From NCBI GenBank assembly GCA_017795025.1, contig CP051243.1:1550001-1614000 (forward strand): DNA of 64,000 bases. Direction: 5' to 3'. Source of the stretch: Flavobacteriales bacterium. GTDB lineage: Bacteria; Bacteroidota; Bacteroidia; Flavobacteriales; Schleiferiaceae. Position 1 is the first letter of the stretch. Each line of letters opens with the position of its first letter. Shown here in pieces: positions 1 to 64,000 of this stretch. A program made the translations under genes and the position numbers. The notes beneath the pieces are model-generated. The model was not told the origin of the DNA and made no database searches. It saw nothing but the letters and a program-made list of their open reading frames with translations.

Positions 1-540
1 GTGGTCTCTGAAACTAGCATAAAAAGAAAGGTTATCACCAAAGTAGGAAATCATCTCGCCCATCCCGTAGCTATGGAAAAAATTGGCATTGGTTGAACTT
101 ATAAATCGTATACCATACACGGGCCTAAAAAGAGCGCGATACTTGCCTTCATTCCAGGTTAATTCTGGAGGTAAAAAGTGCAAACGCATAGGGTTGTCTT
201 TAGCTAAAAGTTCAAAGCGTCCCTCTTTGGCTTTATTTTGCTCCAAACTATACTCCGACAAGTAAATCTCTAGTTCCGCTATTTGAGCTTTTGATAATTC
301 CTCTCGACGCTTATTTGCTTCGACTAGCCAATCTGCAATTTGTTCACGGCTATAGGGTTTAATCGCGGTATTTACCTCTATTATATGTTGTGAATATAAT
401 TGATCAATGAAATCATAAATAGCCTCATTACGAACATGTTCGTAAGCTATCTGCCCGTGCAGATTCAAGCTCAAAAAAAACGTTAATCCGCAAAAAACAA
501 AAGAATAGGTAGGAAATAACTTGAACGTACTCAAAATCAT
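1..540 (-). CDS. Wzi-like outer-membrane beta-barrel protein, N-terminal part (runs off window)
   Basis: An open frame of 180 codons starts with ATG at 540 and continues past the left edge, so only the N-terminus is visible. Residues 1-35 look like a signal peptide: a hydrophobic stretch around FVFCGLTFFLSLNLHG followed by Gln. After it come a helical segment (AIYDFIDQLYSQHIIEVN), the phrase AIKPYSREQIADWL and, from about residue 125, a stretch suggesting the first barrel strands. This layout resembles the capsule-assembly Wzi-like barrel family of Bacteroidota, which holds or organises polysaccharide at the outer membrane. It lies 13 bases after the epimerase gene and is probably the last visible member of the same operon. 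The family assignment is by recognition only and the barrel is not visible. Confidence 0.6.
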   Translation of the reverse strand, partial: MILSTFKLFPTYSFVFCGLTFFLSLNLHGQIAYEHVRNEAIYDFIDQLYSQHIIEVNTAIKPYSREQIADWLVEANKRREELSKAQIAELEIYLSEYSLEQNKAKEGRFELLAKDNPMRLHFLPPELTWNEGKYRALFRPVYGIRFISSTNANFFHSYGMGEMISYFGDNLSFYASFRDH

Positions 541-553
541 TAGTTCATTGGCG

Positions 554-1528
554 CTAAGATCCGTACTGTTTCCTAAACCATTCAAAGGTGCGCTTTATTC
601 CTTCAGATAAACGGACCTGTGGATTATAACCAAACAGATTTTTTGCTTTTTCAATTGAAGCCAAACTATGAGGAACATCTCCTTCCCTTGAAGGACCAAA
701 TTTTGGTTCTAGATCAACCTGCGCTGCCGATTTGATTGCCGCCCATAATTCGAGTAAATCCGTCCGTTCGCCAACAGCAATATTTACAACTTCATGTTTA
801 TCCAGATTGGGTGTTTCAAGGAGGGCTTTAATATTGGCTTGAACTGCATTCTCGACAAAGGTGAAATCACGTGAATTGCTGCCGTCGCCATTTATAACAG
901 GCTGCTGCTTATTTAGAGCGGCCTTCATAAATAATGGGATTACCGCAGCATAAGGGTTATTGGGGTTTTGGTTTGGACCGAAAATATTAAAATACCTTAA
1001 ACCAATCGTATGAAAGCCATACACCTTGCTAAACACATCTCCGTACAATTCGTTAACCCATTTGGTAACTGCATAAGGAGATAAAGGACGTCCTTCCTCT
1101 CCCTCGATTTTTGGAAGAGCTTCACTGTCACCAAAACTAGAGGAACTTGCAGCATATACCATACGCCGTAAACTACGGGATTCCTTTGCTGCAATAAGCA
1201 TATTTAAATGCCCCCCTATATTCACTGAATTGGTGTTAGCCGGGTCCTTAATAGATCTTGGCACCGAACCCAATGCAGCTTGGTGACTAATAAACTCTAT
1301 TTGATCAACTGCAGTCCTGCAAGTCTCAATATCACAAATATCTCCTTCTATAAACTCAAAATTATTGAACTCTAAGAAAGGTTGGATATTTTGAATATAG
1401 CCATTCGAAAGGTTGTCTAGGACCCGAACTAGACCCGCACCTTCCTCTAAGAGGTGCTGAACAAGGTTTGAACCAACAAATCCTGCCCCTCCGGTTACTA
1501 AAAATTTTCTTCCTTTTACTAAATTCAT
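554..1528 (-). CDS. UDP-N-acetylglucosamine 4-epimerase, WbpP/TviC type
   Basis: A short-chain dehydrogenase-type sugar epimerase of 324 residues. The NAD-binding Rossmann motif GGAGFVGSNLV is at the N-terminus, and the catalytic YxxxK lies in LSPYAVTKWVNELY. The phrases QAALGSVPRSIKDP and GLRYFNIFGPNQNPNNPYAA are close to WbpP/TviC, which interconvert UDP-GlcNAc(A) and UDP-GalNAc(A), rather than to GalE. A WbpA/TviB-type dehydrogenase lies at 21163-22464 in the same run. The pair would give UDP-GalNAcA, as in the Vi antigen and Pseudomonas O6 pathways. The order of reactions and exact substrate are inferred. An 80-base gap with no obvious promoter separates it from wecB upstream. Confidence 0.8.
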   Translation of the reverse strand: MNLVKGRKFLVTGGAGFVGSNLVQHLLEEGAGLVRVLDNLSNGYIQNIQPFLEFNNFEFIEGDICDIETCRTAVDQIEFISHQAALGSVPRSIKDPANTNSVNIGGHLNMLIAAKESRSLRRMVYAASSSSFGDSEALPKIEGEEGRPLSPYAVTKWVNELYGDVFSKVYGFHTIGLRYFNIFGPNQNPNNPYAAVIPLFMKAALNKQQPVINGDGSNSRDFTFVENAVQANIKALLETPNLDKHEVVNIAVGERTDLLELWAAIKSAAQVDLEPKFGPSREGDVPHSLASIEKAKNLFGYNPQVRLSEGIKRTFEWFRKQYGS

Positions 1529-1608
1529 GGATATAACCCCTTCATTAATATTAATTCACTTTGCGTTTCAATTTTCTTACAAGAAGCTTCCTACCTGATT
1601 TCTCCAGA

Positions 1609-2745
1609 CTAAGACGCATCAATAATAGCTTGAACGCAGCGACCAGCAACCTTGCCGTCCCAAAGTTCAGGTCGTTCGGGTCTGCGGTCCATTGTGAGGG
1701 TATTTCTGTATTCTTCGCGAATTCTTTCAATATTATTGCCAACTAATACTGAAGCACCTCCATGATCCCTAAGGGTTATTGGTCTTTCGGTATTCCATCG
1801 CAAGGTCAAACAAGGAGTACCTAGCACCGTACATTCCTCTTGCAGCCCTCCACTGTCAGTAAGCATAATTCTAGACTCCAAATTCATCTTCATCATTTGA
1901 TGATAACCCAATGGATCCAGCAGATATACACTAGGATGTGAGCTAACTGCTTCCAACAAATTAAACTCCCTCAGGCGATTAAGTGTCCGAGGATGTACTG
2001 GCCACACAATAGGCATTTCCTTACTCACTTCATTTAAAAGAAATCCAACAATGTTGCTCAGGATTTCTTTATCATCCACATTGGATGGGCGATGCATGGT
2101 TAAAAGCGCAAATCCATTATTCAATTTAGCTCTAGATGTTGAATCTTGTTCCTTTGAAGTATTCCTTGTAATGATTTCATCTATTTCTAAGGATTCTGCT
2201 TTCGAACGATTCTTTTCCAGGGTATCAATCATAATATTGCCAACAAACCTGATAGCATTCTCAGGCGTTCCTTCCTTGCGAAGATTTTCAGAAGACAAGG
2301 TATCTGGAGTCAATAACAGGTCTGATAATCGATCCGTCACCAAACGATTTACTTCTTCTGGCATTCGTATGTCTCCCGATCTTAGTCCAGCTTCTATATG
2401 GCATACTTTAATGTGCTGTTTTTTAGCAGTTACCGAACAAGCTAAAGTGGCATTCACATCTCCTACCACTACAACCCAATCAGGTTTATGTTCCAATAAA
2501 ACCTTTTCAAACTCAATCATTGTTCGCCCCACCTGCTCGGCATGGCTTCCAGAACCAATACCTAAATTGATATCAGCAGGTGGGATTCCTAGAGAATCCA
2601 TGAACTGCTGCGACATCTTATCATCATAATGCTGCCCTGTATGAACTAAAATATGTTCAAGGCCTTCTGTCGCTTTAACAGACTCAATAAAAGGAGCGAT
2701 TTTCATAAAGTTGGGACGCGCGCCAACTACTGACATAATTCTCAT
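1609..2745 (-). CDS. wecB: UDP-N-acetylglucosamine 2-epimerase (non-hydrolysing), copy 1
   Basis: A full-length 378-residue member of the WecB family, which interconverts UDP-GlcNAc and UDP-ManNAc. The N-terminus VVGARPNFMKIAPFI and HTGQHYDDKMS are signature segments. CHIEAGLRSGDIRMPEEVNR, LTMHRPSNVD and LTDSGGLQEECTVLG complete the two-domain GT-B-like fold. The start codon overlaps the stop of the DUF354 gene by 4 bases (ATGA), so the two are probably translationally coupled. UDP-ManNAc could be used directly or oxidised to UDP-ManNAcA by a dehydrogenase such as the one at 21163-22464. A second, divergent copy lies at 44270-45325. Confidence 0.92.
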   Translation of the reverse strand: MRIMSVVGARPNFMKIAPFIESVKATEGLEHILVHTGQHYDDKMSQQFMDSLGIPPADINLGIGSGSHAEQVGRTMIEFEKVLLEHKPDWVVVVGDVNATLACSVTAKKQHIKVCHIEAGLRSGDIRMPEEVNRLVTDRLSDLLLTPDTLSSENLRKEGTPENAIRFVGNIMIDTLEKNRSKAESLEIDEIITRNTSKEQDSTSRAKLNNGFALLTMHRPSNVDDKEILSNIVGFLLNEVSKEMPIVWPVHPRTLNRLREFNLLEAVSSHPSVYLLDPLGYHQMMKMNLESRIMLTDSGGLQEECTVLGTPCLTLRWNTERPITLRDHGGASVLVGNNIERIREEYRNTLTMDRRPERPELWDGKVAGRCVQAIIDAS

Positions 2746-3746
2746 TTTGATTCCCTTTTTATTATGGTTTCTACTATTCCAATAACCTCCTTCAATACGC
2801 CTTTACTTCTTTCTTGTTGACTATCTCGGCATTTGGCACCATCTACATAAGATTTAATTTCCTTGACATCCCTTGATTTGAATTCCCATCCTTTCTCCTG
2901 CATGATAATATCCACTGCCAAAAAACTCTTGCCAGGGAAAAAGCTTACAGAGGGTTTACCTAGCAATGCTGCTTCTCGTGCAAATGTTCCCGCCCCAGTT
3001 AGCATTGCCTTGGTGTAATGCACTACATCCAAACCTTTTAATGGACCATCGGGAATAAATATATTCTCATAACCCTTAGCATACTCTCTTTCCTCCGGAT
3101 ATCGTGGCATAAACAAGATATTCTCGTCCTTAAACTGCTCAAATATTTGAGGGACAATAGTTACACTATCTTTTGGGACGTATGAAGCCTTTAAATTTTC
3201 TGGTCTTACTGTAATAAATTCCTCGAATGGAAGAATATCTAGAAAATTTGGGTCCGGAGTGTAATTTGCAATGTAGATATCTTCTTTAAATCCATTGAAT
3301 TTAAAAATCTGTTCAGGTTTGATACTGTATTTTGACTCAATCCCTGAAGTTTGAAAGTATGACGGAAAAATGAAGTAACTCCCGTATTTAAAAGCAGGTG
3401 TTTTGTAGGAAATATCATTATCACTGAAAACAATAGAGGGCTTACCTCTTAGCCAACTTACCGCTGCAACATAGTTACCACCAAGGGAAAAGCTTAAATC
3501 GAATTTTGGTGTCCGCAACCATGTGTTAAAAATTCTCCAACCATTTACCACAAATTTCGCTATTCGATTTTTGCCGGCATAGGCTCCAATAATAATTGGT
3601 TTAATCCCTTCACGCTCTAATAGCGGTATGGTTTCGCTAAATTCTCGTGCTGTAATTATTAACTCATGTTTCTTTTCAAGATGCCGAATAATTGGCATTA
3701 AAACGCTAACATGAGGTGTATTTGTAATATCGATCCAAATTTTCAT
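2742..3746 (-). CDS. DUF354 family protein (glycosyltransferase-like)
   Basis: A 334-residue protein recognised as DUF354: MKIWIDITNTPHVSVLMPII at the N-terminus, SFSLGGNYVAAVSWLRGKPS and FSDNDISYKTPAFKYGSYF. The family has a GT-B-like two-domain fold and is common in bacterial and archaeal polysaccharide loci, often beside UDP-GlcNAc 2-epimerases as here, but its activity is not established. The segment MLTGAGTFAREAALLGKPSV resembles the nucleotide-sugar binding turn of GT-B enzymes. It directly abuts the acyltransferase upstream and overlaps wecB by 4 bases. A role as a glycosyltransferase in building the repeat unit is inference. Confidence 0.8.
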   Translation of the reverse strand: MKIWIDITNTPHVSVLMPIIRHLEKKHELIITAREFSETIPLLEREGIKPIIIGAYAGKNRIAKFVVNGWRIFNTWLRTPKFDLSFSLGGNYVAAVSWLRGKPSIVFSDNDISYKTPAFKYGSYFIFPSYFQTSGIESKYSIKPEQIFKFNGFKEDIYIANYTPDPNFLDILPFEEFITVRPENLKASYVPKDSVTIVPQIFEQFKDENILFMPRYPEEREYAKGYENIFIPDGPLKGLDVVHYTKAMLTGAGTFAREAALLGKPSVSFFPGKSFLAVDIIMQEKGWEFKSRDVKEIKSYVDGAKCRDSQQERSKGVLKEVIGIVETIIKRESK

Positions 3747-4223
3747 CTACTGAAAGGTTTTTATAACTTTTGCCGGTGATCCGACGGCTATTGAGTGATT
3801 TGGAATATCCTTGGTTACAACTGCACCTGCTCCAATAACGGCACCTTTTCCAATGCTTACACCTGGCATTAGGATAGCTCCTATTCCAATATGAGCACCA
3901 TCACCAATGTTAACCGGAGCCGTTTTTAAGGGACAGTCCATAACCGCTTGACCAATTTTGTAATGTTTTAAGTCGCGTTGATGACAAAGAATCATAACCC
4001 CTGCTGTAATCCAAACATTCTCGCCAATCGTTACAAGCGAAGGTTCAGAATCCTCGATGTAGGCAGTGCGGCTAATTTTTGAACCCTTTCCAACATTTAC
4101 GCCTCTTAGCCTATGAAGCATGGTAGTGATATGTGCAGGAAAAGTAAAAGGAATTAGAATGGATAATAACCTGATCCAAATACCTTTAAATACAGAACCT
4201 AAAGTACGCTTATTATTGGCCAT
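3747..4223 (-). CDS. Left-handed beta-helix (hexapeptide) O-acyltransferase, WcaF-like
   Basis: A 158-residue protein with hexapeptide repeats that form a left-handed beta-helix, for example VTIGENVWITAGVMIL, VNIGDGAHIGIGAILM and VSIGKGAVIGAGAVVTKDIP, ending in the usual NHSIAVGSPAKVI. Such enzymes move acetyl or another acyl group from acyl-CoA to a sugar hydroxyl or amine. The His in MILCHQRD is the likely catalytic base region. A second hexapeptide acyltransferase lies 2 bases upstream, followed by a sulfotransferase and a PaaK-like ligase, so this stretch looks like a set for decorating the glycan. Substrate and acyl group cannot be read from the sequence. Confidence 0.82.
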   Translation of the reverse strand: MANNKRTLGSVFKGIWIRLLSILIPFTFPAHITTMLHRLRGVNVGKGSKISRTAYIEDSEPSLVTIGENVWITAGVMILCHQRDLKHYKIGQAVMDCPLKTAPVNIGDGAHIGIGAILMPGVSIGKGAVIGAGAVVTKDIPNHSIAVGSPAKVIKTFQ

Positions 4224-4225
4224 TC

Positions 4226-4798
4226 TTATTTACGGTATTTTATCAATTTTGCTGGGATACCACCTACAATGCTATATTCCTTCACATCCTTTGTAACCAC
4301 TGCTCCGGCGCCGATAATACTTCCTTTTGAAATTTTTAACCCCGGCATTAAAGTAACCCTCAACCCTAGCCAAACATCATCTCCTATTACGGTTTGAGGA
4401 GTAGGAATATTACCCTGTTGTTCCATAGGGGTTTCTAAATCTATTGTTTCGTGGGTCTTCCCCAAAATTACCGACTCTCTTGCAATCATCACATGATTAC
4501 CAATCTTAACATTATCTAGTCGGACTTTTTCATTTACGCGACAATAATCACCAATTTCAATTCCTTTTCCATTTCCAACATATACATCGCGCATAACCCG
4601 GCTATGATGACCAACTTTCATAAATCCACGCATAGAATTCACTCGAAGCCAATTATACACCTTACCTCCCGGGAACGCATAATTCGGCAGTTTACTAGCC
4701 ACTGCATAGTAGAAAAGCAACGAAATGATACGTCTGATTTTTTTCATTGCACTATGTGTTAAAGGTTCTTTTGAACCACTGCTTGATAGGGGATCCAA
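4226..4798 (-). CDS. Left-handed beta-helix (hexapeptide) acyltransferase
   Basis: A second hexapeptide acyltransferase, 190 residues from the ATG at 4798. An alternative ATG at 4747 (MKKIRRIISLLF) lies 4 bases past the stop of the upstream sulfotransferase and gives a more typical 173-residue protein. I favour the inner start, because the extra N-terminus (MDPLSSSGSKEPLTHSA) falls entirely within the upstream gene. Hexapeptide repeats run from about residue 60 (VGNGKGIEIGDYCRVNEKVR) to the C-terminal SKGSIIGAGAVVTKDVKEYS and IVGGIPAKLIKYRK. It probably acylates a sugar of the repeat unit; the acceptor is unknown. Confidence 0.8.
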   Translation of the reverse strand: MDPLSSSGSKEPLTHSAMKKIRRIISLLFYYAVASKLPNYAFPGGKVYNWLRVNSMRGFMKVGHHSRVMRDVYVGNGKGIEIGDYCRVNEKVRLDNVKIGNHVMIARESVILGKTHETIDLETPMEQQGNIPTPQTVIGDDVWLGLRVTLMPGLKISKGSIIGAGAVVTKDVKEYSIVGGIPAKLIKYRK

Positions 4799-5597
4799 TC
4801 TCGTAAAATTGTTGATATCTACGATTCATTCGCCTCAATTTACCTATCTCCCTATCAATCAAATCCTGATTCTCAACTACGAGCTGCTGAAACTGCTCCT
4901 TGGCATACTCATACAATTGAATATCGGCTTGATTTAGACTTCTAGCTAGCTTCAATTCCTCTTCTGTAATTGAGGCTTTCGTTACCTTCTTTTTACTTAC
5001 CTTCTTCTTTATGTAATGAATCCCGCCCCAATTAAGCTTCTTTTTTAAAAGGATTACCGACTCATCAAAATTTTCAGTAAGACCGAGAAACAAGAAGTGT
5101 TTTTCAATATTACTCTTGGCTTTCTCCAACAACTGCTCATGAGGTAAATTTTCACCTGCTATTACTTTGCTTTGACCATTGTTGCCTTGATCATGGTATT
5201 TATCAATGTTTTTTACAAAATCTCCAAAAGTCGCTCTTTCCTCTTGAGGTATTAAGTCCCGGAAATAAGGGTTTGGCAAAGAATTGATGTGATTATAGAA
5301 GGAAATCAATCGTGAAATAGGTTCCCTAACTAATGAGAAGTATGCCGTTTCCCCATCGAAATATTCGTGCATACCGAAATGTTGATGTCCGCGAAATAGT
5401 TTAATCTTATTACGCTGTTCAGAAGGCAAAGATTTAAAATAATCAACAGGACCAGTCTGAAAACCCTTCTTGGTGATTTGAAAGACCTCTTCCGGCTTAT
5501 AATTGCGGCTAATAATAGTTTTTAGTGTGTTTCCCCCAGTTTTAAGCATGTGAAAAAAAATCACATGATCGTAAGAGCTACCAGTTGCTTTACTCAT
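4752..5597 (-). CDS. Sulfotransferase (Sulfotransfer_2-like)
   Basis: A 281-residue cytosolic sulfotransferase. The 5'-phosphosulfate-binding loop is HMLKTGGNTLKTII near the N-terminus, and the 3'-phosphate-binding segment is LVREPISRLISFYNHI near residue 110. Both are the hallmark PAPS-binding motifs of family 2 carbohydrate sulfotransferases. The C-terminal third is Lys-rich (KKKVSKKKVTKAS) and then helical. The start overlaps the stop of the PaaK-like gene by one base, and the stop lies at the start of the acyltransferase gene. It is one of five sulfotransferases here and probably adds sulfate to the exported polysaccharide or its lipid-linked repeat unit. The acceptor is inferred from context only. 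Confidence 0.82.
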   Translation of the reverse strand: MSKATGSSYDHVIFFHMLKTGGNTLKTIISRNYKPEEVFQITKKGFQTGPVDYFKSLPSEQRNKIKLFRGHQHFGMHEYFDGETAYFSLVREPISRLISFYNHINSLPNPYFRDLIPQEERATFGDFVKNIDKYHDQGNNGQSKVIAGENLPHEQLLEKAKSNIEKHFLFLGLTENFDESVILLKKKLNWGGIHYIKKKVSKKKVTKASITEEELKLARSLNQADIQLYEYAKEQFQQLVVENQDLIDREIGKLRRMNRRYQQFYEIGSPIKQWFKRTFNT

Positions 5598-6922
5598 TAG
5601 TCTTCCTTTAAAGCAATAATAAATTTATGTTTACCAGAAGCAGATGGTTTAATCCGCTCCACTATATTAATTTCAATATTCACCTCCTTACCTGCATGAT
5701 GCGATAGATTCTCACGGATTTTTATTTGGTCACTTTCCGTAAATTCAGGTTTAGGAACGAGGTTAACCCTAATATCTAATGGGCTTATTTGCTCTATCTG
5801 ATAAGAGTACAATTCAAAAAGTCGAAAAAACAAGGTAAATGCTGGACCAGCCAAGATATTGCCATTACCTAATTTAATTCGTTCTGTGGTGCGGCCAATA
5901 ATTCGTTTAAGTTTTGGACTATTTCTTCCACATGCACAAGGTTTTGAATCGATACTAGCTAAATCACCTGGAGCATACCTGAGGATTGGCATTGAATAAT
6001 TATGCCAGTTAGTAAAGGCCAATTCCACAATTTCTTCCCCATCATAGTTCACTTCTTTATTGAGGAATTCGCAATATGCAGATTCTAATGATATGTGAAA
6101 ACCTCTTTCTATTCCACACTCACTAGCATGACCTCCACTGTCCGCACAACCATACTGATCGTACACTTTGGTCTGAAATGCTTCTTCTATGATTTTTCGA
6201 TGAGCTTCCTGAAGAACTTCAGCAGTTGTAAATACCGCCTTCATGGGAAGTGTACCTTCAGTCTTGATTATGTACTCCGCAAAGCTTAACAAACTAGTAG
6301 GATACCCCCTCAAATATTGGAATTTCTTCCTTTTTAGATAGCGCTTGGCGCGAGCAAACGCCTCATCATTATAATGGGCCATTGGAAAAGGGTGAAACCC
6401 CGTTATCTTATTCCAAATAAACCTTTTAAGATTAAAGCCTGCTTCAGGAATTAAGGAACCGCCTGCGAAGATTCCCATTCTTCTTCCTAGCCTATATCCT
6501 GAATAAGACCAATCTCTTAATTTAAGAGCCCATCCCATGCTCCAAGCTTCTCTATCACTGTAATATACCAAGGGGGCTCCAGTCGTTCCCCCGGTACTAC
6601 GTTTCGATGGATTATACTTTTCTTTGTTATCAGCTAATAAGTCTTGAAGATTATCTCGAATGTCTTCTCTTCGCATTACAGGAAATAAGCTGATATCCTC
6701 TATCGATTTAATATCGCGCCTTTCAATTCCCTTTTGCTTACAATAATTAATATAAAAGGGAGAATGATTAAAAATATGGTCTATTAATGCATGAAACTTT
6801 TCTTCTTGAAAAGAGGCTATTTGTTCTTTGGACCAATACTGAGATTTAATCAGAAATTTGGTCCAATAATCAATTCGCGATTTACTCAAGCGATCCAAGA
6901 GCGTGGTTCTGATACTGTACAT
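5597..6922 (-). CDS. PaaK/CapK-like adenylate-forming enzyme
   Basis: A 441-residue member of the phenylacetate-CoA ligase-like (PaaK/CapK) group. The nucleotide-binding loop is SKRSTGGTTGAPLVYYSD (near residue 115), followed by the acyl-binding core VYDQYGCADSGGHASECG and the C-terminal RIIGRTTERIKLGNG hinge. A Cys pair lies in DSKPCACGRNS. True PaaK makes phenylacetyl-CoA, but homologues in capsule loci have no settled reaction and are thought to activate an acid for attachment to the glycan. It is wedged between a glycosyltransferase (3-base gap) and a sulfotransferase (1-base overlap), close to two acyltransferases that could use an activated acyl group. That link is inference. Confidence 0.78.
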   Translation of the reverse strand: MYSIRTTLLDRLSKSRIDYWTKFLIKSQYWSKEQIASFQEEKFHALIDHIFNHSPFYINYCKQKGIERRDIKSIEDISLFPVMRREDIRDNLQDLLADNKEKYNPSKRSTGGTTGAPLVYYSDREAWSMGWALKLRDWSYSGYRLGRRMGIFAGGSLIPEAGFNLKRFIWNKITGFHPFPMAHYNDEAFARAKRYLKRKKFQYLRGYPTSLLSFAEYIIKTEGTLPMKAVFTTAEVLQEAHRKIIEEAFQTKVYDQYGCADSGGHASECGIERGFHISLESAYCEFLNKEVNYDGEEIVELAFTNWHNYSMPILRYAPGDLASIDSKPCACGRNSPKLKRIIGRTTERIKLGNGNILAGPAFTLFFRLFELYSYQIEQISPLDIRVNLVPKPEFTESDQIKIRENLSHHAGKEVNIEINIVERIKPSASGKHKFIIALKED

Positions 6923-6925
6923 TCG

Positions 6926-8014
6926 CTAGCTTAAGCTTTTAAATACCTCCCTCCATTTATTCTGCGCACTTAAAAAGGAATGATGATTTTCGATAAGTAG
7001 CCTTCCTTTATTAATCATTTTGGTTCGTTCGCTCTCGTCCATATCCAATGCTTTGTTCATCGCTTGCTCTATACCGTCAGCGGAACTTTGCTTTATAGGT
7101 ATTCCGGTAGTATTCTCAACAATTAAATCAGGAATATTTCCAACCATTGTGGATAACACAATATTCCCATTGCTCATAGCTTCCATTATTGCACAGGGTA
7201 AGCCTTCTGATTTCGACGCCATTATAAAGAAACTTGCCATATCTAAAAATGGCTTAACATCAGCTTGAAATCCAGCAAATTTAACTGAGGATTCTAGACC
7301 AAGTTGCTCTACACGACGCTTCAAATTCATCTCTAAGGGGCCTGACCCTACGATAAGAAAACGAAGTTCTGGTCGATTGCGAGTAACTTTATAGAAACCT
7401 TCTAGGATTAACTCAATTTGTTTTATTGGATTTAAACGCCCTACAAAAATAAAATCAAACGTCTGATTTCTTTCGGCTTTTTGAAAGAGTGAGGTATCGA
7501 TTGTGCTATGCAGCGTTTTAATCTTATTTGCCGAAACTCCCCATTGCTCCCAAAACATACGTGACTCTTGACCTGGCGTGAATAGAAATTTAGCTTCTCT
7601 TGTTATTCGTTTTAACCACCTTCCCTTTATACCTTTAGGTGAAGTATTTTGTATTAAAAGTCCAGTTTGCGCAACGATAAAAGGCTTCCCAGAAAGCTTA
7701 GATGCCAAATGCGCAAAAAATGCATATGGAATAAAATGATACCCAATAATAAAATCGACTTTGTATTTGCGGGCATAAAAAGCGAGGTAGATTGGATGCA
7801 GAATCAAATGAAATATTGCAAAACGAGATAAGCTGGGTAGTTTTAAATATGACACTTTATCTATGGAATCCGCAGGTTTCTTTCTAAGGATATAAACCTG
7901 TTCTACCTCAGTCATTCCGGCAAGAGGTACAATTTTCGCTCTAAGTGTCCCCGGGCCCATATTGGCCGACACCAGAACCTTCATGCTCCTTGGTTTCTGC
8001 TCAATTACACTCAT
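6926..8014 (-). CDS. Glycosyltransferase family 4 (GT-B)
   Basis: A 362-residue GT-B glycosyltransferase. The N-terminal acceptor-binding half starts at MKVLVSANMGPGTLRAKIVP. The C-terminal group 1 domain has FDFIFVGRLNPIKQIELIL, FLIVGSGPLEMNLKRRVEQL and the sugar-nucleotide-binding EX7E region ASKSEGLPCAIMEAMSNG. The protein has no membrane anchor and would work at the cytoplasmic face, adding one sugar to the lipid-linked repeat unit. The ATG at 8014 overlaps the preceding gene by 4 bases. An in-frame ATG ten codons in (MKVLVSAN) is also a reasonable start. The sugar donor cannot be predicted. Confidence 0.85.
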   Translation of the reverse strand: MSVIEQKPRSMKVLVSANMGPGTLRAKIVPLAGMTEVEQVYILRKKPADSIDKVSYLKLPSLSRFAIFHLILHPIYLAFYARKYKVDFIIGYHFIPYAFFAHLASKLSGKPFIVAQTGLLIQNTSPKGIKGRWLKRITREAKFLFTPGQESRMFWEQWGVSANKIKTLHSTIDTSLFQKAERNQTFDFIFVGRLNPIKQIELILEGFYKVTRNRPELRFLIVGSGPLEMNLKRRVEQLGLESSVKFAGFQADVKPFLDMASFFIMASKSEGLPCAIMEAMSNGNIVLSTMVGNIPDLIVENTTGIPIKQSSADGIEQAMNKALDMDESERTKMINKGRLLIENHHSFLSAQNKWREVFKSLS

Positions 8015-9156
8015 CCCACAAGGGTCTCAAACATGTTCTTGTAATCACCAACAAACTTTTGAATATCATAATCTTTTTTAACAAAGTCTTGAAGCCTATT
8101 CTGGTTATTTTGGTGCTCTTTTTCTGATCCTTCGAGGATATTATTCATCACCTCAGCCAAAGAGTCCGGGTTCTCCGATTCGAAAGTAAATCCGTTTTCA
8201 CCGTCCACTATTAACTCCTTAAACCCTCCAATATCCGAGGTAATTGGACAAAGCCCAAAATGAAAAGCTAAGCTTAGAGGGCCACTTTGAGTTACCTCTC
8301 TGTAAGGCAATACAAAATAGCTTGCTTCGTGAAAAATAGTAGGAATCTCCGCTGTATCTAAATAATGAATCTTAAGCTCAAATATTTCCGGAGTATTAAT
8401 TAGTTCTTGGTAGGTACTAAAGTCCTTGGCCCTTCCTGCTATTGTAGATTTAAAATCCTGCCTCTTTTTCGCAAGGATTTCAGTTGCACGTATAAAAATA
8501 TCGACCCCTTTATACTTGTAAATTTTACCAAAGTATAGGAAGTTTATTTTTTCAAAACTTCTTTCCTGCGTTGGAATAGCTTTGGGGAAATCATTTTCTA
8601 TAAGGAATAGTTTAATGTAATAGGATTTCTTTGAGGGGTGTTCTTCCGACAGCATTCTTGCTTGCTCGGAAGAGAATAGATGAAATCTTTTAAAGTAAAA
8701 TAAATAAAGTCTTTGATAGATTTTCTCAGATACCTTACCCACCGAATCTCCATATGGATGCAGCTTATAATCAAGAATTGCGAATATAACTTTTCGCACC
8801 GGTAGAAATAGTCCAGAATAAAGAGCAAAAAACAAACTGCCGAAGCTTTCAATATAAATATAATCTGGTTTGAAGGTTCTAATCTTTAGAATGGTTTGAA
8901 AGTCCTTCCACAAACCCTTCAAGCTACTGGCCTTTCTATTGGTAAAATCTACAACCACTAACTGCAGCTTGTACTCCCTGGCGAATTCAATGATATTCTC
9001 AATCCGGTAATTCAAATCTCCCGAGTGGTTAATCACCAACTGAATCTGATAGTGCTCCGAGAGAGCAGCTATAATCTTACGCTCTCTATTCCAGAAATGC
9101 TTACCTCCATTCATGAAGGTCAATCTTTTTTTGGCAGCTATGTCTTTCATTACCAA
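8011..9156 (-). CDS. Glycosyltransferase (GT-B, group 1)
   Basis: A 381-residue GT-B glycosyltransferase. The N-terminal half (LTFMNGGKHFWNRERKIIA to about residue 190) is an AT-rich, aromatic-rich Rossmann domain. The C-terminal half has INFLYFGKIYKYKGVDIFIR, AGRAKDFSTYQELI and ASYFVLPYREVTQSGPLSLA, a variant of the EX7E donor site, followed by GLCPITSDIGGFKELIVDG. It overlaps both neighbours by 4 and 7 bases. It should add one sugar of the repeat unit; donor and linkage are unknown. Confidence 0.82.
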   Translation of the reverse strand: MVMKDIAAKKRLTFMNGGKHFWNRERKIIAALSEHYQIQLVINHSGDLNYRIENIIEFAREYKLQLVVVDFTNRKASSLKGLWKDFQTILKIRTFKPDYIYIESFGSLFFALYSGLFLPVRKVIFAILDYKLHPYGDSVGKVSEKIYQRLYLFYFKRFHLFSSEQARMLSEEHPSKKSYYIKLFLIENDFPKAIPTQERSFEKINFLYFGKIYKYKGVDIFIRATEILAKKRQDFKSTIAGRAKDFSTYQELINTPEIFELKIHYLDTAEIPTIFHEASYFVLPYREVTQSGPLSLAFHFGLCPITSDIGGFKELIVDGENGFTFESENPDSLAEVMNNILEGSEKEHQNNQNRLQDFVKKDYDIQKFVGDYKNMFETLVG

Positions 9157-10451
9157 CTAAGTCCTCGGTAATTCTGATAATCCTTTAATTCGGGGATCCT
9201 TGCAAAGTCAATTATTGACTTGTTCGCGGGTATTTTTTCAATTTCTTCCTTTGAAAGTGAATTAGGTATCACAATGATATCCGAGTGTTCCACAAGTTCC
9301 TCAACTGTATTCACCATTAAATTAGAAATATGTGGAAGCTTCTCATCTATATAGCTCTTGTTCGCCCCGATTAGTCTCGAGAGCTGAACATTGCGATCAA
9401 ATATTTTGACCTCTTTCCCCTTTCCTAGTAACCTCTCAATTAATTCCACAGAAGGACTGTATCGCAAATCATCAGTGCCGGCTTTAAAGCTTATGGCCAT
9501 AAATCCAATTTTATGTTTTCCTTCATCAATAATCATGTCCAAGGCTACCCGTTTCTGCTCTTCATTACTAGATTCGATAGAGCGTAAAACCGGAGTATTT
9601 AGGTAATAATCGTGCGATAATGTGCTAAGAGCCTTCAAATCTTTTGGTAAGCAAGAACCACCATATGCAAAGCCAGGCTTGAAGTACTTGGTTGATATGT
9701 TTAACTGCTCGTCCATCCCAAAGATCCGCATTACCTCATGAGAGTCAATGTCTAATTTCCGTGCAATATTTCCAACCTCATTGGCAAATGTGATCTTTAA
9801 GGCATGATAGGAATTATTTACATATTTAATTATCTCCGCAACCTTAACGTCCACAACCTCAACCGGGGCATCGATGCCCTGATACATCTCTTTAATAATC
9901 TCGACGGCCTTCGGGCTATCTGATCCCAATACCGTTAAAGGAGGATTGTAGTAATCTTTAACCGCGGTTCCTTCACGGAGAAATTCTGGGTTGGATACCA
10001 CCGCGAACCCCTCATTCCTTTTTTTACCAGACTCTTGCTCAATAATCTCGGTAACCTTGGCATTTGTTCCTGGCATTACGGTAGAGCGGATAACAACGGT
10101 ATGAAAGCCATCCTTTTCTCTGAGAGCCTTTCCTACATTTGCGCAGGATTTATAAATATAATCGAGATTAAGTTGGCCTGATGGACTTGATGGGGTTCCC
10201 ACACAAATAATACTCACCTCAGTTTCTAAAACGGCTCGCTTGTAATCTAAGGTCGCCCCTATCTGTCCAGCCTTGAACTGCTCTTCAATAATCGTATCGA
10301 TATCCTTTTCAATGATTGTTGGTACTCCACGGTTGATCATGTCCACTTTGACCTCGGAAATATCAACGCCCAGAACTTTATGGCCATTCTTAGCAAGGCA
10401 TCCGAGGCTCACACAGCCTACATAACCCAATCCGAAAATGCTAATATTCAT
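9150..10451 (-). CDS. GDP-mannose 6-dehydrogenase-like nucleotide-sugar dehydrogenase
   Basis: A 433-residue NAD-dependent UDP-glucose/GDP-mannose dehydrogenase. The NAD-binding motif is ISIFGLGYVGCVSLGCLAKN, the central helix region KITFANEVGNIARKLDID, and the catalytic Cys267 lies in FAYGGSCLPKDLKAL. Segments such as ICVGTPSSPSGQLNLDYI, EFLREGTAVKDYYNPPLTVL and the GGSCLPKD spacing follow AlgD (GDP-mannose to GDP-mannuronate) more closely than Ugd or WbpA. The product would be a GDP-uronic acid, giving a negatively charged residue. The gmd gene at 19966-21114 also uses GDP-mannose. The substrate is inferred from family resemblance. Confidence 0.8.
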   Translation of the reverse strand: MNISIFGLGYVGCVSLGCLAKNGHKVLGVDISEVKVDMINRGVPTIIEKDIDTIIEEQFKAGQIGATLDYKRAVLETEVSIICVGTPSSPSGQLNLDYIYKSCANVGKALREKDGFHTVVIRSTVMPGTNAKVTEIIEQESGKKRNEGFAVVSNPEFLREGTAVKDYYNPPLTVLGSDSPKAVEIIKEMYQGIDAPVEVVDVKVAEIIKYVNNSYHALKITFANEVGNIARKLDIDSHEVMRIFGMDEQLNISTKYFKPGFAYGGSCLPKDLKALSTLSHDYYLNTPVLRSIESSNEEQKRVALDMIIDEGKHKIGFMAISFKAGTDDLRYSPSVELIERLLGKGKEVKIFDRNVQLSRLIGANKSYIDEKLPHISNLMVNTVEELVEHSDIIVIPNSLSKEEIEKIPANKSIIDFARIPELKDYQNYRGLSW

Positions 10452-10454
10452 TGC

Positions 10455-11489
10455 TTAATTTCTTTTACTGATTTTTTGGAAAATTTTATCTGCTGAATAA
10501 CCACCTAGAAGCTTATTCACCAGGGTTTCGATTGGACTTAGCGCCTTAACCTCCTGCGCAACAATGGGTTTAGGGCCTTTTTTTCGCATAAAGTTCCCCC
10601 CCATGTTATGCCCCATTTCTTTTAAAAAGTATTTCTCAGAATCAAAGTCTAAAACATCGGGATTAAAAGTTATTCCAATGTCAGAACATAGTTGTTGGAT
10701 TGCTTCATTAGGTCTTTGAACAATATCTCTATAATTAATGAAAACTAAATCCTTGTTTTCAAAGCCCCTTGACCTTAAGTAATCGATACTCCTTAATTTA
10801 TTTTTTAAGGATCGGTTTATGCTAAACACATATTTTGCGATATCCTTTAAGGACGCCTTTCTATTGAGTTTTCGATTTAGCTTATCTACATAGGCCGCAT
10901 CTAAATCGACATTTTTATTGTGATCCATCACCTCTTTGAACTCCGTTTGCATTCTTCTTTTGAGGCTTTGGATTAGTTCAGGGCTATTCCTATACAGAAA
11001 AACCACCTTAATATCAAATAGACCTGATAACCAAAGTAGAATAAGGCGACGATGATTTTTAGAAGAATCTACAATAACATTAGCCTTCGTATGATTAAGG
11101 ACTTGATTAAATAGATTCTTAGTTCTGATTGAGTATTGAGAGACTAAGTCAGATGGTGCATTCTCATTACTTCCTTTAAACACTCCTTGAAAGAACTTTT
11201 CCGCCTTTCCTTGCCTTAATACCTTAATAAACTCATAGGGATCGGGAATTGCGGTCAAGTCAGGATTATTCTTAATATCTCCTTCGTATGCCTCTAGGAT
11301 AGGAGTCCAATAGGAACAGTCTTTCAAAAGCTCTCCGCAAGTACAGGGATGATTCCAATCTAGCTCCTTTCTTAAGCGGATAATTTCGCCAGTTGATTCG
11401 GTTTCTGGCATGGCCCCAAGTATTAAATCTAGCATGGTAGAGCCACTATGACCAAATCCTAAAATATAAATCAATTTTATTTTAGGCAT
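10455..11489 (-). CDS. Sulfotransferase family protein
   Basis: A 344-residue sulfotransferase. The PAPS 5'-phosphosulfate loop is LIYILGFGHSGSTMLDLILG at the N-terminus, and the 3'-phosphate site is VVFLYRNSPELIQSLKRRM around residue 170, preceded by the VDSSKNHRRL segment often seen in these enzymes. The early Cys-rich stretch (HPCTCGELLKDCSYW) is frequent in bacterial sulfotransferases of this class. No signal peptide is seen, so it is cytosolic. It sits between the glycosyltransferase at 11507 and the GDP-mannose dehydrogenase. Together with the enzyme at 4752-5597 it implies at least two sulfation positions on the glycan. Confidence 0.83.
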   Translation of the reverse strand: MPKIKLIYILGFGHSGSTMLDLILGAMPETESTGEIIRLRKELDWNHPCTCGELLKDCSYWTPILEAYEGDIKNNPDLTAIPDPYEFIKVLRQGKAEKFFQGVFKGSNENAPSDLVSQYSIRTKNLFNQVLNHTKANVIVDSSKNHRRLILLWLSGLFDIKVVFLYRNSPELIQSLKRRMQTEFKEVMDHNKNVDLDAAYVDKLNRKLNRKASLKDIAKYVFSINRSLKNKLRSIDYLRSRGFENKDLVFINYRDIVQRPNEAIQQLCSDIGITFNPDVLDFDSEKYFLKEMGHNMGGNFMRKKGPKPIVAQEVKALSPIETLVNKLLGGYSADKIFQKISKRN

Positions 11490-11506
11490 GAATATCTATT
11501 TCGCAA

Positions 11507-12793
11507 TTATGAGTGATACTGACTATGCAACAAGTCAATCTTCTCTTTTAACCTCAAGGTGCATCGATCCATGTTGTAATACTTCTCTGCTAATTCTCTA
11601 CATCGAGTAAAATCCGAGTTGTGTTCTAGCAAATAGTATAAGTTATCAACCATCTTATCTGGGTAATCCAACATTCTACCCACTTGTGTAGCTTCATCTT
11701 TACCGCCTTCAAAATGCATCAATTGGTCGGTCATTACCGGAGCTCCACAAGCTAAAGCCTCAATGGTAGAGCGTCCCATTCCGCCGTAATGTTTTACATA
11801 GTGATCCACAATTGGCATAATGTAAACATCAGTCGCTTGATAGTACTTTAGCAATCTCAAGCGATGGGTTTTCTCGACCATAGTTACGCCACTCTCCTTA
11901 CCAAATTGATAAAATTCATCGGTTTCACCCCCACCAATCATCACCAATTGAATCTCGGATTTATTCGGCAAGCTATTGTAAGCCTCGATCAATTTATCAG
12001 CACCTTTGGTTTTGTAAAACTTTCCGGTGTACATAATCATCTTCTTGTGCGGGTCAAGGCCTAATTCAGTACGCACTGCAACCTTGTCTTCAGTAGGTTT
12101 AAAGAAATTAAAATCCACCCCATCTTGATGGTAGAAATAATTTTTAAAGCCTATTTTCTCGAGATAGTCAATTTCCGTGGTTATAGAGACACTACCGAAA
12201 TAATCAATGTATCCTTTCTTGAGAAGGAGTTCCTGTTTACGCTTTTTTAACCAATGATAGGGCAATTTGAGCTTTGGTGTCTCAATGTCTTTAAACTTTT
12301 CAAACCAAAAGCCTCGTTTATTTGCAACAACCGGAGCGTTACTACCTATTTCCTCTAAAACATATTGGGTATAATTTGAAGGAAAATTTGTGATTAAAAC
12401 AGCTCCATTCTTTACTTCCTCCTTAAGCATGGAAATCATCATATCACTCTTGGTGCGCTTGCGTCCTAGTCTATCCTTGTAGGTAACGGCCGGAATCAGT
12501 TTACATTCAACTCCGGCTATAAGTTTACTGTAAACTTTAGAGATATCTTGATAAGGTCGCCATAATTCAATTTGCACATTCTCTCCCTCGTAAAAAGGAA
12601 CGATCCGTTCAGCCTGATTTAAGGCAAATTCATCGTAAAAGAAGACTCTTTTAATTGGTTCATCTACATCTAAGTACTCTACCCTACCTACATTTTTCTC
12701 ATAGTGGTCGGTATATTCATAGATGTCTTTAAACCGTGTTTTAGCAAGATTTATTTTTGGCGCGAATGAAATGACACTGATGATTTTCATCAA
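11507..12793 (-). CDS. Glycosyltransferase family 4
   Basis: A 428-residue GT-B glycosyltransferase. The group 1 domain is in the C-terminal half: KKMIMYTGKFYKTKGADKLI, IQLVMIGGGETDEFYQFGKE, and the donor site GMGRSTIEALACGAPVMTD with its conserved Glu. The N-terminal domain includes AVLITNFPSNYTQYVLEEIG. Two adjacent ATGs (12793 and 12790) could both start translation. An 18-base gap separates it from the epimerase upstream. It is predicted to be cytoplasmic or peripheral on the inner membrane, adding one sugar to the repeat unit. The donor is unknown. Confidence 0.84.
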   Translation of the reverse strand: MMKIISVISFAPKINLAKTRFKDIYEYTDHYEKNVGRVEYLDVDEPIKRVFFYDEFALNQAERIVPFYEGENVQIELWRPYQDISKVYSKLIAGVECKLIPAVTYKDRLGRKRTKSDMMISMLKEEVKNGAVLITNFPSNYTQYVLEEIGSNAPVVANKRGFWFEKFKDIETPKLKLPYHWLKKRKQELLLKKGYIDYFGSVSITTEIDYLEKIGFKNYFYHQDGVDFNFFKPTEDKVAVRTELGLDPHKKMIMYTGKFYKTKGADKLIEAYNSLPNKSEIQLVMIGGGETDEFYQFGKESGVTMVEKTHRLRLLKYYQATDVYIMPIVDHYVKHYGGMGRSTIEALACGAPVMTDQLMHFEGGKDEATQVGRMLDYPDKMVDNLYYLLEHNSDFTRCRELAEKYYNMDRCTLRLKEKIDLLHSQYHS

Positions 12794-12811
12794 ACTAAAG
12801 CATTTATTGAT

Positions 12812-13768
12812 TTACTTATTCTCAAAATAAGCCACAGCCCAGTCTACTGTTTCTTGAAGACCTTTTTCAAAGTCAGTTAAAAAGTCAATATTCATTCCTT
12901 CACGAATCTTGCTATTATCTATGTCAAATACTTTTATATCTCCTGGGGTCCAATCTCCATAGTTGATAACAGGATCAGAAATATTTAGACTCTTCGCCAC
13001 CATATCAGCTAACTCCTTCACCGTAACTTTGATACCTGATGCACAGTTATATACTTCACCATTGGTATTATCTAATTCGGCAGCGGCAATATTGGCCTTA
13101 ACAACGTCCTTTACATTGGTAAATGACCTTTGCTGAGTTCCATCGCCAAAAATGGTCATGGGTTGTCCATTTAAGAGGTTACGGCAAAAGATGGATACTA
13201 CACCACCTACGTCACTCGACTCCTGACGAGGTCCATAAATATGGAAATAACGGAGAACCGTAGTATTAAGACCATATAGGTGATTGAAAATTTTAACGTA
13301 TTTCTCTCCAGCCAACTTAGAGCAACCATAATAAGATGTTGGCACTAAAGGATGATTTTCGTCTTGAGGGAAATATTGAGCTTCACCATAAACGGAACCC
13401 GTGGACGCATGAACAAACTTTTTTACTCCATGCTTAACCGCCAACTCGAGTAGGTTGAACGTTCCTTTGGCATTAATGTCAAGATCCAAACGTGGGTTGT
13501 TAAGGCAAATGGTCTTTTTTGATGCCGCTTGATGAAAAACAACATCAACTCCTTCAAATAGCTCATCTAATCGCTCAAAGTCTAATACATCACATTTTTC
13601 CTCCTGGAAGTTATCGTATTGCTTAAGGTGCGCAAGATTCTCTTCCTTTCCAGCAAAGTAGTTGTCTACACTTATTGTATAAACGCCTGATTTAACCAAT
13701 TCCTCAACCAGGTGGCTTCCGATAAAACCAGCTCCACCTGTTACGATTGCTTTTTTGTATTTACTCAT
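12812..13768 (-). CDS. NAD-dependent nucleotide-sugar epimerase/dehydratase
   Basis: A 318-residue extended short-chain dehydrogenase. The NAD motif is VTGGAGFIGSHLVEELVKSG and the catalytic Tyr-Lys lies in TSYYGCSKLAGEKYVK, with Ser/Thr in HASTGSVYGEA. The phrases LRYFHIYGPRQESSDVGGVV and IFGDGTQQRSFTNVKDVVKA are typical of the UDP-glucose 4-epimerase/UDP-glucuronate epimerase or decarboxylase branch. I cannot choose between C4 epimerisation of a neutral sugar, a uronic acid or another product. The start overlaps the flippase gene by 8 bases. Confidence 0.8.
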   Translation of the reverse strand: MSKYKKAIVTGGAGFIGSHLVEELVKSGVYTISVDNYFAGKEENLAHLKQYDNFQEEKCDVLDFERLDELFEGVDVVFHQAASKKTICLNNPRLDLDINAKGTFNLLELAVKHGVKKFVHASTGSVYGEAQYFPQDENHPLVPTSYYGCSKLAGEKYVKIFNHLYGLNTTVLRYFHIYGPRQESSDVGGVVSIFCRNLLNGQPMTIFGDGTQQRSFTNVKDVVKANIAAAELDNTNGEVYNCASGIKVTVKELADMVAKSLNISDPVINYGDWTPGDIKVFDIDNSKIREGMNIDFLTDFEKGLQETVDWAVAYFENK

Positions 13769-15263
13769 TGTCCTTGTTTTTAGTTAATTCTTTACTGATG
13801 TATGATTTAAGCTTTTTTACACTACCTATTTGGCCTAAATGACCAAGAAGTTCCGGGTTGATAGTTTTAGTGAAAAATAAAAATCCTGTTATAAGCGCGA
13901 CAGCTGCGATTGCATATGGAATGGACCAGTAACTATCGTAGAATTTAAAGTTTATTTGGATCCAAAAAAATAGGCCTAAGATAAGTACAGATACTACGAA
14001 ATAAAGATACTTTGATTGCCAAAAGTTCACCTTTACCATTCTCTTAGCATAAAATTGACTAACTGAAATTTCCACTATTTGACTGAAGAACACTGCGATT
14101 GCAAGTCCAATTGCCCCGAGACCAAAATACCGCGGAGAAAGAAGGAAGTAAAGGGTTATAAAAAACAGAAGAGACTTTATGGTGCTAATCCATGTGAAGT
14201 GATAAAATTTTCCAGCACCAGTAACTATATTGCCAAACGGTTGACCTACCAAGGTTAGGAAAGAAGATCCGATTAAAATCATAAATGGAATAGCACTAGC
14301 TCTATACTCAGCACCATAGAGGATATCGATAATTGGAAAACCTGCTAAAGAAATTCCAGCGACTACTGGGAAAATAATAAAAAGTACAAGTTCAATGTAA
14401 CTGTTTACAACTCGACTTAATTTCTCTGGAGAACCATCTGATATGTATTTGGCAAAAAGAGGAAAAAAAATCACTCCGATCTGACTCTTGATTAAGAGGA
14501 GCATCCCTCCTAAACTAAAGGCTACCGCATAATAACCTAATTCTTCTTCAGTGGTAAAAAACTTTAAGATTACCTTGTCCAGATACTTTACTGAAACAGT
14601 TACAATCATGAATAGGATAAGCGGTTTGGCGTAATTCCAGTATTTCTTCGCTAATGAGGAGGAGAATTTACCCATAGGTAGTTTCCGAAGGAAATATATT
14701 GTAATCGCCACGCCTACAATAGAGGAGATTAAATCCCACACGATAAGTCCAACAGCAGTGAAGCCTAGCAGAACGACCACAACTCGGCCAATGTTAAAAG
14801 TTAAACCTTTTAAAAGATCAGGTAAATTGGCTTTAAGCTGCTCCATTCGCGCTTGAAAGGTAGTGTTCCCGAACTTTACCAACTGATGAGAAATAACTGC
14901 TAAAATGGAAACATCTATTACCATCAATTGACTCTCCGTAAAGCTATCATTGAAAAAGACTTCCTGAAAGAAATGAGCCCATGAAAAGGCTAAAACTAGG
15001 AAAAGAAGCATTGTAAGAGACTTGAGCCGAATAAAAACACCCATTGCCTGCTTTATACTTACCCCTTCAGATATTATTTTTATGTGAGGAGTTCCCCACA
15101 GACCAGTGATAACCGTGAACAATGAGGCAAAAGCCATCCCAAAGGCAATGGTCCCAATAACACTTGGTCCAGCGATTCTAGCTACCACAATGCTACTAGC
15201 CATTCCTAAAATCTTTAGGAAAATTCCAGAACCAAATTGTATAAGAAACCTTTGTTTAAGCAT
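13761..15263 (-). CDS. Lipid-linked oligosaccharide flippase, Wzx-like
   Basis: A 500-residue multi-spanning protein with about 12 to 14 hydrophobic helices. The N-terminus FGSGIFLKILGMASSIVVAR with the following RIAGPSVIGTIAFGMAFASL is typical of the polysaccharide-transporter Wzx family in the MOP superfamily. It would flip undecaprenyl-linked repeat units across the inner membrane. It overlaps the wzy-like gene by 8 bases and the epimerase by 8, so it belongs to the core polymer-building block. A second flippase of the same general fold is at 38352-39785. Confidence 0.87.
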   Translation of the reverse strand: MLKQRFLIQFGSGIFLKILGMASSIVVARIAGPSVIGTIAFGMAFASLFTVITGLWGTPHIKIISEGVSIKQAMGVFIRLKSLTMLLFLVLAFSWAHFFQEVFFNDSFTESQLMVIDVSILAVISHQLVKFGNTTFQARMEQLKANLPDLLKGLTFNIGRVVVVLLGFTAVGLIVWDLISSIVGVAITIYFLRKLPMGKFSSSLAKKYWNYAKPLILFMIVTVSVKYLDKVILKFFTTEEELGYYAVAFSLGGMLLLIKSQIGVIFFPLFAKYISDGSPEKLSRVVNSYIELVLFIIFPVVAGISLAGFPIIDILYGAEYRASAIPFMILIGSSFLTLVGQPFGNIVTGAGKFYHFTWISTIKSLLFFITLYFLLSPRYFGLGAIGLAIAVFFSQIVEISVSQFYAKRMVKVNFWQSKYLYFVVSVLILGLFFWIQINFKFYDSYWSIPYAIAAVALITGFLFFTKTINPELLGHLGQIGSVKKLKSYISKELTKNKDNE

Positions 15264-16644
15264 TTGGTGCGATGTACTTTATTCTCAGTTCCTTATTGCG
15301 ATTCTCTATTGACCCTTTCATAAACAGATAGCTACCAACCACCATTCCTCCATATATGAAGAAAAGGTATCCAAATGAAGATGCGGAAATTGGTACAAAC
15401 CAATTGGGATACTCTATCAGATTTCGTAAAAACTCAACCGAGGCTGCTAAGAATAGCGTAATATTCAAATGAAAACGCAGGATGTTTAGCTTGAACCAGT
15501 TCCAGTTTCTACGTAAGAGCTTTAAACCTTTGAAAACTGCTGTCAATACGACCACATAATAAAAGAAAAAAATGAGCATTCCTGCGATCCCATATTGTCC
15601 CATTACCCCTAAAAAGATATAATCTGCTCCTTCCCATTGATCGTCTTTTCCTCGATTATTAAACCAGCGATCATCGTATCCGGTGCCAAGAACCAGATTA
15701 TCAGTAAATGCCTTAAACATGCTGGATTGCTTGGTAAAGCTGATACGATCATCATCCGCTGTGCGCTCATCTATATCACCCTGGGCTATTTCAATAAGGT
15801 TAATAGCCGTATCAGAAATTACAGAGAGGTACTCTTTTTTTAAAACTCCGAGGAATAAAACAAATGCAACGATTAAGCCGCTTAGGGTAATGAAGGTTTT
15901 TTTGGGTATAACTATTAGTGGTCTGCTTCGAATATAGTTCATCAACATAAAAACCAATATTGAATATACCACAGCTCCAACCATCCACCGTCTTAAAATG
16001 GCAATCACAATCATACTTATGATAAACACAAAAGCGGTATAAATTTTATAGTCTTTCTTGTAGTTAAGTGCTAAATGTGCAGCTGCTAGGGGCAGAATAA
16101 AGTAAATTATTTTGCCCCCTTGGAAAATGATTCTTTTTACTGAGGTAAAATGACGCTCATATTGACCTACTTCCACTAAATTCAGGCCCGTAAAAGCGGT
16201 AATCAAACTTAATAACCCGACTATAATTAATATAGTAGTAAAAAAGTTAAAGAAAGGTTTTAAATCGCCTACAGCAACAACTTGGGCTGTGAAAAAAAAC
16301 GCGAAGATGCCAATAACCATCCTATGATGCTTAGCAAAATAATCTAACAATCCTAAAGATTCATTGCTATTGTATCCTGCATAAATGAAAAAGTAGTACA
16401 ATGACCAAGCAAAAAGAACCACAATCATGGACCTATACAAGGGCTGCCTTTTAACAAACCTTGCACCTTTAAAGTTTTTCAGCTGAAGCCAAAAGAGCGT
16501 AGCTAAACTAAAAAACAGGTACCGTAGAAGCTTTACTATCGTGGAGTCTGATACCTGAAGAATGGATTTAAAAAACCCAGAAGGGTCATCCATTAATATC
16601 AGAAATAGCCAGAATAGGCCGATGGTTCTGCTTGCTGCTTTCAA
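15256..16644 (-). CDS. O-antigen/exopolysaccharide polymerase, Wzy-like
   Basis: A 462-residue protein with about 10 to 12 membrane helices. A long polar loop before the last helices contains TADDDRISFTKQSSMFKAF and GTGYDDRWFNNRGKDDQW. The latter resembles the GxGxG...D-type periplasmic loop of O-antigen ligase/polymerase (Wzy_C) proteins. It lies next to wzx and among glycosyltransferases, which fits polymerisation of flipped repeat units on the periplasmic face. Wzy sequences are too divergent to predict linkage. No other polymerase candidate was seen in the window. Confidence 0.8.
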   Translation of the reverse strand: MKAASRTIGLFWLFLILMDDPSGFFKSILQVSDSTIVKLLRYLFFSLATLFWLQLKNFKGARFVKRQPLYRSMIVVLFAWSLYYFFIYAGYNSNESLGLLDYFAKHHRMVIGIFAFFFTAQVVAVGDLKPFFNFFTTILIIVGLLSLITAFTGLNLVEVGQYERHFTSVKRIIFQGGKIIYFILPLAAAHLALNYKKDYKIYTAFVFIISMIVIAILRRWMVGAVVYSILVFMLMNYIRSRPLIVIPKKTFITLSGLIVAFVLFLGVLKKEYLSVISDTAINLIEIAQGDIDERTADDDRISFTKQSSMFKAFTDNLVLGTGYDDRWFNNRGKDDQWEGADYIFLGVMGQYGIAGMLIFFFYYVVVLTAVFKGLKLLRRNWNWFKLNILRFHLNITLFLAASVEFLRNLIEYPNWFVPISASSFGYLFFIYGGMVVGSYLFMKGSIENRNKELRIKYIAPNA

Positions 16645-17712
16645 CTAATCTGACTCTTTTTGAATGTTTAGCATTTCAAAGTATTGAGCAAGTCGCCTTT
16701 TCCAGGTATGCTCTATCAGCACCTTGTGCTTCAAACTTTCAATGGAGGCTTTCTTTTCTTTTGGATTATTCTTGTAATAGTTTATCTTCTCCTTCAGGTC
16801 ATCAATACTCCTAAATACGGGCAACTCGTCTTCACTAAAAAACTCGAACAAATCGGATCGATAATCTGCAATTTGAAAGCCTCCACATGCCGCAACTTCA
16901 AAAACCCGAGGTTGGAAGGTAGAGTAAATCTGAGGGCTCGGCATATTTAGGTTTACCCCTGATACTAAATAAAGTTTTCTCAAGTCTTCCAAACTCAGGC
17001 GTTTTCCTTGATATGCGTCAGAAAGACCGTTCAAGTATTTAAACCGAAACCCCCAATTATCATTGCTCCAAAACTTTACATCGTACTCTTGATTGAGGTG
17101 ATAAAGTATAATCGAACGATAGGCGCCTTCCGCTTGATCCGCATAACCAGCGCCAGTGAAAGACACATCACAGCTAAACTTCTGAATATCCTCTTTGCTT
17201 AAATCGTCTGCCTTAGGTTCAAAAAAGTGCTCCTCATTAAAACCTACAATCACCTTATGAATTCTCGCTTTTGGCGAAACATTTCGGATATTTCTAATCC
17301 ATTCCTTCTCGCAGCTCAGAATATCATCACACCAAGGTAAATTCATCGCGGTGTATTTACTTCTAGAGCTATCAAAAGGGTTGTCCGGAAGAAAGCACAC
17401 TACTTGAGCCTTTAAACTCTCCTTAAAAAAGCGAACCGTGTCTGGAGTTAGTTTACCACTGTTCAGGAAAAACACTAGGTCGGGTTTGAATGCTTTAGCC
17501 TCCAACTTAATCCGTTCATTGTATTCCTGAATGCGCTTTTCAACGGAACGGTCATTAAACTTCTTGAGCTGGTTTAATGGGTTCTTAAACGTTTGCTTTT
17601 CCTTGGTATTAAATGCAACTGATAAAACCTCATGGCCGGCTTCCTTCAAAGCCTGCTCCATATTATCAATCATTCCACCAATCCAAAAGTACTTTGGTAA
17701 TAAAACTTTCAT
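16645..17712 (-). CDS. Glycosyltransferase, CgeB/group 1-2-like
   Basis: A 355-residue cytosolic protein. The N-terminus MKVLLPKYFWIGGMIDNMEQ begins an acceptor-binding Rossmann domain. The C-terminal part, LYLVSGVNLNMPSPQIYSTF followed by QPRVFEVAACGGFQIADYR, is the donor-site signature of the CgeB-like glycosyl transferase group (R-x-F-E, then GGF). It directly abuts the wzy gene and is one base from the acetyltransferase. It probably adds one sugar to the repeat unit, perhaps the amino sugar made by the four genes upstream, though only position suggests this. Confidence 0.75.
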   Translation of the reverse strand: MKVLLPKYFWIGGMIDNMEQALKEAGHEVLSVAFNTKEKQTFKNPLNQLKKFNDRSVEKRIQEYNERIKLEAKAFKPDLVFFLNSGKLTPDTVRFFKESLKAQVVCFLPDNPFDSSRSKYTAMNLPWCDDILSCEKEWIRNIRNVSPKARIHKVIVGFNEEHFFEPKADDLSKEDIQKFSCDVSFTGAGYADQAEGAYRSIILYHLNQEYDVKFWSNDNWGFRFKYLNGLSDAYQGKRLSLEDLRKLYLVSGVNLNMPSPQIYSTFQPRVFEVAACGGFQIADYRSDLFEFFSEDELPVFRSIDDLKEKINYYKNNPKEKKASIESLKHKVLIEHTWKRRLAQYFEMLNIQKESD

Positions 17713-17713
17713 C

Positions 17714-18238
17714 TTAGGCTAGGTACTCTTCTCTAGTAATACTCATTATTATGTAGTCCCAGTACTTATTCTTACGAAAGAAGAACTTAGGGTAACGACC
17801 TGTTTCTTTGAAACCCACTTTCTTATATACCTCTTTTGCCCTTGGATTAAAGTCGGCAACCTTAAGATAAACCATGTTCATGTTATACTCTTCGAAGAGA
17901 AACTTCAAAAGCATTTCGTACGATTTTGAACCAAATCCTTTTCCACGATAATCACGGTGCAAGTCCAATCCTACTTCGCAATTATTATGCTGTTGGTTGA
18001 TACTCTGAATTCTTAACCTGCCAACAACTTGTTCGGGATTGTCCTTTAGGCAAATAACATATCTTAAATCGTCCCTTTTACGATGCAGGCTATTCCACCA
18101 TGCATCTTGGCTATTATCATCAACGAAATCAATATTAAAAAGATTCTCCCAAACATCTTGGTCGTTATGAATCTCCTTTAAAGCATTCAAATCTCGCTTT
18201 TCAGTAACCCGAAATCCCAAATCCTGGTAGACGTACAC
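17714..18238 (-). CDS. GNAT N-acetyltransferase, amino-sugar type
   Basis: A 174-residue GNAT-fold protein of the RimJ/RimL-like branch. The acetyl-CoA loop is HRDYRGKGFGSKSYEMLLKF, followed by NMVYLKVADFNPRAKEVYKK, the usual beta4-beta5 region. The start overlaps the stop of the aminotransferase gene by one base. GNAT enzymes directly after a sugar aminotransferase (such as WecD, PseH or PerB-like partners) acetylate the new amino group, so this one likely N-acylates the 4-amino sugar nucleotide made next door. A protein-modifying role cannot be fully excluded but is unlikely in this position. Confidence 0.8.
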   Translation of the reverse strand: MYVYQDLGFRVTEKRDLNALKEIHNDQDVWENLFNIDFVDDNSQDAWWNSLHRKRDDLRYVICLKDNPEQVVGRLRIQSINQQHNNCEVGLDLHRDYRGKGFGSKSYEMLLKFLFEEYNMNMVYLKVADFNPRAKEVYKKVGFKETGRYPKFFFRKNKYWDYIIMSITREEYLA

Positions 18239-19413
18239 TATTTAAAAACTTTCTTTACTGATTCAACAACTTTAACTGCTTGTTCATCAGTTAGACTGGG
18301 ATAAATTGGTATTCTCAGGAGTCGGTTATAGAACTCCATCGCTCCTGGAAAATCCTCATCTCTTCCTAAATGACTATAATACTTGTTTTGGTGCAAAGGA
18401 GTGTAATGAACATTAGACATGATGCCTTCAGCCCTTAAAGCATCCATAATCCAAAATCTTTCAGAAGGTGGAACGAGGATTCCGAAAAGATGCCAGTTAT
18501 GTTCAACATGGTCATCTATATGAAGGAAGTCTATTTCTTGAATATCTGACAATTCCTTCTTATAAAACTCCGCGATTTGTGCACGGCGGGCATTCATTTG
18601 GTCGAGCTTTGCTAATTGAGAAATCCCCAGTGCACCATTAATATTCGACTGAACATAAGACATACCAATATCCACATACTGATAATAGCCCCTAGTCACA
18701 TTATCGGTTAAGAAGGAGTATTTATCTGTGCCTTTTTCTCTCTGAATTCTTACCATATCGGCAAGCTCATCACTATTGGTAACAAAGGCGCCTCCCTCTC
18801 CAGTTGTAAGGTTCTTGGTTCCATGGAAGCTAAAGGTTGCCACATCTCCAAAACCACCTACCTTCTTCCCTTTGTAGGAAGATCCTACCGATTGAGCAGT
18901 ATCGTGAACAACATACAAATTATGTTTGGCAGCTATTGCCTCAATTGCATCCATATCAGCTGGTATTCCAGCATAATCAACTGCAACAATAGCAACTGTT
19001 TTAGAAGTAATGTAGGACTCCAACTTTGTCACGTCTAAACTTCCATTGTCTGGTCTCACATCAGCTAAAACCAGATTCAAGTTGTTATAAGCGGCTCCCA
19101 ATGCCGATGAGGTATAGGTAAAGTCTGGAATAATCACCTCAGAACCTGCTGGGAACCCCTTAGCTCTAAAGGCTAGCTCCAAAGCCGAAGTTGCAGAATT
19201 AACAAAGAGGGCATGCTTCACTCCAAGATAGGTAGCCAATTGCTCCTCGAACTTTCTGCATTCGGGCCCATCACCAGAAACGAAAGTTGTTCGCATAGCT
19301 TTATCAACAGACTGAAAATCATCTTCCTCTAGATTTGGAAGATGGATCAAAATTTTATCATTAGAAATAGGCTCTCCGCCATTTATTGCTAAGTGCTTTC
19401 CGTCTTTATTCAT
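18238..19413 (-). CDS. DegT/DnrJ/EryC1/StrS sugar aminotransferase (WecE-like)
   Basis: A 391-residue PLP-dependent sugar aminotransferase. The PLP-binding Lys200 lies in SFHGTKNLTTGEGGA, preceded by VVHDTAQSVGSSYKGKKVGG. NSATSALELAFRAKG binds the cofactor phosphate and YVQSNINGALGISQLAKLD is the C-terminal subunit-contact region. The SFHxTKN form with GEGGA is closest to WecE/RffA, which aminates dTDP-4-keto-6-deoxysugars, but no dTDP-sugar synthesis gene is nearby. A GDP-mannose 4,6-dehydratase and an RmlC-like epimerase lie directly upstream, so the likely substrate is a GDP-4-keto-6-deoxyhexose, as for the perosamine synthase Per/RfbE. That assignment is inferred from neighbours. Confidence 0.85.
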   Translation of the reverse strand: MNKDGKHLAINGGEPISNDKILIHLPNLEEDDFQSVDKAMRTTFVSGDGPECRKFEEQLATYLGVKHALFVNSATSALELAFRAKGFPAGSEVIIPDFTYTSSALGAAYNNLNLVLADVRPDNGSLDVTKLESYITSKTVAIVAVDYAGIPADMDAIEAIAAKHNLYVVHDTAQSVGSSYKGKKVGGFGDVATFSFHGTKNLTTGEGGAFVTNSDELADMVRIQREKGTDKYSFLTDNVTRGYYQYVDIGMSYVQSNINGALGISQLAKLDQMNARRAQIAEFYKKELSDIQEIDFLHIDDHVEHNWHLFGILVPPSERFWIMDALRAEGIMSNVHYTPLHQNKYYSHLGRDEDFPGAMEFYNRLLRIPIYPSLTDEQAVKVVESVKKVFK

Positions 19414-19946
19414 TTCAATTTTTTATCGCGTGATTGCAAAATTGGGTCCTCACATGGCCAATCTATATTCAAATCCTCATCATTCCACATTAGGGTTATT
19501 TGCTCACCAGCATCAATGTAATCGCCCTCGTATGCTAATTTATAATGAAACACGGCGTTCTCTGAAAGGATGTAATAACCATTAACAAAACCCGGTGGAA
19601 TAAGCACTTGACTGTAGTTCTCACTATCTAATTCGAATGCCTCCCACTTTTTATAATTCGGACTATCTGGACGCATATCCACAACAACCTCATGTATCTT
19701 ACCGTAAACGCATGAAACTAACTTCCATGTCTTGGTATCTCCATGCAAGCCCCTTAAAACATTACTATTATTGAAGGCGAATTTGTCATGCTTAAAATTC
19801 AAATCGACTGGTAAATGATCCTGATAAAAGTCCTTATTAAAGGAGGTATAAATGTTTCCTCGGTCGTCCCAAAAAACATCTGGCTTAAAAACCAAAACAT
19901 CATTTAAAACCTTGCCTCGTGAAACTTCCAAATCTTTATATGACAT
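19410..19946 (-). CDS. RmlC-like nucleotide-4-keto-sugar 3,5-epimerase
   Basis: A 178-residue cupin of the dTDP-4-dehydrorhamnose 3,5-epimerase family. The catalytic-base motif RGLH is present (His68), followed by VYGKIHEVVVDMRPDSPNYK and the C-terminal DEDLNIDWP. Two departures from ordinary RmlC are visible. The usual PxGFxHGF is PPGFVNGYYIL, so the second conserved His is Asn122, and the usual Tyr-rich segment before the C-terminal RWDD motif reads YKLAYEGDYIDAGEQ. RmlC-family enzymes that act on GDP-linked 4-keto sugars are known from Campylobacter heptose synthesis. Here the neighbour is gmd and not rmlB, so a GDP-linked substrate is likely. Whether C3, C5 or both are inverted is unknown. 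Confidence 0.78.
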   Translation of the reverse strand: MSYKDLEVSRGKVLNDVLVFKPDVFWDDRGNIYTSFNKDFYQDHLPVDLNFKHDKFAFNNSNVLRGLHGDTKTWKLVSCVYGKIHEVVVDMRPDSPNYKKWEAFELDSENYSQVLIPPGFVNGYYILSENAVFHYKLAYEGDYIDAGEQITLMWNDEDLNIDWPCEDPILQSRDKKLK

Positions 19947-19965
19947 CAGAAAAAAGTATTAAGAA

Positions 19966-21114
19966 TTAAAGAATATCTTCGATTTGGGCATTCACGTCAA
20001 AGCCCGATTCGCGAAGGAAATGGTCTTTATTCATCAGTTTTAAATCGCTTGATATCATTTCTTCAACAAGCGCATCAAGATCATACTTTGGCTCCCAGCC
20101 GAGAAGCTTCTTAGCCTTACTGGCATCTCCAATTAATAAGTCCACCTCCGTGGGTCGGAAATAAAAAGGATCAACTCCAATAATTTTGTCGCCTACCGCT
20201 AAATGCTCTGGTGCTATGCCTACTTTCTCCTCAAATTTGGCGCTATCAATTTTTGAGATAACCCCTACTTCGTCTACTCCTTCTCCCTTAAATTCCAATT
20301 CTACTCCCATAAACTGAAAAACCTTCCTACAGAAGTCCCTTACAGGAGTTGTTTTCCCAGTAGCAATTACAAAATCCTCTGGAGTATCATGTTGGAGCAT
20401 CAGGTACATTGCTTCAACATAATCTTTAGCATGCCCCCAATCTCTTTTTGAGTCTAAGTTTCCTAACAAGAGCTTTTTTTGAAATCCTAAAGCAATATTA
20501 GCGGAAGCTCTTGTAATCTTTCGAGTTACAAATGTTTCTCCGCGTAAAGGTGATTCATGATTAAAAAGAATTCCATTACAGGCAAACATGTCATAAGCTT
20601 CGCGGTAATTTACCGTGATCCAATAGGCGTATAGCTTGGCCACCGCGTATGGACTTCTTGGGTAAAAGGGAGTCTTTTCTGTTTGGGGTATCTCCTGAAC
20701 CTTGCCATATAGTTCACTAGTGGAAGCCTGGTAAACACGAGTTTTCTTTTCTAAACCAAGAATACGCACGGCCTCAAGAATTCGAAGCGTTCCAATGCCA
20801 TCTGCGTTGGCTGTATATTCAGGAGTATCAAAACTTACCTTAACATGACTTTGAGCCGCTAAGTTGTAAATTTCATCGGGTTGAAATTCTTGAATTAGTC
20901 TGATTAGATTAGATGAATCTGTTAAATCAGTATAGGCGTAAGAAAAGTTAGTCTTTTCATCTCTTGAATTTGGAAAGAGATGATCTATTCTACCTGTGTT
21001 AAAGAGAGAGGACCGACGCTTTAAGCCAACCACTTTATACCCCTTATTGAGCAAGAGCTCCACCAAGTAGGAACCGTCTTGACCTGTAACACCTGTAACA
21101 ATTGCTTTTTTCAT
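19966..21114 (-). CDS. gmd: GDP-mannose 4,6-dehydratase
   Basis: A 382-residue member of the Gmd family, which makes GDP-4-keto-6-deoxy-D-mannose from GDP-mannose in the cytosol. The NADP motif is [20 protein letters not shown], followed by [20 protein letters not shown], the catalytic [10 protein letters not shown] (Thr-Ser-Glu) and the Tyr-Lys pair in [40 protein letters not shown] and [12 protein letters not shown] are diagnostic. No GDP-fucose synthase gene is visible nearby. Instead an RmlC-like epimerase, an aminotransferase and an N-acetyltransferase follow, suggesting a 4-amino-4,6-dideoxyhexose as the end product. Confidence 0.95.
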
Positions 21115-21162
21115 ATTCTAATATTTTGATGCTCTTCTGCCTATTCTAAAACTTATCTTTTT

Positions 21163-22464
21163 CTATAAACGAGCGTCAACAATTGATGGATCTAAAAATC
21201 CTTTAACATCATAGATAACACCATCACCAACCATTTTCCGAATATCTAAATCCTTAAACTCATTGTGAGAAACTGCTAGAACAGCGGAGTCATAAGGTTT
21301 TTCGGGAAGTTGATTAACAATTTGAATACCATACTCATGCAAGACCTCTTCAGGGTTAGCCCATGGGTCATAAACTGTGATATCTAAATTGAATGCAGCT
21401 AGTTCCCTGTAAATATCAATCACTTTAGTATTGCGAACGTCAGGGCAGTTCTCTTTAAAAGTGAAACCTAATATAATTACCGAAGCACCTTTCACCTTCA
21501 TGTCCTTTTTAACAAATAGCTTCACCAGCTCATTAGAAACAAAAGAACCCATGGAGTCATTTAAACGGCGGCCTGCCAGGATAATTTCGGGATGATAGCC
21601 CAGTTCTTGAGCCTTTTGAGCGAGGTAGTAAGGATCAACGCCAATACAGTGACCTCCAACAAGTCCGGGCGTAAACTTTAAAAAGTTCCATTTGGTTCCA
21701 GCTGCCCTTAAAACTGACGCAGTATCAATACCCATAAGACTAAAAATCTTTGCTAACTCGTTTACAAAGGCAATATTGATATCTCGCTGACTATTCTCAA
21801 TGACTTTCGCTGCTTCTGCTACCTTAATGCTCTCCGCTAAATGAGTACCAGCTGTAATTACGCTAGCATAAAGATTATTAACAAACTCTGCTGACTCAGG
21901 AGTTGAACCAGAAGTTACTTTCAGAATCTTGCTTACAGTATGTTCCTTATCACCTGGATTAATGCGCTCGGGAGAATACCCCACATAGAAGTCCTCATTA
22001 AACTTCATTCCAGATACTGACTCCAGAATTGGCACACAATGATCCTCGGTAACACCAGGATAGACGGTTGATTCGTAAACTACAACATCCCCTTTCTTTA
22101 ACACAGAACCCACCGTTTCACTTGACTTTGTTAGCGGAGTAAGCACCGGGCGATTATGCTGGTCGGTCGGCGTTGGAACTGTTATAACAAATACGTTACA
22201 TTCGCTAATATCCGTAATTGCATCACTACAATAAAGACCTTTACTCGTGTTTTTGGCCTCCACCGGATTCGAAAGTAAAACCTTTTTCAAATCTTCATCA
22301 GCTACCTCAAGGGTGCTATCATGACCTTTAAGCAATTCCGAGATCCGGTTAGCATTAATATCAAATCCAACAGTTGGATATTTTTTCGAAAATTCCACCG
22401 CTAAAGGTAAACCAACGTAGCCTAAACCAATTACGGCGATTCTTACTTCACTTAAGTCTCTCAT
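21163..22464 (-). CDS. UDP-N-acetyl-hexosamine 6-dehydrogenase (WbpA/TviB/WecC type)
   Basis: A 433-residue nucleotide-sugar dehydrogenase. The NAD motif is IAVIGLGYVGLPLAVEFSKK and the catalytic Cys273 lies in GLVGGHCIGVDPYYLA. YESTVYPGVTEDHCVPILE and VGYSPERINPGDKEHT are characteristic of enzymes that oxidise C6 of UDP-GlcNAc or UDP-ManNAc. With the WbpP/TviC-like epimerase at 554-1528 the likely product is UDP-GalNAcA; with WecB at 1609-2745 it could be UDP-ManNAcA. The ATG overlaps the stop of the winged-helix gene by 4 bases, making it the second gene of the run. Confidence 0.87.
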   Translation of the reverse strand: MRDLSEVRIAVIGLGYVGLPLAVEFSKKYPTVGFDINANRISELLKGHDSTLEVADEDLKKVLLSNPVEAKNTSKGLYCSDAITDISECNVFVITVPTPTDQHNRPVLTPLTKSSETVGSVLKKGDVVVYESTVYPGVTEDHCVPILESVSGMKFNEDFYVGYSPERINPGDKEHTVSKILKVTSGSTPESAEFVNNLYASVITAGTHLAESIKVAEAAKVIENSQRDINIAFVNELAKIFSLMGIDTASVLRAAGTKWNFLKFTPGLVGGHCIGVDPYYLAQKAQELGYHPEIILAGRRLNDSMGSFVSNELVKLFVKKDMKVKGASVIILGFTFKENCPDVRNTKVIDIYRELAAFNLDITVYDPWANPEEVLHEYGIQIVNQLPEKPYDSAVLAVSHNEFKDLDIRKMVGDGVIYDVKGFLDPSIVDARL

Positions 22465-23003
22465 TTTAGTAATGAATTATGTTCCCACAATAACAGATGG
22501 GGTCTCTCAATTAAATATTTATTCAAATCGTCTGCGGTATCAAAATGCACGTACCTTATTTTTCGCTCAATTTCCATCTCCAGCTTATTGATGAGCTTCT
22601 GCATGTAATCATGTCTCATCTCCGGAGCCAAAATGAATAAGTCAATAATACCGCTATCTAAACCCTTCGCGTAATCTCCGACCAAGTAAACCGCACTAAG
22701 ATCCCCGAGTTTAGATGTTACCTTTTCAACAACTAAGTCAAGACCTACATACTTTAACATCAATTCATGCAAGTTTGAAAAAAGAGGATGACTCTGATTA
22801 GCACTAAACACCTTTTTATTCCCTTGCATTTTCGACACGAGCATTCCCGCCTTTTCAAACTTATTGAGCTCTAAGCGAATTGCATTGGATCCCTCGGCAA
22901 ATTCCGCCTCTAGTCCCCTCAAATATCCGCGGGCACCTGCATTCAAAAAGAACTTAAGCAAAAGCTTAATTCGTGTTTCGGAAGAAATTAGCGTTTCTAA
23001 CAC
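22461..23003 (-). CDS. Winged-helix protein with degenerate nucleotidyltransferase-like domain (putative locus regulator)
   Basis: A 180-residue protein starting with GTG at 23003 (MLETLISSETRIKLLLKFFL). Residues 1-70 read as an ArsR-like winged helix, with recognition region SNAIRLELNKFEKAGMLVSK. The second half looks like a minimal nucleotidyltransferase (MNT) fold: VYLVGDYAKGLDSGIIDLFI matches the GSxxxG...DxD motif, but the first Asp is Ile, so catalysis is doubtful. Similar proteins often stand at the head of Bacteroidota polysaccharide operons. Here it is first in a 23-gene run behind a promoter and a 100-base leader. A role in regulating the locus is inferred and no ligand is known. 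Confidence 0.7.
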   Translation of the reverse strand: MLETLISSETRIKLLLKFFLNAGARGYLRGLEAEFAEGSNAIRLELNKFEKAGMLVSKMQGNKKVFSANQSHPLFSNLHELMLKYVGLDLVVEKVTSKLGDLSAVYLVGDYAKGLDSGIIDLFILAPEMRHDYMQKLINKLEMEIERKIRYVHFDTADDLNKYLIERPHLLLWEHNSLLK

Positions 23004-23108
23004 CTAGAATGGAGTATATTATTGGAACGGCTTCGCCTCGTCACTCCCACATTAAAAGTGTTGGTAACAAGGCGCAGGTTAATAAAACGAGTAAAAAAAT
23101 TACTCAAA

Positions 23109-23139
23109 CAAAAGTAATACAGCCTTCTATCCTAACCAA
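23109..23139 (-). promoter_or_regulatory. Bacteroidota sigma-A-type promoter for the 23-gene glycan run
   Basis: On the minus strand a -33 TTG (23139-23137) is followed by 20 bases and TACTTTTG (23116-23109), a full match to TTG-N17-23-TAnnTTTG. Transcription would start near 23102, giving a leader of about 100 bases before the GTG at 23003. The leader begins with a small perfect hairpin (23089-23105, arms GAGTAA/TTACTC). Confidence 0.72.
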
Positions 23140-23227
23140 ATAGACATTGTTACCAGTTGGTGAAGTTTTTCCAATTCGGGCAATTTAGAATGAATTTAGC
23201 CAGTTCTAAGGCCTATCAATAAAGAGT

Positions 23228-25741
23228 TTAGGTTTTTTTCCGCTTAAACCAGCTTCGTTTAGACTCTTCATCTTCACCGTAGTATGCGCTTCCATAACCA
23301 TAACCGTAGCCGTAGCCGTAGCCGTAACCGTATCCATAACCATAGCCATAACCGTAACCATAGCCATAACCTTGATTAACAGTAAAGTCATTAATCGTTA
23401 TTGCAACATTTCCTAAGGTTCTGTTTTCATAACGGTCGTTTATAAAACTAAGAAGCTGCTTATTAGTGTAACCTTGGCGAACCACGTAAAAACTGTAGTC
23501 CACCTTTTTCATAAGCTCAAAAGTGTCAGCAACCAATCCTACGGGAGGTGTATCAAACACGATATAATCAAACTCCTCATAGAGCTGTTCCACTAATTTG
23601 TCAAACTCCGGACTAAGAATTAACTCCGAAGGGTTTGGAGGAATTGGACCCGCTGAAATAATGTACAACTCATGAAATTTGGTTTTTTGTAAGGCATCCT
23701 TCATTTCCATTTGTCCAGAGAGGATGGAACTCACTCCAAAATCATTACTCAATCCAAAATCGTTGTAGATTTTCGGTTTTCTCAAATCCAGCCCTACTAG
23801 AACCGTTTTTTTACCAACCGCCGCCAAAATACTCGCCATGTTAATGGAAATGAATGTTTTACCTTCACCACCAATAGATGAAGTAAACAACATACTTTTT
23901 ATTTCTTTGTCTGGAAGGAGATAGGAAGAATTAGAACGTAAAGCTCTAAATGACTCGGAAATACTTGATTTTGGATATTCGGCTACTACTAGATTTGTGC
24001 TACGGTCGCTATGCCCAATTAAAGCAACAATAGGCATTTTAGTGATAGCTTCGACATCCTCTTTCGTACGCACCTTGTTATCAGTAAAGTACAACAACAA
24101 GATAATGCCAATTGGTAATGCCAAAGAGATGAAAATCGATGTGATAAAAATTGATTTACTATTGGGACTTACTGGTTTCCGCTCTAGTAAAGCCGGGTCA
24201 ATAACCTTTGAATCTGGTGTGTTTCCTGCTAAAACAATCTCCGTCTCAGCCTTTTTACGCATTAAGTAGAGATATAAGCTTTCAGTTATTTGAAACTTTC
24301 TTTGAATCCCTATGAGTTCTATTTCAGTTTTGGGAAGATCGCTGATTGCGCCTTCGAGTCTATTCCGATTACCCTTTAAAACCTTCAATTGGTAGTCTAA
24401 AGAAACATTATAGGATTCAATATTTTGCTCTAAGGTCTGACGAAGTTTTCTAATCTGAAAGTCTAAGGCCTGGATGGTAGGACTATTGTCTTTTTGGCTA
24501 AAGGCCAATGTGGTTCTTCTTGCAATTAGCGTGTTTAATTGCCCAACAATGTTAACTATAGACGAGTTTTCAATCGCTGTACCAACAGGTTCCAAATAAC
24601 CGTCCTCACCTAATTCTGTAAAACTAGTGTTCTTTAAGTAATCAAGATAATTCTCTTGGATTTCTAATTCGGAGATTTGCTTATCCAAGGTAAACACCTC
24701 TTCAAATAACCTAGTGCCTTTCTCTCCTAAGTTAACTGCCTGATTAACACTCTGGAATTGTTTAAGAACATCCTCAATCTTTGCCAAGGTATCTTTAAGG
24801 CTAACAAGCTCATTTGTTATAAACTCAATAGACTTACTAGAAGTTTTATTTTTAGCTTCTAGATCTAACAGCTGATACTGATGTATGAGCTCATTTACAT
24901 ATCTTTTTATCTTACTACCTTCACTTCCTCTAATGGAAATGTTAATTGCGGAGGAGCCTTCGGATGATGGTTCAACTTCAATACCTTTATGATAATTTGT
25001 AATGAGGCTTTCTTTAGTAGCCCAATTCACAATTACAGCCTGACCGACTTCAATTTTCCTATCATAATCCTTCGCCTTCACAATTTTAAAGCGACTGTAA
25101 TCAGTTTCGTACCACTGGCCCAATTTCAAATTCACTTCAAACTGTGCGTAATTTGATAATAGCTGGTCCATAACCACTTGCTCTATTTCTTCGGGACTCT
25201 CAACATTGAAATAGACCTCCTCGGGATTGGGATAAAGGATTTTGAATTTACCCTCCTCAATTTGAGTTATGGTGTAGGAACCAATGGTTTGTGTGTGGTT
25301 GGTATCATATTCAATTTTCCAATCTGGATTTGGGTAAATCTCAGATGTTCTAATACGACCTTCAGAAAAATAGGAAATCTCAAAATCAAGCTGCGAAAGA
25401 GTACGTTTCGCTAGAGACCTACTTTTCAATACAATAACCTCATTCTCAAAATCTAGACGAGGATTATAGTATCCGATGGTAGACATAAGCGACTCCATTC
25501 CACCTTTACCCGAAGAATCAACCATCAAGGTAGCATTTACTTCAAAGATTCGGGTTGAATATTTATTGATAAAATAGGCTAATACCACTCCAATAGTGAG
25601 GCTCACTACAATTAGTGGCCAATTGCCTAAAATCATAAAGAAAATTCGTCTAAAATCTATCGAGCCACCTTCTTCATTTTCTGCTGGCAAAGTCCCTGAG
25701 GGATAGCCGTAGCCGCTCTCAACATTTTTATCTTCTTTCAT
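23228..25741 (-). CDS. Polysaccharide chain-length regulator and tyrosine autokinase, Wzc-like
   Basis: An 837-residue inner-membrane BY-kinase. After a cytosolic N-terminus a first membrane helix (ILGNWPLIVVSLTIGVVLAY, near residues 38-60) leads into a Wzz-type periplasmic domain with a coiled-coil stretch (about 290-460). A second helix follows near 530-555 (SIFITSIFISLALPIGIILL). The cytosolic kinase has Walker A SSIGGEGKT (621-629), Walker A' VLVGLDLRKP and Walker B YIVFDTPPVGLVAD. The C-terminal tyrosine cluster is extreme: thirteen Gly-Tyr dipeptides in a row (791-816), then SAYYGEDEES and a basic end. It would control polymer length and export together with the Wza protein two bases away, switching by autophosphorylation of the tail. 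Confidence 0.93.
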   Translation of the reverse strand: MKEDKNVESGYGYPSGTLPAENEEGGSIDFRRIFFMILGNWPLIVVSLTIGVVLAYFINKYSTRIFEVNATLMVDSSGKGGMESLMSTIGYYNPRLDFENEVIVLKSRSLAKRTLSQLDFEISYFSEGRIRTSEIYPNPDWKIEYDTNHTQTIGSYTITQIEEGKFKILYPNPEEVYFNVESPEEIEQVVMDQLLSNYAQFEVNLKLGQWYETDYSRFKIVKAKDYDRKIEVGQAVIVNWATKESLITNYHKGIEVEPSSEGSSAINISIRGSEGSKIKRYVNELIHQYQLLDLEAKNKTSSKSIEFITNELVSLKDTLAKIEDVLKQFQSVNQAVNLGEKGTRLFEEVFTLDKQISELEIQENYLDYLKNTSFTELGEDGYLEPVGTAIENSSIVNIVGQLNTLIARRTTLAFSQKDNSPTIQALDFQIRKLRQTLEQNIESYNVSLDYQLKVLKGNRNRLEGAISDLPKTEIELIGIQRKFQITESLYLYLMRKKAETEIVLAGNTPDSKVIDPALLERKPVSPNSKSIFITSIFISLALPIGIILLLYFTDNKVRTKEDVEAITKMPIVALIGHSDRSTNLVVAEYPKSSISESFRALRSNSSYLLPDKEIKSMLFTSSIGGEGKTFISINMASILAAVGKKTVLVGLDLRKPKIYNDFGLSNDFGVSSILSGQMEMKDALQKTKFHELYIISAGPIPPNPSELILSPEFDKLVEQLYEEFDYIVFDTPPVGLVADTFELMKKVDYSFYVVRQGYTNKQLLSFINDRYENRTLGNVAITINDFTVNQGYGYGYGYGYGYGYGYGYGYGYGYGYGSAYYGEDEESKRSWFKRKKT
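23294..23371 (-). repeat. Hexanucleotide tandem repeat encoding 13 Gly-Tyr units
   Basis: Thirteen tandem copies of GGNTAY on the coding strand, each Gly-Tyr, at the 3' end of the tyrosine kinase gene. Third positions vary (GGT, GGC, GGA; TAT, TAC), with three identical GGCTAC units in a row. Gain or loss of one unit would keep the frame and change only the number of tyrosines. Confidence 0.95.
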
Positions 25742-25742
25742 C

Positions 25743-26537
25743 TTAATTGTTCAAGCTATTTATTGCAATAATCAGGGTGATAGTAGAGGCAACTACTGAT
25801 AAGGCCTGAGTGAATGTTTGAAAACCAGTAGTGCCGATTCCAAGTGATTTTTGGGGTAAAGGCTGTACATTTATGACATCATTTGGATAGATGAAGTAAT
25901 TCGGGTTATTAATTACTTTAGAGTCTGTTAAGTCCAAATAGAATGATTTAGCTCCTTCATTTGTTTGCCTTACAATCATTACCCGCTGTCTATCTCCAAC
26001 TGTCGTTATATCGCCAGCCAAAGCCAAAGCCTCAAAAATATTGGCCTGATTTTGATAAATTACATACTTGCCTGGGTTATTTACTTCGCCTACCACTGAG
26101 TATCGGATACCTGCTAATTGTACGCTAACAAAAACTGCCTCCTCATCAAAATATTCGCTTAACCCATCTTCAATTAAACTTTCAATTTCTGAAATCTCCT
26201 TATACAAAACAGAAATAGATCCTAGAACAGGCAATTCTATATTACCATCTAATCCAACCGAATAACCTTGCAAATAGAATAAAATATCTCCTGCCTGTAA
26301 ACCTGACTGCTGATTAACATCATTGCGATTGAAGAGTTGACTGGTTTCAAGGTCGTATGAGCGAATGGTAATACTAAGAATGTCATTTGGCTGCACCTTG
26401 TAATTGGTCCTTTGCAAGTTATACTGTGAGCCTGTATCCTCGGACTCCTGTAAATAAGTCAATCTCTTGGTTGGAACGCAGCCACTTAAAAAAGCTAGGA
26501 CGCATATTGAGATTGCTATCTTTCTTATCATCACCAT
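25743..26537 (-). CDS. Polysaccharide export outer-membrane lipoprotein, Wza-like
   Basis: A 264-residue lipoprotein. The signal peptide ends in the lipobox LSGC with Cys20 as the lipidated residue. The poly-export domain follows (YKVQPNDILSITIRSYDLET), then an SLBB-type domain (YSVVGEVNNPGKYVIYQNQA), and a C-terminal hydrophobic helix (QALSVVASTITLIIAINSL) that would sit in the outer membrane as in the Wza octamer. It lies one base before the Wzc gene, making the usual export pair. Two starts are possible, ATG at 26537 or 26531. A -7 element just upstream supports transcription beginning a few bases before the first. Confidence 0.93.
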   Translation of the reverse strand: MVMIRKIAISICVLAFLSGCVPTKRLTYLQESEDTGSQYNLQRTNYKVQPNDILSITIRSYDLETSQLFNRNDVNQQSGLQAGDILFYLQGYSVGLDGNIELPVLGSISVLYKEISEIESLIEDGLSEYFDEEAVFVSVQLAGIRYSVVGEVNNPGKYVIYQNQANIFEALALAGDITTVGDRQRVMIVRQTNEGAKSFYLDLTDSKVINNPNYFIYPNDVINVQPLPQKSLGIGTTGFQTFTQALSVVASTITLIIAINSLNN

Positions 26538-26550
26538 CGAATTTATCGGG

Positions 26551-26558
26551 CAAATATA
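26551..26558 (-). promoter_or_regulatory. TAnnTTTG -7 element before the wza-wzc pair
   Basis: TATATTTG on the minus strand ends 13 bases before the ATG at 26537. No TTG occurs at the expected -33 spacing; the nearest similar sequence is CCTTTAATT at 26572-26580. The remaining intergenic stretch up to 26768 is AT-rich and holds nothing else that I recognise. Confidence 0.5.
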
Positions 26559-26768
26559 GTTCTCTCGACCTAATTAAAGGAAAGCATCCGGCTTTAAAGA
26601 AACTTTAAATTACTTCTATCACCTAAGCTTCAATCTTACTGCATTGAAAATGCTTTCTATCAAAAGTTTTAGCCTAAAAAAGTACCTAGAGGATAAATCC
26701 ATTAAAAGGTTGAAAACACTGGAGTAAGCTAATCATAGGACAGTTTTTAATCCTTTTTTTAGACAGAT

Positions 26769-27869
26769 TTACTTAAGGTAAAGTAATTTAAACTGCCTCA
26801 AGACTTCTTGGTAGTCTACATCACTTCCTGAGGGCAGGCATAGCACTTGACGATACAAGCTTTCAGAGACCTCAACACCAAAACTTCGACAGTTTTGATA
26901 AACTGGATATAGATGCATAGGTTGAAAGCCTCTCTTAAACTCGACTGTTTTCGTTGTAAGGTCAACCGACTCATTCATTAAAAAAGGAACTAGGATTGCA
27001 CTTAACCAATAGTTAGAATCGCAATCATTTACTTGCTTTTGAAAGTCAAATTGACTATCTAATTCTGACCTATAATGGCCATTTATTGCTGCTCTTTGTT
27101 GTAACAAATAATTTAGCCTTCTTAACTGCACCCTAGCCAATGCTGCGGTTAGATCATTCATTAGATAGTTATAACCTACTCCCGAATGATGGTAAGTCCT
27201 TCCTGGTATTTTTGCCTGATTTGCTAATTGCTTTGCAATTGCAAAGTGTTCATGTGACTTGCAAATCAATGCTCCACCTCCGCCTGCACTAAGAACCTTA
27301 TTCGCATTAAAAGAAAGCACTCCGAAATTCGCCAAGGTGCCCAAAGCCTTTCCCTTATATGAACTTCCTATTCCCTCGGCGGCATCCTCAATAAGAGGTA
27401 TACCATAATTAGTAGCCAAAGCTTGAATAGCCCCTAGTTGAACCGAGGTTCCAAATACATGTACCACGATTATAGCTTTAATCTTGCTAATTAAACCTTC
27501 TTTATTGAGACTCAATAAGGCCCCTTCCAATTGATTAGGATCCATCCCCCAGGTATCAATCTCCGAATCAATAAAAACTGGCTTTGCTCCGACATAACTT
27601 ACGGCAAAAGCTGCAGAACAGTAGCCATAGCTTTGAACCAACACAAGATCACCAGGTCCAACTCCTAGTGCAAGTAAAGAAAGATGTAAAGCAGAGGTGC
27701 CACTATTAGTAGCAAGAACGGACACATCCCCTCCAAGGTACTGTTCCATTTCGTTTTCAAACGCCCGCACCTCTGGGCCATTTGGACCTACCCAACCGCT
27801 TTCGAGTGCCTTCTGCAAAGCTATGGCCTCCTCCCTACCAAAATCTGGCTTGGATAAACGATTCATCAT
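26769..27869 (-). CDS. PglE-like UDP-4-keto-6-deoxy-HexNAc aminotransferase (DegT family)
   Basis: A 366-residue PLP-dependent sugar aminotransferase (start at 27869 or the adjacent ATG at 27866). The PLP Lys lies in SFNANKVLSAGGGG, with LIEDAAEGIGSSYKGKALG before it and GYNYLMNDLTAALARVQLRR after it. SFNxNK and GGGG point to the PglE branch (UDP-bacillosamine synthesis), not to the WecE type at 18238-19413. It follows the sugar-phosphate transferase gene by 6 bases, so the pair probably makes and loads the first amino sugar on undecaprenyl phosphate. The matching 4,6-dehydratase (PglF type) is not in the window. A PglD-like acetyltransferase is at 32031-32624. Confidence 0.85.
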   Translation of the reverse strand: MMNRLSKPDFGREEAIALQKALESGWVGPNGPEVRAFENEMEQYLGGDVSVLATNSGTSALHLSLLALGVGPGDLVLVQSYGYCSAAFAVSYVGAKPVFIDSEIDTWGMDPNQLEGALLSLNKEGLISKIKAIIVVHVFGTSVQLGAIQALATNYGIPLIEDAAEGIGSSYKGKALGTLANFGVLSFNANKVLSAGGGGALICKSHEHFAIAKQLANQAKIPGRTYHHSGVGYNYLMNDLTAALARVQLRRLNYLLQQRAAINGHYRSELDSQFDFQKQVNDCDSNYWLSAILVPFLMNESVDLTTKTVEFKRGFQPMHLYPVYQNCRSFGVEVSESLYRQVLCLPSGSDVDYQEVLRQFKLLYLK

Positions 27870-27875
27870 AAATCT

Positions 27876-28451
27876 CTAATTTTTACCATTATATGGTTCA
27901 TTATAAACGGAAGCGTCCCTTAGTCGTCCTACTGATTTTAAATAAAGGAATAGGAGCTTTAGGTCTAGAGCCAAACTAAGATGATCCACATAAAATATAT
28001 CGTATTGCAAGCGATGTCGCCAACTTATTCGAGTAGCCCCTTTCAATTGAGCTAAACCAATTATACCTGGACGACAATCATGTCTCTTCAATTGCTCCGA
28101 ATTATACAAATTAAGATATTCAGGTAATAACGGTCGGGGACCTATCCACGACATTTTGCCTAGTAAAATTAAAAGAAGTTGTGGCATTTCGTCTAGCCCC
28201 AATGATCTTATGAGAACAAAATCCTTCGGTAAGTTAATAGGCCCCTTGAAATGCTTTTGAGAAGGCATAGTTCTCAATTTATAGATGATAAATTCTTTTG
28301 AGTTTAAACCTATTCTTTTTTGAAGGAAAAAAGGGGACTCCTTTAGCCTTAGGGTAATGTAAAAAGACACGGGTATTAATAAAGCTAGAAACACAGGAAA
28401 CAATAAGATGGCCAATGCTATATCTACTAAACGCTTTATTCTTTGATACAT
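27876..28451 (-). CDS. Initiating sugar-phosphate transferase, PglC-like
   Basis: A 191-residue bacterial sugar transferase of the small monotopic type. The N-terminal membrane helix is LVDIALAILLFPVFLALLIP, followed by PFFLQKRIGLNSKEFIIYKL, the catalytic-region motif GLDEMPQLLLILLGKMSWIG, PRPLLPEYLNLYN and RPGIIGLAQLKGAT. It moves a phospho-sugar from a UDP-sugar to undecaprenyl phosphate, the first step of repeat-unit assembly. The length and neighbour (PglE-like) match PglC rather than the long WbaP/WcaJ form. The catalytic Asp-Glu pair is seen as DE in LDEMPQ. The gene begins 20 bases beyond a strong bidirectional hairpin and no clear promoter is visible in that gap. Confidence 0.9.
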   Translation of the reverse strand: MYQRIKRLVDIALAILLFPVFLALLIPVSFYITLRLKESPFFLQKRIGLNSKEFIIYKLRTMPSQKHFKGPINLPKDFVLIRSLGLDEMPQLLLILLGKMSWIGPRPLLPEYLNLYNSEQLKRHDCRPGIIGLAQLKGATRISWRHRLQYDIFYVDHLSLALDLKLLFLYLKSVGRLRDASVYNEPYNGKN

Positions 28452-28471
28452 AGGGAATACAATATAAAAAA

Positions 28472-28496
28472 GGCCAATGAGAAAATCCCACTGGCC
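28472..28496. terminator. Bidirectional intrinsic terminator
   Basis: Arms GGCCAATGAG and TCCCACTGGCC form an imperfect stem of about ten pairs with A-rich sequence before and a T-run after, in both directions. On the minus strand it lies 24 bases past the stop of the miniprotein gene at 28521 and would end the T9SS-protein transcript before the PglC-like gene. Confidence 0.8.
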
Positions 28497-28520
28497 TTTT
28501 TTCTTTATATCTAAACCTAA

Positions 28521-28703
28521 TTATTCTTCTTTCGACTTTTGATTTTGGATTGCCTTATATCCCACCGCTGCACCTGCAGCAGCAAGCCATACCAAACCTG
28601 GGATTGGAGCGGGTGCCCCTCCAGGGTTACCTTCAGATGGTTGAGCAGATAAGCTTAAACCGCCAAGAATCACAATCGAGAATGCTACAATATACTTTTT
28701 CAT
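28521..28703 (-). CDS. Miniprotein with PID-CTERM-like C-terminal sorting signal
   Basis: A 60-residue protein: signal peptide (MKKYIVAFSIVILGGLSLSA, cleavage near AQ), a short Pro/Gly linker (PSEGNPGGAPAP), then IPGLVWLAAAGAAVGYKAIQ and a charged end NQKSKEE. This tripartite end resembles the PID-CTERM sorting signal of Flavobacteriia (motif PIDGG, hydrophobic helix, basic tail), but reads PIPG in place of PIDGG. Almost nothing remains besides the two targeting signals, so the mature peptide may be a dozen or so residues. It lies 12 bases after the large T9SS cargo gene and shares its transcript. A sorting or processing partner is not in the window. Function is unknown. Confidence 0.7.
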   Translation of the reverse strand: MKKYIVAFSIVILGGLSLSAQPSEGNPGGAPAPIPGLVWLAAAGAAVGYKAIQNQKSKEE

Positions 28704-28715
28704 CTTAATGCTATT

Positions 28716-30929
28716 TTACTTAATCAACTTTTGGTTAAGGACAGGCGAACCATTGGAGAACACTTTTACGATATAAATACCTCTGGCAAAGGCATCAGTA
28801 TTGATGCTCTCCCTTTGCGTATTATCATAATCTCCTTGCCAAACTAATTGGCCAGCCTGACTAATAATTTGCACTTCTACATTTGGCATTTCATTAGCCA
28901 ATTCGATATTGAAAGCGTCAGCAGAACGGTAAGCGTAATTGTTGTTGCTTTCAAACTCCTCTTGACCTACACCTGATTGGTAAAGATGAACGATAAACCG
29001 TTCAGGGCTATTGGTTGAGACGTGTGAAAACTGGTAATCACCGGCAACCAAGTCAACTCTAGAACCGGTCACTAAATCTTCTAATTCTACCGACCAAGAA
29101 GCAGGAATACGTAAGTCATTAATACTAATAGTGTACGATTGATCTATGTCGCAAGTAAATGACATTGGCACTGACTTATTGGTAAAGCTGCTATTAAGCT
29201 TATTCACAAAGAACTCATCTCCATTAGCCGAAGTAGTGTATAAATTTGGATAAGCACTGGCATTCATTCGCTTTTCCGCGTCGGCACCTGCGTCAATGCC
29301 ATCCGTGTATTGGGTATCAAAAGCCAATAAGGTTTCGTCACTAGTTCCATCGCTAGCAGCAACACCCAATTTTAATACTTGAACGGTACCAGCCGATTTA
29401 TTCTGAGCCGGATTAGAGGCCACCGAACGATCGCCATTATCTAATGCTAAATTGATACTTCCTGATCCCGTATTCTGAACGAAAAAGGCTTGCATGGGCG
29501 CAATCAAAGTGGTTCCTGAGTTCAATGCACTATTGGCTCCGGCATCGTAACCAATCCATTGGCTGCCGTTGTATACATAATAAGTAGAGGTAAGGTCAGT
29601 TCCGTTAGCATCGTGGTAAGCATCCCAGTCGATAGCTGAAGGATAGGGATTGGTAACCAAGTTCCAACCCGAATTACTATTGTCTAAGGAAATATTAATC
29701 GCACCATCGTTAAAACCACTTCCGCTAGCGGTTAAGGTAACGGGTAAGGTTCCGAAAGTAGAACCATCGCCTAAGTAAATGGTAAAACCATTATTTACCG
29801 TGCTAAATGAAGTGTTGGGAACTTTAGTCCAAGTACCCTCCCCATTATTAGCGGTAGCGGGATCATAATAGTAGAGGTTAACATTGGCTGCCGTTCCGGT
29901 ATTAATGGTTCCACTAGATACTGATAAATCAGCAACGGTACCACCGCTTAAGGGTGAACCAAAGTAGAACCAACGTGCCGCGCCAGTAAAGGTGCGTTGT
30001 ACGGTAAAGGTTCCAGCGCCAGAAGAGGAATTGGCTAAAACTTGGGCATAACCGGTAGCATCCGACTGCAAGTTTAGCGTACCCGCATTTTCTAAGGCTC
30101 CCGAAATAGTTAAATCCGTTCCCGCTGCAACATTAACGGTACCACCACTTTCAATATCTAAAAATGGAATGGTAGCATCCGCCGTAGCATTAGTACTAGA
30201 ACCATTGGGAATATTATACTTACTCGTTTTGGTGAAGTTGCCAAAGTACATGTTTCGGTTACCATTGTTATCATTCTGGTTCCCAATGTAGATATGCAAT
30301 TCATCAATATCACTCGAAGAGTTAATGGTGGTGGTGTAAGTCGCATCCGCACCATTCCGAGGCGTCATTGAGAAACTGTAGGCGCTAGAACTGGTGCGTT
30401 CAATAGTCACCAACATAGCATCAGTTCCATAGGTAGAAAGAGCCGTGCCGTTCGTAGTCGTAATTGTTGCCGAACCACCAATATTCACATTGAATATGGT
30501 TACTCCACCATCACGTAAATCAAAACCTTTAGCACCTGTATTCGCATCCCAGTTTACAGCCCAGTAGAAGGTAAACTTATCACCTACACGTAATCCGTCA
30601 GTTATTGGACGGACTGCATTCAAATAATTCGCCCCTGTTGCAAAAAATCCAAATGCGGTAGTTCCGATTCCAGTTGTACCCATACCGTTGTTGGACGGAT
30701 CCCCAATAAAGCTTCCGGTGCTTCCACCATAGGTAATACTCCAGTTTCCAAAACCTGATCCTCCAGAAGAACCATTGGCAAGCGTTCCACCATAAGAAGA
30801 GCCATCATCTGATCCAACGGTAAACTCATCTGTACCCAGCTGCCCGAAAACCAAGGCAGGCGTCAGAAGAATTCCCAGCGACAAGGCTAGTTGTTTAAAC
30901 GTCGTGTACTTTTTCATCATACCATTCAT
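28716..30929 (-). CDS. Large T9SS-secreted surface protein
   Basis: A 737-residue secreted protein. The signal peptide runs to LLTPALVFGQ; ATGs at 30929, 30920 and 30917 are all possible starts, and the latter two give the more ordinary MMKKYTTFKQ. The mature part is Gly/Ser/Thr/Asn-rich: a lectin-like opening (GNWSITYGGSTGSFIG), a middle repeat-poor region with ALENAGTLNLQSDATGYAQV and TVQRTFTGAARWFYFGSPLS, and a C-terminal type A sorting domain (VEVQIISQAGQLVWQGDYDN to GIYIVKVFSNGSPVLNQKLI). That domain sends cargo through the type IX secretion system. The ligand or role is unknown. It shares an operon with the 60-residue CTERM-like protein. Confidence 0.87.
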   Translation of the reverse strand: MNGMMKKYTTFKQLALSLGILLTPALVFGQLGTDEFTVGSDDGSSYGGTLANGSSGGSGFGNWSITYGGSTGSFIGDPSNNGMGTTGIGTTAFGFFATGANYLNAVRPITDGLRVGDKFTFYWAVNWDANTGAKGFDLRDGGVTIFNVNIGGSATITTTNGTALSTYGTDAMLVTIERTSSSAYSFSMTPRNGADATYTTTINSSSDIDELHIYIGNQNDNNGNRNMYFGNFTKTSKYNIPNGSSTNATADATIPFLDIESGGTVNVAAGTDLTISGALENAGTLNLQSDATGYAQVLANSSSGAGTFTVQRTFTGAARWFYFGSPLSGGTVADLSVSSGTINTGTAANVNLYYYDPATANNGEGTWTKVPNTSFSTVNNGFTIYLGDGSTFGTLPVTLTASGSGFNDGAINISLDNSNSGWNLVTNPYPSAIDWDAYHDANGTDLTSTYYVYNGSQWIGYDAGANSALNSGTTLIAPMQAFFVQNTGSGSINLALDNGDRSVASNPAQNKSAGTVQVLKLGVAASDGTSDETLLAFDTQYTDGIDAGADAEKRMNASAYPNLYTTSANGDEFFVNKLNSSFTNKSVPMSFTCDIDQSYTISINDLRIPASWSVELEDLVTGSRVDLVAGDYQFSHVSTNSPERFIVHLYQSGVGQEEFESNNNYAYRSADAFNIELANEMPNVEVQIISQAGQLVWQGDYDNTQRESINTDAFARGIYIVKVFSNGSPVLNQKLIK

Positions 30930-30993
30930 TTTGTGTTACAGAAATTCAAGCTCATCTAAAGACCAACTTGCAGGTTTTCACATTAGTTCGTTC

Positions 30994-31001
30994 CAAAAAT
31001 A
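30994..31001 (-). promoter_or_regulatory. TAnnTTTG -7 element before the T9SS cargo gene
   Basis: TATTTTTG on the minus strand, 64 bases before the first ATG at 30929. A TTG lies only 12 bases upstream of it, which is shorter than the usual 17-23, so the call is tentative. Confidence 0.35.
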
Positions 31002-31026
31002 TTAAAAGAGATTCAAGTATGGAATA

Positions 31027-31051
31027 TTAAAGTGTAGAAATTACACTTTAA
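31027..31051. terminator. Perfect 10-bp hairpin, probable terminator of nadC
   Basis: Arms TTAAAGTGTA and TACACTTTAA are exact reverse complements around a 5-base loop. It lies 40 bases past the nadC stop on the minus strand. The T-tract is weak (TTTAATATT), so it could also be an operator-like palindrome ahead of the T9SS cargo promoter. Confidence 0.5.
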
Positions 31052-31090
31052 GGAGAAGAAAACAGATTCTACCTCAGCGATTTAAGGAAA

Positions 31091-31936
31091 TTAAACATCT
31101 AATTCCGCCTTTAAACTCATATCCAAACCACTCACGCTATGGGTTAAGGCACCCATCGAAATATAGTCTACCCCGGTTTCGGCATAAGAAACCAATGTAG
31201 CTCCCGTAATTCCGCCAGAGGATTCGGTTTCAATTTGACCATTCACCAAGTTCACTGCCTCTTTGGTGTCTGCCACACTAAAATTATCGAACATCACGCG
31301 TAAGACTCCCTCCGCTGCAAGGACCTCTTCTAATTCCTTAAAATCACGCACTTCTACTTCGATGGGAATATCCAATCCATGCTTCTGCTTATAATCCAAG
31401 GCCTTTCGTATAGCTTGAGGTACTCCCCCTGCAAAATCAATATGATTATCCTTTAACATAATCATATCATAAAGGCCAAATCGGTGATTATAGCCTCCCC
31501 CCCAGCGCACGGCCTCCTTTTCGAATACCCTTAAATGGGGAGTGGTTTTACGGGTGTCCAGTAATTTGGCCTGAGTATGAGCGATGCTATCCACTAATTT
31601 CCTGGTTTTAGTAGAGATTCCACTCATACGCTGCATCAGATTTAAGGCCAAACGCTCGCCTTGCAGTAAACTATGGGCCGGACCTTCCACCTTAAAAGCT
31701 ATATCGCTAGGAAGCACTGCCTCGCCATCATCAATTAGCTTTTCCATCTTAATTTCTGGATCCACAATCTCAAAAACAGCCGCGGCAACCGCAAGCCCCG
31801 AAATGATACCTGGCTCCTTAACCAATAATTTCATCCTCCCTTGCATCCCCTCTGGAAATGCGCAATTAGAACTATGATCCCCATCGCCAATATCTTCTTT
31901 TAAAGCGGCTTTGATTAATGATTGGTAGGCTTGCAT
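31091..31936 (-). CDS. nadC: Nicotinate-nucleotide pyrophosphorylase (carboxylating)
   Basis: A 281-residue quinolinate phosphoribosyltransferase, which makes nicotinate mononucleotide from quinolinate and PRPP in NAD synthesis. EDIGDGDHSSNCAFPEG is the N-terminal signature. ERLALNLMQRMSGISTKTRK, LDTRKTTPHLRVFEKEAVRW and NHRFGLYDMIMLKDNHID are the core substrate-binding segments, and ESSGGITGATLVSYAETGVD closes the barrel. Length is normal. It stands alone between the T9SS cargo gene and the divergent PglD-like gene, with 94 bases on that side. Confidence 0.96.
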   Translation of the reverse strand: MQAYQSLIKAALKEDIGDGDHSSNCAFPEGMQGRMKLLVKEPGIISGLAVAAAVFEIVDPEIKMEKLIDDGEAVLPSDIAFKVEGPAHSLLQGERLALNLMQRMSGISTKTRKLVDSIAHTQAKLLDTRKTTPHLRVFEKEAVRWGGGYNHRFGLYDMIMLKDNHIDFAGGVPQAIRKALDYKQKHGLDIPIEVEVRDFKELEEVLAAEGVLRVMFDNFSVADTKEAVNLVNGQIETESSGGITGATLVSYAETGVDYISMGALTHSVSGLDMSLKAELDV

Positions 31937-32030
31937 TTAAAAATTTTTAGTGGAAACAAAATTGCGCAATTGATGGTTCGAGAAAAAATAAAGATGCAAT
32001 TTCGAAGCATTATTAATTACTTGCTCCACC

Positions 32031-32624
32031 ATGAGCCTCGAAAAGCCAAGCTTACACATTCTCCCACACGGTGGGTTTTCTCGCGAGATAAAAGCACTTG
32101 CCATGGCCCTCGGCTACTCGGAATTTAATTTTTATGATGATTTTAAAGCCGGGCTCAAAATTGAGGAGCTCCCTGAAAAAGGCGTAGCGGTGATTGCAAC
32201 TGGGAACCCCAATACCCGAAAAAAGCTGTTAAACAAAGTTTCTCCATCGCTCCAATTCCCCACTTTAATTCATCCCTCTGTAATCTTAATGGAGCCTAAA
32301 AGTTACCGTTTGGGACGAGGCTGTATAATTGCCGCCGGTAGTATACTCACCAGCAATATAGAAATTGGCGACTTCGTAAACATCAATTTACATTGCAGTA
32401 TTGGCCACGATTGCGTGCTTGGAGATTTTGCCTCCCTAATGCCTGGCGTACGCCTTAGTGGGGGTGTTATATTGGAAGAGTCAGTTTACCTAGGCACCAA
32501 TGCCGTGGTTTTACCCAATCTTAAAATCGGTAAAAATGCCATAATTGGCGCTGGCGCTGTAGTGACGAAAGATGTACCCGCAAATACTACGGTAGTTGGG
32601 GTTCCGGCTAAACCGCTTCCCTAA
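32031..32624 (+). CDS. PglD/NeuD-family sugar O/N-acetyltransferase
   Basis: A 197-residue protein with an N-terminal nucleotide-sugar-binding Rossmann region (SLHILPHGGFSREIKALAMA) and a C-terminal left-handed beta-helix: RGCIIAAGSILTSNIEIGDF, the catalytic HCSIGHDCVLGDFASL (His base), and KNAIIGAGAVVTKDVPANTT. This order is that of PglD and NeuD. PglD N-acetylates the 4-amino sugar made by PglE, and a PglE-like gene and a PglC-like gene lie 3.6 to 5.3 kb away, so the three may form one UDP-diacetamido-sugar pathway. It ends with a 4-base overlap with the convergent sulfotransferase gene. Confidence 0.83.
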   Translation: MSLEKPSLHILPHGGFSREIKALAMALGYSEFNFYDDFKAGLKIEELPEKGVAVIATGNPNTRKKLLNKVSPSLQFPTLIHPSVILMEPKSYRLGRGCIIAAGSILTSNIEIGDFVNINLHCSIGHDCVLGDFASLMPGVRLSGGVILEESVYLGTNAVVLPNLKIGKNAIIGAGAVVTKDVPANTTVVGVPAKPLP

Positions 32625-33307
32625 AATTGGTAATCCAAGAGCTGGATTTCTCGAGCGAAAGCCTGCTGTACCCATTCCTTACTTTGCTCGTCGTAAAGCT
32701 CTCGGTAGTCTTTCTTTTTGCGAAATCCTCCCTTTGCCTTAAGGGCCCCAAAATCTAATGCCGGCTTTAAATCAAAGCGTTCACTTAAGTCTGCTGCCAT
32801 AGCCGACATATCTTCAAAGCGGTACACCTTATCTACAGCCAGGAGTTTGTTCACCGAATACATATCATAGGAGTCCATTTTAGCTAAACCTCCAGCCCGG
32901 ATAAAGTCACTTAAACTCGGATACTTTTCAAATCCACCTCGCCAAAAAAACAAGGAAACCACCTTATCAAATGGGTTTCGATCCAAGGTAAACTTGAAAT
33001 AGGAATTCCAAACATCCTCACTAAGATGCTGCTTTACTTCGGCCGCCGGCATGTGGTTATAAAAACGCGCTGCTTTCCGAGTTTTCAAAACTTTTAGCCA
33101 CTCTTGCCGAGTCCAATCGGTCCACTTCAGTTGGTAGTTCTGTGCTCCCCGACCTGCGAATTCACGCCGCAATTTTTCGTCCTCCTCGTTTAATGGACTA
33201 AGGATATCTTCCTTTCCGCAATGCGCACTTAAGGCAATTTCGATGGAAGTTCCCGCTGTTTTGCGGGTCTTAATAAAGATGAATTTATGCTTGTGCGAAA
33301 CAATCAT
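32621..33307 (-). CDS. Sulfotransferase (Sulfotransfer_2-like)
   Basis: A 228-residue sulfotransferase. The PAPS loop is KFIFIKTRKTAGTSIEIALS at the N-terminus, and the 3'-phosphate segment is FKFTLDRNPFDKVVSLFFWR near residue 130. The His in RFYNHMPAAEVKQHL may act as base. It has no signal peptide. It is followed on the same strand by no further gene and preceded 23 bases upstream by another sulfotransferase, with which it likely forms a two-gene unit. The acceptor is presumably the surface glycan. Confidence 0.83.
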   Translation of the reverse strand: MIVSHKHKFIFIKTRKTAGTSIEIALSAHCGKEDILSPLNEEDEKLRREFAGRGAQNYQLKWTDWTRQEWLKVLKTRKAARFYNHMPAAEVKQHLSEDVWNSYFKFTLDRNPFDKVVSLFFWRGGFEKYPSLSDFIRAGGLAKMDSYDMYSVNKLLAVDKVYRFEDMSAMAADLSERFDLKPALDFGALKAKGGFRKKKDYRELYDEQSKEWVQQAFAREIQLLDYQF

Positions 33308-33330
33308 ATCTCGATTGGACTGCTATTTAA

Positions 33331-34302
33331 TTAAAAGGCTTCATAAAAGCGCCAGTAATAAGTGAAGAGGCGATTGTAAAAGTAGCGCTGCCAATTCTCT
33401 CCGGGCATTTTCTTCCAAATTCTACCCTTCTCCTCCAGGCGCTCGTATTGATAATCGTCAAAAACGAAGGCGATAGCTCGGTTTAGGAGCTGTATTTCAA
33501 AGGCCGAAATTTCCGCTTTCCAGCTTTCATCATTGCGGGCTTCTACCTTTTTAAACTGCGTCCCCTGCATACTATTCCCTCCCCAAGCTTTGCCCCCTAA
33601 GGTAGGTTGCAGCAATTCATCCGAAAAGTTCAGTTCCAAAAAGGTGGAAATCGATTTCATGCACGACTCAGTATCAGCCACCAGGTCTTCATAGCGAACC
33701 ACCTTATAATCCTCATAGCCGGCATTGCGGTAAAGATGGTAATACTGTTGTTGCATGGCTGGAAGCAAGCGTGATAGCAAAGGGTAGCCCGTTCCTATGC
33801 TCTTAAACTTTCGCAGGGAAACCAAGTTTGCGTAAGGATTGCGAATGATATGAATAAACTTCGCTCCCGGAAAAATGGCTTTTAAATCGTGGTAGTATTC
33901 AAAATTCTCAATCGACTTCTCCACCATTCGAGCTTTAAGCTCGCCAAATAGCGACAATCGTAGGGCCTTAAAATATTCCCGCGCTAAATCGGGTTTTGAA
34001 CTCGAAGGATCTGGTGAGAAATGTTGCTGAAAGACCTGCTCATCCAAAAGACCTTCGGCAAAATTATCGCCGTACTTATCACTAAGGGTATTGCTGCGAT
34101 GAACAAAGTCTATGAAACGCTGTGGATCAAAATTTTTGGGACGGGTATATTGGTATTCATTGGCGGTCCAATATCCAGCCAAGGGGAAAAAGTGACTTTC
34201 AAAAGGGATCACTTGCAATTCGGGATGTCCGTCTAGGAGCGATCGTAAAAGCGTGGTTCCCGACTTATGCAATCCGGTTATGAAAATAGGAGCCTCCTTC
34301 AT
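33331..34302 (-). CDS. Sulfotransferase family protein
   Basis: The frame opens at 34341, but the better start is the ATG at 34302 (MKEAPIFITGLHKSGTT), giving 323 residues. A TAnnTTTG element at 34310-34317 lies between the two, and the longer form would overlap the divergent gene. The PAPS loop GLHKSGTTLLRSLLDGHPEL begins near residue 8 and the 3'-phosphate site is KFIHIIRNPYANLVSLRKF. KVVRYEDLVADTESCMKSI is a typical sulfotransferase core helix. It belongs with the sulfotransferase gene 23 bases downstream. Confidence 0.84.
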   Translation of the reverse strand: MKEAPIFITGLHKSGTTLLRSLLDGHPELQVIPFESHFFPLAGYWTANEYQYTRPKNFDPQRFIDFVHRSNTLSDKYGDNFAEGLLDEQVFQQHFSPDPSSSKPDLAREYFKALRLSLFGELKARMVEKSIENFEYYHDLKAIFPGAKFIHIIRNPYANLVSLRKFKSIGTGYPLLSRLLPAMQQQYYHLYRNAGYEDYKVVRYEDLVADTESCMKSISTFLELNFSDELLQPTLGGKAWGGNSMQGTQFKKVEARNDESWKAEISAFEIQLLNRAIAFVFDDYQYERLEEKGRIWKKMPGENWQRYFYNRLFTYYWRFYEAF

Positions 34303-34309
34303 ACTTTCG

Positions 34310-34317
34310 CAAAGATA
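34310..34317 (-). promoter_or_regulatory. TAnnTTTG -7 element of the sulfotransferase pair
   Basis: TATCTTTG on the minus strand, 7 bases before the ATG at 34302. It makes a very short or absent leader likely. No TTG is found at the usual -33 spacing. Confidence 0.5.
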
Positions 34318-34332
34318 TAGCAATCTCCCTCC

Positions 34333-35448
34333 TTGAAACACATTCTCATTCTAGCTTCTTGGTTTCCGGAACCAAATCATCCAACAAAAGGCATTTTTGT
34401 TCGAAGACAAGCAGAAGCCATTGCCTTGCATCACAAGGTTTCTTTGGCCTATGTGCGGAAGTCAAATCTCAATGAAGAGGAAAAAGTAGAATGGGAGCAC
34501 TCCGGAAATCTGAGCATATGCACCGTTCTGAGCAAGGGCTTTGGAACTTTAAACACCCTATGGGCTTATCGACAAGCTGAAAGGGAATTGTTAAAACGAA
34601 ATGGCCCCTTTGACCGTCGATTGGTAGAAGTCGTTCATCCAGCAGGAATTTATGCTTGGCTCGGGAAGCTCTTTTTGGGCAAGTCCTTTTACATCAGTGA
34701 GCATCTCGACCTCTTTTTACGCGAAGACCTTGGCTTAGATCAATCCCGGCCTTTCGGCAGATGGCTAAGGGGGCGAATACACCGTGCGGCGAAGGGAACA
34801 ACCATCAGCTCCCAAGCTTTAAAAGTGGCCTTCGGAAAAAGAGGCATTCCTCGTTTGCAAATTTTACCTAATGTAATAGAGGTACCCGATTCCGAACCCG
34901 ACAATTGGGCCAATCCGTCTGGACCCAAGAAGTTTATTCATATCTCCTCGCTTCGCGATCATCAAAAGAATATTAGGGGAATATTGGCGGCTTTAAAAAT
35001 TCTTCAAGGGGCGCGAGAGGATTGGGAATTTCACTTTTTAGGAAGTGGTACCGATATCTACCAATTAAAAGCAGAAAGCGAAGCTCAGGGCCTAGGCAAG
35101 CAAGTAACTTTTTTAGGCTTTGTTTCCGAATCGGAAAAGGTGGAAGCCCTAAAAACGGCCATTGCGCATGTGATGTTGAGCCATTACGAAGGTTTTTCAG
35201 TTTCTACTGCCGAAGCAATTGCGCATGGTTGCCCGGTAATTGTTTCTGACTGCGGAGGTCCGGGAGATTTTGTACGCCCCAACAATGGTTATCTGATCGA
35301 TAAAGATCCTGAAAAATTGGCCCAAACCCTCGAAAATCATCTTGATACCTATCGAGACTTTGATCGACAAGCGATGTATCACTACATAAAAGATCGCTAT
35401 GCTCCAGAAGCCATTGCGCAGGCCTACGATTCTTTTTTAGATTTTTAA
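34333..35448 (+). CDS. Glycosyltransferase family 4 (GT-B)
   Basis: A 371-residue GT-B glycosyltransferase starting with TTG at 34333. The N-terminus LILASWFPEPNHPTKGIFVR is exactly the usual one for this family, and there is no ATG option nearby. The C-terminal group 1 domain has KKFIHISSLRDHQKNIRGIL, FHFLGSGTDIYQLKAESEAQ and the donor site SHYEGFSVSTAEAIAHGCPV (EX7E). It starts 31 bases from a divergent sulfotransferase and ends overlapping another convergent sulfotransferase by 4 bases, so it probably builds part of the sulfated glycan. The donor is unknown. Confidence 0.84.
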   Translation: MKHILILASWFPEPNHPTKGIFVRRQAEAIALHHKVSLAYVRKSNLNEEEKVEWEHSGNLSICTVLSKGFGTLNTLWAYRQAERELLKRNGPFDRRLVEVVHPAGIYAWLGKLFLGKSFYISEHLDLFLREDLGLDQSRPFGRWLRGRIHRAAKGTTISSQALKVAFGKRGIPRLQILPNVIEVPDSEPDNWANPSGPKKFIHISSLRDHQKNIRGILAALKILQGAREDWEFHFLGSGTDIYQLKAESEAQGLGKQVTFLGFVSESEKVEALKTAIAHVMLSHYEGFSVSTAEAIAHGCPVIVSDCGGPGDFVRPNNGYLIDKDPEKLAQTLENHLDTYRDFDRQAMYHYIKDRYAPEAIAQAYDSFLDF

Positions 35449-36386
35449 TCAAGAGGGTAATTCAGGGCCTTTAAGTTTTCCTCAATCAACGGCATTAAGT
35501 CCTTCAACTGTTGGGGACTTAAATTTTTTCGCCATTTACCAATGCTGTCGGGATTTATCGGTTTTGCTACATTGCGAAAGGCCTCGGTATCGCCAACTGC
35601 ACCTAATTTTTCTAAATAATCATCCTGCGTTTCTAGAATCGCTGGAGTATATTCTACCTCTAAAAAATCACAGATTTCACGCATTATTTTTTCAGGTTCT
35701 CGAACCAAATCTTCATAACGCACCTGTTTAAATTGATCGGGACCTAGTTTCTTTTGCAGTTTACGCTGCATCGCAATAGCATGATTCCACTTCTTGGTTG
35801 CGTAAGGCACATCAGCATCTGGGTTTTTCTTGTAAATCGAAGCGATAACATCGCGACCATCGCGTACCAATCCTAAGTACTTCGCTTCCGGAAACACCGG
35901 TGCAATAAGCTCCATATAATCCGTACTCAGTGGCGACTTATCCCCCCAAATACGAAAGGAATAGCCTTTTTGTGTACCGTAGGACCGAAATAAAGCGTCA
36001 AATATTTTCCCCAGCGAACGCTCTTCCACCGGCAAATTGGCGAGATCTTGAATAAGTTCATTCACCTTCAGTTCCCAGTTCATGGTTCCCTTGCTACGCG
36101 CAAATTCACCCACGATGATACTCACGAGGTCCAACCACTCCAGGTAATTCAGCAAGCGGTATTTAATGATAGCATTGGCCATTACAAATTGCTCGGGGGG
36201 TACTAATACCTCCGGATGACGATCAAGGATAGAGGCCAACAAGGTGGTTCCAGTTCTTCCGCTACTCACTACAAAGAAGGGACGTTCAAGGAAATCAGAA
36301 CTCCCACGCCTTACAGGATGTCTTTTAGGGAGAATGGTAGATAACTTAAGAGCAATTGGCAGAATGCCTTTGTATTTCATCGCCAT
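35445..36386 (-). CDS. Sulfotransferase family protein (Sulfotransfer_3-like)
   Basis: A 313-residue sulfotransferase, the fifth of the window. The PAPS loop is FFVVSSGRTGTTLLASILDR near residue 35, followed by EVLVPPEQF, the acidic IWGDKSPLSTDYMELIAP, and the 3'-phosphate site KYLGLVRDGRDVIASIYKKN. KQVRYEDLVREPEKIMREIC is a family core helix, and the C-terminal SIGKWRKNLSPQQLKDL is also typical. A good promoter (36391-36423) lies just upstream, so it is transcribed alone. The substrate is not known but is likely the exopolysaccharide. Confidence 0.85.
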   Translation of the reverse strand: MAMKYKGILPIALKLSTILPKRHPVRRGSSDFLERPFFVVSSGRTGTTLLASILDRHPEVLVPPEQFVMANAIIKYRLLNYLEWLDLVSIIVGEFARSKGTMNWELKVNELIQDLANLPVEERSLGKIFDALFRSYGTQKGYSFRIWGDKSPLSTDYMELIAPVFPEAKYLGLVRDGRDVIASIYKKNPDADVPYATKKWNHAIAMQRKLQKKLGPDQFKQVRYEDLVREPEKIMREICDFLEVEYTPAILETQDDYLEKLGAVGDTEAFRNVAKPINPDSIGKWRKNLSPQQLKDLMPLIEENLKALNYPLD

Positions 36387-36390
36387 GCGG

Positions 36391-36423
36391 CAAATTTAAT
36401 TCAAGCCCACAATACGGCTGCAA
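36391..36423 (-). promoter_or_regulatory. Promoter of the sulfotransferase at 35445-36386
   Basis: On the minus strand TTG (36423-36421), 22 bases, then TAAATTTG (36398-36391), matching TTG-N17-23-TAnnTTTG. The ATG at 36386 is 4 bases past the element, implying a leaderless or near-leaderless message. Confidence 0.62.
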
Positions 36424-36476
36424 GATTGTCCTTTTAAATCATCTCAAAGTATATCAAATCGATTGGGCAATCCGTT

Positions 36477-36484
36477 TATCTTTG
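36477..36484 (+). promoter_or_regulatory. TAnnTTTG -7 element before the asparagine synthase-like gene
   Basis: TATCTTTG on the plus strand, 17 bases before the ATG at 36502. It excludes an upstream in-frame TTG at 36463 as start. No TTG is present at -33 spacing. Confidence 0.5.
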
Positions 36485-36501
36485 CCCAAACACCCATTTC
36501 C

Positions 36502-38343
36502 ATGTGCGGAATCGCAGGATTCTTCGACCCTCAATTAGCGGCGGCAGACCAAAAGGAGTCTACCTTGCAAAAAATGTTAGAAAGCATCGCACACCGCGGA
36601 CCAGATTACCGCGGTACTTGGCATCATGGTGCATTAAGCTTCGGACATAACCGATTGAGCATTATTGATTTAAGTGAAGCGGCGAACCAGCCCTTTCATT
36701 ACCAAGGATTAAGCTTGATTTTTAATGGGGAAATTTACAACTACAAAGAAATTCGCCTCGAACTCGAGAAAGCGGGATTATCTTTTAGCACAAGCTCAGA
36801 TACCGAGGTAATTTGTGCGGCTTATAAACATTGGGGCGAAAGCTGTGTGAGTCAATTTATGGGAATGTGGGCCTTCGCCTTGTGGGATGAAAGCAAACAA
36901 AAACTGTTTTGCAGCCGAGACCGCTTTGGCATTAAGCCTTTTTACTATCAATTCGAAAATGGTCGATTCTATTTTGGCTCCGAATACAAGGCCTTAAAAA
37001 AAGGGCCCCTCTTTAAGGAAGACTACAATAGGGATCACATTTTAAGGTACCTGCAACTCGGTTGGCTAACCTTCGAAGATCAAACCTTTTATCAAAATTT
37101 ACAGGCCTTACCAGAAGCGCATAACCTCGTGCTTCAACACGGTAAAATTAAGTCCTATCGCTATTGGGACCTGCCCTTGGCGCAAAGCAATATCAGCTTT
37201 GAAGAAGCCCAGGAAAACTGGCGTGAGCTTTTCCTAAATAGCATGGAACAGCATATGCGCGCCGACACGCCGGTTGGCGGATGTTTAAGCGGTGGGCTCG
37301 ACAGCTCCGCTATCTGCAGCAGCGTAGGTTACCTCTACCCTAAGCTAGACTTCAACACCTTTACCATATATTATTCCGGCAAAAATGAGGTAGATGAGAG
37401 GCCTTGGGCTCAACATGTTTGGGATGCCTATCCCAATTTAAAGTCCTTTACCAAGTCCCCTAAGCAGAACGACCTCCTCGAGTCTTTCGAACACTTTTTT
37501 CATCACTTTGATGTTCCTCCTGCAGGAAGCTCTCCCCTTTCGCAATACTTTGTAATGAAGCTGGCCAAGGAGCAGGGTATGAAAGTTTTATTGGACGGTC
37601 AGGGTGCCGATGAATACCTAGCTGGTTACGACCATTCTTTTTACCGTTTGGCAGCCGGTGAATTGCTTGCCTTAAACCCCAAAGGCTTTGTTCAAGAATT
37701 AGAGGCCTTCCGCGATTTACGACCGCGCTCTTTATCCAAGCACTTGGGCAGCTATGGCAAAAGTGTCCTCTCCAGCTTGGTATCAGAAGAAACCCTTTAC
37801 CAATTTGAGTATCGGTATTATTTGCCTTTTATGGCCAAAGGTCCTAAAAACGACCCTCAACTTTGGCAACCGGTTGGCGGAAGTCGTCTCAATCAATTCT
37901 TATATCAATTAACCAATCGCACTTCCCTGCCAAGTCTATTGCATAATGAGGACCGCAACTCCATGACCTTTTCCATTGAATCGCGGGTACCCTTTTTAGA
38001 TCACCGATTGGTAGAATACAGCTTTCAATTACCGGATAGTCACAAACTCCATTTAGGCTGGAGTAAGCGCGTCTTACGGGAATCGATGCGAGGAATTATG
38101 CCCAGTGAAATCATCGATCGTAAGGATAAAAAGGGCTTTGTAACCCCGGGAGAAAGTAAGTGGTTAAGGGGGGCTTTTAAGCCCTTACTCGAAGACACCA
38201 AAAAAGCAGAACTACCTTTCTTAATAAAGAAAAAAGTAAAGTCGGTTATTGAAGATTATGAAAAGGGCTCCAGTAAAAATGCCCGTTTAGTTTGGCGTTT
38301 GGCTATGCTCAATAAATGGGTAAACCATAAATACCTCTCTTAA
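36502..38343 (+). CDS. asnB: Asparagine synthase-like glutamine-dependent amidotransferase
   Basis: Start set at the ATG at 36502 so that Cys2 (MCGIAGFF) is the N-terminal nucleophile, giving 613 residues. The class II glutaminase half has SIAHRGPDYRGTW, GHNRLSIIDLSEAANQPF and IFNGEIYNYKEIR. The synthetase half has the PP-loop GGCLSGGLDSSAICSS and RNSMTFSIESRVPFLDHRLV. The reaction is ATP- and glutamine-dependent amidation of a carboxylate. It may make asparagine, but it is boxed between sulfotransferases, a glycosyltransferase and a flippase 8 bases downstream. In polysaccharide loci such homologues (for example WbpS) are thought to amidate uronic acids, which this locus makes. The two roles cannot be told apart by sequence. 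Confidence 0.85.
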   Translation: MCGIAGFFDPQLAAADQKESTLQKMLESIAHRGPDYRGTWHHGALSFGHNRLSIIDLSEAANQPFHYQGLSLIFNGEIYNYKEIRLELEKAGLSFSTSSDTEVICAAYKHWGESCVSQFMGMWAFALWDESKQKLFCSRDRFGIKPFYYQFENGRFYFGSEYKALKKGPLFKEDYNRDHILRYLQLGWLTFEDQTFYQNLQALPEAHNLVLQHGKIKSYRYWDLPLAQSNISFEEAQENWRELFLNSMEQHMRADTPVGGCLSGGLDSSAICSSVGYLYPKLDFNTFTIYYSGKNEVDERPWAQHVWDAYPNLKSFTKSPKQNDLLESFEHFFHHFDVPPAGSSPLSQYFVMKLAKEQGMKVLLDGQGADEYLAGYDHSFYRLAAGELLALNPKGFVQELEAFRDLRPRSLSKHLGSYGKSVLSSLVSEETLYQFEYRYYLPFMAKGPKNDPQLWQPVGGSRLNQFLYQLTNRTSLPSLLHNEDRNSMTFSIESRVPFLDHRLVEYSFQLPDSHKLHLGWSKRVLRESMRGIMPSEIIDRKDKKGFVTPGESKWLRGAFKPLLEDTKKAELPFLIKKKVKSVIEDYEKGSSKNARLVWRLAMLNKWVNHKYLS

Positions 38344-38351
38344 TCTTATTT

Positions 38352-39785
38352 ATGGGTAAAGTTGCAAAACAGTCCTTATGGAATTCAGCGAATGCCTATT
38401 TAGGTGTTTTATTAGGGGCTTTTAATGGCATGTACCTCTTTCCTCGGGTGTTTTTAAACGAACCCGACTTTTACGGTGAAATCAATACCCTTCTAGCCAC
38501 CGCCACCATTATTTCGAGTTTCGGGCATCTCGGATTCCCTATTGCCATTGGCACCTATTTACCCAAATTAAGTCGAGCGCAAAAAGAAAGCTTTTGGACC
38601 TTAAGCTTGCTGGCCACCTTCCTTAGCAGTCTGGTTTTAAGTCTTGCCGCCTTGGTCATTTATCAGTTTAACCCGGATTGGATGGGCTCGGTATCCTACT
38701 TACTGCTGGTAAGTCTCAGCATGTTGCTTTTTGAGGTATTCGCTAGCCTGAGTCAGAATTACAGCAAGGTCATTTTCCCGCAATTCTTAAAAAACACCTT
38801 CCGACGTTTAATAATTCTGGCGGCTTTAATTTTATGTGCTTATGGCGGAGGACAAGATGAGTTTTACCTCGTACTTGGAATAGGATATGTACTTCAGTTG
38901 CTTGCCGTGGCTTGGTACGCCCTGCCCGACATGCCCAGGTGGAACTTTAATATTAGCACCATTGACCTTAGGGAAGTTTTAAAATACGGAGGCTTTGTAA
39001 TGTTGGCCAGTGCCTCCATTTTAGTGGTTTCCAAAATTGACATCTTAATGATTCGGACGATGCTCGGAGAAGCGCCGGTGGCCTTTTACAGTATCGCCTT
39101 TTTTATTGGCTCCGTGGTAGCCGTGCCCGTAAAATCCATAATCGTAAGTATTCGCCCATTTATGTCTAAGGCCTGGGCGCGAAACGACATGAAGGAAGTC
39201 AATCAACTTTACAAGAAATCGGCTCTTACCCAATTGGCGCTCACGGGTTTTTTATTTTTAGTGGTGTGGAGCAATTTTGATATTGCCATGCTCATTTTAC
39301 CTTATGAGTATCGTTTTGATGGGGCGGCCACTATTGTCTTCTTTATTGGCTTGAGTGAGATTATTAAAGGCGCCACGGGAACCAACGGAATGATTTTAAC
39401 CGTGAGCAATAAGCAGTCCTACAATTTTTACAGTGGCTTGGTGCTCATTATTCTAACCATTGTTGGCAATGCCTGGCTCATTCCCAAGATGGGTATTGTA
39501 GGTGCTGCTCTGGCCAGTTTATTAGCTCTAAGCATTTTTAACTTCTTTAAAATATACCTGGTGCATCGCTTTTATCAATTACTCCCCTTTGGTAAAGAGT
39601 TTTGGATTGTAGCGATAGCCATTGGCCTCAGCTTATTTGGGGTGCAGATGGTTCATAAATATGTGGATGGCATTATACCCGTCCTAGTAATTGGCAACCT
39701 TTGGTCCTTAGTACTGGTGATTATCCTTTATAAATATACCAAGGCTTTAGACGATTTTAAGGTCTTCAAATTCTTAAAAGGCTAA
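38352..39785 (+). CDS. Second polysaccharide flippase, Wzx/MOP family
   Basis: A 477-residue protein with about 12 to 14 membrane helices. The N-terminus KQSLWNSANAYLGVLLGAFN with LNEPDFYGEINTLLATATII is the family opening, and YGGFVMLASASILVVSKIDI with LGEAPVAFYSIAFFIGSV marks the second half. It follows the amidotransferase-like gene by 8 bases. Its presence beside one glycosyltransferase and three sulfotransferases, with no second polymerase, suggests either a second glycan or lipid-linked oligosaccharide, or a supplementary flippase for the main locus. The substrate is unknown. Confidence 0.86.
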   Translation: MGKVAKQSLWNSANAYLGVLLGAFNGMYLFPRVFLNEPDFYGEINTLLATATIISSFGHLGFPIAIGTYLPKLSRAQKESFWTLSLLATFLSSLVLSLAALVIYQFNPDWMGSVSYLLLVSLSMLLFEVFASLSQNYSKVIFPQFLKNTFRRLIILAALILCAYGGGQDEFYLVLGIGYVLQLLAVAWYALPDMPRWNFNISTIDLREVLKYGGFVMLASASILVVSKIDILMIRTMLGEAPVAFYSIAFFIGSVVAVPVKSIIVSIRPFMSKAWARNDMKEVNQLYKKSALTQLALTGFLFLVVWSNFDIAMLILPYEYRFDGAATIVFFIGLSEIIKGATGTNGMILTVSNKQSYNFYSGLVLIILTIVGNAWLIPKMGIVGAALASLLALSIFNFFKIYLVHRFYQLLPFGKEFWIVAIAIGLSLFGVQMVHKYVDGIIPVLVIGNLWSLVLVIILYKYTKALDDFKVFKFLKG

Positions 39786-39819
39786 GTGTCGGAAACCTCA
39801 AGAAATCATAGCGATGTTC

Positions 39820-39827
39820 TAACTTTG
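39820..39827 (+). promoter_or_regulatory. TAnnTTTG -7 element directly before the YihY-family gene
   Basis: TAACTTTG ends 5 bases before the ATG at 39833, suggesting a leaderless message. No TTG is seen at -33 spacing. Confidence 0.4.
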
Positions 39828-39832
39828 TAAAG

Positions 39833-40783
39833 ATGTGGAAGGCCCTAATTAAAAAGTGGAATTGGCTCAGCCGACAGCTGGCAAGAAGCACCCAGCAAAT
39901 AGAACTACCCTTGTTTGATGGTTTGAGTTTGTATGATGTTTCAATCTTCTTTTTTAGAGGGATCATTGAGGGCAGTGTGACCAGTCGTGCTAGTTCTATC
40001 GCCTTTTCCTTCTTTATGGCGCTCTTTCCCGGAATCATTTTTTTCTTCACGCTTATTCCGTTTTTTCCAGTAGAGTCGCTCGAATCGGAAATATTTAATG
40101 TTTTTCAAAGGGTGCTACCTCCTGACACCTACGATGCGGTGCATTTAACCATCGACGATGTAATGCATAATAAAAGGGGGGGGTTACTCTCGGTCGGTTT
40201 TTTCTTGGCGATGATATTCTCCACAAATGGCGTGAGCGCTATCATCAGCAACTTTAATCAAACCATCCACAAAATTGAAGAGCGCTCCCTTTGGAAGCAG
40301 CTTTTGGTAAGCCTCGGTTTAACGGTAGTCATTTCAGTGAACTTCATTATCGGGATTATCATCATTATTTTTAGTTCTGATGTGCTTAATGCCCTACTCG
40401 CCTTCTTTGGTTTGGAGGCCATGGAGTCCTATGCTGTAGAGCTTACCCGATATAGTTTATTGGTTTTTGTGGTTTTTATCGGAATTGTACTGCTTTATAA
40501 TTTCGCCCCTTCTGGCCGACGTAAATGGCGATTCTTTTCGCCAGGGGCAATTTTGGCTACTATTTTAATTCTCTTGAGTTCCTATTTATTCAGCTTTTAC
40601 GTAGCGAATTTCAACCAGTACAATACCTTGTATGGATCCATCGGAACCTTGATGGTAATTATGCTATGGATCTACCTCAACGCCTTAGTCTTGATTATTG
40701 GTTTTGAGCTAAATGCAAGCATAGCAAGCATTAAAATAGAACAAGAAGAACGAGAGCGGGAATTGGAAAAACAAGAAGCCTAA
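39833..40783 (+). CDS. YihY/BrkB-family inner-membrane protein
   Basis: A 316-residue protein with about six membrane helices. The family signature is seen in SRASSIAFSFFMALFPGIIF, LLSVGFFLAMIFSTNGVSAI, LLYNFAPSGRRKWRFFSPGA and YNTLYGSIGTLMVIMLWIYL, followed by NALVLIIGFELNASIASIK. The function of this widely conserved family is not settled; the old name ribonuclease BN is wrong for it. A highly charged tail (EQEERERELEKQEA) ends the protein. It is separated from the flippase by 47 bases with its own -7 element, and is probably not part of the glycan locus. Confidence 0.9.
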   Translation: MWKALIKKWNWLSRQLARSTQQIELPLFDGLSLYDVSIFFFRGIIEGSVTSRASSIAFSFFMALFPGIIFFFTLIPFFPVESLESEIFNVFQRVLPPDTYDAVHLTIDDVMHNKRGGLLSVGFFLAMIFSTNGVSAIISNFNQTIHKIEERSLWKQLLVSLGLTVVISVNFIIGIIIIIFSSDVLNALLAFFGLEAMESYAVELTRYSLLVFVVFIGIVLLYNFAPSGRRKWRFFSPGAILATILILLSSYLFSFYVANFNQYNTLYGSIGTLMVIMLWIYLNALVLIIGFELNASIASIKIEQEERERELEKQEA

Positions 40784-40797
40784 AAATGCCTCTTTAC

Positions 40798-40817
40798 AGG
40801 GAATTAAAATTTTCCCT
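40798..40817 (+). terminator. Intrinsic terminator after the YihY-family gene
   Basis: Arms AGGGAA and TTCCCT with an AT-rich 8-base loop, followed by TTT. It lies 14 bases after the stop and before the rpmH promoter. Confidence 0.6.
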
Positions 40818-40826
40818 TTTATGGTT

Positions 40827-40854
40827 TTGTTTTTCGAAAATCAACTTATATTTG
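40827..40854 (+). promoter_or_regulatory. Promoter of rpmH
   Basis: TTG (40827-40829), 17 bases, then TATATTTG (40847-40854): a full match to TTG-N17-23-TAnnTTTG. The predicted leader is about 45 bases and holds a small GC-rich palindrome (CCTCGGCGAGG). Confidence 0.75.
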
Positions 40855-40905
40855 CAGCCCGAAAAACGACAGCACCTCGGCGAGGAGCCGACAAAATAGA
40901 TAACT

Positions 40906-41064
40906 ATGAAACGTACTTTTCAACCTTCAAATCGTAAAAGAAGAAACAAGCACGGATTCCGTGAGCGTATGTCTAGCGCTAGTGGCCGCAAGGTATTAGC
41001 TTCTCGTCGTGCCAAAGGGCGCAAAAAGATTAGCGTTTCTAGCGAAGGAAATTACAAAGGCTAA
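40906..41064 (+). CDS. rpmH: 50S ribosomal protein L34
   Basis: A 52-residue, very basic protein from the ATG at 40906: [20 protein letters not shown], followed by [20 protein letters not shown], which is the invariant L34 core, and a short [11 protein letters not shown] tail. The family is usually 44 to 53 residues long, so the length is normal for Bacteroidota. It is a structural protein of the large ribosomal subunit. It has its own promoter upstream and a strong terminator downstream, so it is a single-gene unit. The usual bacterial neighbours rnpA and dnaA are not here. Confidence 0.97.
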
Positions 41065-41095
41065 GATGTCTTTGGATATATAATATTATCTTTCA

Positions 41096-41124
41096 AGGTG
41101 TTGCCATGCAGCACCTTTTTTTTT
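41096..41124 (+). terminator. Intrinsic terminator of rpmH
   Basis: Arms AGGTGTTGC and GCAGCACCT (nine pairs with one G-T) around a CAT loop, followed by nine T. It lies 31 bases past the rpmH stop. Confidence 0.9.
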
Positions 41125-41167
41125 GCCTTTTCTACCCTAGCTTCGCAATTAAACTCAAACTCCTACC

Positions 41168-44017
41168 ATGCCAAAGGATACTTCAATCAAACACGTTCTA
41201 ATTATTGGAAGCGGCCCTATTGTAATCGGTCAGGCCTGCGAATTTGACTATTCAGGATCTCAAGCTTCACGCTCGCTGCGGGAAGAAGGAATTGAGGTTT
41301 CATTAATTAATAGTAATCCGGCAACCATTATGACCGACAATGTGGTGGCCGATCATGTTTACTTATTGCCCCTAGAGGTTTCCTCGCTCGAGAAAATTTT
41401 AAAGGAACAAAAGATTGATGCTGTGTTGCCTACAATGGGCGGACAAACAGCTTTAAACCTCTGTATCGACGCGGATAAGGATGGTTTATGGGAAGAGTAT
41501 GGAGTACGAATTATTGGAGTAGATATCGACGCCATCAATATCACGGAAGACCGCGAAGAATTCCGCAAGTTAATGGGCAAAATCGGGGTAGGAATGGCGC
41601 CTGCTAAAACGGCTACCTCCTTTCTAAAGGGAAAGGAAATTGCCCAAGAATTTGGCTTCCCCCTCTGTATTAGGGCTTCCTATACCCTAGGTGGGTCGGG
41701 CGCCACTTTCGTCCATACCAAAGAAGAATTTGAAGAATCTCTTAGTCGGGGACTGGAAATTTCCCCTATTCATGAGGTGATGATTGATAAAGCCTTATTG
41801 GGCTGGAAGGAGTTTGAACTAGAGCTCCTAAGGGACTCCAATGATAATGTGATTATCATATGTTCTATTGAGAACATGGACCCGATGGGGATCCATACTG
41901 GCGACTCGATAACGGTTGCGCCTGCCATGACCCTTTCCGACACTACTTATCAGCGCATGCGTGATATGGCCATTCATATGATGCGCTCCATCGGTAATTT
42001 CGCGGGAGGTTGTAATGTACAGTTCGCCGTTAGTCCGGATGAAAAGGAAGAAATTGTGGCCATTGAAATTAACCCTCGGGTTTCTCGATCTTCAGCTTTA
42101 GCCTCTAAGGCTACGGGGTATCCGATTGCTAAGATTGCTGCGAAACTCGCCATTGGCTACCACCTTACCGAACTCGACAATCAGATTACCAAAACCACAT
42201 CTGCCTATTTCGAGCCTACTCTCGACTACGTGATTGTAAAAATCCCACGTTGGAATTTCGACAAATTTGAAGGAGCCGATCGTCGCCTCGGTCTACAAAT
42301 GAAATCGGTGGGTGAAGTAATGGGAATTGGTCGTTCCTTTCAGGAGGCCATCCATAAAGCCGCCCAATCGCTAGAAATTAAGCGTAATGGCTTAGGGGCC
42401 GATGGCAAAGGGGAAACCGACCAAAACAAAGTACTGGAGGCCCTTGAAAAAGCCTCTTGGAATAGGGTATTCATGATTTATGATGCCATGCAACTGGGCA
42501 TTCCTTTGCGCAGAATTCACGACATTACCAAGATCGATATGTGGTTCCTGAACCAGATTTACGAATTGGTTCAATTACAGGAGGAGATTGAAAATCACAG
42601 CCTAGAAAGTTTACCGAGAGATTTACTCTTGGAAGCAAAAACTAAAGGTTTTGCCGATCGTCAGATTGCCCACATGATTGGGGTATTGGAAAGTGAAGTG
42701 CATCAAAAAAGAACGGAGCTAAACATTAATCGGGTTTGGAAACTGGTAGATACTTGTGCCGCTGAGTTCCCCGCCCAAACTCCTTACTACTACTCAACTT
42801 TCGAATATGACTTCCAAACCGCAGAAGGTCAATTGGGCGTTGAAAATGAATCGGAAGCCAGCGATAGAAAAAAGATTATTGTGCTGGGCTCGGGTCCAAA
42901 TCGAATTGGACAAGGCATTGAGTTCGATTACAGCTGTGTGCATGGCGTATTAGCCGCTAAAGAATGCGACTACGAAACCATCATGATTAACTGTAATCCT
43001 GAGACGGTTTCGACTGATTTTGATACTGCGGATAAGCTGTATTTCGAACCCGTTTTTTGGGAGCATATTTACGATATCATCCTACATGAAAAACCGGTCG
43101 GCGTTATTGTTCAGTTGGGCGGCCAAACCGCTTTAAAGTTGGCTGAGAAATTAGACCGCTTTGGAATTCCAATCGTTGGAACCAGTTATGAAAGTCTTGA
43201 CTTGGCTGAAGACCGCGGACGTTTTTCCGAACTCCTACGCGACAATGAGATTCCTTATCCAAAATTCGGCGTAATTACCAACGCCGATGAGGCCAGAGAG
43301 CTAGCCGACAATTTAGGCTTCCCTATCTTGGTGCGTCCGAGCTACGTTCTTGGTGGACAAGGAATGAAAATCGTTATTAACCAAGACGAATTAGAGCACC
43401 ACGTAGTAGATCTGTTTAAAGCCTATCCTGGTAACCGCGTGCTTCTAGATCATTATTTAGAGGGCGCTATAGAGGCTGAAGCAGATGCCATTTGCGATGG
43501 TGAAGATGTATACATTATGGGAATTATGGAGCATGTAGAACCTTGCGGTATTCACTCCGGAGACTCCAATGCCACCCTCCCACCATTTAACTTAGGCGAT
43601 CTAATTATTCAGCAAATTGAAGATCACACCCGCAAGATTGCGCGAGCACTTAATACCGTGGGGCTGATTAATATTCAATTTGCGGTTAAGGATGATAAGG
43701 TTTACATCATCGAAGCGAATCCTCGGGCCTCCAGAACGGTTCCTTTTATCGCGAAGGCCTATGATGAACCTTATGTGAACTACGCCACCAAGGTGATGTT
43801 AAGAGAGAAGAAGATTAAGGATTTTAACTTTCAACCAAAACGAAAAGGTTGGGCAATTAAGCAGCCGGTATTCTCGTTCAACAAATTCCCGAACGTAAAC
43901 AAAAACCTGGGGCCAGAAATGAAATCGACCGGCGAGAAAATCTACTTTATTGATAGTTTAAGAGATCCTGTTTTCAAGAAAATATATGCCGAACGAAACT
44001 TGTACTTAAGTAAATAG
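41168..44017 (+). CDS. carB: Carbamoyl-phosphate synthase large chain (without MGS domain)
   Basis: A 949-residue CarB, which joins bicarbonate, ammonia from CarA, and two ATP into carbamoyl phosphate for pyrimidine and arginine synthesis. Two ATP-grasp halves are seen: HVLIIGSGPIVIGQACEFDY starts the first, and IIVLGSGPNRIGQGIEFDYS starts the second near residue 570. EINPRVSRSSALASKATGYP and EANPRASRTVPFIAKAYDEP are the matching catalytic segments. E. coli CarB has about 1,070 residues. Here the protein stops after GPEMKSTGEKIYFIDSL and YLSK, so the C-terminal methylglyoxal-synthase-like allosteric domain is absent. As far as I know this short form is normal in Flavobacteriia, so I do not call it truncated. 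Confidence 0.96.
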   Translation: MPKDTSIKHVLIIGSGPIVIGQACEFDYSGSQASRSLREEGIEVSLINSNPATIMTDNVVADHVYLLPLEVSSLEKILKEQKIDAVLPTMGGQTALNLCIDADKDGLWEEYGVRIIGVDIDAINITEDREEFRKLMGKIGVGMAPAKTATSFLKGKEIAQEFGFPLCIRASYTLGGSGATFVHTKEEFEESLSRGLEISPIHEVMIDKALLGWKEFELELLRDSNDNVIIICSIENMDPMGIHTGDSITVAPAMTLSDTTYQRMRDMAIHMMRSIGNFAGGCNVQFAVSPDEKEEIVAIEINPRVSRSSALASKATGYPIAKIAAKLAIGYHLTELDNQITKTTSAYFEPTLDYVIVKIPRWNFDKFEGADRRLGLQMKSVGEVMGIGRSFQEAIHKAAQSLEIKRNGLGADGKGETDQNKVLEALEKASWNRVFMIYDAMQLGIPLRRIHDITKIDMWFLNQIYELVQLQEEIENHSLESLPRDLLLEAKTKGFADRQIAHMIGVLESEVHQKRTELNINRVWKLVDTCAAEFPAQTPYYYSTFEYDFQTAEGQLGVENESEASDRKKIIVLGSGPNRIGQGIEFDYSCVHGVLAAKECDYETIMINCNPETVSTDFDTADKLYFEPVFWEHIYDIILHEKPVGVIVQLGGQTALKLAEKLDRFGIPIVGTSYESLDLAEDRGRFSELLRDNEIPYPKFGVITNADEARELADNLGFPILVRPSYVLGGQGMKIVINQDELEHHVVDLFKAYPGNRVLLDHYLEGAIEAEADAICDGEDVYIMGIMEHVEPCGIHSGDSNATLPPFNLGDLIIQQIEDHTRKIARALNTVGLINIQFAVKDDKVYIIEANPRASRTVPFIAKAYDEPYVNYATKVMLREKKIKDFNFQPKRKGWAIKQPVFSFNKFPNVNKNLGPEMKSTGEKIYFIDSLRDPVFKKIYAERNLYLSK

Positions 44018-44024
44018 CTGCGCC

Positions 44025-44273
44025 TTGATTATCCGTTTTCTACTTATCATTAGCTTCATCTTCCTTCTGCGTTATTTGCTGCGCAACTTTTTTTCGAAAC
44101 CTTTTAAAGAAGGTTACCGAGAACGCGAGGAGGCGCATCGCAAAAGAGATGCAAGGAAATCGGAAGGCCGAATAAGCATTTTTACCAATGGCGCCGGAAA
44201 AGCCCGTGATAATAAGGATGTTGGCGAGTACATCGATTACGAAGAGGTTAAAGAGGAAGACAGCCAAAAATGA
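44025..44273 (+). CDS. DUF4834 family small membrane protein
   Basis: An 82-residue protein starting with TTG at 44025, 7 bases after carB. One N-terminal membrane helix (IIRFLLIISFIFLLRYLLRN) is followed by a charged cytosolic part (YREREEAHRKRDARKSEGRI) and an acidic end DYEEVKEEDSQK. The layout is that of DUF4834, a Bacteroidota family of unknown function. It overlaps the start of the 2-epimerase gene by 4 bases, so carB, this gene and the epimerase may be one transcript. Confidence 0.7.
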   Translation: MIIRFLLIISFIFLLRYLLRNFFSKPFKEGYREREEAHRKRDARKSEGRISIFTNGAGKARDNKDVGEYIDYEEVKEEDSQK

Positions 44274-45325
44274 AGGTGGTCACCATATTAGGCGCTCGCC
44301 CACAGTTTATAAAAGCAGCGGCCCTAAGTAAAGCGCTTAAAAATCATGGCATTGAAGAAGTCTTGGTTCATACCGGACAACACTACGATGCCAATATGAG
44401 CGGCAACTTTTTTAAGGAATTGGGTTTGGATTCGCCCAAGCATAATTTAGACATTCACGGCGGTACCGACACTGATCAAACGGCCCGAATGATGCAGGCG
44501 CTGGAACCCATCTTAAAGAAAGAAGCACCTGGTTTAGTTATTGTTTTTGGAGATACCAATACCACTTTAGCCGGTGCCTTGGCTGCAAAGAAAGGAGCTT
44601 TCAGTTTAGTGCATATTGAAGCCGGAATGCGTAGTTATCTTCCAAACCAGGCTGAGGAGATTAATCGCGTTTTGACCGACCGAATTAGTGACCTTTGCTT
44701 TACCTCCAGTTTTTCAGCTTCTGAAAATTTGCGCAAAGAAGGTTTTTCGGACCCCCAAATTTTCGAATGTGGGGACTTGATGTATGATCTTTTCTTACAG
44801 AACTGGGAAAAAAGAACCCTAGCTGAGGGGGTCGTATTACCGTCTAGATTCGCTTTACTCACCCTTCATCGGCAGGAAAATGTTGACCAGCCCGATAGGC
44901 TTGAATCGTGGGTACGGGAGCTCCAGAAATTAGCAGAGGAGATTCGCTTAGTTTGTCCTTTGCATCCTCGCACGCAAAAACGATTAGCTGCTCAAAACCT
45001 GAATTTACCCGCTCAGATTTTACCACCCCTGAGCTACTTTCAAATTTTAGGCTTGCTCGAGCGAGCAAGTTTGGTTTTAACAGATAGCGGAGGGCTTCAA
45101 AAGGAGAGTTATTTTGCCAAAAGACCTTGTCTCACCTTACGCGAGAATACCGAATGGACAGAGCTCCTAGAAAGTGGCAGCAATTTGCTTTGCAGTCCAG
45201 AGAGCTTAGCCGAAAACTTTAGGGCTATCAGGAATGAATCGCATCGCTTCCCCCTCCTTTTTGGCCATGGCGAAAGTGCTCAATGCATCGCCCATCACCT
45301 TGCCTTGCACTTGCAAGGAAAATAG
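44270..45325 (+). CDS. wecB: UDP-N-acetylglucosamine 2-epimerase, copy 2
   Basis: A 351-residue WecB-family enzyme with the expected signatures: VVTILGARPQFIKAAALSKA, HTGQHYDANMSGNFFKELGL, HIEAGMRSYLPNQAEEINR, LTLHRQENVDQPDRL and LTDSGGLQKESYFAKRPCLT. It differs visibly from the copy at 1609-2745, which reads GARPNFMKIAP, so the two are not a recent duplication. It would supply UDP-ManNAc for another glycan or for the same one under different control. It overlaps DUF4834 by 4 bases. Confidence 0.92.
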   Translation: MKVVTILGARPQFIKAAALSKALKNHGIEEVLVHTGQHYDANMSGNFFKELGLDSPKHNLDIHGGTDTDQTARMMQALEPILKKEAPGLVIVFGDTNTTLAGALAAKKGAFSLVHIEAGMRSYLPNQAEEINRVLTDRISDLCFTSSFSASENLRKEGFSDPQIFECGDLMYDLFLQNWEKRTLAEGVVLPSRFALLTLHRQENVDQPDRLESWVRELQKLAEEIRLVCPLHPRTQKRLAAQNLNLPAQILPPLSYFQILGLLERASLVLTDSGGLQKESYFAKRPCLTLRENTEWTELLESGSNLLCSPESLAENFRAIRNESHRFPLLFGHGESAQCIAHHLALHLQGK

Positions 45326-45383
45326 GAAAGGAATTTCCCAAAAAACCTTCTAGCCGATAATTTATGTGGCTAGGGCATTTAGC

Positions 45384-45391
45384 TATATTTG
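45384..45391 (+). promoter_or_regulatory. TAnnTTTG -7 element before the YfhO-family gene
   Basis: TATATTTG at 45384-45391 overlaps a possible in-frame TTG start at 45389. Reading it as a promoter leaves the ATG at 45410 as start, 18 bases downstream. No TTG is seen at -33 spacing. Confidence 0.55.
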
Positions 45392-45409
45392 GACATCCAA
45401 ATTTTTAGC

Positions 45410-47929
45410 ATGTTCAAAGAGTCTCGAATTCACCTCATCGCCCTTGCCATTTTCTTCGGAGTAACGGCTATTTTTAATGCCCCTGCATTTAGTGGTAAAG
45501 TAATCGAGCAAAATGATATCAAACAATATCAAGGCTCGGCATCGGAAGTGCACAAATACCGAAAAGAACAAGGTCGTCAAATCCTCTGGACCAATGTGAT
45601 GTTCGCGGGAATGCCAACTTATGTCATATCAGCAGTTTACGGAGGGGAACTTCTAAAATATATTCCTAAAGCCTTTACCAAGACCCTCACTCCGGCTGTT
45701 GGCTATCCCTTGCTCTTAATGATTGGATTCTACATATTGGCTTTGGCTTTTAAACTTGACCCTCGAATAGCTATAACTGGGTCCCTGGCCTACGGATTAT
45801 CATCCTATTTTACAATTTTATTAGAAGCCGGTCATAATTCAAAAATCCACGCAATGGCCTATCTACCGGGAATTCTGGCCGGTATGGTATATGCTTATCG
45901 ACAACGGAAAATTCTGAGCGGAGCAGCCATTTTCGCACTATTTACTGGTTTGGAGCTCACCGCTCGACATCCTCAAATGTTCTATTACTTCTTATTTCTA
46001 GCGATTCCGTATGGTATTTGGGAGTTAGTGCAAGCGCAGCGCGAAAAGCAAATGCCTAGTTATTTAAAAGCTACGGGATTATTGCTCGTTGCCGGTCTAT
46101 TAGCTGTTGCAGCCAACCTACCCTATTTGAGCAATACCTATCAATATGGTAAGCACTCTATTCGGGGGAAAAGTGAATTAACAAATAATCAACAAAATAA
46201 AACTGAAGGCCTAGATCGTGACTATGTAACTAATTGGTCCTATGGTATTTCTGAGTCCTTCACATTAGTTATTCCTAACTTTAAAGGAGGCGCTAGCGGA
46301 AGATTAGGAGAAAATCAAAAAGCCATGGACGTAGTAGACCCAAGGCTAAAGCAAGCAGTAGGTAGCCAAAATACTTATTTTGGCGATCAGCCAGGAACAT
46401 CTGGACCTGTTTACGCCGGGGTGATTGTTGTTCTCTTGGCCTTTTTATCATTCTTCTTTTCTAAGGGTAGTTTAAGATATTTACTTCTTGGAGTTTTTAT
46501 GCTAACAATGGCCTTGGCTTGGGGACGTAATTTTGAAGGATTAACTAACTTCTTTCTTGATAATGTTCCTTTTTACAATAAGTTTAGAGCGGTATCCTCG
46601 TTTATGGTTATTCCAGAACTAATTTTACCGATTCTAGCCATTCTGTCCTTAGCCGGAATCAGCAAGTTCCAAGGCTCCGATTGGAAATCGGAAATGAAAC
46701 TGTGGATTGGCGGAACCTATAAGCGTGGAGTAGTTTTACAAGCCGCAGCAGGCATAATTGCCCTATTCTTGCTATTGAATTTGATGAGCCCCGGGCTCTT
46801 CAATGATTTCCTTAGCACCCAAGAAGCCACAGAGCTTCCAAATGCTTTGGCCGAGGCCGGCTTTAATCAAAATCAAGCCAATGATTTCATTACAGCTCTT
46901 GAAGAAGCGCGGATGAGCATATTTAAAGCTGATGTTATGCGCTCCCTACTATTTGTGCTTTTCGGAGGTCTTATTTTATTCTTGTACCAAAGAGGGCTTC
47001 TTGCTCGGAATTTCATGGTAATTGGACTCTCCATCCTTATTGTGCTCGATTTATTTTCGGTAAACAAGCGCTATTTAAACAGCGACAATTTCATCGACGC
47101 TAAACGGGTTGAAGAGAATTATGGCGTGCAACCAAGCCCTGCTGACCGCGCCATCATGGCACAGTATGCGAAAGACCCTTACTTCCGCACTTTGAACTTG
47201 GCCGTTAATACTTTTAACGATGCTTCTACAAGCTTCTTTCACTTTAGCCTCGGAGGATACCATGGAGCCAAAATGAAAATTTATCAAGAGCTCGTTGAAT
47301 CCCAAATGTATAGCGATATCCAAAGGCTGCAAAGCAATTTTAGTCGAGGAGTTAGAGGACCTCAAGCTTTCACCGGTCTTAATGCCCTAAATATGCTCAA
47401 TACTCGCTTTGTAATAGCATCCGGCAAGAACGGTCCTATTCCAGTTGAAAACCCTGCACGCTTAGGCAATGCCTGGTTGGTGAACAATGTGCAGTCGGTT
47501 GCTACTGCAGATGAAGAACTGGCCGCTGTGAGTACTTTCGACCCCAGTCGAACTGCGATTATGCGCAGCAATTATGCAGAGCAGGTTGGTGATTTAAAAC
47601 CTTCAAATGGTACGATTAGCTTAAAGAGCTACGACCCCGAAGAATTGGTTTATGACTATCAATCGGACGGAAGTAGCTTAGCTGTGTTCTCCGAAATATG
47701 GTATCCCGAAAACTGGATTGCGGAGATTGATGGCGAAGAAGTGAGTTTATTGAGGGCCAATTATTTACTGCGAGCCATTAAAGTTCCTGCCGGAAAACAT
47801 ACCATTACTATGCGTTATGTAGATACCGCTTCAGGAACTGCAAATACCCTCGCCTTAATTAGTTCCTTAATTATCATTATCGCTGTTCCCGTCCTTCTAA
47901 TTAGAGATAATAAGAAAGTCGCCGCCTAG
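45410..47929 (+). CDS. YfhO-family multi-spanning membrane protein (GT-C-like)
   Basis: From the ATG at 45410 the protein has 839 residues. About 12 to 13 membrane helices make up the first two thirds (IHLIALAIFFGVTAIFNAPA, YPLLLMIGFYILALAFKLDP, SLIIIIAVPVLLI at the end), and a large extracytoplasmic domain lies between about residues 530 and 800. An Asp-containing first loop (IEQNDIKQYQGSASEVHKYR) is like the catalytic loop of GT-C glycosyltransferases. YfhO homologues in Firmicutes are linked to glycosylation of lipoteichoic acid, but the role in Bacteroidota is not known. It overlaps the following glycosyltransferase gene by one base, supporting a part in glycan building. Confidence 0.82.
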   Translation: MFKESRIHLIALAIFFGVTAIFNAPAFSGKVIEQNDIKQYQGSASEVHKYRKEQGRQILWTNVMFAGMPTYVISAVYGGELLKYIPKAFTKTLTPAVGYPLLLMIGFYILALAFKLDPRIAITGSLAYGLSSYFTILLEAGHNSKIHAMAYLPGILAGMVYAYRQRKILSGAAIFALFTGLELTARHPQMFYYFLFLAIPYGIWELVQAQREKQMPSYLKATGLLLVAGLLAVAANLPYLSNTYQYGKHSIRGKSELTNNQQNKTEGLDRDYVTNWSYGISESFTLVIPNFKGGASGRLGENQKAMDVVDPRLKQAVGSQNTYFGDQPGTSGPVYAGVIVVLLAFLSFFFSKGSLRYLLLGVFMLTMALAWGRNFEGLTNFFLDNVPFYNKFRAVSSFMVIPELILPILAILSLAGISKFQGSDWKSEMKLWIGGTYKRGVVLQAAAGIIALFLLLNLMSPGLFNDFLSTQEATELPNALAEAGFNQNQANDFITALEEARMSIFKADVMRSLLFVLFGGLILFLYQRGLLARNFMVIGLSILIVLDLFSVNKRYLNSDNFIDAKRVEENYGVQPSPADRAIMAQYAKDPYFRTLNLAVNTFNDASTSFFHFSLGGYHGAKMKIYQELVESQMYSDIQRLQSNFSRGVRGPQAFTGLNALNMLNTRFVIASGKNGPIPVENPARLGNAWLVNNVQSVATADEELAAVSTFDPSRTAIMRSNYAEQVGDLKPSNGTISLKSYDPEELVYDYQSDGSSLAVFSEIWYPENWIAEIDGEEVSLLRANYLLRAIKVPAGKHTITMRYVDTASGTANTLALISSLIIIIAVPVLLIRDNKKVAA

Positions 47930-49224
47930 TGAAAAAAGTGCTCCTGCTCAGCTATTATTGGCCGCCTTCTGGTGGACCAGGAGTTCAGCGCTGGTTAAAA
48001 AATGCAGTTTACCTGAGGGAATTTGGCTGGGACTGCGTTGTTATTACTCCGGCAGAGCCCGTGGCTTCAAGTACCGATGAAAGTTTATTGGCGGAGGTTC
48101 CAGAAGACTTGCAAATAATTCACACCAAAGCTCGGGACCCTTTTAGAGCCTACGCCCTTTTGAAGGGTAAAAAAGGAAAAACCGCCAGCACCGGAGGTAT
48201 TGGCATTACCCATAACCCTGGTACAATTCAAAAGCTCATGAATTATATCCGGGCTAATTTTTTCATTCCTGATGCCCGAAAAGGTTGGAACCCATTTCTA
48301 ATTAAGGCTGCCCAAGAGGTATTGAAAACCGAAGCTATTTCGGCAATTATTAGCACTGGGCCACCGCATAGCACCCATTTAGCCGCTTTGGAATTAAAGA
48401 AACAATTTGGTCTTCCTTGGCTTGCCGATTTTCGCGATCCCTGGGTAAATATTTTTTACAATAAGCACTTTCCTAGAACCAAGCGAACTGAGGTCAAAGA
48501 CCAAGCCTTAGAAGATCTCGTTCTAAAATCGGCCGATCGAGTTTTAACGGTTAGTCCAGGTTTAGCGGCCGAGTTTACCGATCGAGCGAAAACGGTAGAT
48601 ATCCTCAATAATGGCTATGACCCTAAGGACCTTCCAGAGCCTAGCAAGCAAGAAACGGAAAAATTCAGCCTCGCCTACACGGGTAACTTTAAGCCCAATC
48701 AAAATGTCCAAGCCCTCTGGCAAGCTTTAGCAGATATTGCTCAAGAGGATGCCCATTTTGCTAAGGACCTGCAGCTAGACTTTGTGGGTAATATTGACCC
48801 TGGAGTTATGGAGTCTATCGAAAGGCTAGGTTTAGCAGGAAATTTGCTGGCACATGGTTATCAAGCCCATCATTATGCCACCCAATTAATGGTGGATTGC
48901 TCCGCCTTAATTTTTATTGTACCCCAAACCAAGGACAATCATCTTATCCTTACGGGAAAATTATTTGAATATTTGGGTTCCGGAAGCCCAATGATCTCCA
49001 TTGGTCCACCCCAAGGCAATGCAGCAGCCCTTATCCGAGAAACTAAAAGAGGGGAAACGATTAACTATTCGGACCGAGAAAATCTTCGCCAGCGAATACG
49101 AAACTTGTACGAAACTTGGAAAGCCAATAATGGTGTGGTTCCTAAATTAGATCGCGAAGCTAGTGCGGCCTATACACGAGAAGGAAGCGCCAAAAAGCTA
49201 GCTCAAATACTAGACAATCTGTGA
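47929..49224 (+). CDS. Glycosyltransferase family 4
   Basis: A 431-residue GT-B glycosyltransferase starting with GTG at 47929, one base inside the stop of the YfhO gene (TAGTG). The N-terminus VLLLSYYWPPSGGPGVQRWL is typical of the FkbM/GT4 group in Bacteroidota. SADRVLTVSPGLAAEF, FSLAYTGNFKPNQNVQALWQ and LILTGKLFEYLGSGSPMIS are the donor-domain segments. A downstream protein of unknown function overlaps its stop by 4 bases. A cytosolic sugar transfer is expected; donor and acceptor are unknown. Confidence 0.84.
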   Translation: MKKVLLLSYYWPPSGGPGVQRWLKNAVYLREFGWDCVVITPAEPVASSTDESLLAEVPEDLQIIHTKARDPFRAYALLKGKKGKTASTGGIGITHNPGTIQKLMNYIRANFFIPDARKGWNPFLIKAAQEVLKTEAISAIISTGPPHSTHLAALELKKQFGLPWLADFRDPWVNIFYNKHFPRTKRTEVKDQALEDLVLKSADRVLTVSPGLAAEFTDRAKTVDILNNGYDPKDLPEPSKQETEKFSLAYTGNFKPNQNVQALWQALADIAQEDAHFAKDLQLDFVGNIDPGVMESIERLGLAGNLLAHGYQAHHYATQLMVDCSALIFIVPQTKDNHLILTGKLFEYLGSGSPMISIGPPQGNAAALIRETKRGETINYSDRENLRQRIRNLYETWKANNGVVPKLDREASAAYTREGSAKKLAQILDNL

Positions 49225-50339
49225 AGTTTGAAAAGCAGCAAATATCCGAATGGAGTCGCAATACGGACTTCTACCCTCAAGTTGATTTACTTCTTAGTAT
49301 AAAAAGCTTCGATCTGGCCGCTATTCGCAAACGATACCTAGCCTCCCGTCAGAATAAATCGGGCAAAGGCGGCAGCGTGGAAAGAAGAGCCGTAAGCCTA
49401 GGTGGATTGGCCAAAGTTCGCTTGCATCAAGGCCAAATTGAAACTTTAAACTTAATAGGCGATTTAAAAGAACCTCGTGGATTAAGTTCGGGCGGTGATC
49501 GCTTAGCAATATCACTCGAAAATCGGGTGATTGTTTTAGATCAAAAGGGCTTGCATAGTTTCAGTGATCCCTGGTTTAGCTACATTCATACGGTGGCCTT
49601 TCATCCCGATTATGAGGATCGTGTATTGGTTAGTAGCAGCGGCTTTGATGCCTTGTTTGAGTACGAATACCCCAGCGCTAAAAAGACCTGGGAATGGTTT
49701 GCCTGGGAGCATGGCTTAAACAAGGCGCATGGAGCTCAAGGTCAAACGGTCCTCCTAAGTAGAGATGCGGAGCAGGTGAAACAATGGCAATCGGAGCAAG
49801 TGGAACATATCCATATCGCCGACCCGCAAAAAGATCATTTACCTACTGCCCAAAGAGCGGCCTTTATTAATACGGCTAGCTATCATAAAGATGGAAACAT
49901 TCTGGCCACTCTGTTCCATGAAGGCAGTGTTCGGAAGATTAACCGAAATAATGGTGAAAGTGGCATTGAAATGAAAGGCCTAAAAAACCCACATGGTGGT
50001 TTTCAAGTAAAAGCTGAGGAACTATTGGCCACCAATACGGGTTGTGGTGAATTATGGATAAAGAAAGAGGATCAAATCACCATTTATTCGGGTAACAACT
50101 TAAGTAACAAGGCCAAGGAAATGGGGGCTGCGGAATGGTGGCAAAATGCGATTCCTTGGGGAGCCTTTTTTATTGTTATAGATTCGAACCGAAATAGTCT
50201 GCTTATCCTCGACCCTCAAGAAAAGCAGTACGACCAATTAGTTTTTGATGCTAATTGGGCTGTTCAAGACTTAGTCTTATTGAAAGGCCAGGAACCTGAA
50301 ATAGAAGCTGCTCTTAAGGCTTTTCAGCAAGAAGCTTAA
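49221..50339 (+). CDS. Unrecognised beta-propeller-like protein coupled to a glycosyltransferase
   Basis: A 372-residue protein starting with GTG at 49221 that overlaps the glycosyltransferase stop by 4 bases. I do not recognise the family. After a helical N-terminus (about 1-60), short beta-rich segments recur about every 45 residues, for example RLAISLENRVIVLDQKGLHS, VAFHPDYEDRVLVSSSGFDA, NTASYHKDGNILATLFHEGS, QVKAEELLATNTGCGELWIK and FFIVIDSNRNSLLILDPQEK. This pattern suggests a six-bladed propeller of the NHL or arylsulfotransferase type. No signal peptide or membrane helix is seen. His residues inside the blades (IHTVAFHP, KAHGAQG, NPHGGF) could be active-site residues. The tight coupling suggests it works with the glycosyltransferase. 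Confidence 0.6.
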   Translation: MKFEKQQISEWSRNTDFYPQVDLLLSIKSFDLAAIRKRYLASRQNKSGKGGSVERRAVSLGGLAKVRLHQGQIETLNLIGDLKEPRGLSSGGDRLAISLENRVIVLDQKGLHSFSDPWFSYIHTVAFHPDYEDRVLVSSSGFDALFEYEYPSAKKTWEWFAWEHGLNKAHGAQGQTVLLSRDAEQVKQWQSEQVEHIHIADPQKDHLPTAQRAAFINTASYHKDGNILATLFHEGSVRKINRNNGESGIEMKGLKNPHGGFQVKAEELLATNTGCGELWIKKEDQITIYSGNNLSNKAKEMGAAEWWQNAIPWGAFFIVIDSNRNSLLILDPQEKQYDQLVFDANWAVQDLVLLKGQEPEIEAALKAFQQEA

Positions 50340-50983
50340 ATAATCCAGCGAATTAACTCAAAGGCCTCTGCATAATTTGCATTCACCTGAATTCCTCTGG
50401 TTTTTGCTAGGCCAAAAAAGTACTCCGGATCCATGTAGTTGCGAAAGTTTTGCGAGGCATAGCATTTTAAGGCCTCCATTTTAGCTTGGATATGCTCGCG
50501 CTCTAATCTAATGTGGCAGTTATTGGTGAAGTTCAGGTTATTCCACGGAAGCTCATAACCTAGCATTCGGCTATGTTTAAAGGCCCGTAAACCCTCTTCG
50601 TAAATCGTATGATGATCCTGATGAATATCTTGGGAGTTTGGCAAAAGAACCAAATCAGGGTTGAGCTTTCGCTTTAATTTGATGAGGTCTTCCAATATTG
50701 CCTGCCGATGTTCTGGGAAGTCTCGTACTGGATAGTTGAAAGTGATAATATTGGCTGATGGAATTCCTAAAATCTTCGCTGCAGAAGCCAGTTCCTTCCA
50801 TAAGGCATCTTCGGGTGTACCTTCCGGTAAGGACTTTATACAGGGCGAAAAAGCAGCATAATGTACCTCTAAACCCAAGTTAGTAAAGCGCTTTATAGTA
50901 CCACCGGAGGAAAATTCTCCATCGTCGGGATGTGGAGCTAGAACTAGAACTCTTTCAATATTTTGAAAATCCATGGTTTCCAA
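50336..50983 (-). CDS. PIG-L family N-acetylglucosamine-type deacetylase
   Basis: A 215-residue zinc-dependent deacetylase. The metal-binding motif is LAPHPDDGEFSSGGTIKRF near residue 17, with the second site in LPNSQDIHQDHHTIYEEGLR (HxxH). The family removes acetyl groups from GlcNAc-like sugars or small conjugates, including bacillithiol and glycan precursors. The start is taken as ATG at 50983; MDFQN at 50974 is possible. It lies 2 bases after the RmlD-like gene and converges on the beta-propeller gene with a 4-base overlap. The substrate is unknown. Confidence 0.87.
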   Translation of the reverse strand: METMDFQNIERVLVLAPHPDDGEFSSGGTIKRFTNLGLEVHYAAFSPCIKSLPEGTPEDALWKELASAAKILGIPSANIITFNYPVRDFPEHRQAILEDLIKLKRKLNPDLVLLPNSQDIHQDHHTIYEEGLRAFKHSRMLGYELPWNNLNFTNNCHIRLEREHIQAKMEALKCYASQNFRNYMDPEYFFGLAKTRGIQVNANYAEAFELIRWII

Positions 50984-50985
50984 TT

Positions 50986-51897
50986 TTAATTAGCGCTTTC
51001 CGCTTTAATTTGGGCGTCTACCAATCGGAGCCCATCTTTAAAGGAATGAGGTTGATACCCCAGCTCCTTTTTAGCCTTATCGATGATAAAGCCCGTTTTG
51101 GGTGGCCGCTTAGCAGTTTGATTTAAAGTAGTGGATGATACCGGACTAATAAGATCCTGATTAAAACCCCAAAAGCTAGCTATTTCGCGAACCATATCAA
51201 TGATACTGTAAAAATCAGGGCCTGAAATATTATAGATTCCCTGAGCTTTTTGCTTGGCGGCCAATACACAACCTTGCGCCAGGTCCTCGGCTAAGGTAGG
51301 GGTTCGATACTGGTCGTCGACTACAGTTATGGTATTCCCTTTTTCCAAAGCTCCTTTGGCCCAAAGGACAATGTTGCTGCGGCTCATATTTTCGGCCACC
51401 CCATATACGAGTACCGTCCTCAGTATGGCATGGGGTACGGTAGAAGCTTGAATCAACTTTTCCGCTCTCCACTTCGAATCCCCGTAAAAAGAAACAGGGG
51501 CCGGAATGGCATTTTCATCCAAGGGACCTTCCGAGCCATCAAAAATAAAATCAGTACTTAAATGAACTAGATGGGACTTTGTTTGACTACAGGCTGCAAT
51601 AATGTATTGAACGGCTTCGACATTCAGCTTAAGACAACCTTCTTGATCATCCTCACATTGATCGACATGAGTCATAGCCGCCGTATGAATTACCACCTCA
51701 GGTTTTACTTCTTTAAACACAGCTAAAACCTCGTCGAGATTAGAAATATCCATGCTGTGATAAACGTATCCTCTTTGATGATTAAGTCGATTCTCACCGC
51801 GCGCAGTTGCAAACAATTCCACCTCACTATCGCGGCTTAATTGATGTACAAGCTTTTGACCGAGGAGTCCGTTTGAACCGGTTACTAAAATTCTCAT
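50986..51897 (-). CDS. RmlD-like sugar-nucleotide reductase (SDR)
   Basis: A 303-residue extended SDR of the dTDP-4-dehydrorhamnose reductase group. The cofactor motif is ILVTGSNGLLGQKLVHQLSR, followed by VVIHTAAMTHVDQCEDDQEG, HLSTDFIFDGSEGPLDENA and the catalytic YxxxK in SFYGDSKWRAEKLIQ. RmlA, RmlB and a canonical RmlC are missing from the window, so dTDP-rhamnose synthesis is not proved. In Bacteroidota many such proteins are of unknown substrate. It overlaps the K+ channel gene by 4 bases and is followed by the PIG-L deacetylase, forming a short run of genes. Confidence 0.8.
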   Translation of the reverse strand: MRILVTGSNGLLGQKLVHQLSRDSEVELFATARGENRLNHQRGYVYHSMDISNLDEVLAVFKEVKPEVVIHTAAMTHVDQCEDDQEGCLKLNVEAVQYIIAACSQTKSHLVHLSTDFIFDGSEGPLDENAIPAPVSFYGDSKWRAEKLIQASTVPHAILRTVLVYGVAENMSRSNIVLWAKGALEKGNTITVVDDQYRTPTLAEDLAQGCVLAAKQKAQGIYNISGPDFYSIIDMVREIASFWGFNQDLISPVSSTTLNQTAKRPPKTGFIIDKAKKELGYQPHSFKDGLRLVDAQIKAESAN

Positions 51898-52937
51898 GTG
51901 TTTTTTTGGATAGGGTTAGCGTTTTGCTCTCTTAAGAGGTCGTTTAGGGCTTTAATTTGTTCAGCATTCCCCAGCACAAATAACCTAGAATTAGGTCGTA
52001 GTATTTCTTCACTGCTAGGGTTAATAAAGTATTGCCCTTCGGGGTTTTTAATCCCAATAATGGTGCAGCCCGTTCGCTGACGAATATGCAATTCGTTAAG
52101 GGTACAAGAGCGGGATTCACCAAGCAAATCACTGAGTTCAATTTCTTCGAGATTGCTATCGGAAGAACCTTCTACCGAAAGGTGTTCCAAGAACTCCACA
52201 ATATCGGGGTTCATCACCAAGCTGGCCATATGTCCACCTCCCACGCCCTCTGGCATCACTACCGAATCAACCCCAACAGCACGTAATTTACGCTCAGTAC
52301 TTTCCGAGGAAGCCCGGCTAATCAAACGAATTTTAGGGGATAATGATCGAGCGGAAATAACCACAAAGAGGTTATCGGCATCTTTGCTTAGGGTAGAAAC
52401 TAAGGCCCTAGCCCGTTCCACACCCGCTTGTTTTAAGGTGTCTTCATCCGTGGCATCTGCCTCAAGATATAATACATCAAAAGGCTTGAGGTACTGTTCA
52501 ATAATTTGGGGATCAGATTCAATGACTAAAACATCTTGCCCGTAGGCAATAAGTTTTTGCAAGGCTCTCCTTCCATTTCGTCCAAAGCCACATAGTATAA
52601 CGTGGTTCTCAATTTTGCTGATGCTGCGGTTCAAATTCCTACGTTTTAAATCGGCCACCAATTCCCCTGAGATGAGTACTTGGGTGAGCAGTGTAAGGCC
52701 GTAAGCGAAGGTACCAAAACTGGCAATGATAAGGAAAGCGGTAAACCACTGACCCGCAGGACTTAAAGTATGTACTTCTCCGAAACCTACCGTGCTTACC
52801 GTTATGACGGTCATGTAAAAGGCATCGGTAAGAGAATAATCCTCAATCCAGATATATCCTATTAAGCCAATTAGGGTTAGCCCTCCGAGAAGGGTGGCTA
52901 TTATTCGAAATCTAAAAAGGACGGTGGTTTGGCTCAA
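51894..52937 (-). CDS. Two-helix potassium channel with RCK (TrkA-N/TrkA-C) domains
   Basis: A 347-residue membrane protein. Two N-terminal helices (IIATLLGGLTLIGLIGYIW and WFTAFLIIASFGTFAYGLTL) flank the pore loop with filter TVSTVGFGE, a variant of TVGYGD. The cytosolic part begins at residue 111 with the nucleotide-binding NHVILCGFGRNGRRALQKLI (GxGxxG) and VLVIESDPQIIEQYL, followed by a TrkA-C domain ending in NEQIKAL-like residues. This is the architecture of MthK and bacterial Kch-type channels gated by ligand binding to the RCK ring. It sits in a run of unrelated genes, 6 bases after PspC. Confidence 0.92.
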   Translation of the reverse strand: MSQTTVLFRFRIIATLLGGLTLIGLIGYIWIEDYSLTDAFYMTVITVSTVGFGEVHTLSPAGQWFTAFLIIASFGTFAYGLTLLTQVLISGELVADLKRRNLNRSISKIENHVILCGFGRNGRRALQKLIAYGQDVLVIESDPQIIEQYLKPFDVLYLEADATDEDTLKQAGVERARALVSTLSKDADNLFVVISARSLSPKIRLISRASSESTERKLRAVGVDSVVMPEGVGGGHMASLVMNPDIVEFLEHLSVEGSSDSNLEEIELSDLLGESRSCTLNELHIRQRTGCTIIGIKNPEGQYFINPSSEEILRPNSRLFVLGNAEQIKALNDLLREQNANPIQKNT

Positions 52938-52943
52938 GGGAAA

Positions 52944-53165
52944 TTATATATCCAGAACGGAATGTCGTCGACTCCGCAGATGGTCTTTAATTTGAATCCA
53001 AAAGGCTAAAACCAGGTAAAGAATTACCGGAGAGCCAAAAGTCAGAAAGGAAGTATATATAAAATATCGACGTACCACTCCTGGTGCAATGCCCATTCGC
53101 TCGCCAGAACGGGTACAAACTTCAAATCCCCAGCGTTCAAAAAAGCTCCTTAATCTTTCCATCAT
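52944..53165 (-). CDS. PspC domain-containing small membrane protein
   Basis: The frame opens at 53210, but the ATG at 53165 (MMERLRSFFERWGF) overlaps the DUF2851 stop in an ATGATGA arrangement and gives a 73-residue protein of the usual size for this family. A PspC-type domain is seen: FEVCTRSGERMGIAPGVVRR followed by one membrane helix (FLTFGSPVILYLVLAFWIQI) and a basic end (KDHLRSRRHSVLDI). PspC proteins in proteobacteria take part in the phage-shock response. The short Bacteroidota form is of unknown function. Confidence 0.8.
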   Translation of the reverse strand: MMERLRSFFERWGFEVCTRSGERMGIAPGVVRRYFIYTSFLTFGSPVILYLVLAFWIQIKDHLRSRRHSVLDI

Positions 53166-54433
53166 GATCCTTGGTTTAACAACTCCTTCCCAAGAGTGCA
53201 AGTTAAACATTTTTTAGGCCGACAGTATTCTTCGTACCAGGCTAAAAGCGCTTGACTGTCAAATGCTGAACTTATAGATAAACCCAATTGTTCATAGCTC
53301 CGTACTATTTTATTGTCTTCTGCAGGCATTTCTTGTAAAACTTGGAAAGCAGACTCCGATAGCTGCTGGTTTCCCACTTTCTGACCGTAAAAAAACAGGA
53401 CAGGGATTAACACATTGATTTTTAGATGGGTTTGTAGGCTTTCGCTCCAGCGTGTTCCAATGCGCTTAGCGCTGATATGGCCAATCCGATAGCGGTGCTG
53501 CCAATAGCCATCAAGTTCAGGCCAATGTATGCTTTCCCAAGCTGCGGTATTGCCTTCTCGAATTTCAGAAAACCAGTTTAGCGCCATGGGTAAGATTGCG
53601 GCTAGTTGTGCGATCCGCCGATCAGGAAATGCCGCCGGACGCATTCTCGAGTATTTCCATTGAGAATCGTCCATAGTTTGTAGCTGATGTTTATGCCTTA
53701 GGAAGTTGAATTCTCGCTGCCAAACAGCGGAAACCTCATCCTGGGGATTGAGAATTCCGGAGCACCCCAAAAATAGGATCATTCGCAGGTTATCATGATG
53801 AAGATACTGCTGCCAAATACGGAGCGGTAAATGATTGACCAAGGCCTCCATCGCCAAGGCATTGACCTTCCCTCCTAAACTTCGGGCAATGGCCCAGTAT
53901 AAAATTAGGTGCCAGTCTCCTTGGCTGCTTTGATATACTTGGTTAAAAGATTGAGATTTTGATTGTAATCGAAGTACGGCACAGCGGTCTAACATCTCCT
54001 GTTTGGCTAGACCATTAATGCTGGGGAATACCATTTTACAGGGAATGCCTTTTTTCTGCTGCAAGAGTTGCTCAAAGCGCCAATACAATTGCTCATCAAA
54101 CAGTCCCTTTAGCTCGAGACAAATCGGCCGTAAACCATTGGCACAGCTAATCAGCTTATCACACTCGTATACCACGTGTAAAATCACATTGTTATAGGCG
54201 GGGTCGAACTGATGACGGTGGCGATCCCAATCGGAGCTTTTAAGGTGAATTTCCACACTACCAATCCAAAGGTGATTGTCGATTTGAATTCTAGACTCAT
54301 AAAAGTCAGGGCCGCTGTTTTCGTTGTAAAAGCCTGTATGAATCACACTTATACTATGACCTTGAGTGCTATGCCAGGGATCCGGCTTGAGCCGTTTAAA
54401 ACGCCATAAGTAGTGAAGGAAGTCCTCAGTCAT
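53162..54433 (-). CDS. DUF2851 family protein
   Basis: A 423-residue cytosolic protein recognised as DUF2851, common in Bacteroidota. The N-terminus LHYLWRFKRLKPDPWHSTQG and SGPDFYESRIQIDNHLWIGS, then VEIHLKSSDWDRHRHQFDPA and VILHVVYECDK are family segments. The conserved GPDF, ExH and Asp-His residues suggest a nuclease-like active site, but no activity is established. The C-terminus has a Cys cluster (CRPKKCLTCTLG). It starts 64 bases from the divergent MarR gene and overlaps PspC. Confidence 0.87.
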   Translation of the reverse strand: MTEDFLHYLWRFKRLKPDPWHSTQGHSISVIHTGFYNENSGPDFYESRIQIDNHLWIGSVEIHLKSSDWDRHRHQFDPAYNNVILHVVYECDKLISCANGLRPICLELKGLFDEQLYWRFEQLLQQKKGIPCKMVFPSINGLAKQEMLDRCAVLRLQSKSQSFNQVYQSSQGDWHLILYWAIARSLGGKVNALAMEALVNHLPLRIWQQYLHHDNLRMILFLGCSGILNPQDEVSAVWQREFNFLRHKHQLQTMDDSQWKYSRMRPAAFPDRRIAQLAAILPMALNWFSEIREGNTAAWESIHWPELDGYWQHRYRIGHISAKRIGTRWSESLQTHLKINVLIPVLFFYGQKVGNQQLSESAFQVLQEMPAEDNKIVRSYEQLGLSISSAFDSQALLAWYEEYCRPKKCLTCTLGKELLNQGS

Positions 54434-54496
54434 CCTTTTTTAGTGTTTAAACATTAAACTATTTCATCTTGTTAAGGCAAATTATATTTTAGCAGT

Positions 54497-54949
54497 ATGG
54501 GTATTCAAGAAGAGATTAAGCAGAGTCATTTTAGAAACGCTTATCAAAAGGCTTTCATCAATATTTTATTTACCAACAATTGGCTAGACGAACAAATACG
54601 GGAAATGCTGAATGGTGAGGACCTTACTAAACAACAGTTCAATGTATTACGAATTTTAAGAGGAAGTCATCCTGATCCCTTAAGCACCTTGCAAATTCGA
54701 GAGCGAATGTTGGACAAGATGAGTGATACTTCTCGAATCGTTGATCGCTTAATCAAAAAGGATCTGGTAAGCAAACAAACCTGCCCCGACGATAAGCGGC
54801 TAGTGGATGTGTTAATTACAGAAGAAGGCTTAAAGAAGCTAAAAGCGCTCGATCAAAAAGAGCACATGATTGAGGATAGCTTTGATAAACTCAGTGAAAC
54901 GGAAGCCGAAGAACTAAGTAATTTGCTTGATAAGATGCGTGGTCAATAA
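54497..54949 (+). CDS. MarR family transcriptional regulator
   Basis: A 150-residue winged-helix regulator. The DNA-binding domain runs from about residue 50: TKQQFNVLRILRGSHPDPLS, LQIRERMLDKMSDTSRIVDR (recognition helix) and KDLVSKQTCPDDKRLVDVLI (wing), followed by a C-terminal dimer helix. Upstream bases 54481-54490 contain TATATTTTAG, one base away from a TAnnTTTG element. Its target is not clear. The usual YceI neighbour of such Bacteroidota regulators is absent: downstream there is only a gene remnant and the restriction island, so a former target may have been lost. Confidence 0.9.
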   Translation: MGIQEEIKQSHFRNAYQKAFINILFTNNWLDEQIREMLNGEDLTKQQFNVLRILRGSHPDPLSTLQIRERMLDKMSDTSRIVDRLIKKDLVSKQTCPDDKRLVDVLITEEGLKKLKALDQKEHMIEDSFDKLSETEAEELSNLLDKMRGQ

Positions 54950-55120
54950 TGCCAAATCGGACCTAGAATTGGCTTACCTCTAACCCAAGTAACCTGTTGC
55001 AAGCCCTGGGTATCACCATAGCAACCATTAGCCCCTTGAATAGCTTGAATTTGTAAGGTTCGAGTACTGTCGTAGACCCCAAGGTTAATTTGCTCGAAGG
55101 GCGCTAAGAAAATTTGAATG
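54943..55120 (-). pseudogene. Probable 3' remnant of a secreted-protein gene
   Basis: A minus-strand frame of about 58 codons ends in TGA at 54943-54945, overlapping the MarR stop by 7 bases, as expected for compact convergent genes. It reads IFLAPFEQINLGVYDSTRTL, then QIQAIQGANGCYGDTQGLQQ and a C-terminal PILGPIWHY. It looks like the end of a larger protein and has no plausible start: the ATGs upstream fall in the palindromic flank of the restriction island. I suggest the island replaced or removed the 5' part. I do not recognise the family. A genuine small gene is possible but less likely. Confidence 0.4.
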
Positions 55121-55408
55121 CATCTTATTCTTATGCATTCGGAAATTGCCATTGGATCAAAAAAAGGCCAACGGTCAAGTATAAGCGTAGTGCGGGGTTT
55201 CGGAGCAATTCACTGTCCGCCTAACGCAAAGTTTATTAAGAGCAAAAAAGCTCAATTTTACCCGTGGAGCCCGCATTACGCTTATACAATGTTGTGCTTT
55301 CGTGATTTTTTCTTTTTTGTCCGTGCGGTGGCTCAGACACACTCTTTGACAAGCTTTGGTTCGGGCGGTTGGCTTGTGCGGTTTGGCGATGTGTGTGGCT
55401 GTTGGTTG
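54950..55408. other. 459-base stretch without an intact gene: remnant plus palindromic left flank of the restriction island
   Basis: Besides the remnant, this holds an inverted repeat at 55116-55140 (arms GAATGCAT/ATGCATTC), the long palindrome at 55179-55287, and a G/T-rich tract (about 55320-55430) with several short stems such as CAAGC/GCTTG. A 117-codon plus-strand frame at 55118-55471 reads through all of these and is judged spurious. Confidence 0.7.
55179..55287. repeat. Long imperfect palindrome flanking the restriction island
   Basis: GTATAAGCGTAGTGCGGG (55179-55196) pairs with CCCGCATTACGCTTATAC (55270-55287): 17 of 18 bases match. Inside lies a short stem GAGC/GCTC with an A6 loop at 55240-55253. 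The element is followed by GTTGTGCTT (55291-55299). The same 9 bases occur in reverse orientation in the right flank at 58237-58245. Confidence 0.75.
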
Positions 55409-56776
55409 TCAGGTAATATCCAGTTGTTTCAATTTCATAGCGTGCTTTGCTTCCCTTTGAAATACTTTTAATATCGAAGGAGGATTTGTATTGATCAAGT
55501 CTAGATCGTTACCATCCATCATTACTATGGCAATATTCGAATCAGCCATAACCTTGTTGGCATATCTTCTTGCTTCAGATCCAATTTTTCCAGTCGATAC
55601 CATTATGATTGCATTACTCTTAAGAAAATGTGTTAAGCCAACTTCCTTAGCAACATCATCAAGAGAGACCGCTGAAGTATTCTTACACTGAATTTGCCAT
55701 CGGGAATAGACCAGTCTGTCAGATTCAAAAATTAAATCAACTTCCGCACCTCCAGTAGCTTGCCCTCTTAGGCGTGTGGCAACATATTTCATATCCAACA
55801 GCATCATTAGCTTAAAACCCAGTGCTTCAAGAGCTAATCCACGGACGTGTCTGTTTTTTGAGTCTATTTCCTCAAGAATCTCGATCAGTGGCCGTTTAAG
55901 TAGCTTATGTAATTTGGGATCACTCTGCTGAATAATCTGTTTAATTAGAGGTTCTATTATTTCTTGTTCAAGCTTAGATGTAGGCTTCACTAAAAACGGT
56001 TTTGCGCCTCTGCCTGTGGTGGTTTTTTTCTTTTCGATATAACCAGCTTCTTCTAAGCCATTAAGAACCAATTTTGGCAAACTCTTTTCTGGATATTGAA
56101 CGCCATATGTAGCTGAGGCCAGCTTAGCAATCTCATTGGCAGGCTGCCAATCATTAACACCTGTATTTGCAAGTGCAAGAATAAATGCTTTCTGCTCATC
56201 ACCAAATTCAGCTAATTCAACAAATGCATCAGTGCTGATTCCCAAGACTTCTTCAATTTTGTCTTCATTTACCCTCCACGATGTACCATGAAAGACACCA
56301 GCCTTAGCAAGCCATAGTCTCATTATGCTCGGGTGTTTCCCTCCTGCAGGATAGTGAATCCCCCTATTTTGTAATCCTTTTCTCAAAGTTGTGAGATTTA
56401 CTGCTTCACCAGAAGCCATCATGTCTTGAATACAGGTGGTGAAGGTCATTCCATGCAGATTGAGAAGAATATGTTTTGCTAATTCTGCGTAAAGCTTCTT
56501 TTCGTTTTTTCTTATTGAAAATAGCTTTTCACCAAATTGGGTAAAGGTTGCATCTCGATTGATAATGCCATAGGCTATCATTCCAAGTTTAGCATTATTA
56601 GCCAACTTTCCTTTGTTATAATCACTTGTTTTGTTTGATTCGAAATATTCATTCTTCACATCCTTTTCAAACGCTTTCCAATCACCCGAATTGTTTTCAG
56701 CAAGTTCAAGGATTTGGGGCAATGAAATTTGTGATGGGGAAAATTCACTTCCAAATGGTAAATCACTTTTCTTCAT
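55409..56776 (-). CDS. Mrr-like restriction endonuclease (PD-(D/E)xK)
   Basis: A 455-residue protein. The C-terminal third is an Mrr-type nuclease domain: VRGLALEALGFKLM (Glu317), GGAEVDLIFES (Asp347) and WQIQCKN (Gln363 and Lys365), the D-QxK form used by Mrr. The N-terminal two thirds contain winged-helix-like segments, for example LRKGLQNRGIHYPAGGKHPS and KLVLNGLEEAGYIEKKKTTT, which probably recognise DNA. It overlaps the methyltransferase gene by 14 bases. The pair form a type II-like restriction-modification system. The recognition site cannot be read from the sequence. Confidence 0.85.
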   Translation of the reverse strand: MKKSDLPFGSEFSPSQISLPQILELAENNSGDWKAFEKDVKNEYFESNKTSDYNKGKLANNAKLGMIAYGIINRDATFTQFGEKLFSIRKNEKKLYAELAKHILLNLHGMTFTTCIQDMMASGEAVNLTTLRKGLQNRGIHYPAGGKHPSIMRLWLAKAGVFHGTSWRVNEDKIEEVLGISTDAFVELAEFGDEQKAFILALANTGVNDWQPANEIAKLASATYGVQYPEKSLPKLVLNGLEEAGYIEKKKTTTGRGAKPFLVKPTSKLEQEIIEPLIKQIIQQSDPKLHKLLKRPLIEILEEIDSKNRHVRGLALEALGFKLMMLLDMKYVATRLRGQATGGAEVDLIFESDRLVYSRWQIQCKNTSAVSLDDVAKEVGLTHFLKSNAIIMVSTGKIGSEARRYANKVMADSNIAIVMMDGNDLDLINTNPPSILKVFQREAKHAMKLKQLDIT

Positions 56777-57722
56777 GAGCTAGCGTGATATATTTTTCCA
56801 AAGGTTCAGAAACAACTAAATTGTCTGGAAACAAAGAATTTTCATCAGAAAATCTAAAAATGCTTCCTTCTAAATAATTTTCATTTAGTTCTAATGAAAT
56901 CCACTGCCTTCCTAATTTTTCTGCGGAGTACCCTGTAGTATTTGAACCTGCAAAAGGGTCAAGTACTACATCATTTTCATCAGTGAGGAATTTGATAAAA
57001 AAGTCTGAGAATCCCACTGGAAATCTCGCGGGGTGGGGTTTAATTCCATTTTCTCTGCATTTCTTCTGATACTTTCCGTTTGAATTTGTGTTGGCAAGTT
57101 CTAATAAATTTGGTGGGATAGCACCTCCGTTATCTTTTTGAAACTTATCTGAAATATCGTGTCCACTTGGACGCATTTTAGCTTTGTAACCATTCTTAAT
57201 CAATGATTTCATACTGTCGCTGTACGGTCTAAGAACATTCCTATTTGTGGCTTTTGGATATTGTGATTTAGATAACCACCAAACAACGTTCACTGAATCT
57301 TTTACCCTAATTCTCCTAACAGTAACCCATTCGGCAGGAGTTGGAAGTCTTGAAGGATTGTAATGATAAAATTCTTGTGCAAGATAAAATTCTTGTTCTC
57401 GGCATAGTCTTACTAAAAGTTCGTATTGATAAATACTTCGAACGGGATAGCCAGGAATGTAGGCACCTCCTAAATCAATAACTAACGAACCTTCATCAGA
57501 CAAAATTCGATGGAATTGTTCTGAGAACTTTAGGAACCAATCCACATATTCTTGCTCTTGTTTGTTTCCATATTCTTTCTGACGAGTCAGGGCAAAGGGC
57601 GGTGACGTTAGAATTAAGTCTATTGAGGAGTCAGGAACTTTCTTCATTAACTCTAAGCTATCCCCAAGATATGCTGCTCCTAATTCTGTTTTGTAATATG
57701 GTTTTTTTCTTGATAGCTTCAT
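56763..57722 (-). CDS. DNA methyltransferase, probably N4-cytosine type
   Basis: A 319-residue amino-methyltransferase. The catalytic motif IV is TSPPF (residues 39-43), the SPP(F/Y) form of N4-cytosine enzymes such as M.PvuII, and motif I DPFAGSNTTGYSAEKLGRQW starts at Asp255 near the C-terminus. IV before I makes it a beta-class enzyme. It would protect the host from the nuclease encoded downstream. It overlaps the regulator gene by 4 bases and the nuclease gene by 14, so all three are co-expressed. DPPY-type adenine methylation is unlikely but not ruled out. Confidence 0.88.
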   Translation of the reverse strand: MKLSRKKPYYKTELGAAYLGDSLELMKKVPDSSIDLILTSPPFALTRQKEYGNKQEQEYVDWFLKFSEQFHRILSDEGSLVIDLGGAYIPGYPVRSIYQYELLVRLCREQEFYLAQEFYHYNPSRLPTPAEWVTVRRIRVKDSVNVVWWLSKSQYPKATNRNVLRPYSDSMKSLIKNGYKAKMRPSGHDISDKFQKDNGGAIPPNLLELANTNSNGKYQKKCRENGIKPHPARFPVGFSDFFIKFLTDENDVVLDPFAGSNTTGYSAEKLGRQWISLELNENYLEGSIFRFSDENSLFPDNLVVSEPLEKYITLAHEEK

Positions 57723-58090
57723 GAGTTAGTCAGTTTTAATTTCGCTTGTTTTGTGTTCTTTAATTTCATGTATTTAATTTTTTCTTCAGCGAGTTGAAAC
57801 ACTTTGTCGCTGCACTGATTGTCATACAGTTTTTTAGCAACTAACTCGCTGAAATATTCATCTTTTAATTCTTTGAGGTCAAGTCCAAATTCATTCGCCA
57901 AAAGCTGCAATCGTTTCTCGTCAAATTCTCTTTTGCCTGTTTCAATTTTACTCAGGTTTGCAGAGTCCATATTCAATTTTGCGGCAAGTTGCGTCAGAGT
58001 GTAGTCCTTAGACTTTCTCAGTTGCCTTATATATTCTCCAAAACTTTCCTTCATTGGACTTGATTTTATTTTCTTGTCAACGAATGACAA
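57719..58090 (-). CDS. XRE-type helix-turn-helix regulator of the restriction system
   Basis: A 123-residue protein with an N-terminal HTH: FGEYIRQLRKSKDYTLTQLA followed by AKLNMDSANLSKIETGKREF. A second in-frame ATG at 58054 (MKESFGEYIRQLR) gives a 111-residue form with a typical start. The C-terminal half is helical and Lys-rich. Many type II systems carry a small controller (C protein) that delays nuclease expression. Its position as first gene, overlapping the methyltransferase start by 4 bases, fits that role. The direct repeat-type operator expected upstream was not clearly seen. Confidence 0.82.
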   Translation of the reverse strand: MSFVDKKIKSSPMKESFGEYIRQLRKSKDYTLTQLAAKLNMDSANLSKIETGKREFDEKRLQLLANEFGLDLKELKDEYFSELVAKKLYDNQCSDKVFQLAEEKIKYMKLKNTKQAKLKLTNS

Positions 58091-58257
58091 ATTTAAGATT
58101 ATAATTTGACTGTCAAAATTTCTTGTCAGTCAATTTTAGGAGGGCTGGGAAAAAACAGGCTCTTTTGCCTGCGAAGTGTAAGCTTGTGTGTTGGGGCAAG
58201 CAAACGTGCCTGTTTGAGCGTAGGCCTTTTCGCATGAAGCACAACACTAAGTTATAG
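58091..58257. other. Right non-coding flank of the restriction island, rich in short stems
   Basis: This 167-base stretch has a hairpin CAGGC/GCCTG (58156-58171), GCTTG/CAAGC (58182-58201), a TGCGAA/TTCGCA pair (58170-58175 and 58229-58234), and AAGCACAAC at 58237-58245, the reverse complement of GTTGTGCTT in the left flank. It also holds the promoter region of the regulator gene. It ends at the pyrF stop. Confidence 0.6.
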
Positions 58258-59073
58258 TTATAACCAGGCAGACATTTGTATTTGCAATTTTTCTGCCTCA
58301 CGCTCCGCGGCTACTGCAAAGTCTCGACCCCTATCAGCATAAATAATGCCTCTTGAGGAGTTAATCAGAAGCCCCATACCATTGCTCGAGCGGCCATACT
58401 CCATAACCTCATCTACTGATCCACCTTGAGCCCCAACTCCAGGGACCAATAGAAAGTGATTAGGAACTAAGCTCCTAAGTTCTTTAAGATGGGCAGCTTT
58501 TGTCGCCCCAACCACATACATCAATTCTTCTTCAGTGGCCCAAGCCGAGGATTGCCTTAAAACTTCTTGGTAAAGCTTTCGCCCTTCTTTTGTATCCTGT
58601 AATTGGAAATCAGCTCCACCCGGATTACTGGTTAAAGCAAGGAGTATCACCCACTTCCCCGGATAACCTAAAAAGGGTTTAACAGAATCGCTACCCATAT
58701 ACGGGGCAACCGTTAATGAGTCGAAGTTAAATTGATTAAAGAAGGCCTTAGCGTAGCGTTGAGAAGTATTTCCAATATCGCCTCGTTTCGCATCCGCAAT
58801 GGTAAAAACCTCCGGGTAATTCTTGTTGATATAGTCCATCGTACGCTCCAAACTGCTCCAGCCCTTAAGGCCCTCGGCTTCATAAAAAGCTAAATTTGGC
58901 TTATAGGCTACGGCGTATTTATGGGTGGCATCAATAATGGATTTATTGAAACTAAATATCGGATCTTCCTCCTTCAATAAGTGCTCAGGTATTTTTTCTA
59001 TATCCGTATCTAAACCAACGCAAAGCACTGATTTTTTCTTCCTTATCTGAAGTTCTAATTCTTTTCTATTCAT
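58258..59073 (-). CDS. pyrF: Orotidine-5'-phosphate decarboxylase
   Basis: A 271-residue decarboxylase of the longer (class 2) type found in Bacteroidota, which makes UMP from OMP. The N-terminus [20 protein letters not shown] is typical. The catalytic [19 protein letters not shown] carries the Asp-Lys-Asp core. [38 protein letters not shown] and [14 protein letters not shown] line the barrel. It follows prfA by one base and ends exactly where the island flank begins. Confidence 0.96.
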
Positions 59074-59074
59074 C

Positions 59075-60148
59075 CTATGCCTCGCTACCTTCCCTTAATC
59101 GCTCCGCATTTTCAGCGAGCATCAACTCATCAATAAATTTTTGAATCTCCCCGTTCATCACTTCTGAAAGATTATAAACGGTTAAATTAATGCGGTGATC
59201 AGTAACTCTTCCTTGGGGATAGTTATAGGTGCGAATCTTAGCCGACCGATCACCAGTAGAAACCATGGTCTTTCGCTTATTTGAAATAGCACTATTATGC
59301 TTTTCCAATTCCATTTCATAGAGCTTTGTCCGCAACATTTGCATGGCTCTTTCGCGGTTACCTAGCTGCGTGCGTTCTACCTGACAAACAACCACAATAC
59401 CGGTAGGCTTATGAGTAAGCTGAACCTTAGTTTCGACTTTGTTCACATTTTGTCCACCAGCTCCACCGGAACGGGAAGTTTGCATCTCAATATCGGCTGG
59501 ATTTAACTCCACGTCAACATCTTCTGCTTCTGGTAGCACAGCAACTGTTGCGGCCGAGGTATGCACCCTTCCCTGAGTTTCGGTAGCAGGAACGCGTTGA
59601 ACGCGATGTACCCCACTTTCGAACTTCATCGTACCGTATACATCTTCACCCGAAACCTCCATGATCACCTCTTTAAAGCCGCCCATGGTTCCTTCATTGT
59701 AATCTACCACCTCTACTTTCCAGCCTTTAGCTTCGCAGTAGCGGGTATACATTTTAGTTAAATCCCCCGCAAAAATGGACGCCTCATCCCCGCCAGTACC
59801 AGCTCGAATTTCCAAAACAACGTTCTTTTCATCCTCCGGGTCTTTGGGAATGAGCATAAAGCGTATTTGATTCTCCAAGGCCTCTAGCGCGGGAGTAATC
59901 TCATCTAGCTCCATTTTAGCCATCTCTTGCATTTCGGCATCATCGGCATTCGCCATCAGATCCTTCGCTTCAGCTAGGCGCTCCTGATACTCCATGTACT
60001 GAGCGCGGGCATCCACAACCTGCTTGAGGTCCTTATACTCTTTATTAAGCTTAACGTAGCGCTTTTGATCCGCAATAATATCGGGTTGAATAATGAGGTC
60101 GTTCACCTCATCGAATCGCTGCTTAATTTGATCTAATTTCTCCTGCAT
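59075..60148 (-). CDS. prfA: Peptide chain release factor 1
   Basis: A 357-residue class I release factor that reads UAA and UAG. The anticodon-like motif PAT is seen in [20 protein letters not shown], the mark of RF1 as opposed to the SPF of RF2. The catalytic GGQ lies in [20 protein letters not shown]. The N-terminal helical domain and C-terminal [20 protein letters not shown] are complete. It begins 5 bases after purM and is followed by pyrF, so the three are one operon. Confidence 0.97.
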
Positions 60149-60153
60149 GAAGT

Positions 60154-61338
60154 TTAGCTCTTAAAATAATCGAAGCTTCCATGCTCCGAATGTATGCTTA
60201 CTTGCGCCTTTTCAGCGGAAGCCACCCTACCGATCACCTGAGCATCGATATTAAATGATTGACTTATAGCGATGATATCCTCTGCGGCCTCGGGACTGCA
60301 GTATAACTCCATTCTATGCCCCATATTAAACACTTCATACATTTCCTTCCATGAAGTGCCGGATGAAGCCTGAATATGACGGAACAAAGGGGGAGTATCG
60401 AACATATTGTCCTTAATAACATGCACCTTGTTAACAAAATGCAAAACCTTAGTTTGCGCCCCACCACTGCAATGCACCATGCCTTTCACGGCGGCCCTGT
60501 GCTTAGCCAATATCGCTGCAATTACTGGTGCATACGTTCGGGTGGGAGATAAAACCAATTTACCAGCATCAATGGGGCTGCCTTCCACAGCGTCGGTCAA
60601 CTTCGATTTGCCGCTATACACCAAGTCCTTTGGTACTTGAGGATCAAAGGACTCCGGATACTTCTCAGCCAGGTAGTGGGCAAATACATCATGGCGGGCA
60701 CTGGTTAAGCCATTACTTCCCATACCGCCATTATAGTCCGTTTCGTAAGTCGCTTTCCCGTAAGAGGCCAATCCCACAATTACTTGTCCATCTCCAATAT
60801 TGGCATTATCGATAACCTCGCTACGCTTCATTCGAGCGGTAACGGTACTATCAACTATTAAGGTGCGCACTAAGTCGCCAACATCAGCTGTTTCCCCTCC
60901 GGTTAAAATTAAGTTGAGCCCTTGACGGTTTAATTCCTCAATTAATTCTTGAGTACCTTGAATTAAAGCGGAAATCACCTCCCCTGGAATGAGGTTTTTA
61001 TTACGTCCAATAGTTGATGATACTAAAATGGGTACATCGGCAGCACCAACACACAGCAAATCATCAATATTCATTATCAGGGCATCCTGAGCAATGCCTT
61101 TCCAAACACTGAGGTCGCCTGTTTCCTTCCAATATAAGTAGGCCAGAGACGATTTAGTGCCAGCGCCATCCGCATGCATAATAACACAGTGCTCCTCACT
61201 CCCACTTAAAAAATCGGGAATAATTTTACAGAACGCTTTAGGGTATAAGCCCTTGTCTAAATTCTGTATGGCCTTATGCACGTCCTCCTTCTGTGAGGAA
61301 ACGCCCCTTTGGCTGTACTTTGATGTTTGCTCTTCCAT
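60154..61338 (-). CDS. purM: Phosphoribosylformylglycinamidine cyclo-ligase (AIR synthase)
   Basis: A 394-residue AIR synthase, which makes aminoimidazole ribotide in purine synthesis with ATP. The segments [77 protein letters not shown] and [20 protein letters not shown] are family markers. It is longer than the E. coli enzyme (345) but in line with other Bacteroidota forms. It begins 15 bases beyond a strong terminator and heads the purM-prfA-pyrF run. Confidence 0.93.
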
Positions 61339-61352
61339 TTTGCAAAAATAAA

Positions 61353-61386
61353 AAAGCGCCCCGCAGTTTGAACCGCAGGGCGCTTT
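61353..61386 (-). terminator. Intrinsic terminator of the OmpA-family gene
   Basis: Arms AAAGCGCCC and GGGCGCTTT form a GC-rich stem, extended inward by partial pairing, followed on the minus strand by a run of T (TTTTTTATTTTTG). It lies 17 bases past the gene's stop, just before purM. Confidence 0.92.
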
Positions 61387-61402
61387 ATAATATTTAGAAT
61401 TG

Positions 61403-63946
61403 CTACTTGTAGCGAATCCAGAGACCGGGCTGAATATCCACCTCTTCTAATTGAGGATTCAATTCTTCCAGTTTATCTTCATCTACGTCAAGCTTCTTAG
61501 CAATATCCTTAAGGTCCTCGCCTCGGCGTTGTACCTGATAATGCGTAGCATCCCATTCCTCGTAATTACCTTCTGCCTCCACTTTTAACTGCAGACCAAC
61601 AAATGGGCGCACCCCGCGTAAACCGCCATTTAGGGCTTTAAAGTCACGCATATTCATATTGTACTTACGGGCAATGGCACCAAAGCTTTCACGCTTACTT
61701 AGGGTGTAAATTTCCCCAGGCTCATCTTCCGCATCACGAGCTGCTTCAATTACATCACGTGGATCCACCCCTTCAGGAGTCTCTTCACCACCCTCGGGAA
61801 CAAAATCATCACTGAGTACTTTAAAGTCGGTACGACGATTAATCTGGTTCGCGATTTCCTGCTTCTCAGGAGATAGAGTATTGATATAACGCTCGGTAAG
61901 CTCGGTACCTTCCGTAAAGTGCTCATGACCGAAGCCCTTGTAGTTTTTAGGAATCACAAAGGGCTCGCCCTCGCCCATACCTTGAGCCGTTAATCGCTTG
62001 GGGTTAATCCCTTTGGAAATCAAATAACTCACGCAGGTATCTGCGCGGTGTCCTGATAAAATTTCGTTACTTTTTACAGTACCACGATAATCCGTATGCG
62101 AACGCATACTAATGGTGATATTGGGATTATTATTCAATATTTCAACCACAGTGTCCAGAGAGGACATAGACTGCGCATTCAAATCCCATGATGCTAAGGC
62201 AAAGAGCACATTAGGCAATACAATGGGCTTTTTAATTGGGTCTAATTCCTTATTAAACTGAATACGCTTGATAAAGTAACCGGCCGAAGGCACATATTCG
62301 AAGGCATCGATTTCAAATCCGATAGTTGTTACATCACCTGTTCCAGAAAGGTATTTCTTCTTTGAGAATGATAGCTTATAATTCACATTCTCCATCACCT
62401 TCGTATCGTCGAAAATGTAATAGCCATTTTCATCGGCGGTAACGGTCACTGAAGAACCATCCGACCCATCCATCGTTACGGTAGCCTCAGGAATAGGGGT
62501 TTTTTCTTCGGAATCCAATACAACCCCTTCGATATTAAATACTAAAGGCGTGCGGTATACCGACCAAATATCATCGCTATTCTCGCTAGACCCGCTACGC
62601 TTTTGGGCACCGTCACGGTTGGAAGAAAGGAATCCCTTTTTAGTTTCATTGCCGGGCTCCCAAACCAAAGCAAAATCGTCGGCACTCGAATTAATCGGAT
62701 ACTCCATATGAATGAGCTCCCCTTCTGGTAAACCATCCTCGCCCAATTTCACTTTGTAGATATCTAATCCACCCATACCCGGGTGTCCATCAGAAGCAAA
62801 GTACAGGTAGCCGTCACCATGAATCACCGGGAAACGTTCAGAGCCCGGGGTATTTACTACGGTTCCTAAATTCTGCGGCGTCTTCCATGTTTTGGAACGA
62901 CGATCATATGTAGTTACAAAAATGTCGTGTTTCCCGCGACTGTTAAAGTCATCGGATACGAAATAGAAATACTTATCATCAGGAGAAAAAGCCGGGTCAC
63001 CAATATTGGCCATGGTATCACCGCCCACGATTACGCGTTCCGCCTCCTTCCATGATTGACCCACCATTTCGGTTTTATAAATTCCGCAACCTAATTCCTG
63101 GTCTTTCTCGGCAATACAACGGGTGAAATAAAGTTCTTTTTTGCGGCTATCAAAAACAGCGGTTCCTTCGTGGTGCTCACTGTTTAAAAATTCTTCTTCA
63201 TCAAGTAAGGTTGGAGTCGACCACTTGAGGTCTGCATAGCTCACTTCCTCTTCCTCATCATTTCCTCTACGACGACCGCGGCGTGATTTACGCTCAGCTT
63301 GAGTTTTGTATAAGTCCATGAAAGGCTCACCGGTCCAACCATCTTCATCATTACCGATGGACTCTTCGCGAGAGGACACGAAATAAAGGACATCTGTTTC
63401 GCGGCGATCACCACCGTACATAACCGCAAAGTCCATTGCGCGGCTATTAATTTCCTTCATGTTATCCACTTGGTACTGACTCGGGCGATCTTTTTGAGCA
63501 ATAGCCCTGCGAGTACTTTCGATAGCTATATCACCTTGAGGATCGGTTGGATTTGCTTTCTTGTATTCCTGATAAACCTCAATCGCTTCTTCGTATTCTC
63601 CTTGAGCTTTAAGCATATCTCCACGTAAGAGAATGGCTACGGGGTCCTTGTAACCCACTTTAATCGCCTTGTTGTAGAATTGCTCCGCATCACGATACTC
63701 ATTCATCATGCGATAAGCCTCCGCGGTTTTAAAGAGCACTTCCGACTTTTGATCTCGCCCCTTCGCCTCGTTATACGCATCCTTCAACAATTCGATTGCG
63801 TAGTAATACTCCTCTGCATCAAAGGCTTCATAAGCCTCTTGAATCTCCTTCGGAAGCTTTGGGTCTCCGGGAGGATCTTGCGCTTGCACGCTAAAACTGA
63901 GAGAAGAAATTAGAAATATCGCGAGTACAAGACGAGAATTTCTCAT
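61403..63946 (-). CDS. PorE-like OmpA-family envelope protein with propeller and LysM repeats
   Basis: An 847-residue secreted protein. The signal peptide ends near SLSFSVQAQ. TPR-like repeats follow (about 30-150: YYYAIELLKDAYNEAKGRD, AILLRGDMLKAQGEYEEAIE), then a WD40/PD40-like propeller (about 165-470: FSPDDKYFYFVSDDFNSRGK, YLYFASDGHPGMGGLDIYKV), a carboxypeptidase-regulatory-like domain (about 480-560), an OmpA C-terminal peptidoglycan-binding domain (ISMRSHTDYRGTVKSNEILS, ISKGINPKRLTAQGMGEGEP), and two LysM-like repeats (about 755-847). TPR, propeller, regulatory and OmpA domains in this order match PorE of the type IX secretion system. The LysM repeats are an addition. A T9SS function is inferred; a general envelope role is the alternative. 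Confidence 0.82.
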   Translation of the reverse strand: MRNSRLVLAIFLISSLSFSVQAQDPPGDPKLPKEIQEAYEAFDAEEYYYAIELLKDAYNEAKGRDQKSEVLFKTAEAYRMMNEYRDAEQFYNKAIKVGYKDPVAILLRGDMLKAQGEYEEAIEVYQEYKKANPTDPQGDIAIESTRRAIAQKDRPSQYQVDNMKEINSRAMDFAVMYGGDRRETDVLYFVSSREESIGNDEDGWTGEPFMDLYKTQAERKSRRGRRRGNDEEEEVSYADLKWSTPTLLDEEEFLNSEHHEGTAVFDSRKKELYFTRCIAEKDQELGCGIYKTEMVGQSWKEAERVIVGGDTMANIGDPAFSPDDKYFYFVSDDFNSRGKHDIFVTTYDRRSKTWKTPQNLGTVVNTPGSERFPVIHGDGYLYFASDGHPGMGGLDIYKVKLGEDGLPEGELIHMEYPINSSADDFALVWEPGNETKKGFLSSNRDGAQKRSGSSENSDDIWSVYRTPLVFNIEGVVLDSEEKTPIPEATVTMDGSDGSSVTVTADENGYYIFDDTKVMENVNYKLSFSKKKYLSGTGDVTTIGFEIDAFEYVPSAGYFIKRIQFNKELDPIKKPIVLPNVLFALASWDLNAQSMSSLDTVVEILNNNPNITISMRSHTDYRGTVKSNEILSGHRADTCVSYLISKGINPKRLTAQGMGEGEPFVIPKNYKGFGHEHFTEGTELTERYINTLSPEKQEIANQINRRTDFKVLSDDFVPEGGEETPEGVDPRDVIEAARDAEDEPGEIYTLSKRESFGAIARKYNMNMRDFKALNGGLRGVRPFVGLQLKVEAEGNYEEWDATHYQVQRRGEDLKDIAKKLDVDEDKLEELNPQLEEVDIQPGLWIRYK

Positions 63947-64000
63947 AAATGCCGCTATGGTTTTTGATCAGTAAGGCGCTAAAATAGTTAAATATTTTAT

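Follow-up and report, generated by a model that had tools for sequence, protein, structure and literature searches.

A 60-residue CTERM-type mini-protein encoded behind a RemA/RemZ-related T9SS cargo suggests cooperation of two protein-sorting systems in Bacteroidia

Described sorting systems and the mini-cargo locus

Strains of Flavobacterium johnsoniae that lack xrtF or Fjoh_1449 form no zorbs, make far less biofilm and are poorer colonisers, deletions of porV, porU and sprA act in the same way, and the question of XrtF substrates was deferred to later work (PMC10936215). RemA and RemZ, gliding adhesins of the same organism, are T9SS substrates. The PEP-CTERM/exosortase A (EpsH) system combines a signal of motif, helix and basic tail with a Cys-Arg-His sortase and an association with glycan loci, and its signal is as a rule found at the end of a larger exported protein. 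GlyGly-CTERM/rhombosortase likewise joins a sorting signal to an outer-membrane secretion system, T2SS, and the signal is carried by one protein that is itself secreted (PMC7468200). NCBIfam models are already known for PID-CTERM (NF046080), exosortase X (XrtX, NF046081) and the XrtX-associated protein (NF046082). In the open-access literature searched, we found no paper that names PID-CTERM or XrtX and none that links exosortases with T9SS Rem-type adhesins.

The locus studied here lies in a window of 64,000 nucleotides, the whole stretch of DNA analysed; the features given below with coordinates are on the minus strand. The mini gene (28521-28703) encodes a product of 60 residues, MKKYIVAFSIVILGGLSLSAQPSEGNPGGAPAPIPGLVWLAAAGAAVGYKAIQNQKSKEE, consisting of a signal peptide (residues 1 to about 20, assigned by eye), 12-13 Pro/Gly-rich residues, the motif PIPG, a hydrophobic helix and a Lys/Glu tail. 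Its start is separated by 12 bp from the stop codon of the gene upstream (28716-30929), which encodes a 737-residue T9SS type A cargo recognized by domain matches. The T9SS type A C-terminal sorting domain of the cargo (residues 670-736; 28719-28920) scores above the cut-offs of both TIGR04183 (27.6 bits, cut-off 23, 2.1e-6) and PF18962 (31.2 bits, cut-off 27, 2.8e-7). The mini gene is followed on its 3' side by an intrinsic terminator with a 17-pair stem (28466-28502). The next gene after the terminator encodes the sugar-phosphate transferase of a glycan locus (27876-28451; bacterial sugar transferase, PF02397, 8.6e-41), and beyond it are genes for an aminotransferase, a Wza-type polysaccharide export lipoprotein (25743-26537) and a Wzc-type chain-length/tyrosine kinase with a GYGYGY tail (23228-25741), the last two assigned from sequence features only. 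The arrangement put forward in the original prediction, a 60-residue protein 12 bp behind a T9SS cargo, before a terminator and beside a sugar transferase, is thus confirmed by the sequence together with the PF18962, TIGR04183 and PF02397 matches. Wzc-type kinases with a long GYGYGY tail also stand divergently beside mini-exosortase pairs at seven loci elsewhere.

Unlike the larger proteins that PEP-CTERM signals usually end, the mini-protein consists of little besides signals, and its partner is a T9SS protein. The arrangement also differs from GlyGly-CTERM, since here the CTERM signal is on one protein and the secretion tail on another. PID-CTERM/XrtX shares its small-signal layout, and many minis adjoin XrtX genes. 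The original prediction noted a likeness to PID-CTERM. PID-type homologues in relatives pass the NF046080 cut-off (36.8 bits, cut-off 26), whereas the PIPG form in the window reaches only 7.1 bits and so does not count as a formal match to PID-CTERM. A paralogue in the same genome scores 23.2 bits. The exosortase of the window genome in this comparison is XrtF and not XrtX.

Conservation of the mini gene and its pairing with T9SS cargos

Two congeners carry orthologues of the mini 12 bp behind orthologous cargo genes, and between the mini orthologues of the two congeners dS is 0.77 and dN 0.075 (dN/dS ∼0.1). Because the orthologues keep the same spacing, dN/dS is low and three further copies follow cargo genes in the source genome, the mini is more than a chance reading frame; it is a real gene, conserved and subject to purifying selection. 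Homologues (E ≤ 0.01) occur in 28 of 59 related genomes. A 30-row alignment shows little or no variation in the A-Q-P at the end of the signal peptide, in the prolines that precede the motif and in small helix residues, and a P-x-[PDG]-G motif is conserved before the helix. The sequence and this alignment show the layout of a CTERM substrate, with a signal peptide followed by motif, hydrophobic helix and charged tail. The mature part before the motif has a median length of about 11 residues.

A family profile search gave six mini matches in the source genome, five of which could be placed. The window mini and three others (4 of the 5 placed copies) lie 12, 20, 3 and 11 bp behind T9SS-type genes, and the fifth is a divergent PLGF type beside a receiver-domain gene. 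Cargos paired with a mini in this genome have T9SS tails that are weak in comparison with most tails there: three score 34, 26 and 26 bits, and the fourth is not detected at E ≤ 0.01. The divergent PLGF/PIGF mini (C1:3317587-3317748) lies between the receiver-domain gene and a gene of about 125 codons near a histidine kinase, and congeners show a similar context at three loci. Perhaps the PLGF/PIGF minis form a signalling-linked subfamily.

To survey the pairing more widely we used 152 distinct minis, gathered by mini similarity alone and blind to neighbours, 150 of them at 30 bits or more. A same-strand gene within 300 bp upstream was present for 113 minis, and 82 of these 113 genes have a T9SS type A tail by TIGR04183. 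By a tail model that we built locally, a T9SS cargo directly precedes 88 of 150 minis at a median gap of 29 bp. An exosortase gene adjoins 32/150, and at 12/150 loci cargo, mini and exosortase stand in a row; 42/150 minis, some of them at contig ends, have neither neighbour. Lack of conservation of the mini, or restriction of the pairing to a single genome, had been set beforehand as a refutation; the mini is instead conserved, and the pairing recurs across the class Bacteroidia, in the 88 of 150 minis given above. A separate scan of named genomes was queried with one exosortase-linked mini of the CWPPPC type, the 30-row alignment being too poor in conserved stretches, and 16 of the 20 minis found there adjoin an exosortase gene.

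T9SS cargo genes are numerous (124 matches in the source genome alone), and small genes might drift to the ends of surface-protein operons and hitch-hike there with no shared function. Recurrence of the pairing over dozens of families, the purifying selection on the mini and the specificity for one cargo module within a single genome, described below, speak against this explanation and make it extremely improbable. Chance or a local accident was rejected on the recurrence and the within-genome specificity.

Co-occurrence of minis with exosortases

Among 247 near-complete Bacteroidia genomes, with mini presence called at E ≤ 1e-3, 121 have both a mini and an exosortase, 2 a mini only, 34 an exosortase only and 90 neither (Fisher p = 7e-36). 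Members of one family do not count as independent genomes, and a test with one genome for each of the 71 families, itself a partial correction, gave p = 1e-11. T9SS type A tails are present in 242 of the 247 genomes, so the presence of T9SS cannot explain the distribution of the mini, which tracks the exosortase and not T9SS. The possibility that the mini is a T9SS-only lineage marker was rejected on the same count. An exosortase therefore accompanies the mini in 121 of 123 mini-bearing genomes, and the source genome has XrtF, in line with the co-occurrence that the original prediction had proposed to look for. The claim that the mini ends in an exosortase-kind signal is likewise supported by this co-occurrence and by the direct adjacency of the two genes at the 32 loci. 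We consider it very probable that the mini is an exosortase substrate.

The short gaps between cargo and mini, and the co-transcription of a mini with one cargo, would also suit an uncut mini acting as a small inner-membrane protein that helps to make, hold or check the T9SS cargo before export, its CTERM likeness being that of any single-pass tail. Such a role does not predict the nearly strict co-occurrence with exosortases and the adjacency to their genes, nor the conservation of P-x-[PDG]-G ahead of the helix, and a periplasmic part of about 11 residues is very short for a holdase. We judge it improbable.

Two exosortases are encoded in the source genome, XrtF and XrtK. XrtF (TIGR04128, 124.8 bits, cut-off 90) is accompanied in the genome by the XrtF-associated membrane protein (TIGR04127, 52.1 bits, cut-off 35), so that the source genome has the same exosortase family and partner protein as the XrtF/Fjoh_1448-1449 system of F. 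johnsoniae. The xrtF gene is about 76 kb from the mini-cargo pair. Its product keeps Cys99, Arg140 and His160; across the exosortases compared, the catalytic Cys and Arg are present in 39/39 and the His in 35/39. XrtK directly adjoins a 933-residue MSEP-CTERM protein (742 bits; the pair at C1:222996-226320, L205:4996-8320). XrtK/MSEP-CTERM is also a dedicated exosortase-substrate pair, but its substrate is this large protein next to its sortase, and no T9SS link was seen for it. As XrtK has a target of its own, it is disfavoured as the sortase of the minis, and XrtF is left by elimination as their candidate sortase.

The Rem-like module and a proposed two-protein sorting system

The N-terminal parts of the mini-paired cargos differ, but many share a region corresponding to residues ∼255-652 of the window cargo (∼398 residues; 28974-30167, minus strand), situated just before the T9SS tail. 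A profile built from an alignment of 21 of these modules matched no family in Pfam or NCBIfam. It matched RemZ (PDB 8gl8 chain D, residues 609-1023) at E = 9e-55 and RemA (PDB 8gl6 chain D, residues 940-1345) at E = 2e-49. The match to the Rem proteins needs the profile; single-sequence PDB searches with the window cargo and one further paired cargo returned nothing. A Pfam search of the window cargo gave no lectin domain, and structure prediction of module plus tail for seven sequences was of low confidence (pLDDT 62.9). By profile comparison the window cargo belongs to a RemA/RemZ-like module family, with an N-terminal region that differs from those of RemA and RemZ. What is new here is this module of about 400 residues, common to paired cargos, without a Pfam or NCBIfam family and, as judged from profiles, related to RemZ and RemA.

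The profile was seeded with mini-paired cargos, and counts on paired cargos lean towards it for that reason; with this bias, the module is found in 83 of the 88 T9SS cargos that precede minis, some of which were seeds. Among same-strand neighbours of minis that were not seeds, 62/92 match. Iteration restricted to the cargos leads to saturation, probably from biased composition, and we therefore draw our conclusions from whole-genome searches with the module profile. In the source genome the module occurs in only 7 proteins, as against about 124 T9SS-tail matches, and the best four of the seven are exactly the four mini-paired cargos (random-draw probability 3.6e-6). Across the 247 genomes, module and exosortase are both present in 142, the module alone in 11, the exosortase alone in 13 and neither in 81 (p = 1.6e-38; p = 3e-12 with one genome per family). 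Across the class, this adhesin module, which has no entry in Pfam or NCBIfam, thus follows the exosortase. We regard a functional link between the mini and the Rem-type cargo as highly likely. A mini stands directly behind only about 10 of the 36 top module-protein matches; several adhesins may therefore share one set of minis, or only some adhesins may need one.

In F. johnsoniae UW101 five module proteins cluster together. No mini is encoded near this RemA/RemZ cluster, and none was found in the ∼440 kb searched (the RemA cluster, the region where the EPS cluster would be expected and the XrtF region). The minis fit the gap left by the missing XrtF substrates, as candidates put forward from sequence. 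They are candidate substrates of Bacteroidota exosortases that travel with a defined class of RemA/RemZ-related T9SS adhesins. What XrtF-type exosortases cut, and why their mutants resemble T9SS mutants, is in this way reduced to a question about two small genes.

The pairing of mini and cargo suggests that two protein-sorting systems cooperate at the cell surface. In the original prediction the pair was read as a possible two-part surface attachment system. We propose that the mini crosses the inner membrane by Sec, with its signal peptide removed before Gln21, and that the C-terminal helix would then hold it in the membrane with PIPG at the periplasmic face. XrtF, through Cys99, Arg140 and His160, would cut near PIPG, and the resulting Pro/Gly-rich peptide of about 12-16 residues may be transferred to an acceptor that is a lipid or a glycan. 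In this conjugated form it would serve the co-transcribed Rem-type adhesin exported by T9SS, most likely by docking or retaining it at the cell surface or on polysaccharide. We give this reading as a whole, in which the mini is a dedicated XrtF substrate whose conjugated peptide serves or docks a Rem-type adhesin, a probability of about 0.5. What computation has shown is that the gene exists and is conserved, how the operon is laid out, that the mini co-occurs with exosortase, that XrtK has a separate target and that the cargos share a module. The docking step taken by itself is tentative, with even odds at best. We give less than even odds to a general two-protein sorting scheme, in which the exosortase makes cargo-specific conjugated peptides from signal-only minis. 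Each such peptide would capture or license the Rem-type T9SS adhesin that is its partner, either at the surface or within the matrix. If true, this scheme would be the first functional bridge between exosortases and T9SS.

The position of the window pair in a glycan locus also fits a different role, in which the mini, as an exosortase substrate, would act in the assembly or export of polysaccharide (for instance as a peptide attached to EPS) and the Rem-type adhesins would be linked to it indirectly by binding EPS. Wzc-type kinases are often found beside mini-exosortase pairs, PEP-CTERM/EpsH systems have a link with EPS loci (PMC1569441), and RemA is termed a cell-surface lectin, in the title of a reference cited in PMC10994853. 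Most minis, however, are directly behind one adhesin gene and not in EPS loci, and different adhesins of one genome each have their own mini, which suggests a cargo-specific service; we hold the polysaccharide role to be unlikely, with some weight left to it.

A second mini of the source genome is flanked by two module proteins, and the downstream one, with a Rem-like module, is encoded at C1:1265435-1269505 (L053:3436-7506). In 32 of 150 minis a Cys-Trp-Pro-Pro-Pro-Cys-like motif stands just before PIDG, and 20 of these 32 adjoin an exosortase gene. This motif suggests a putative disulfide loop beside the expected cut site.
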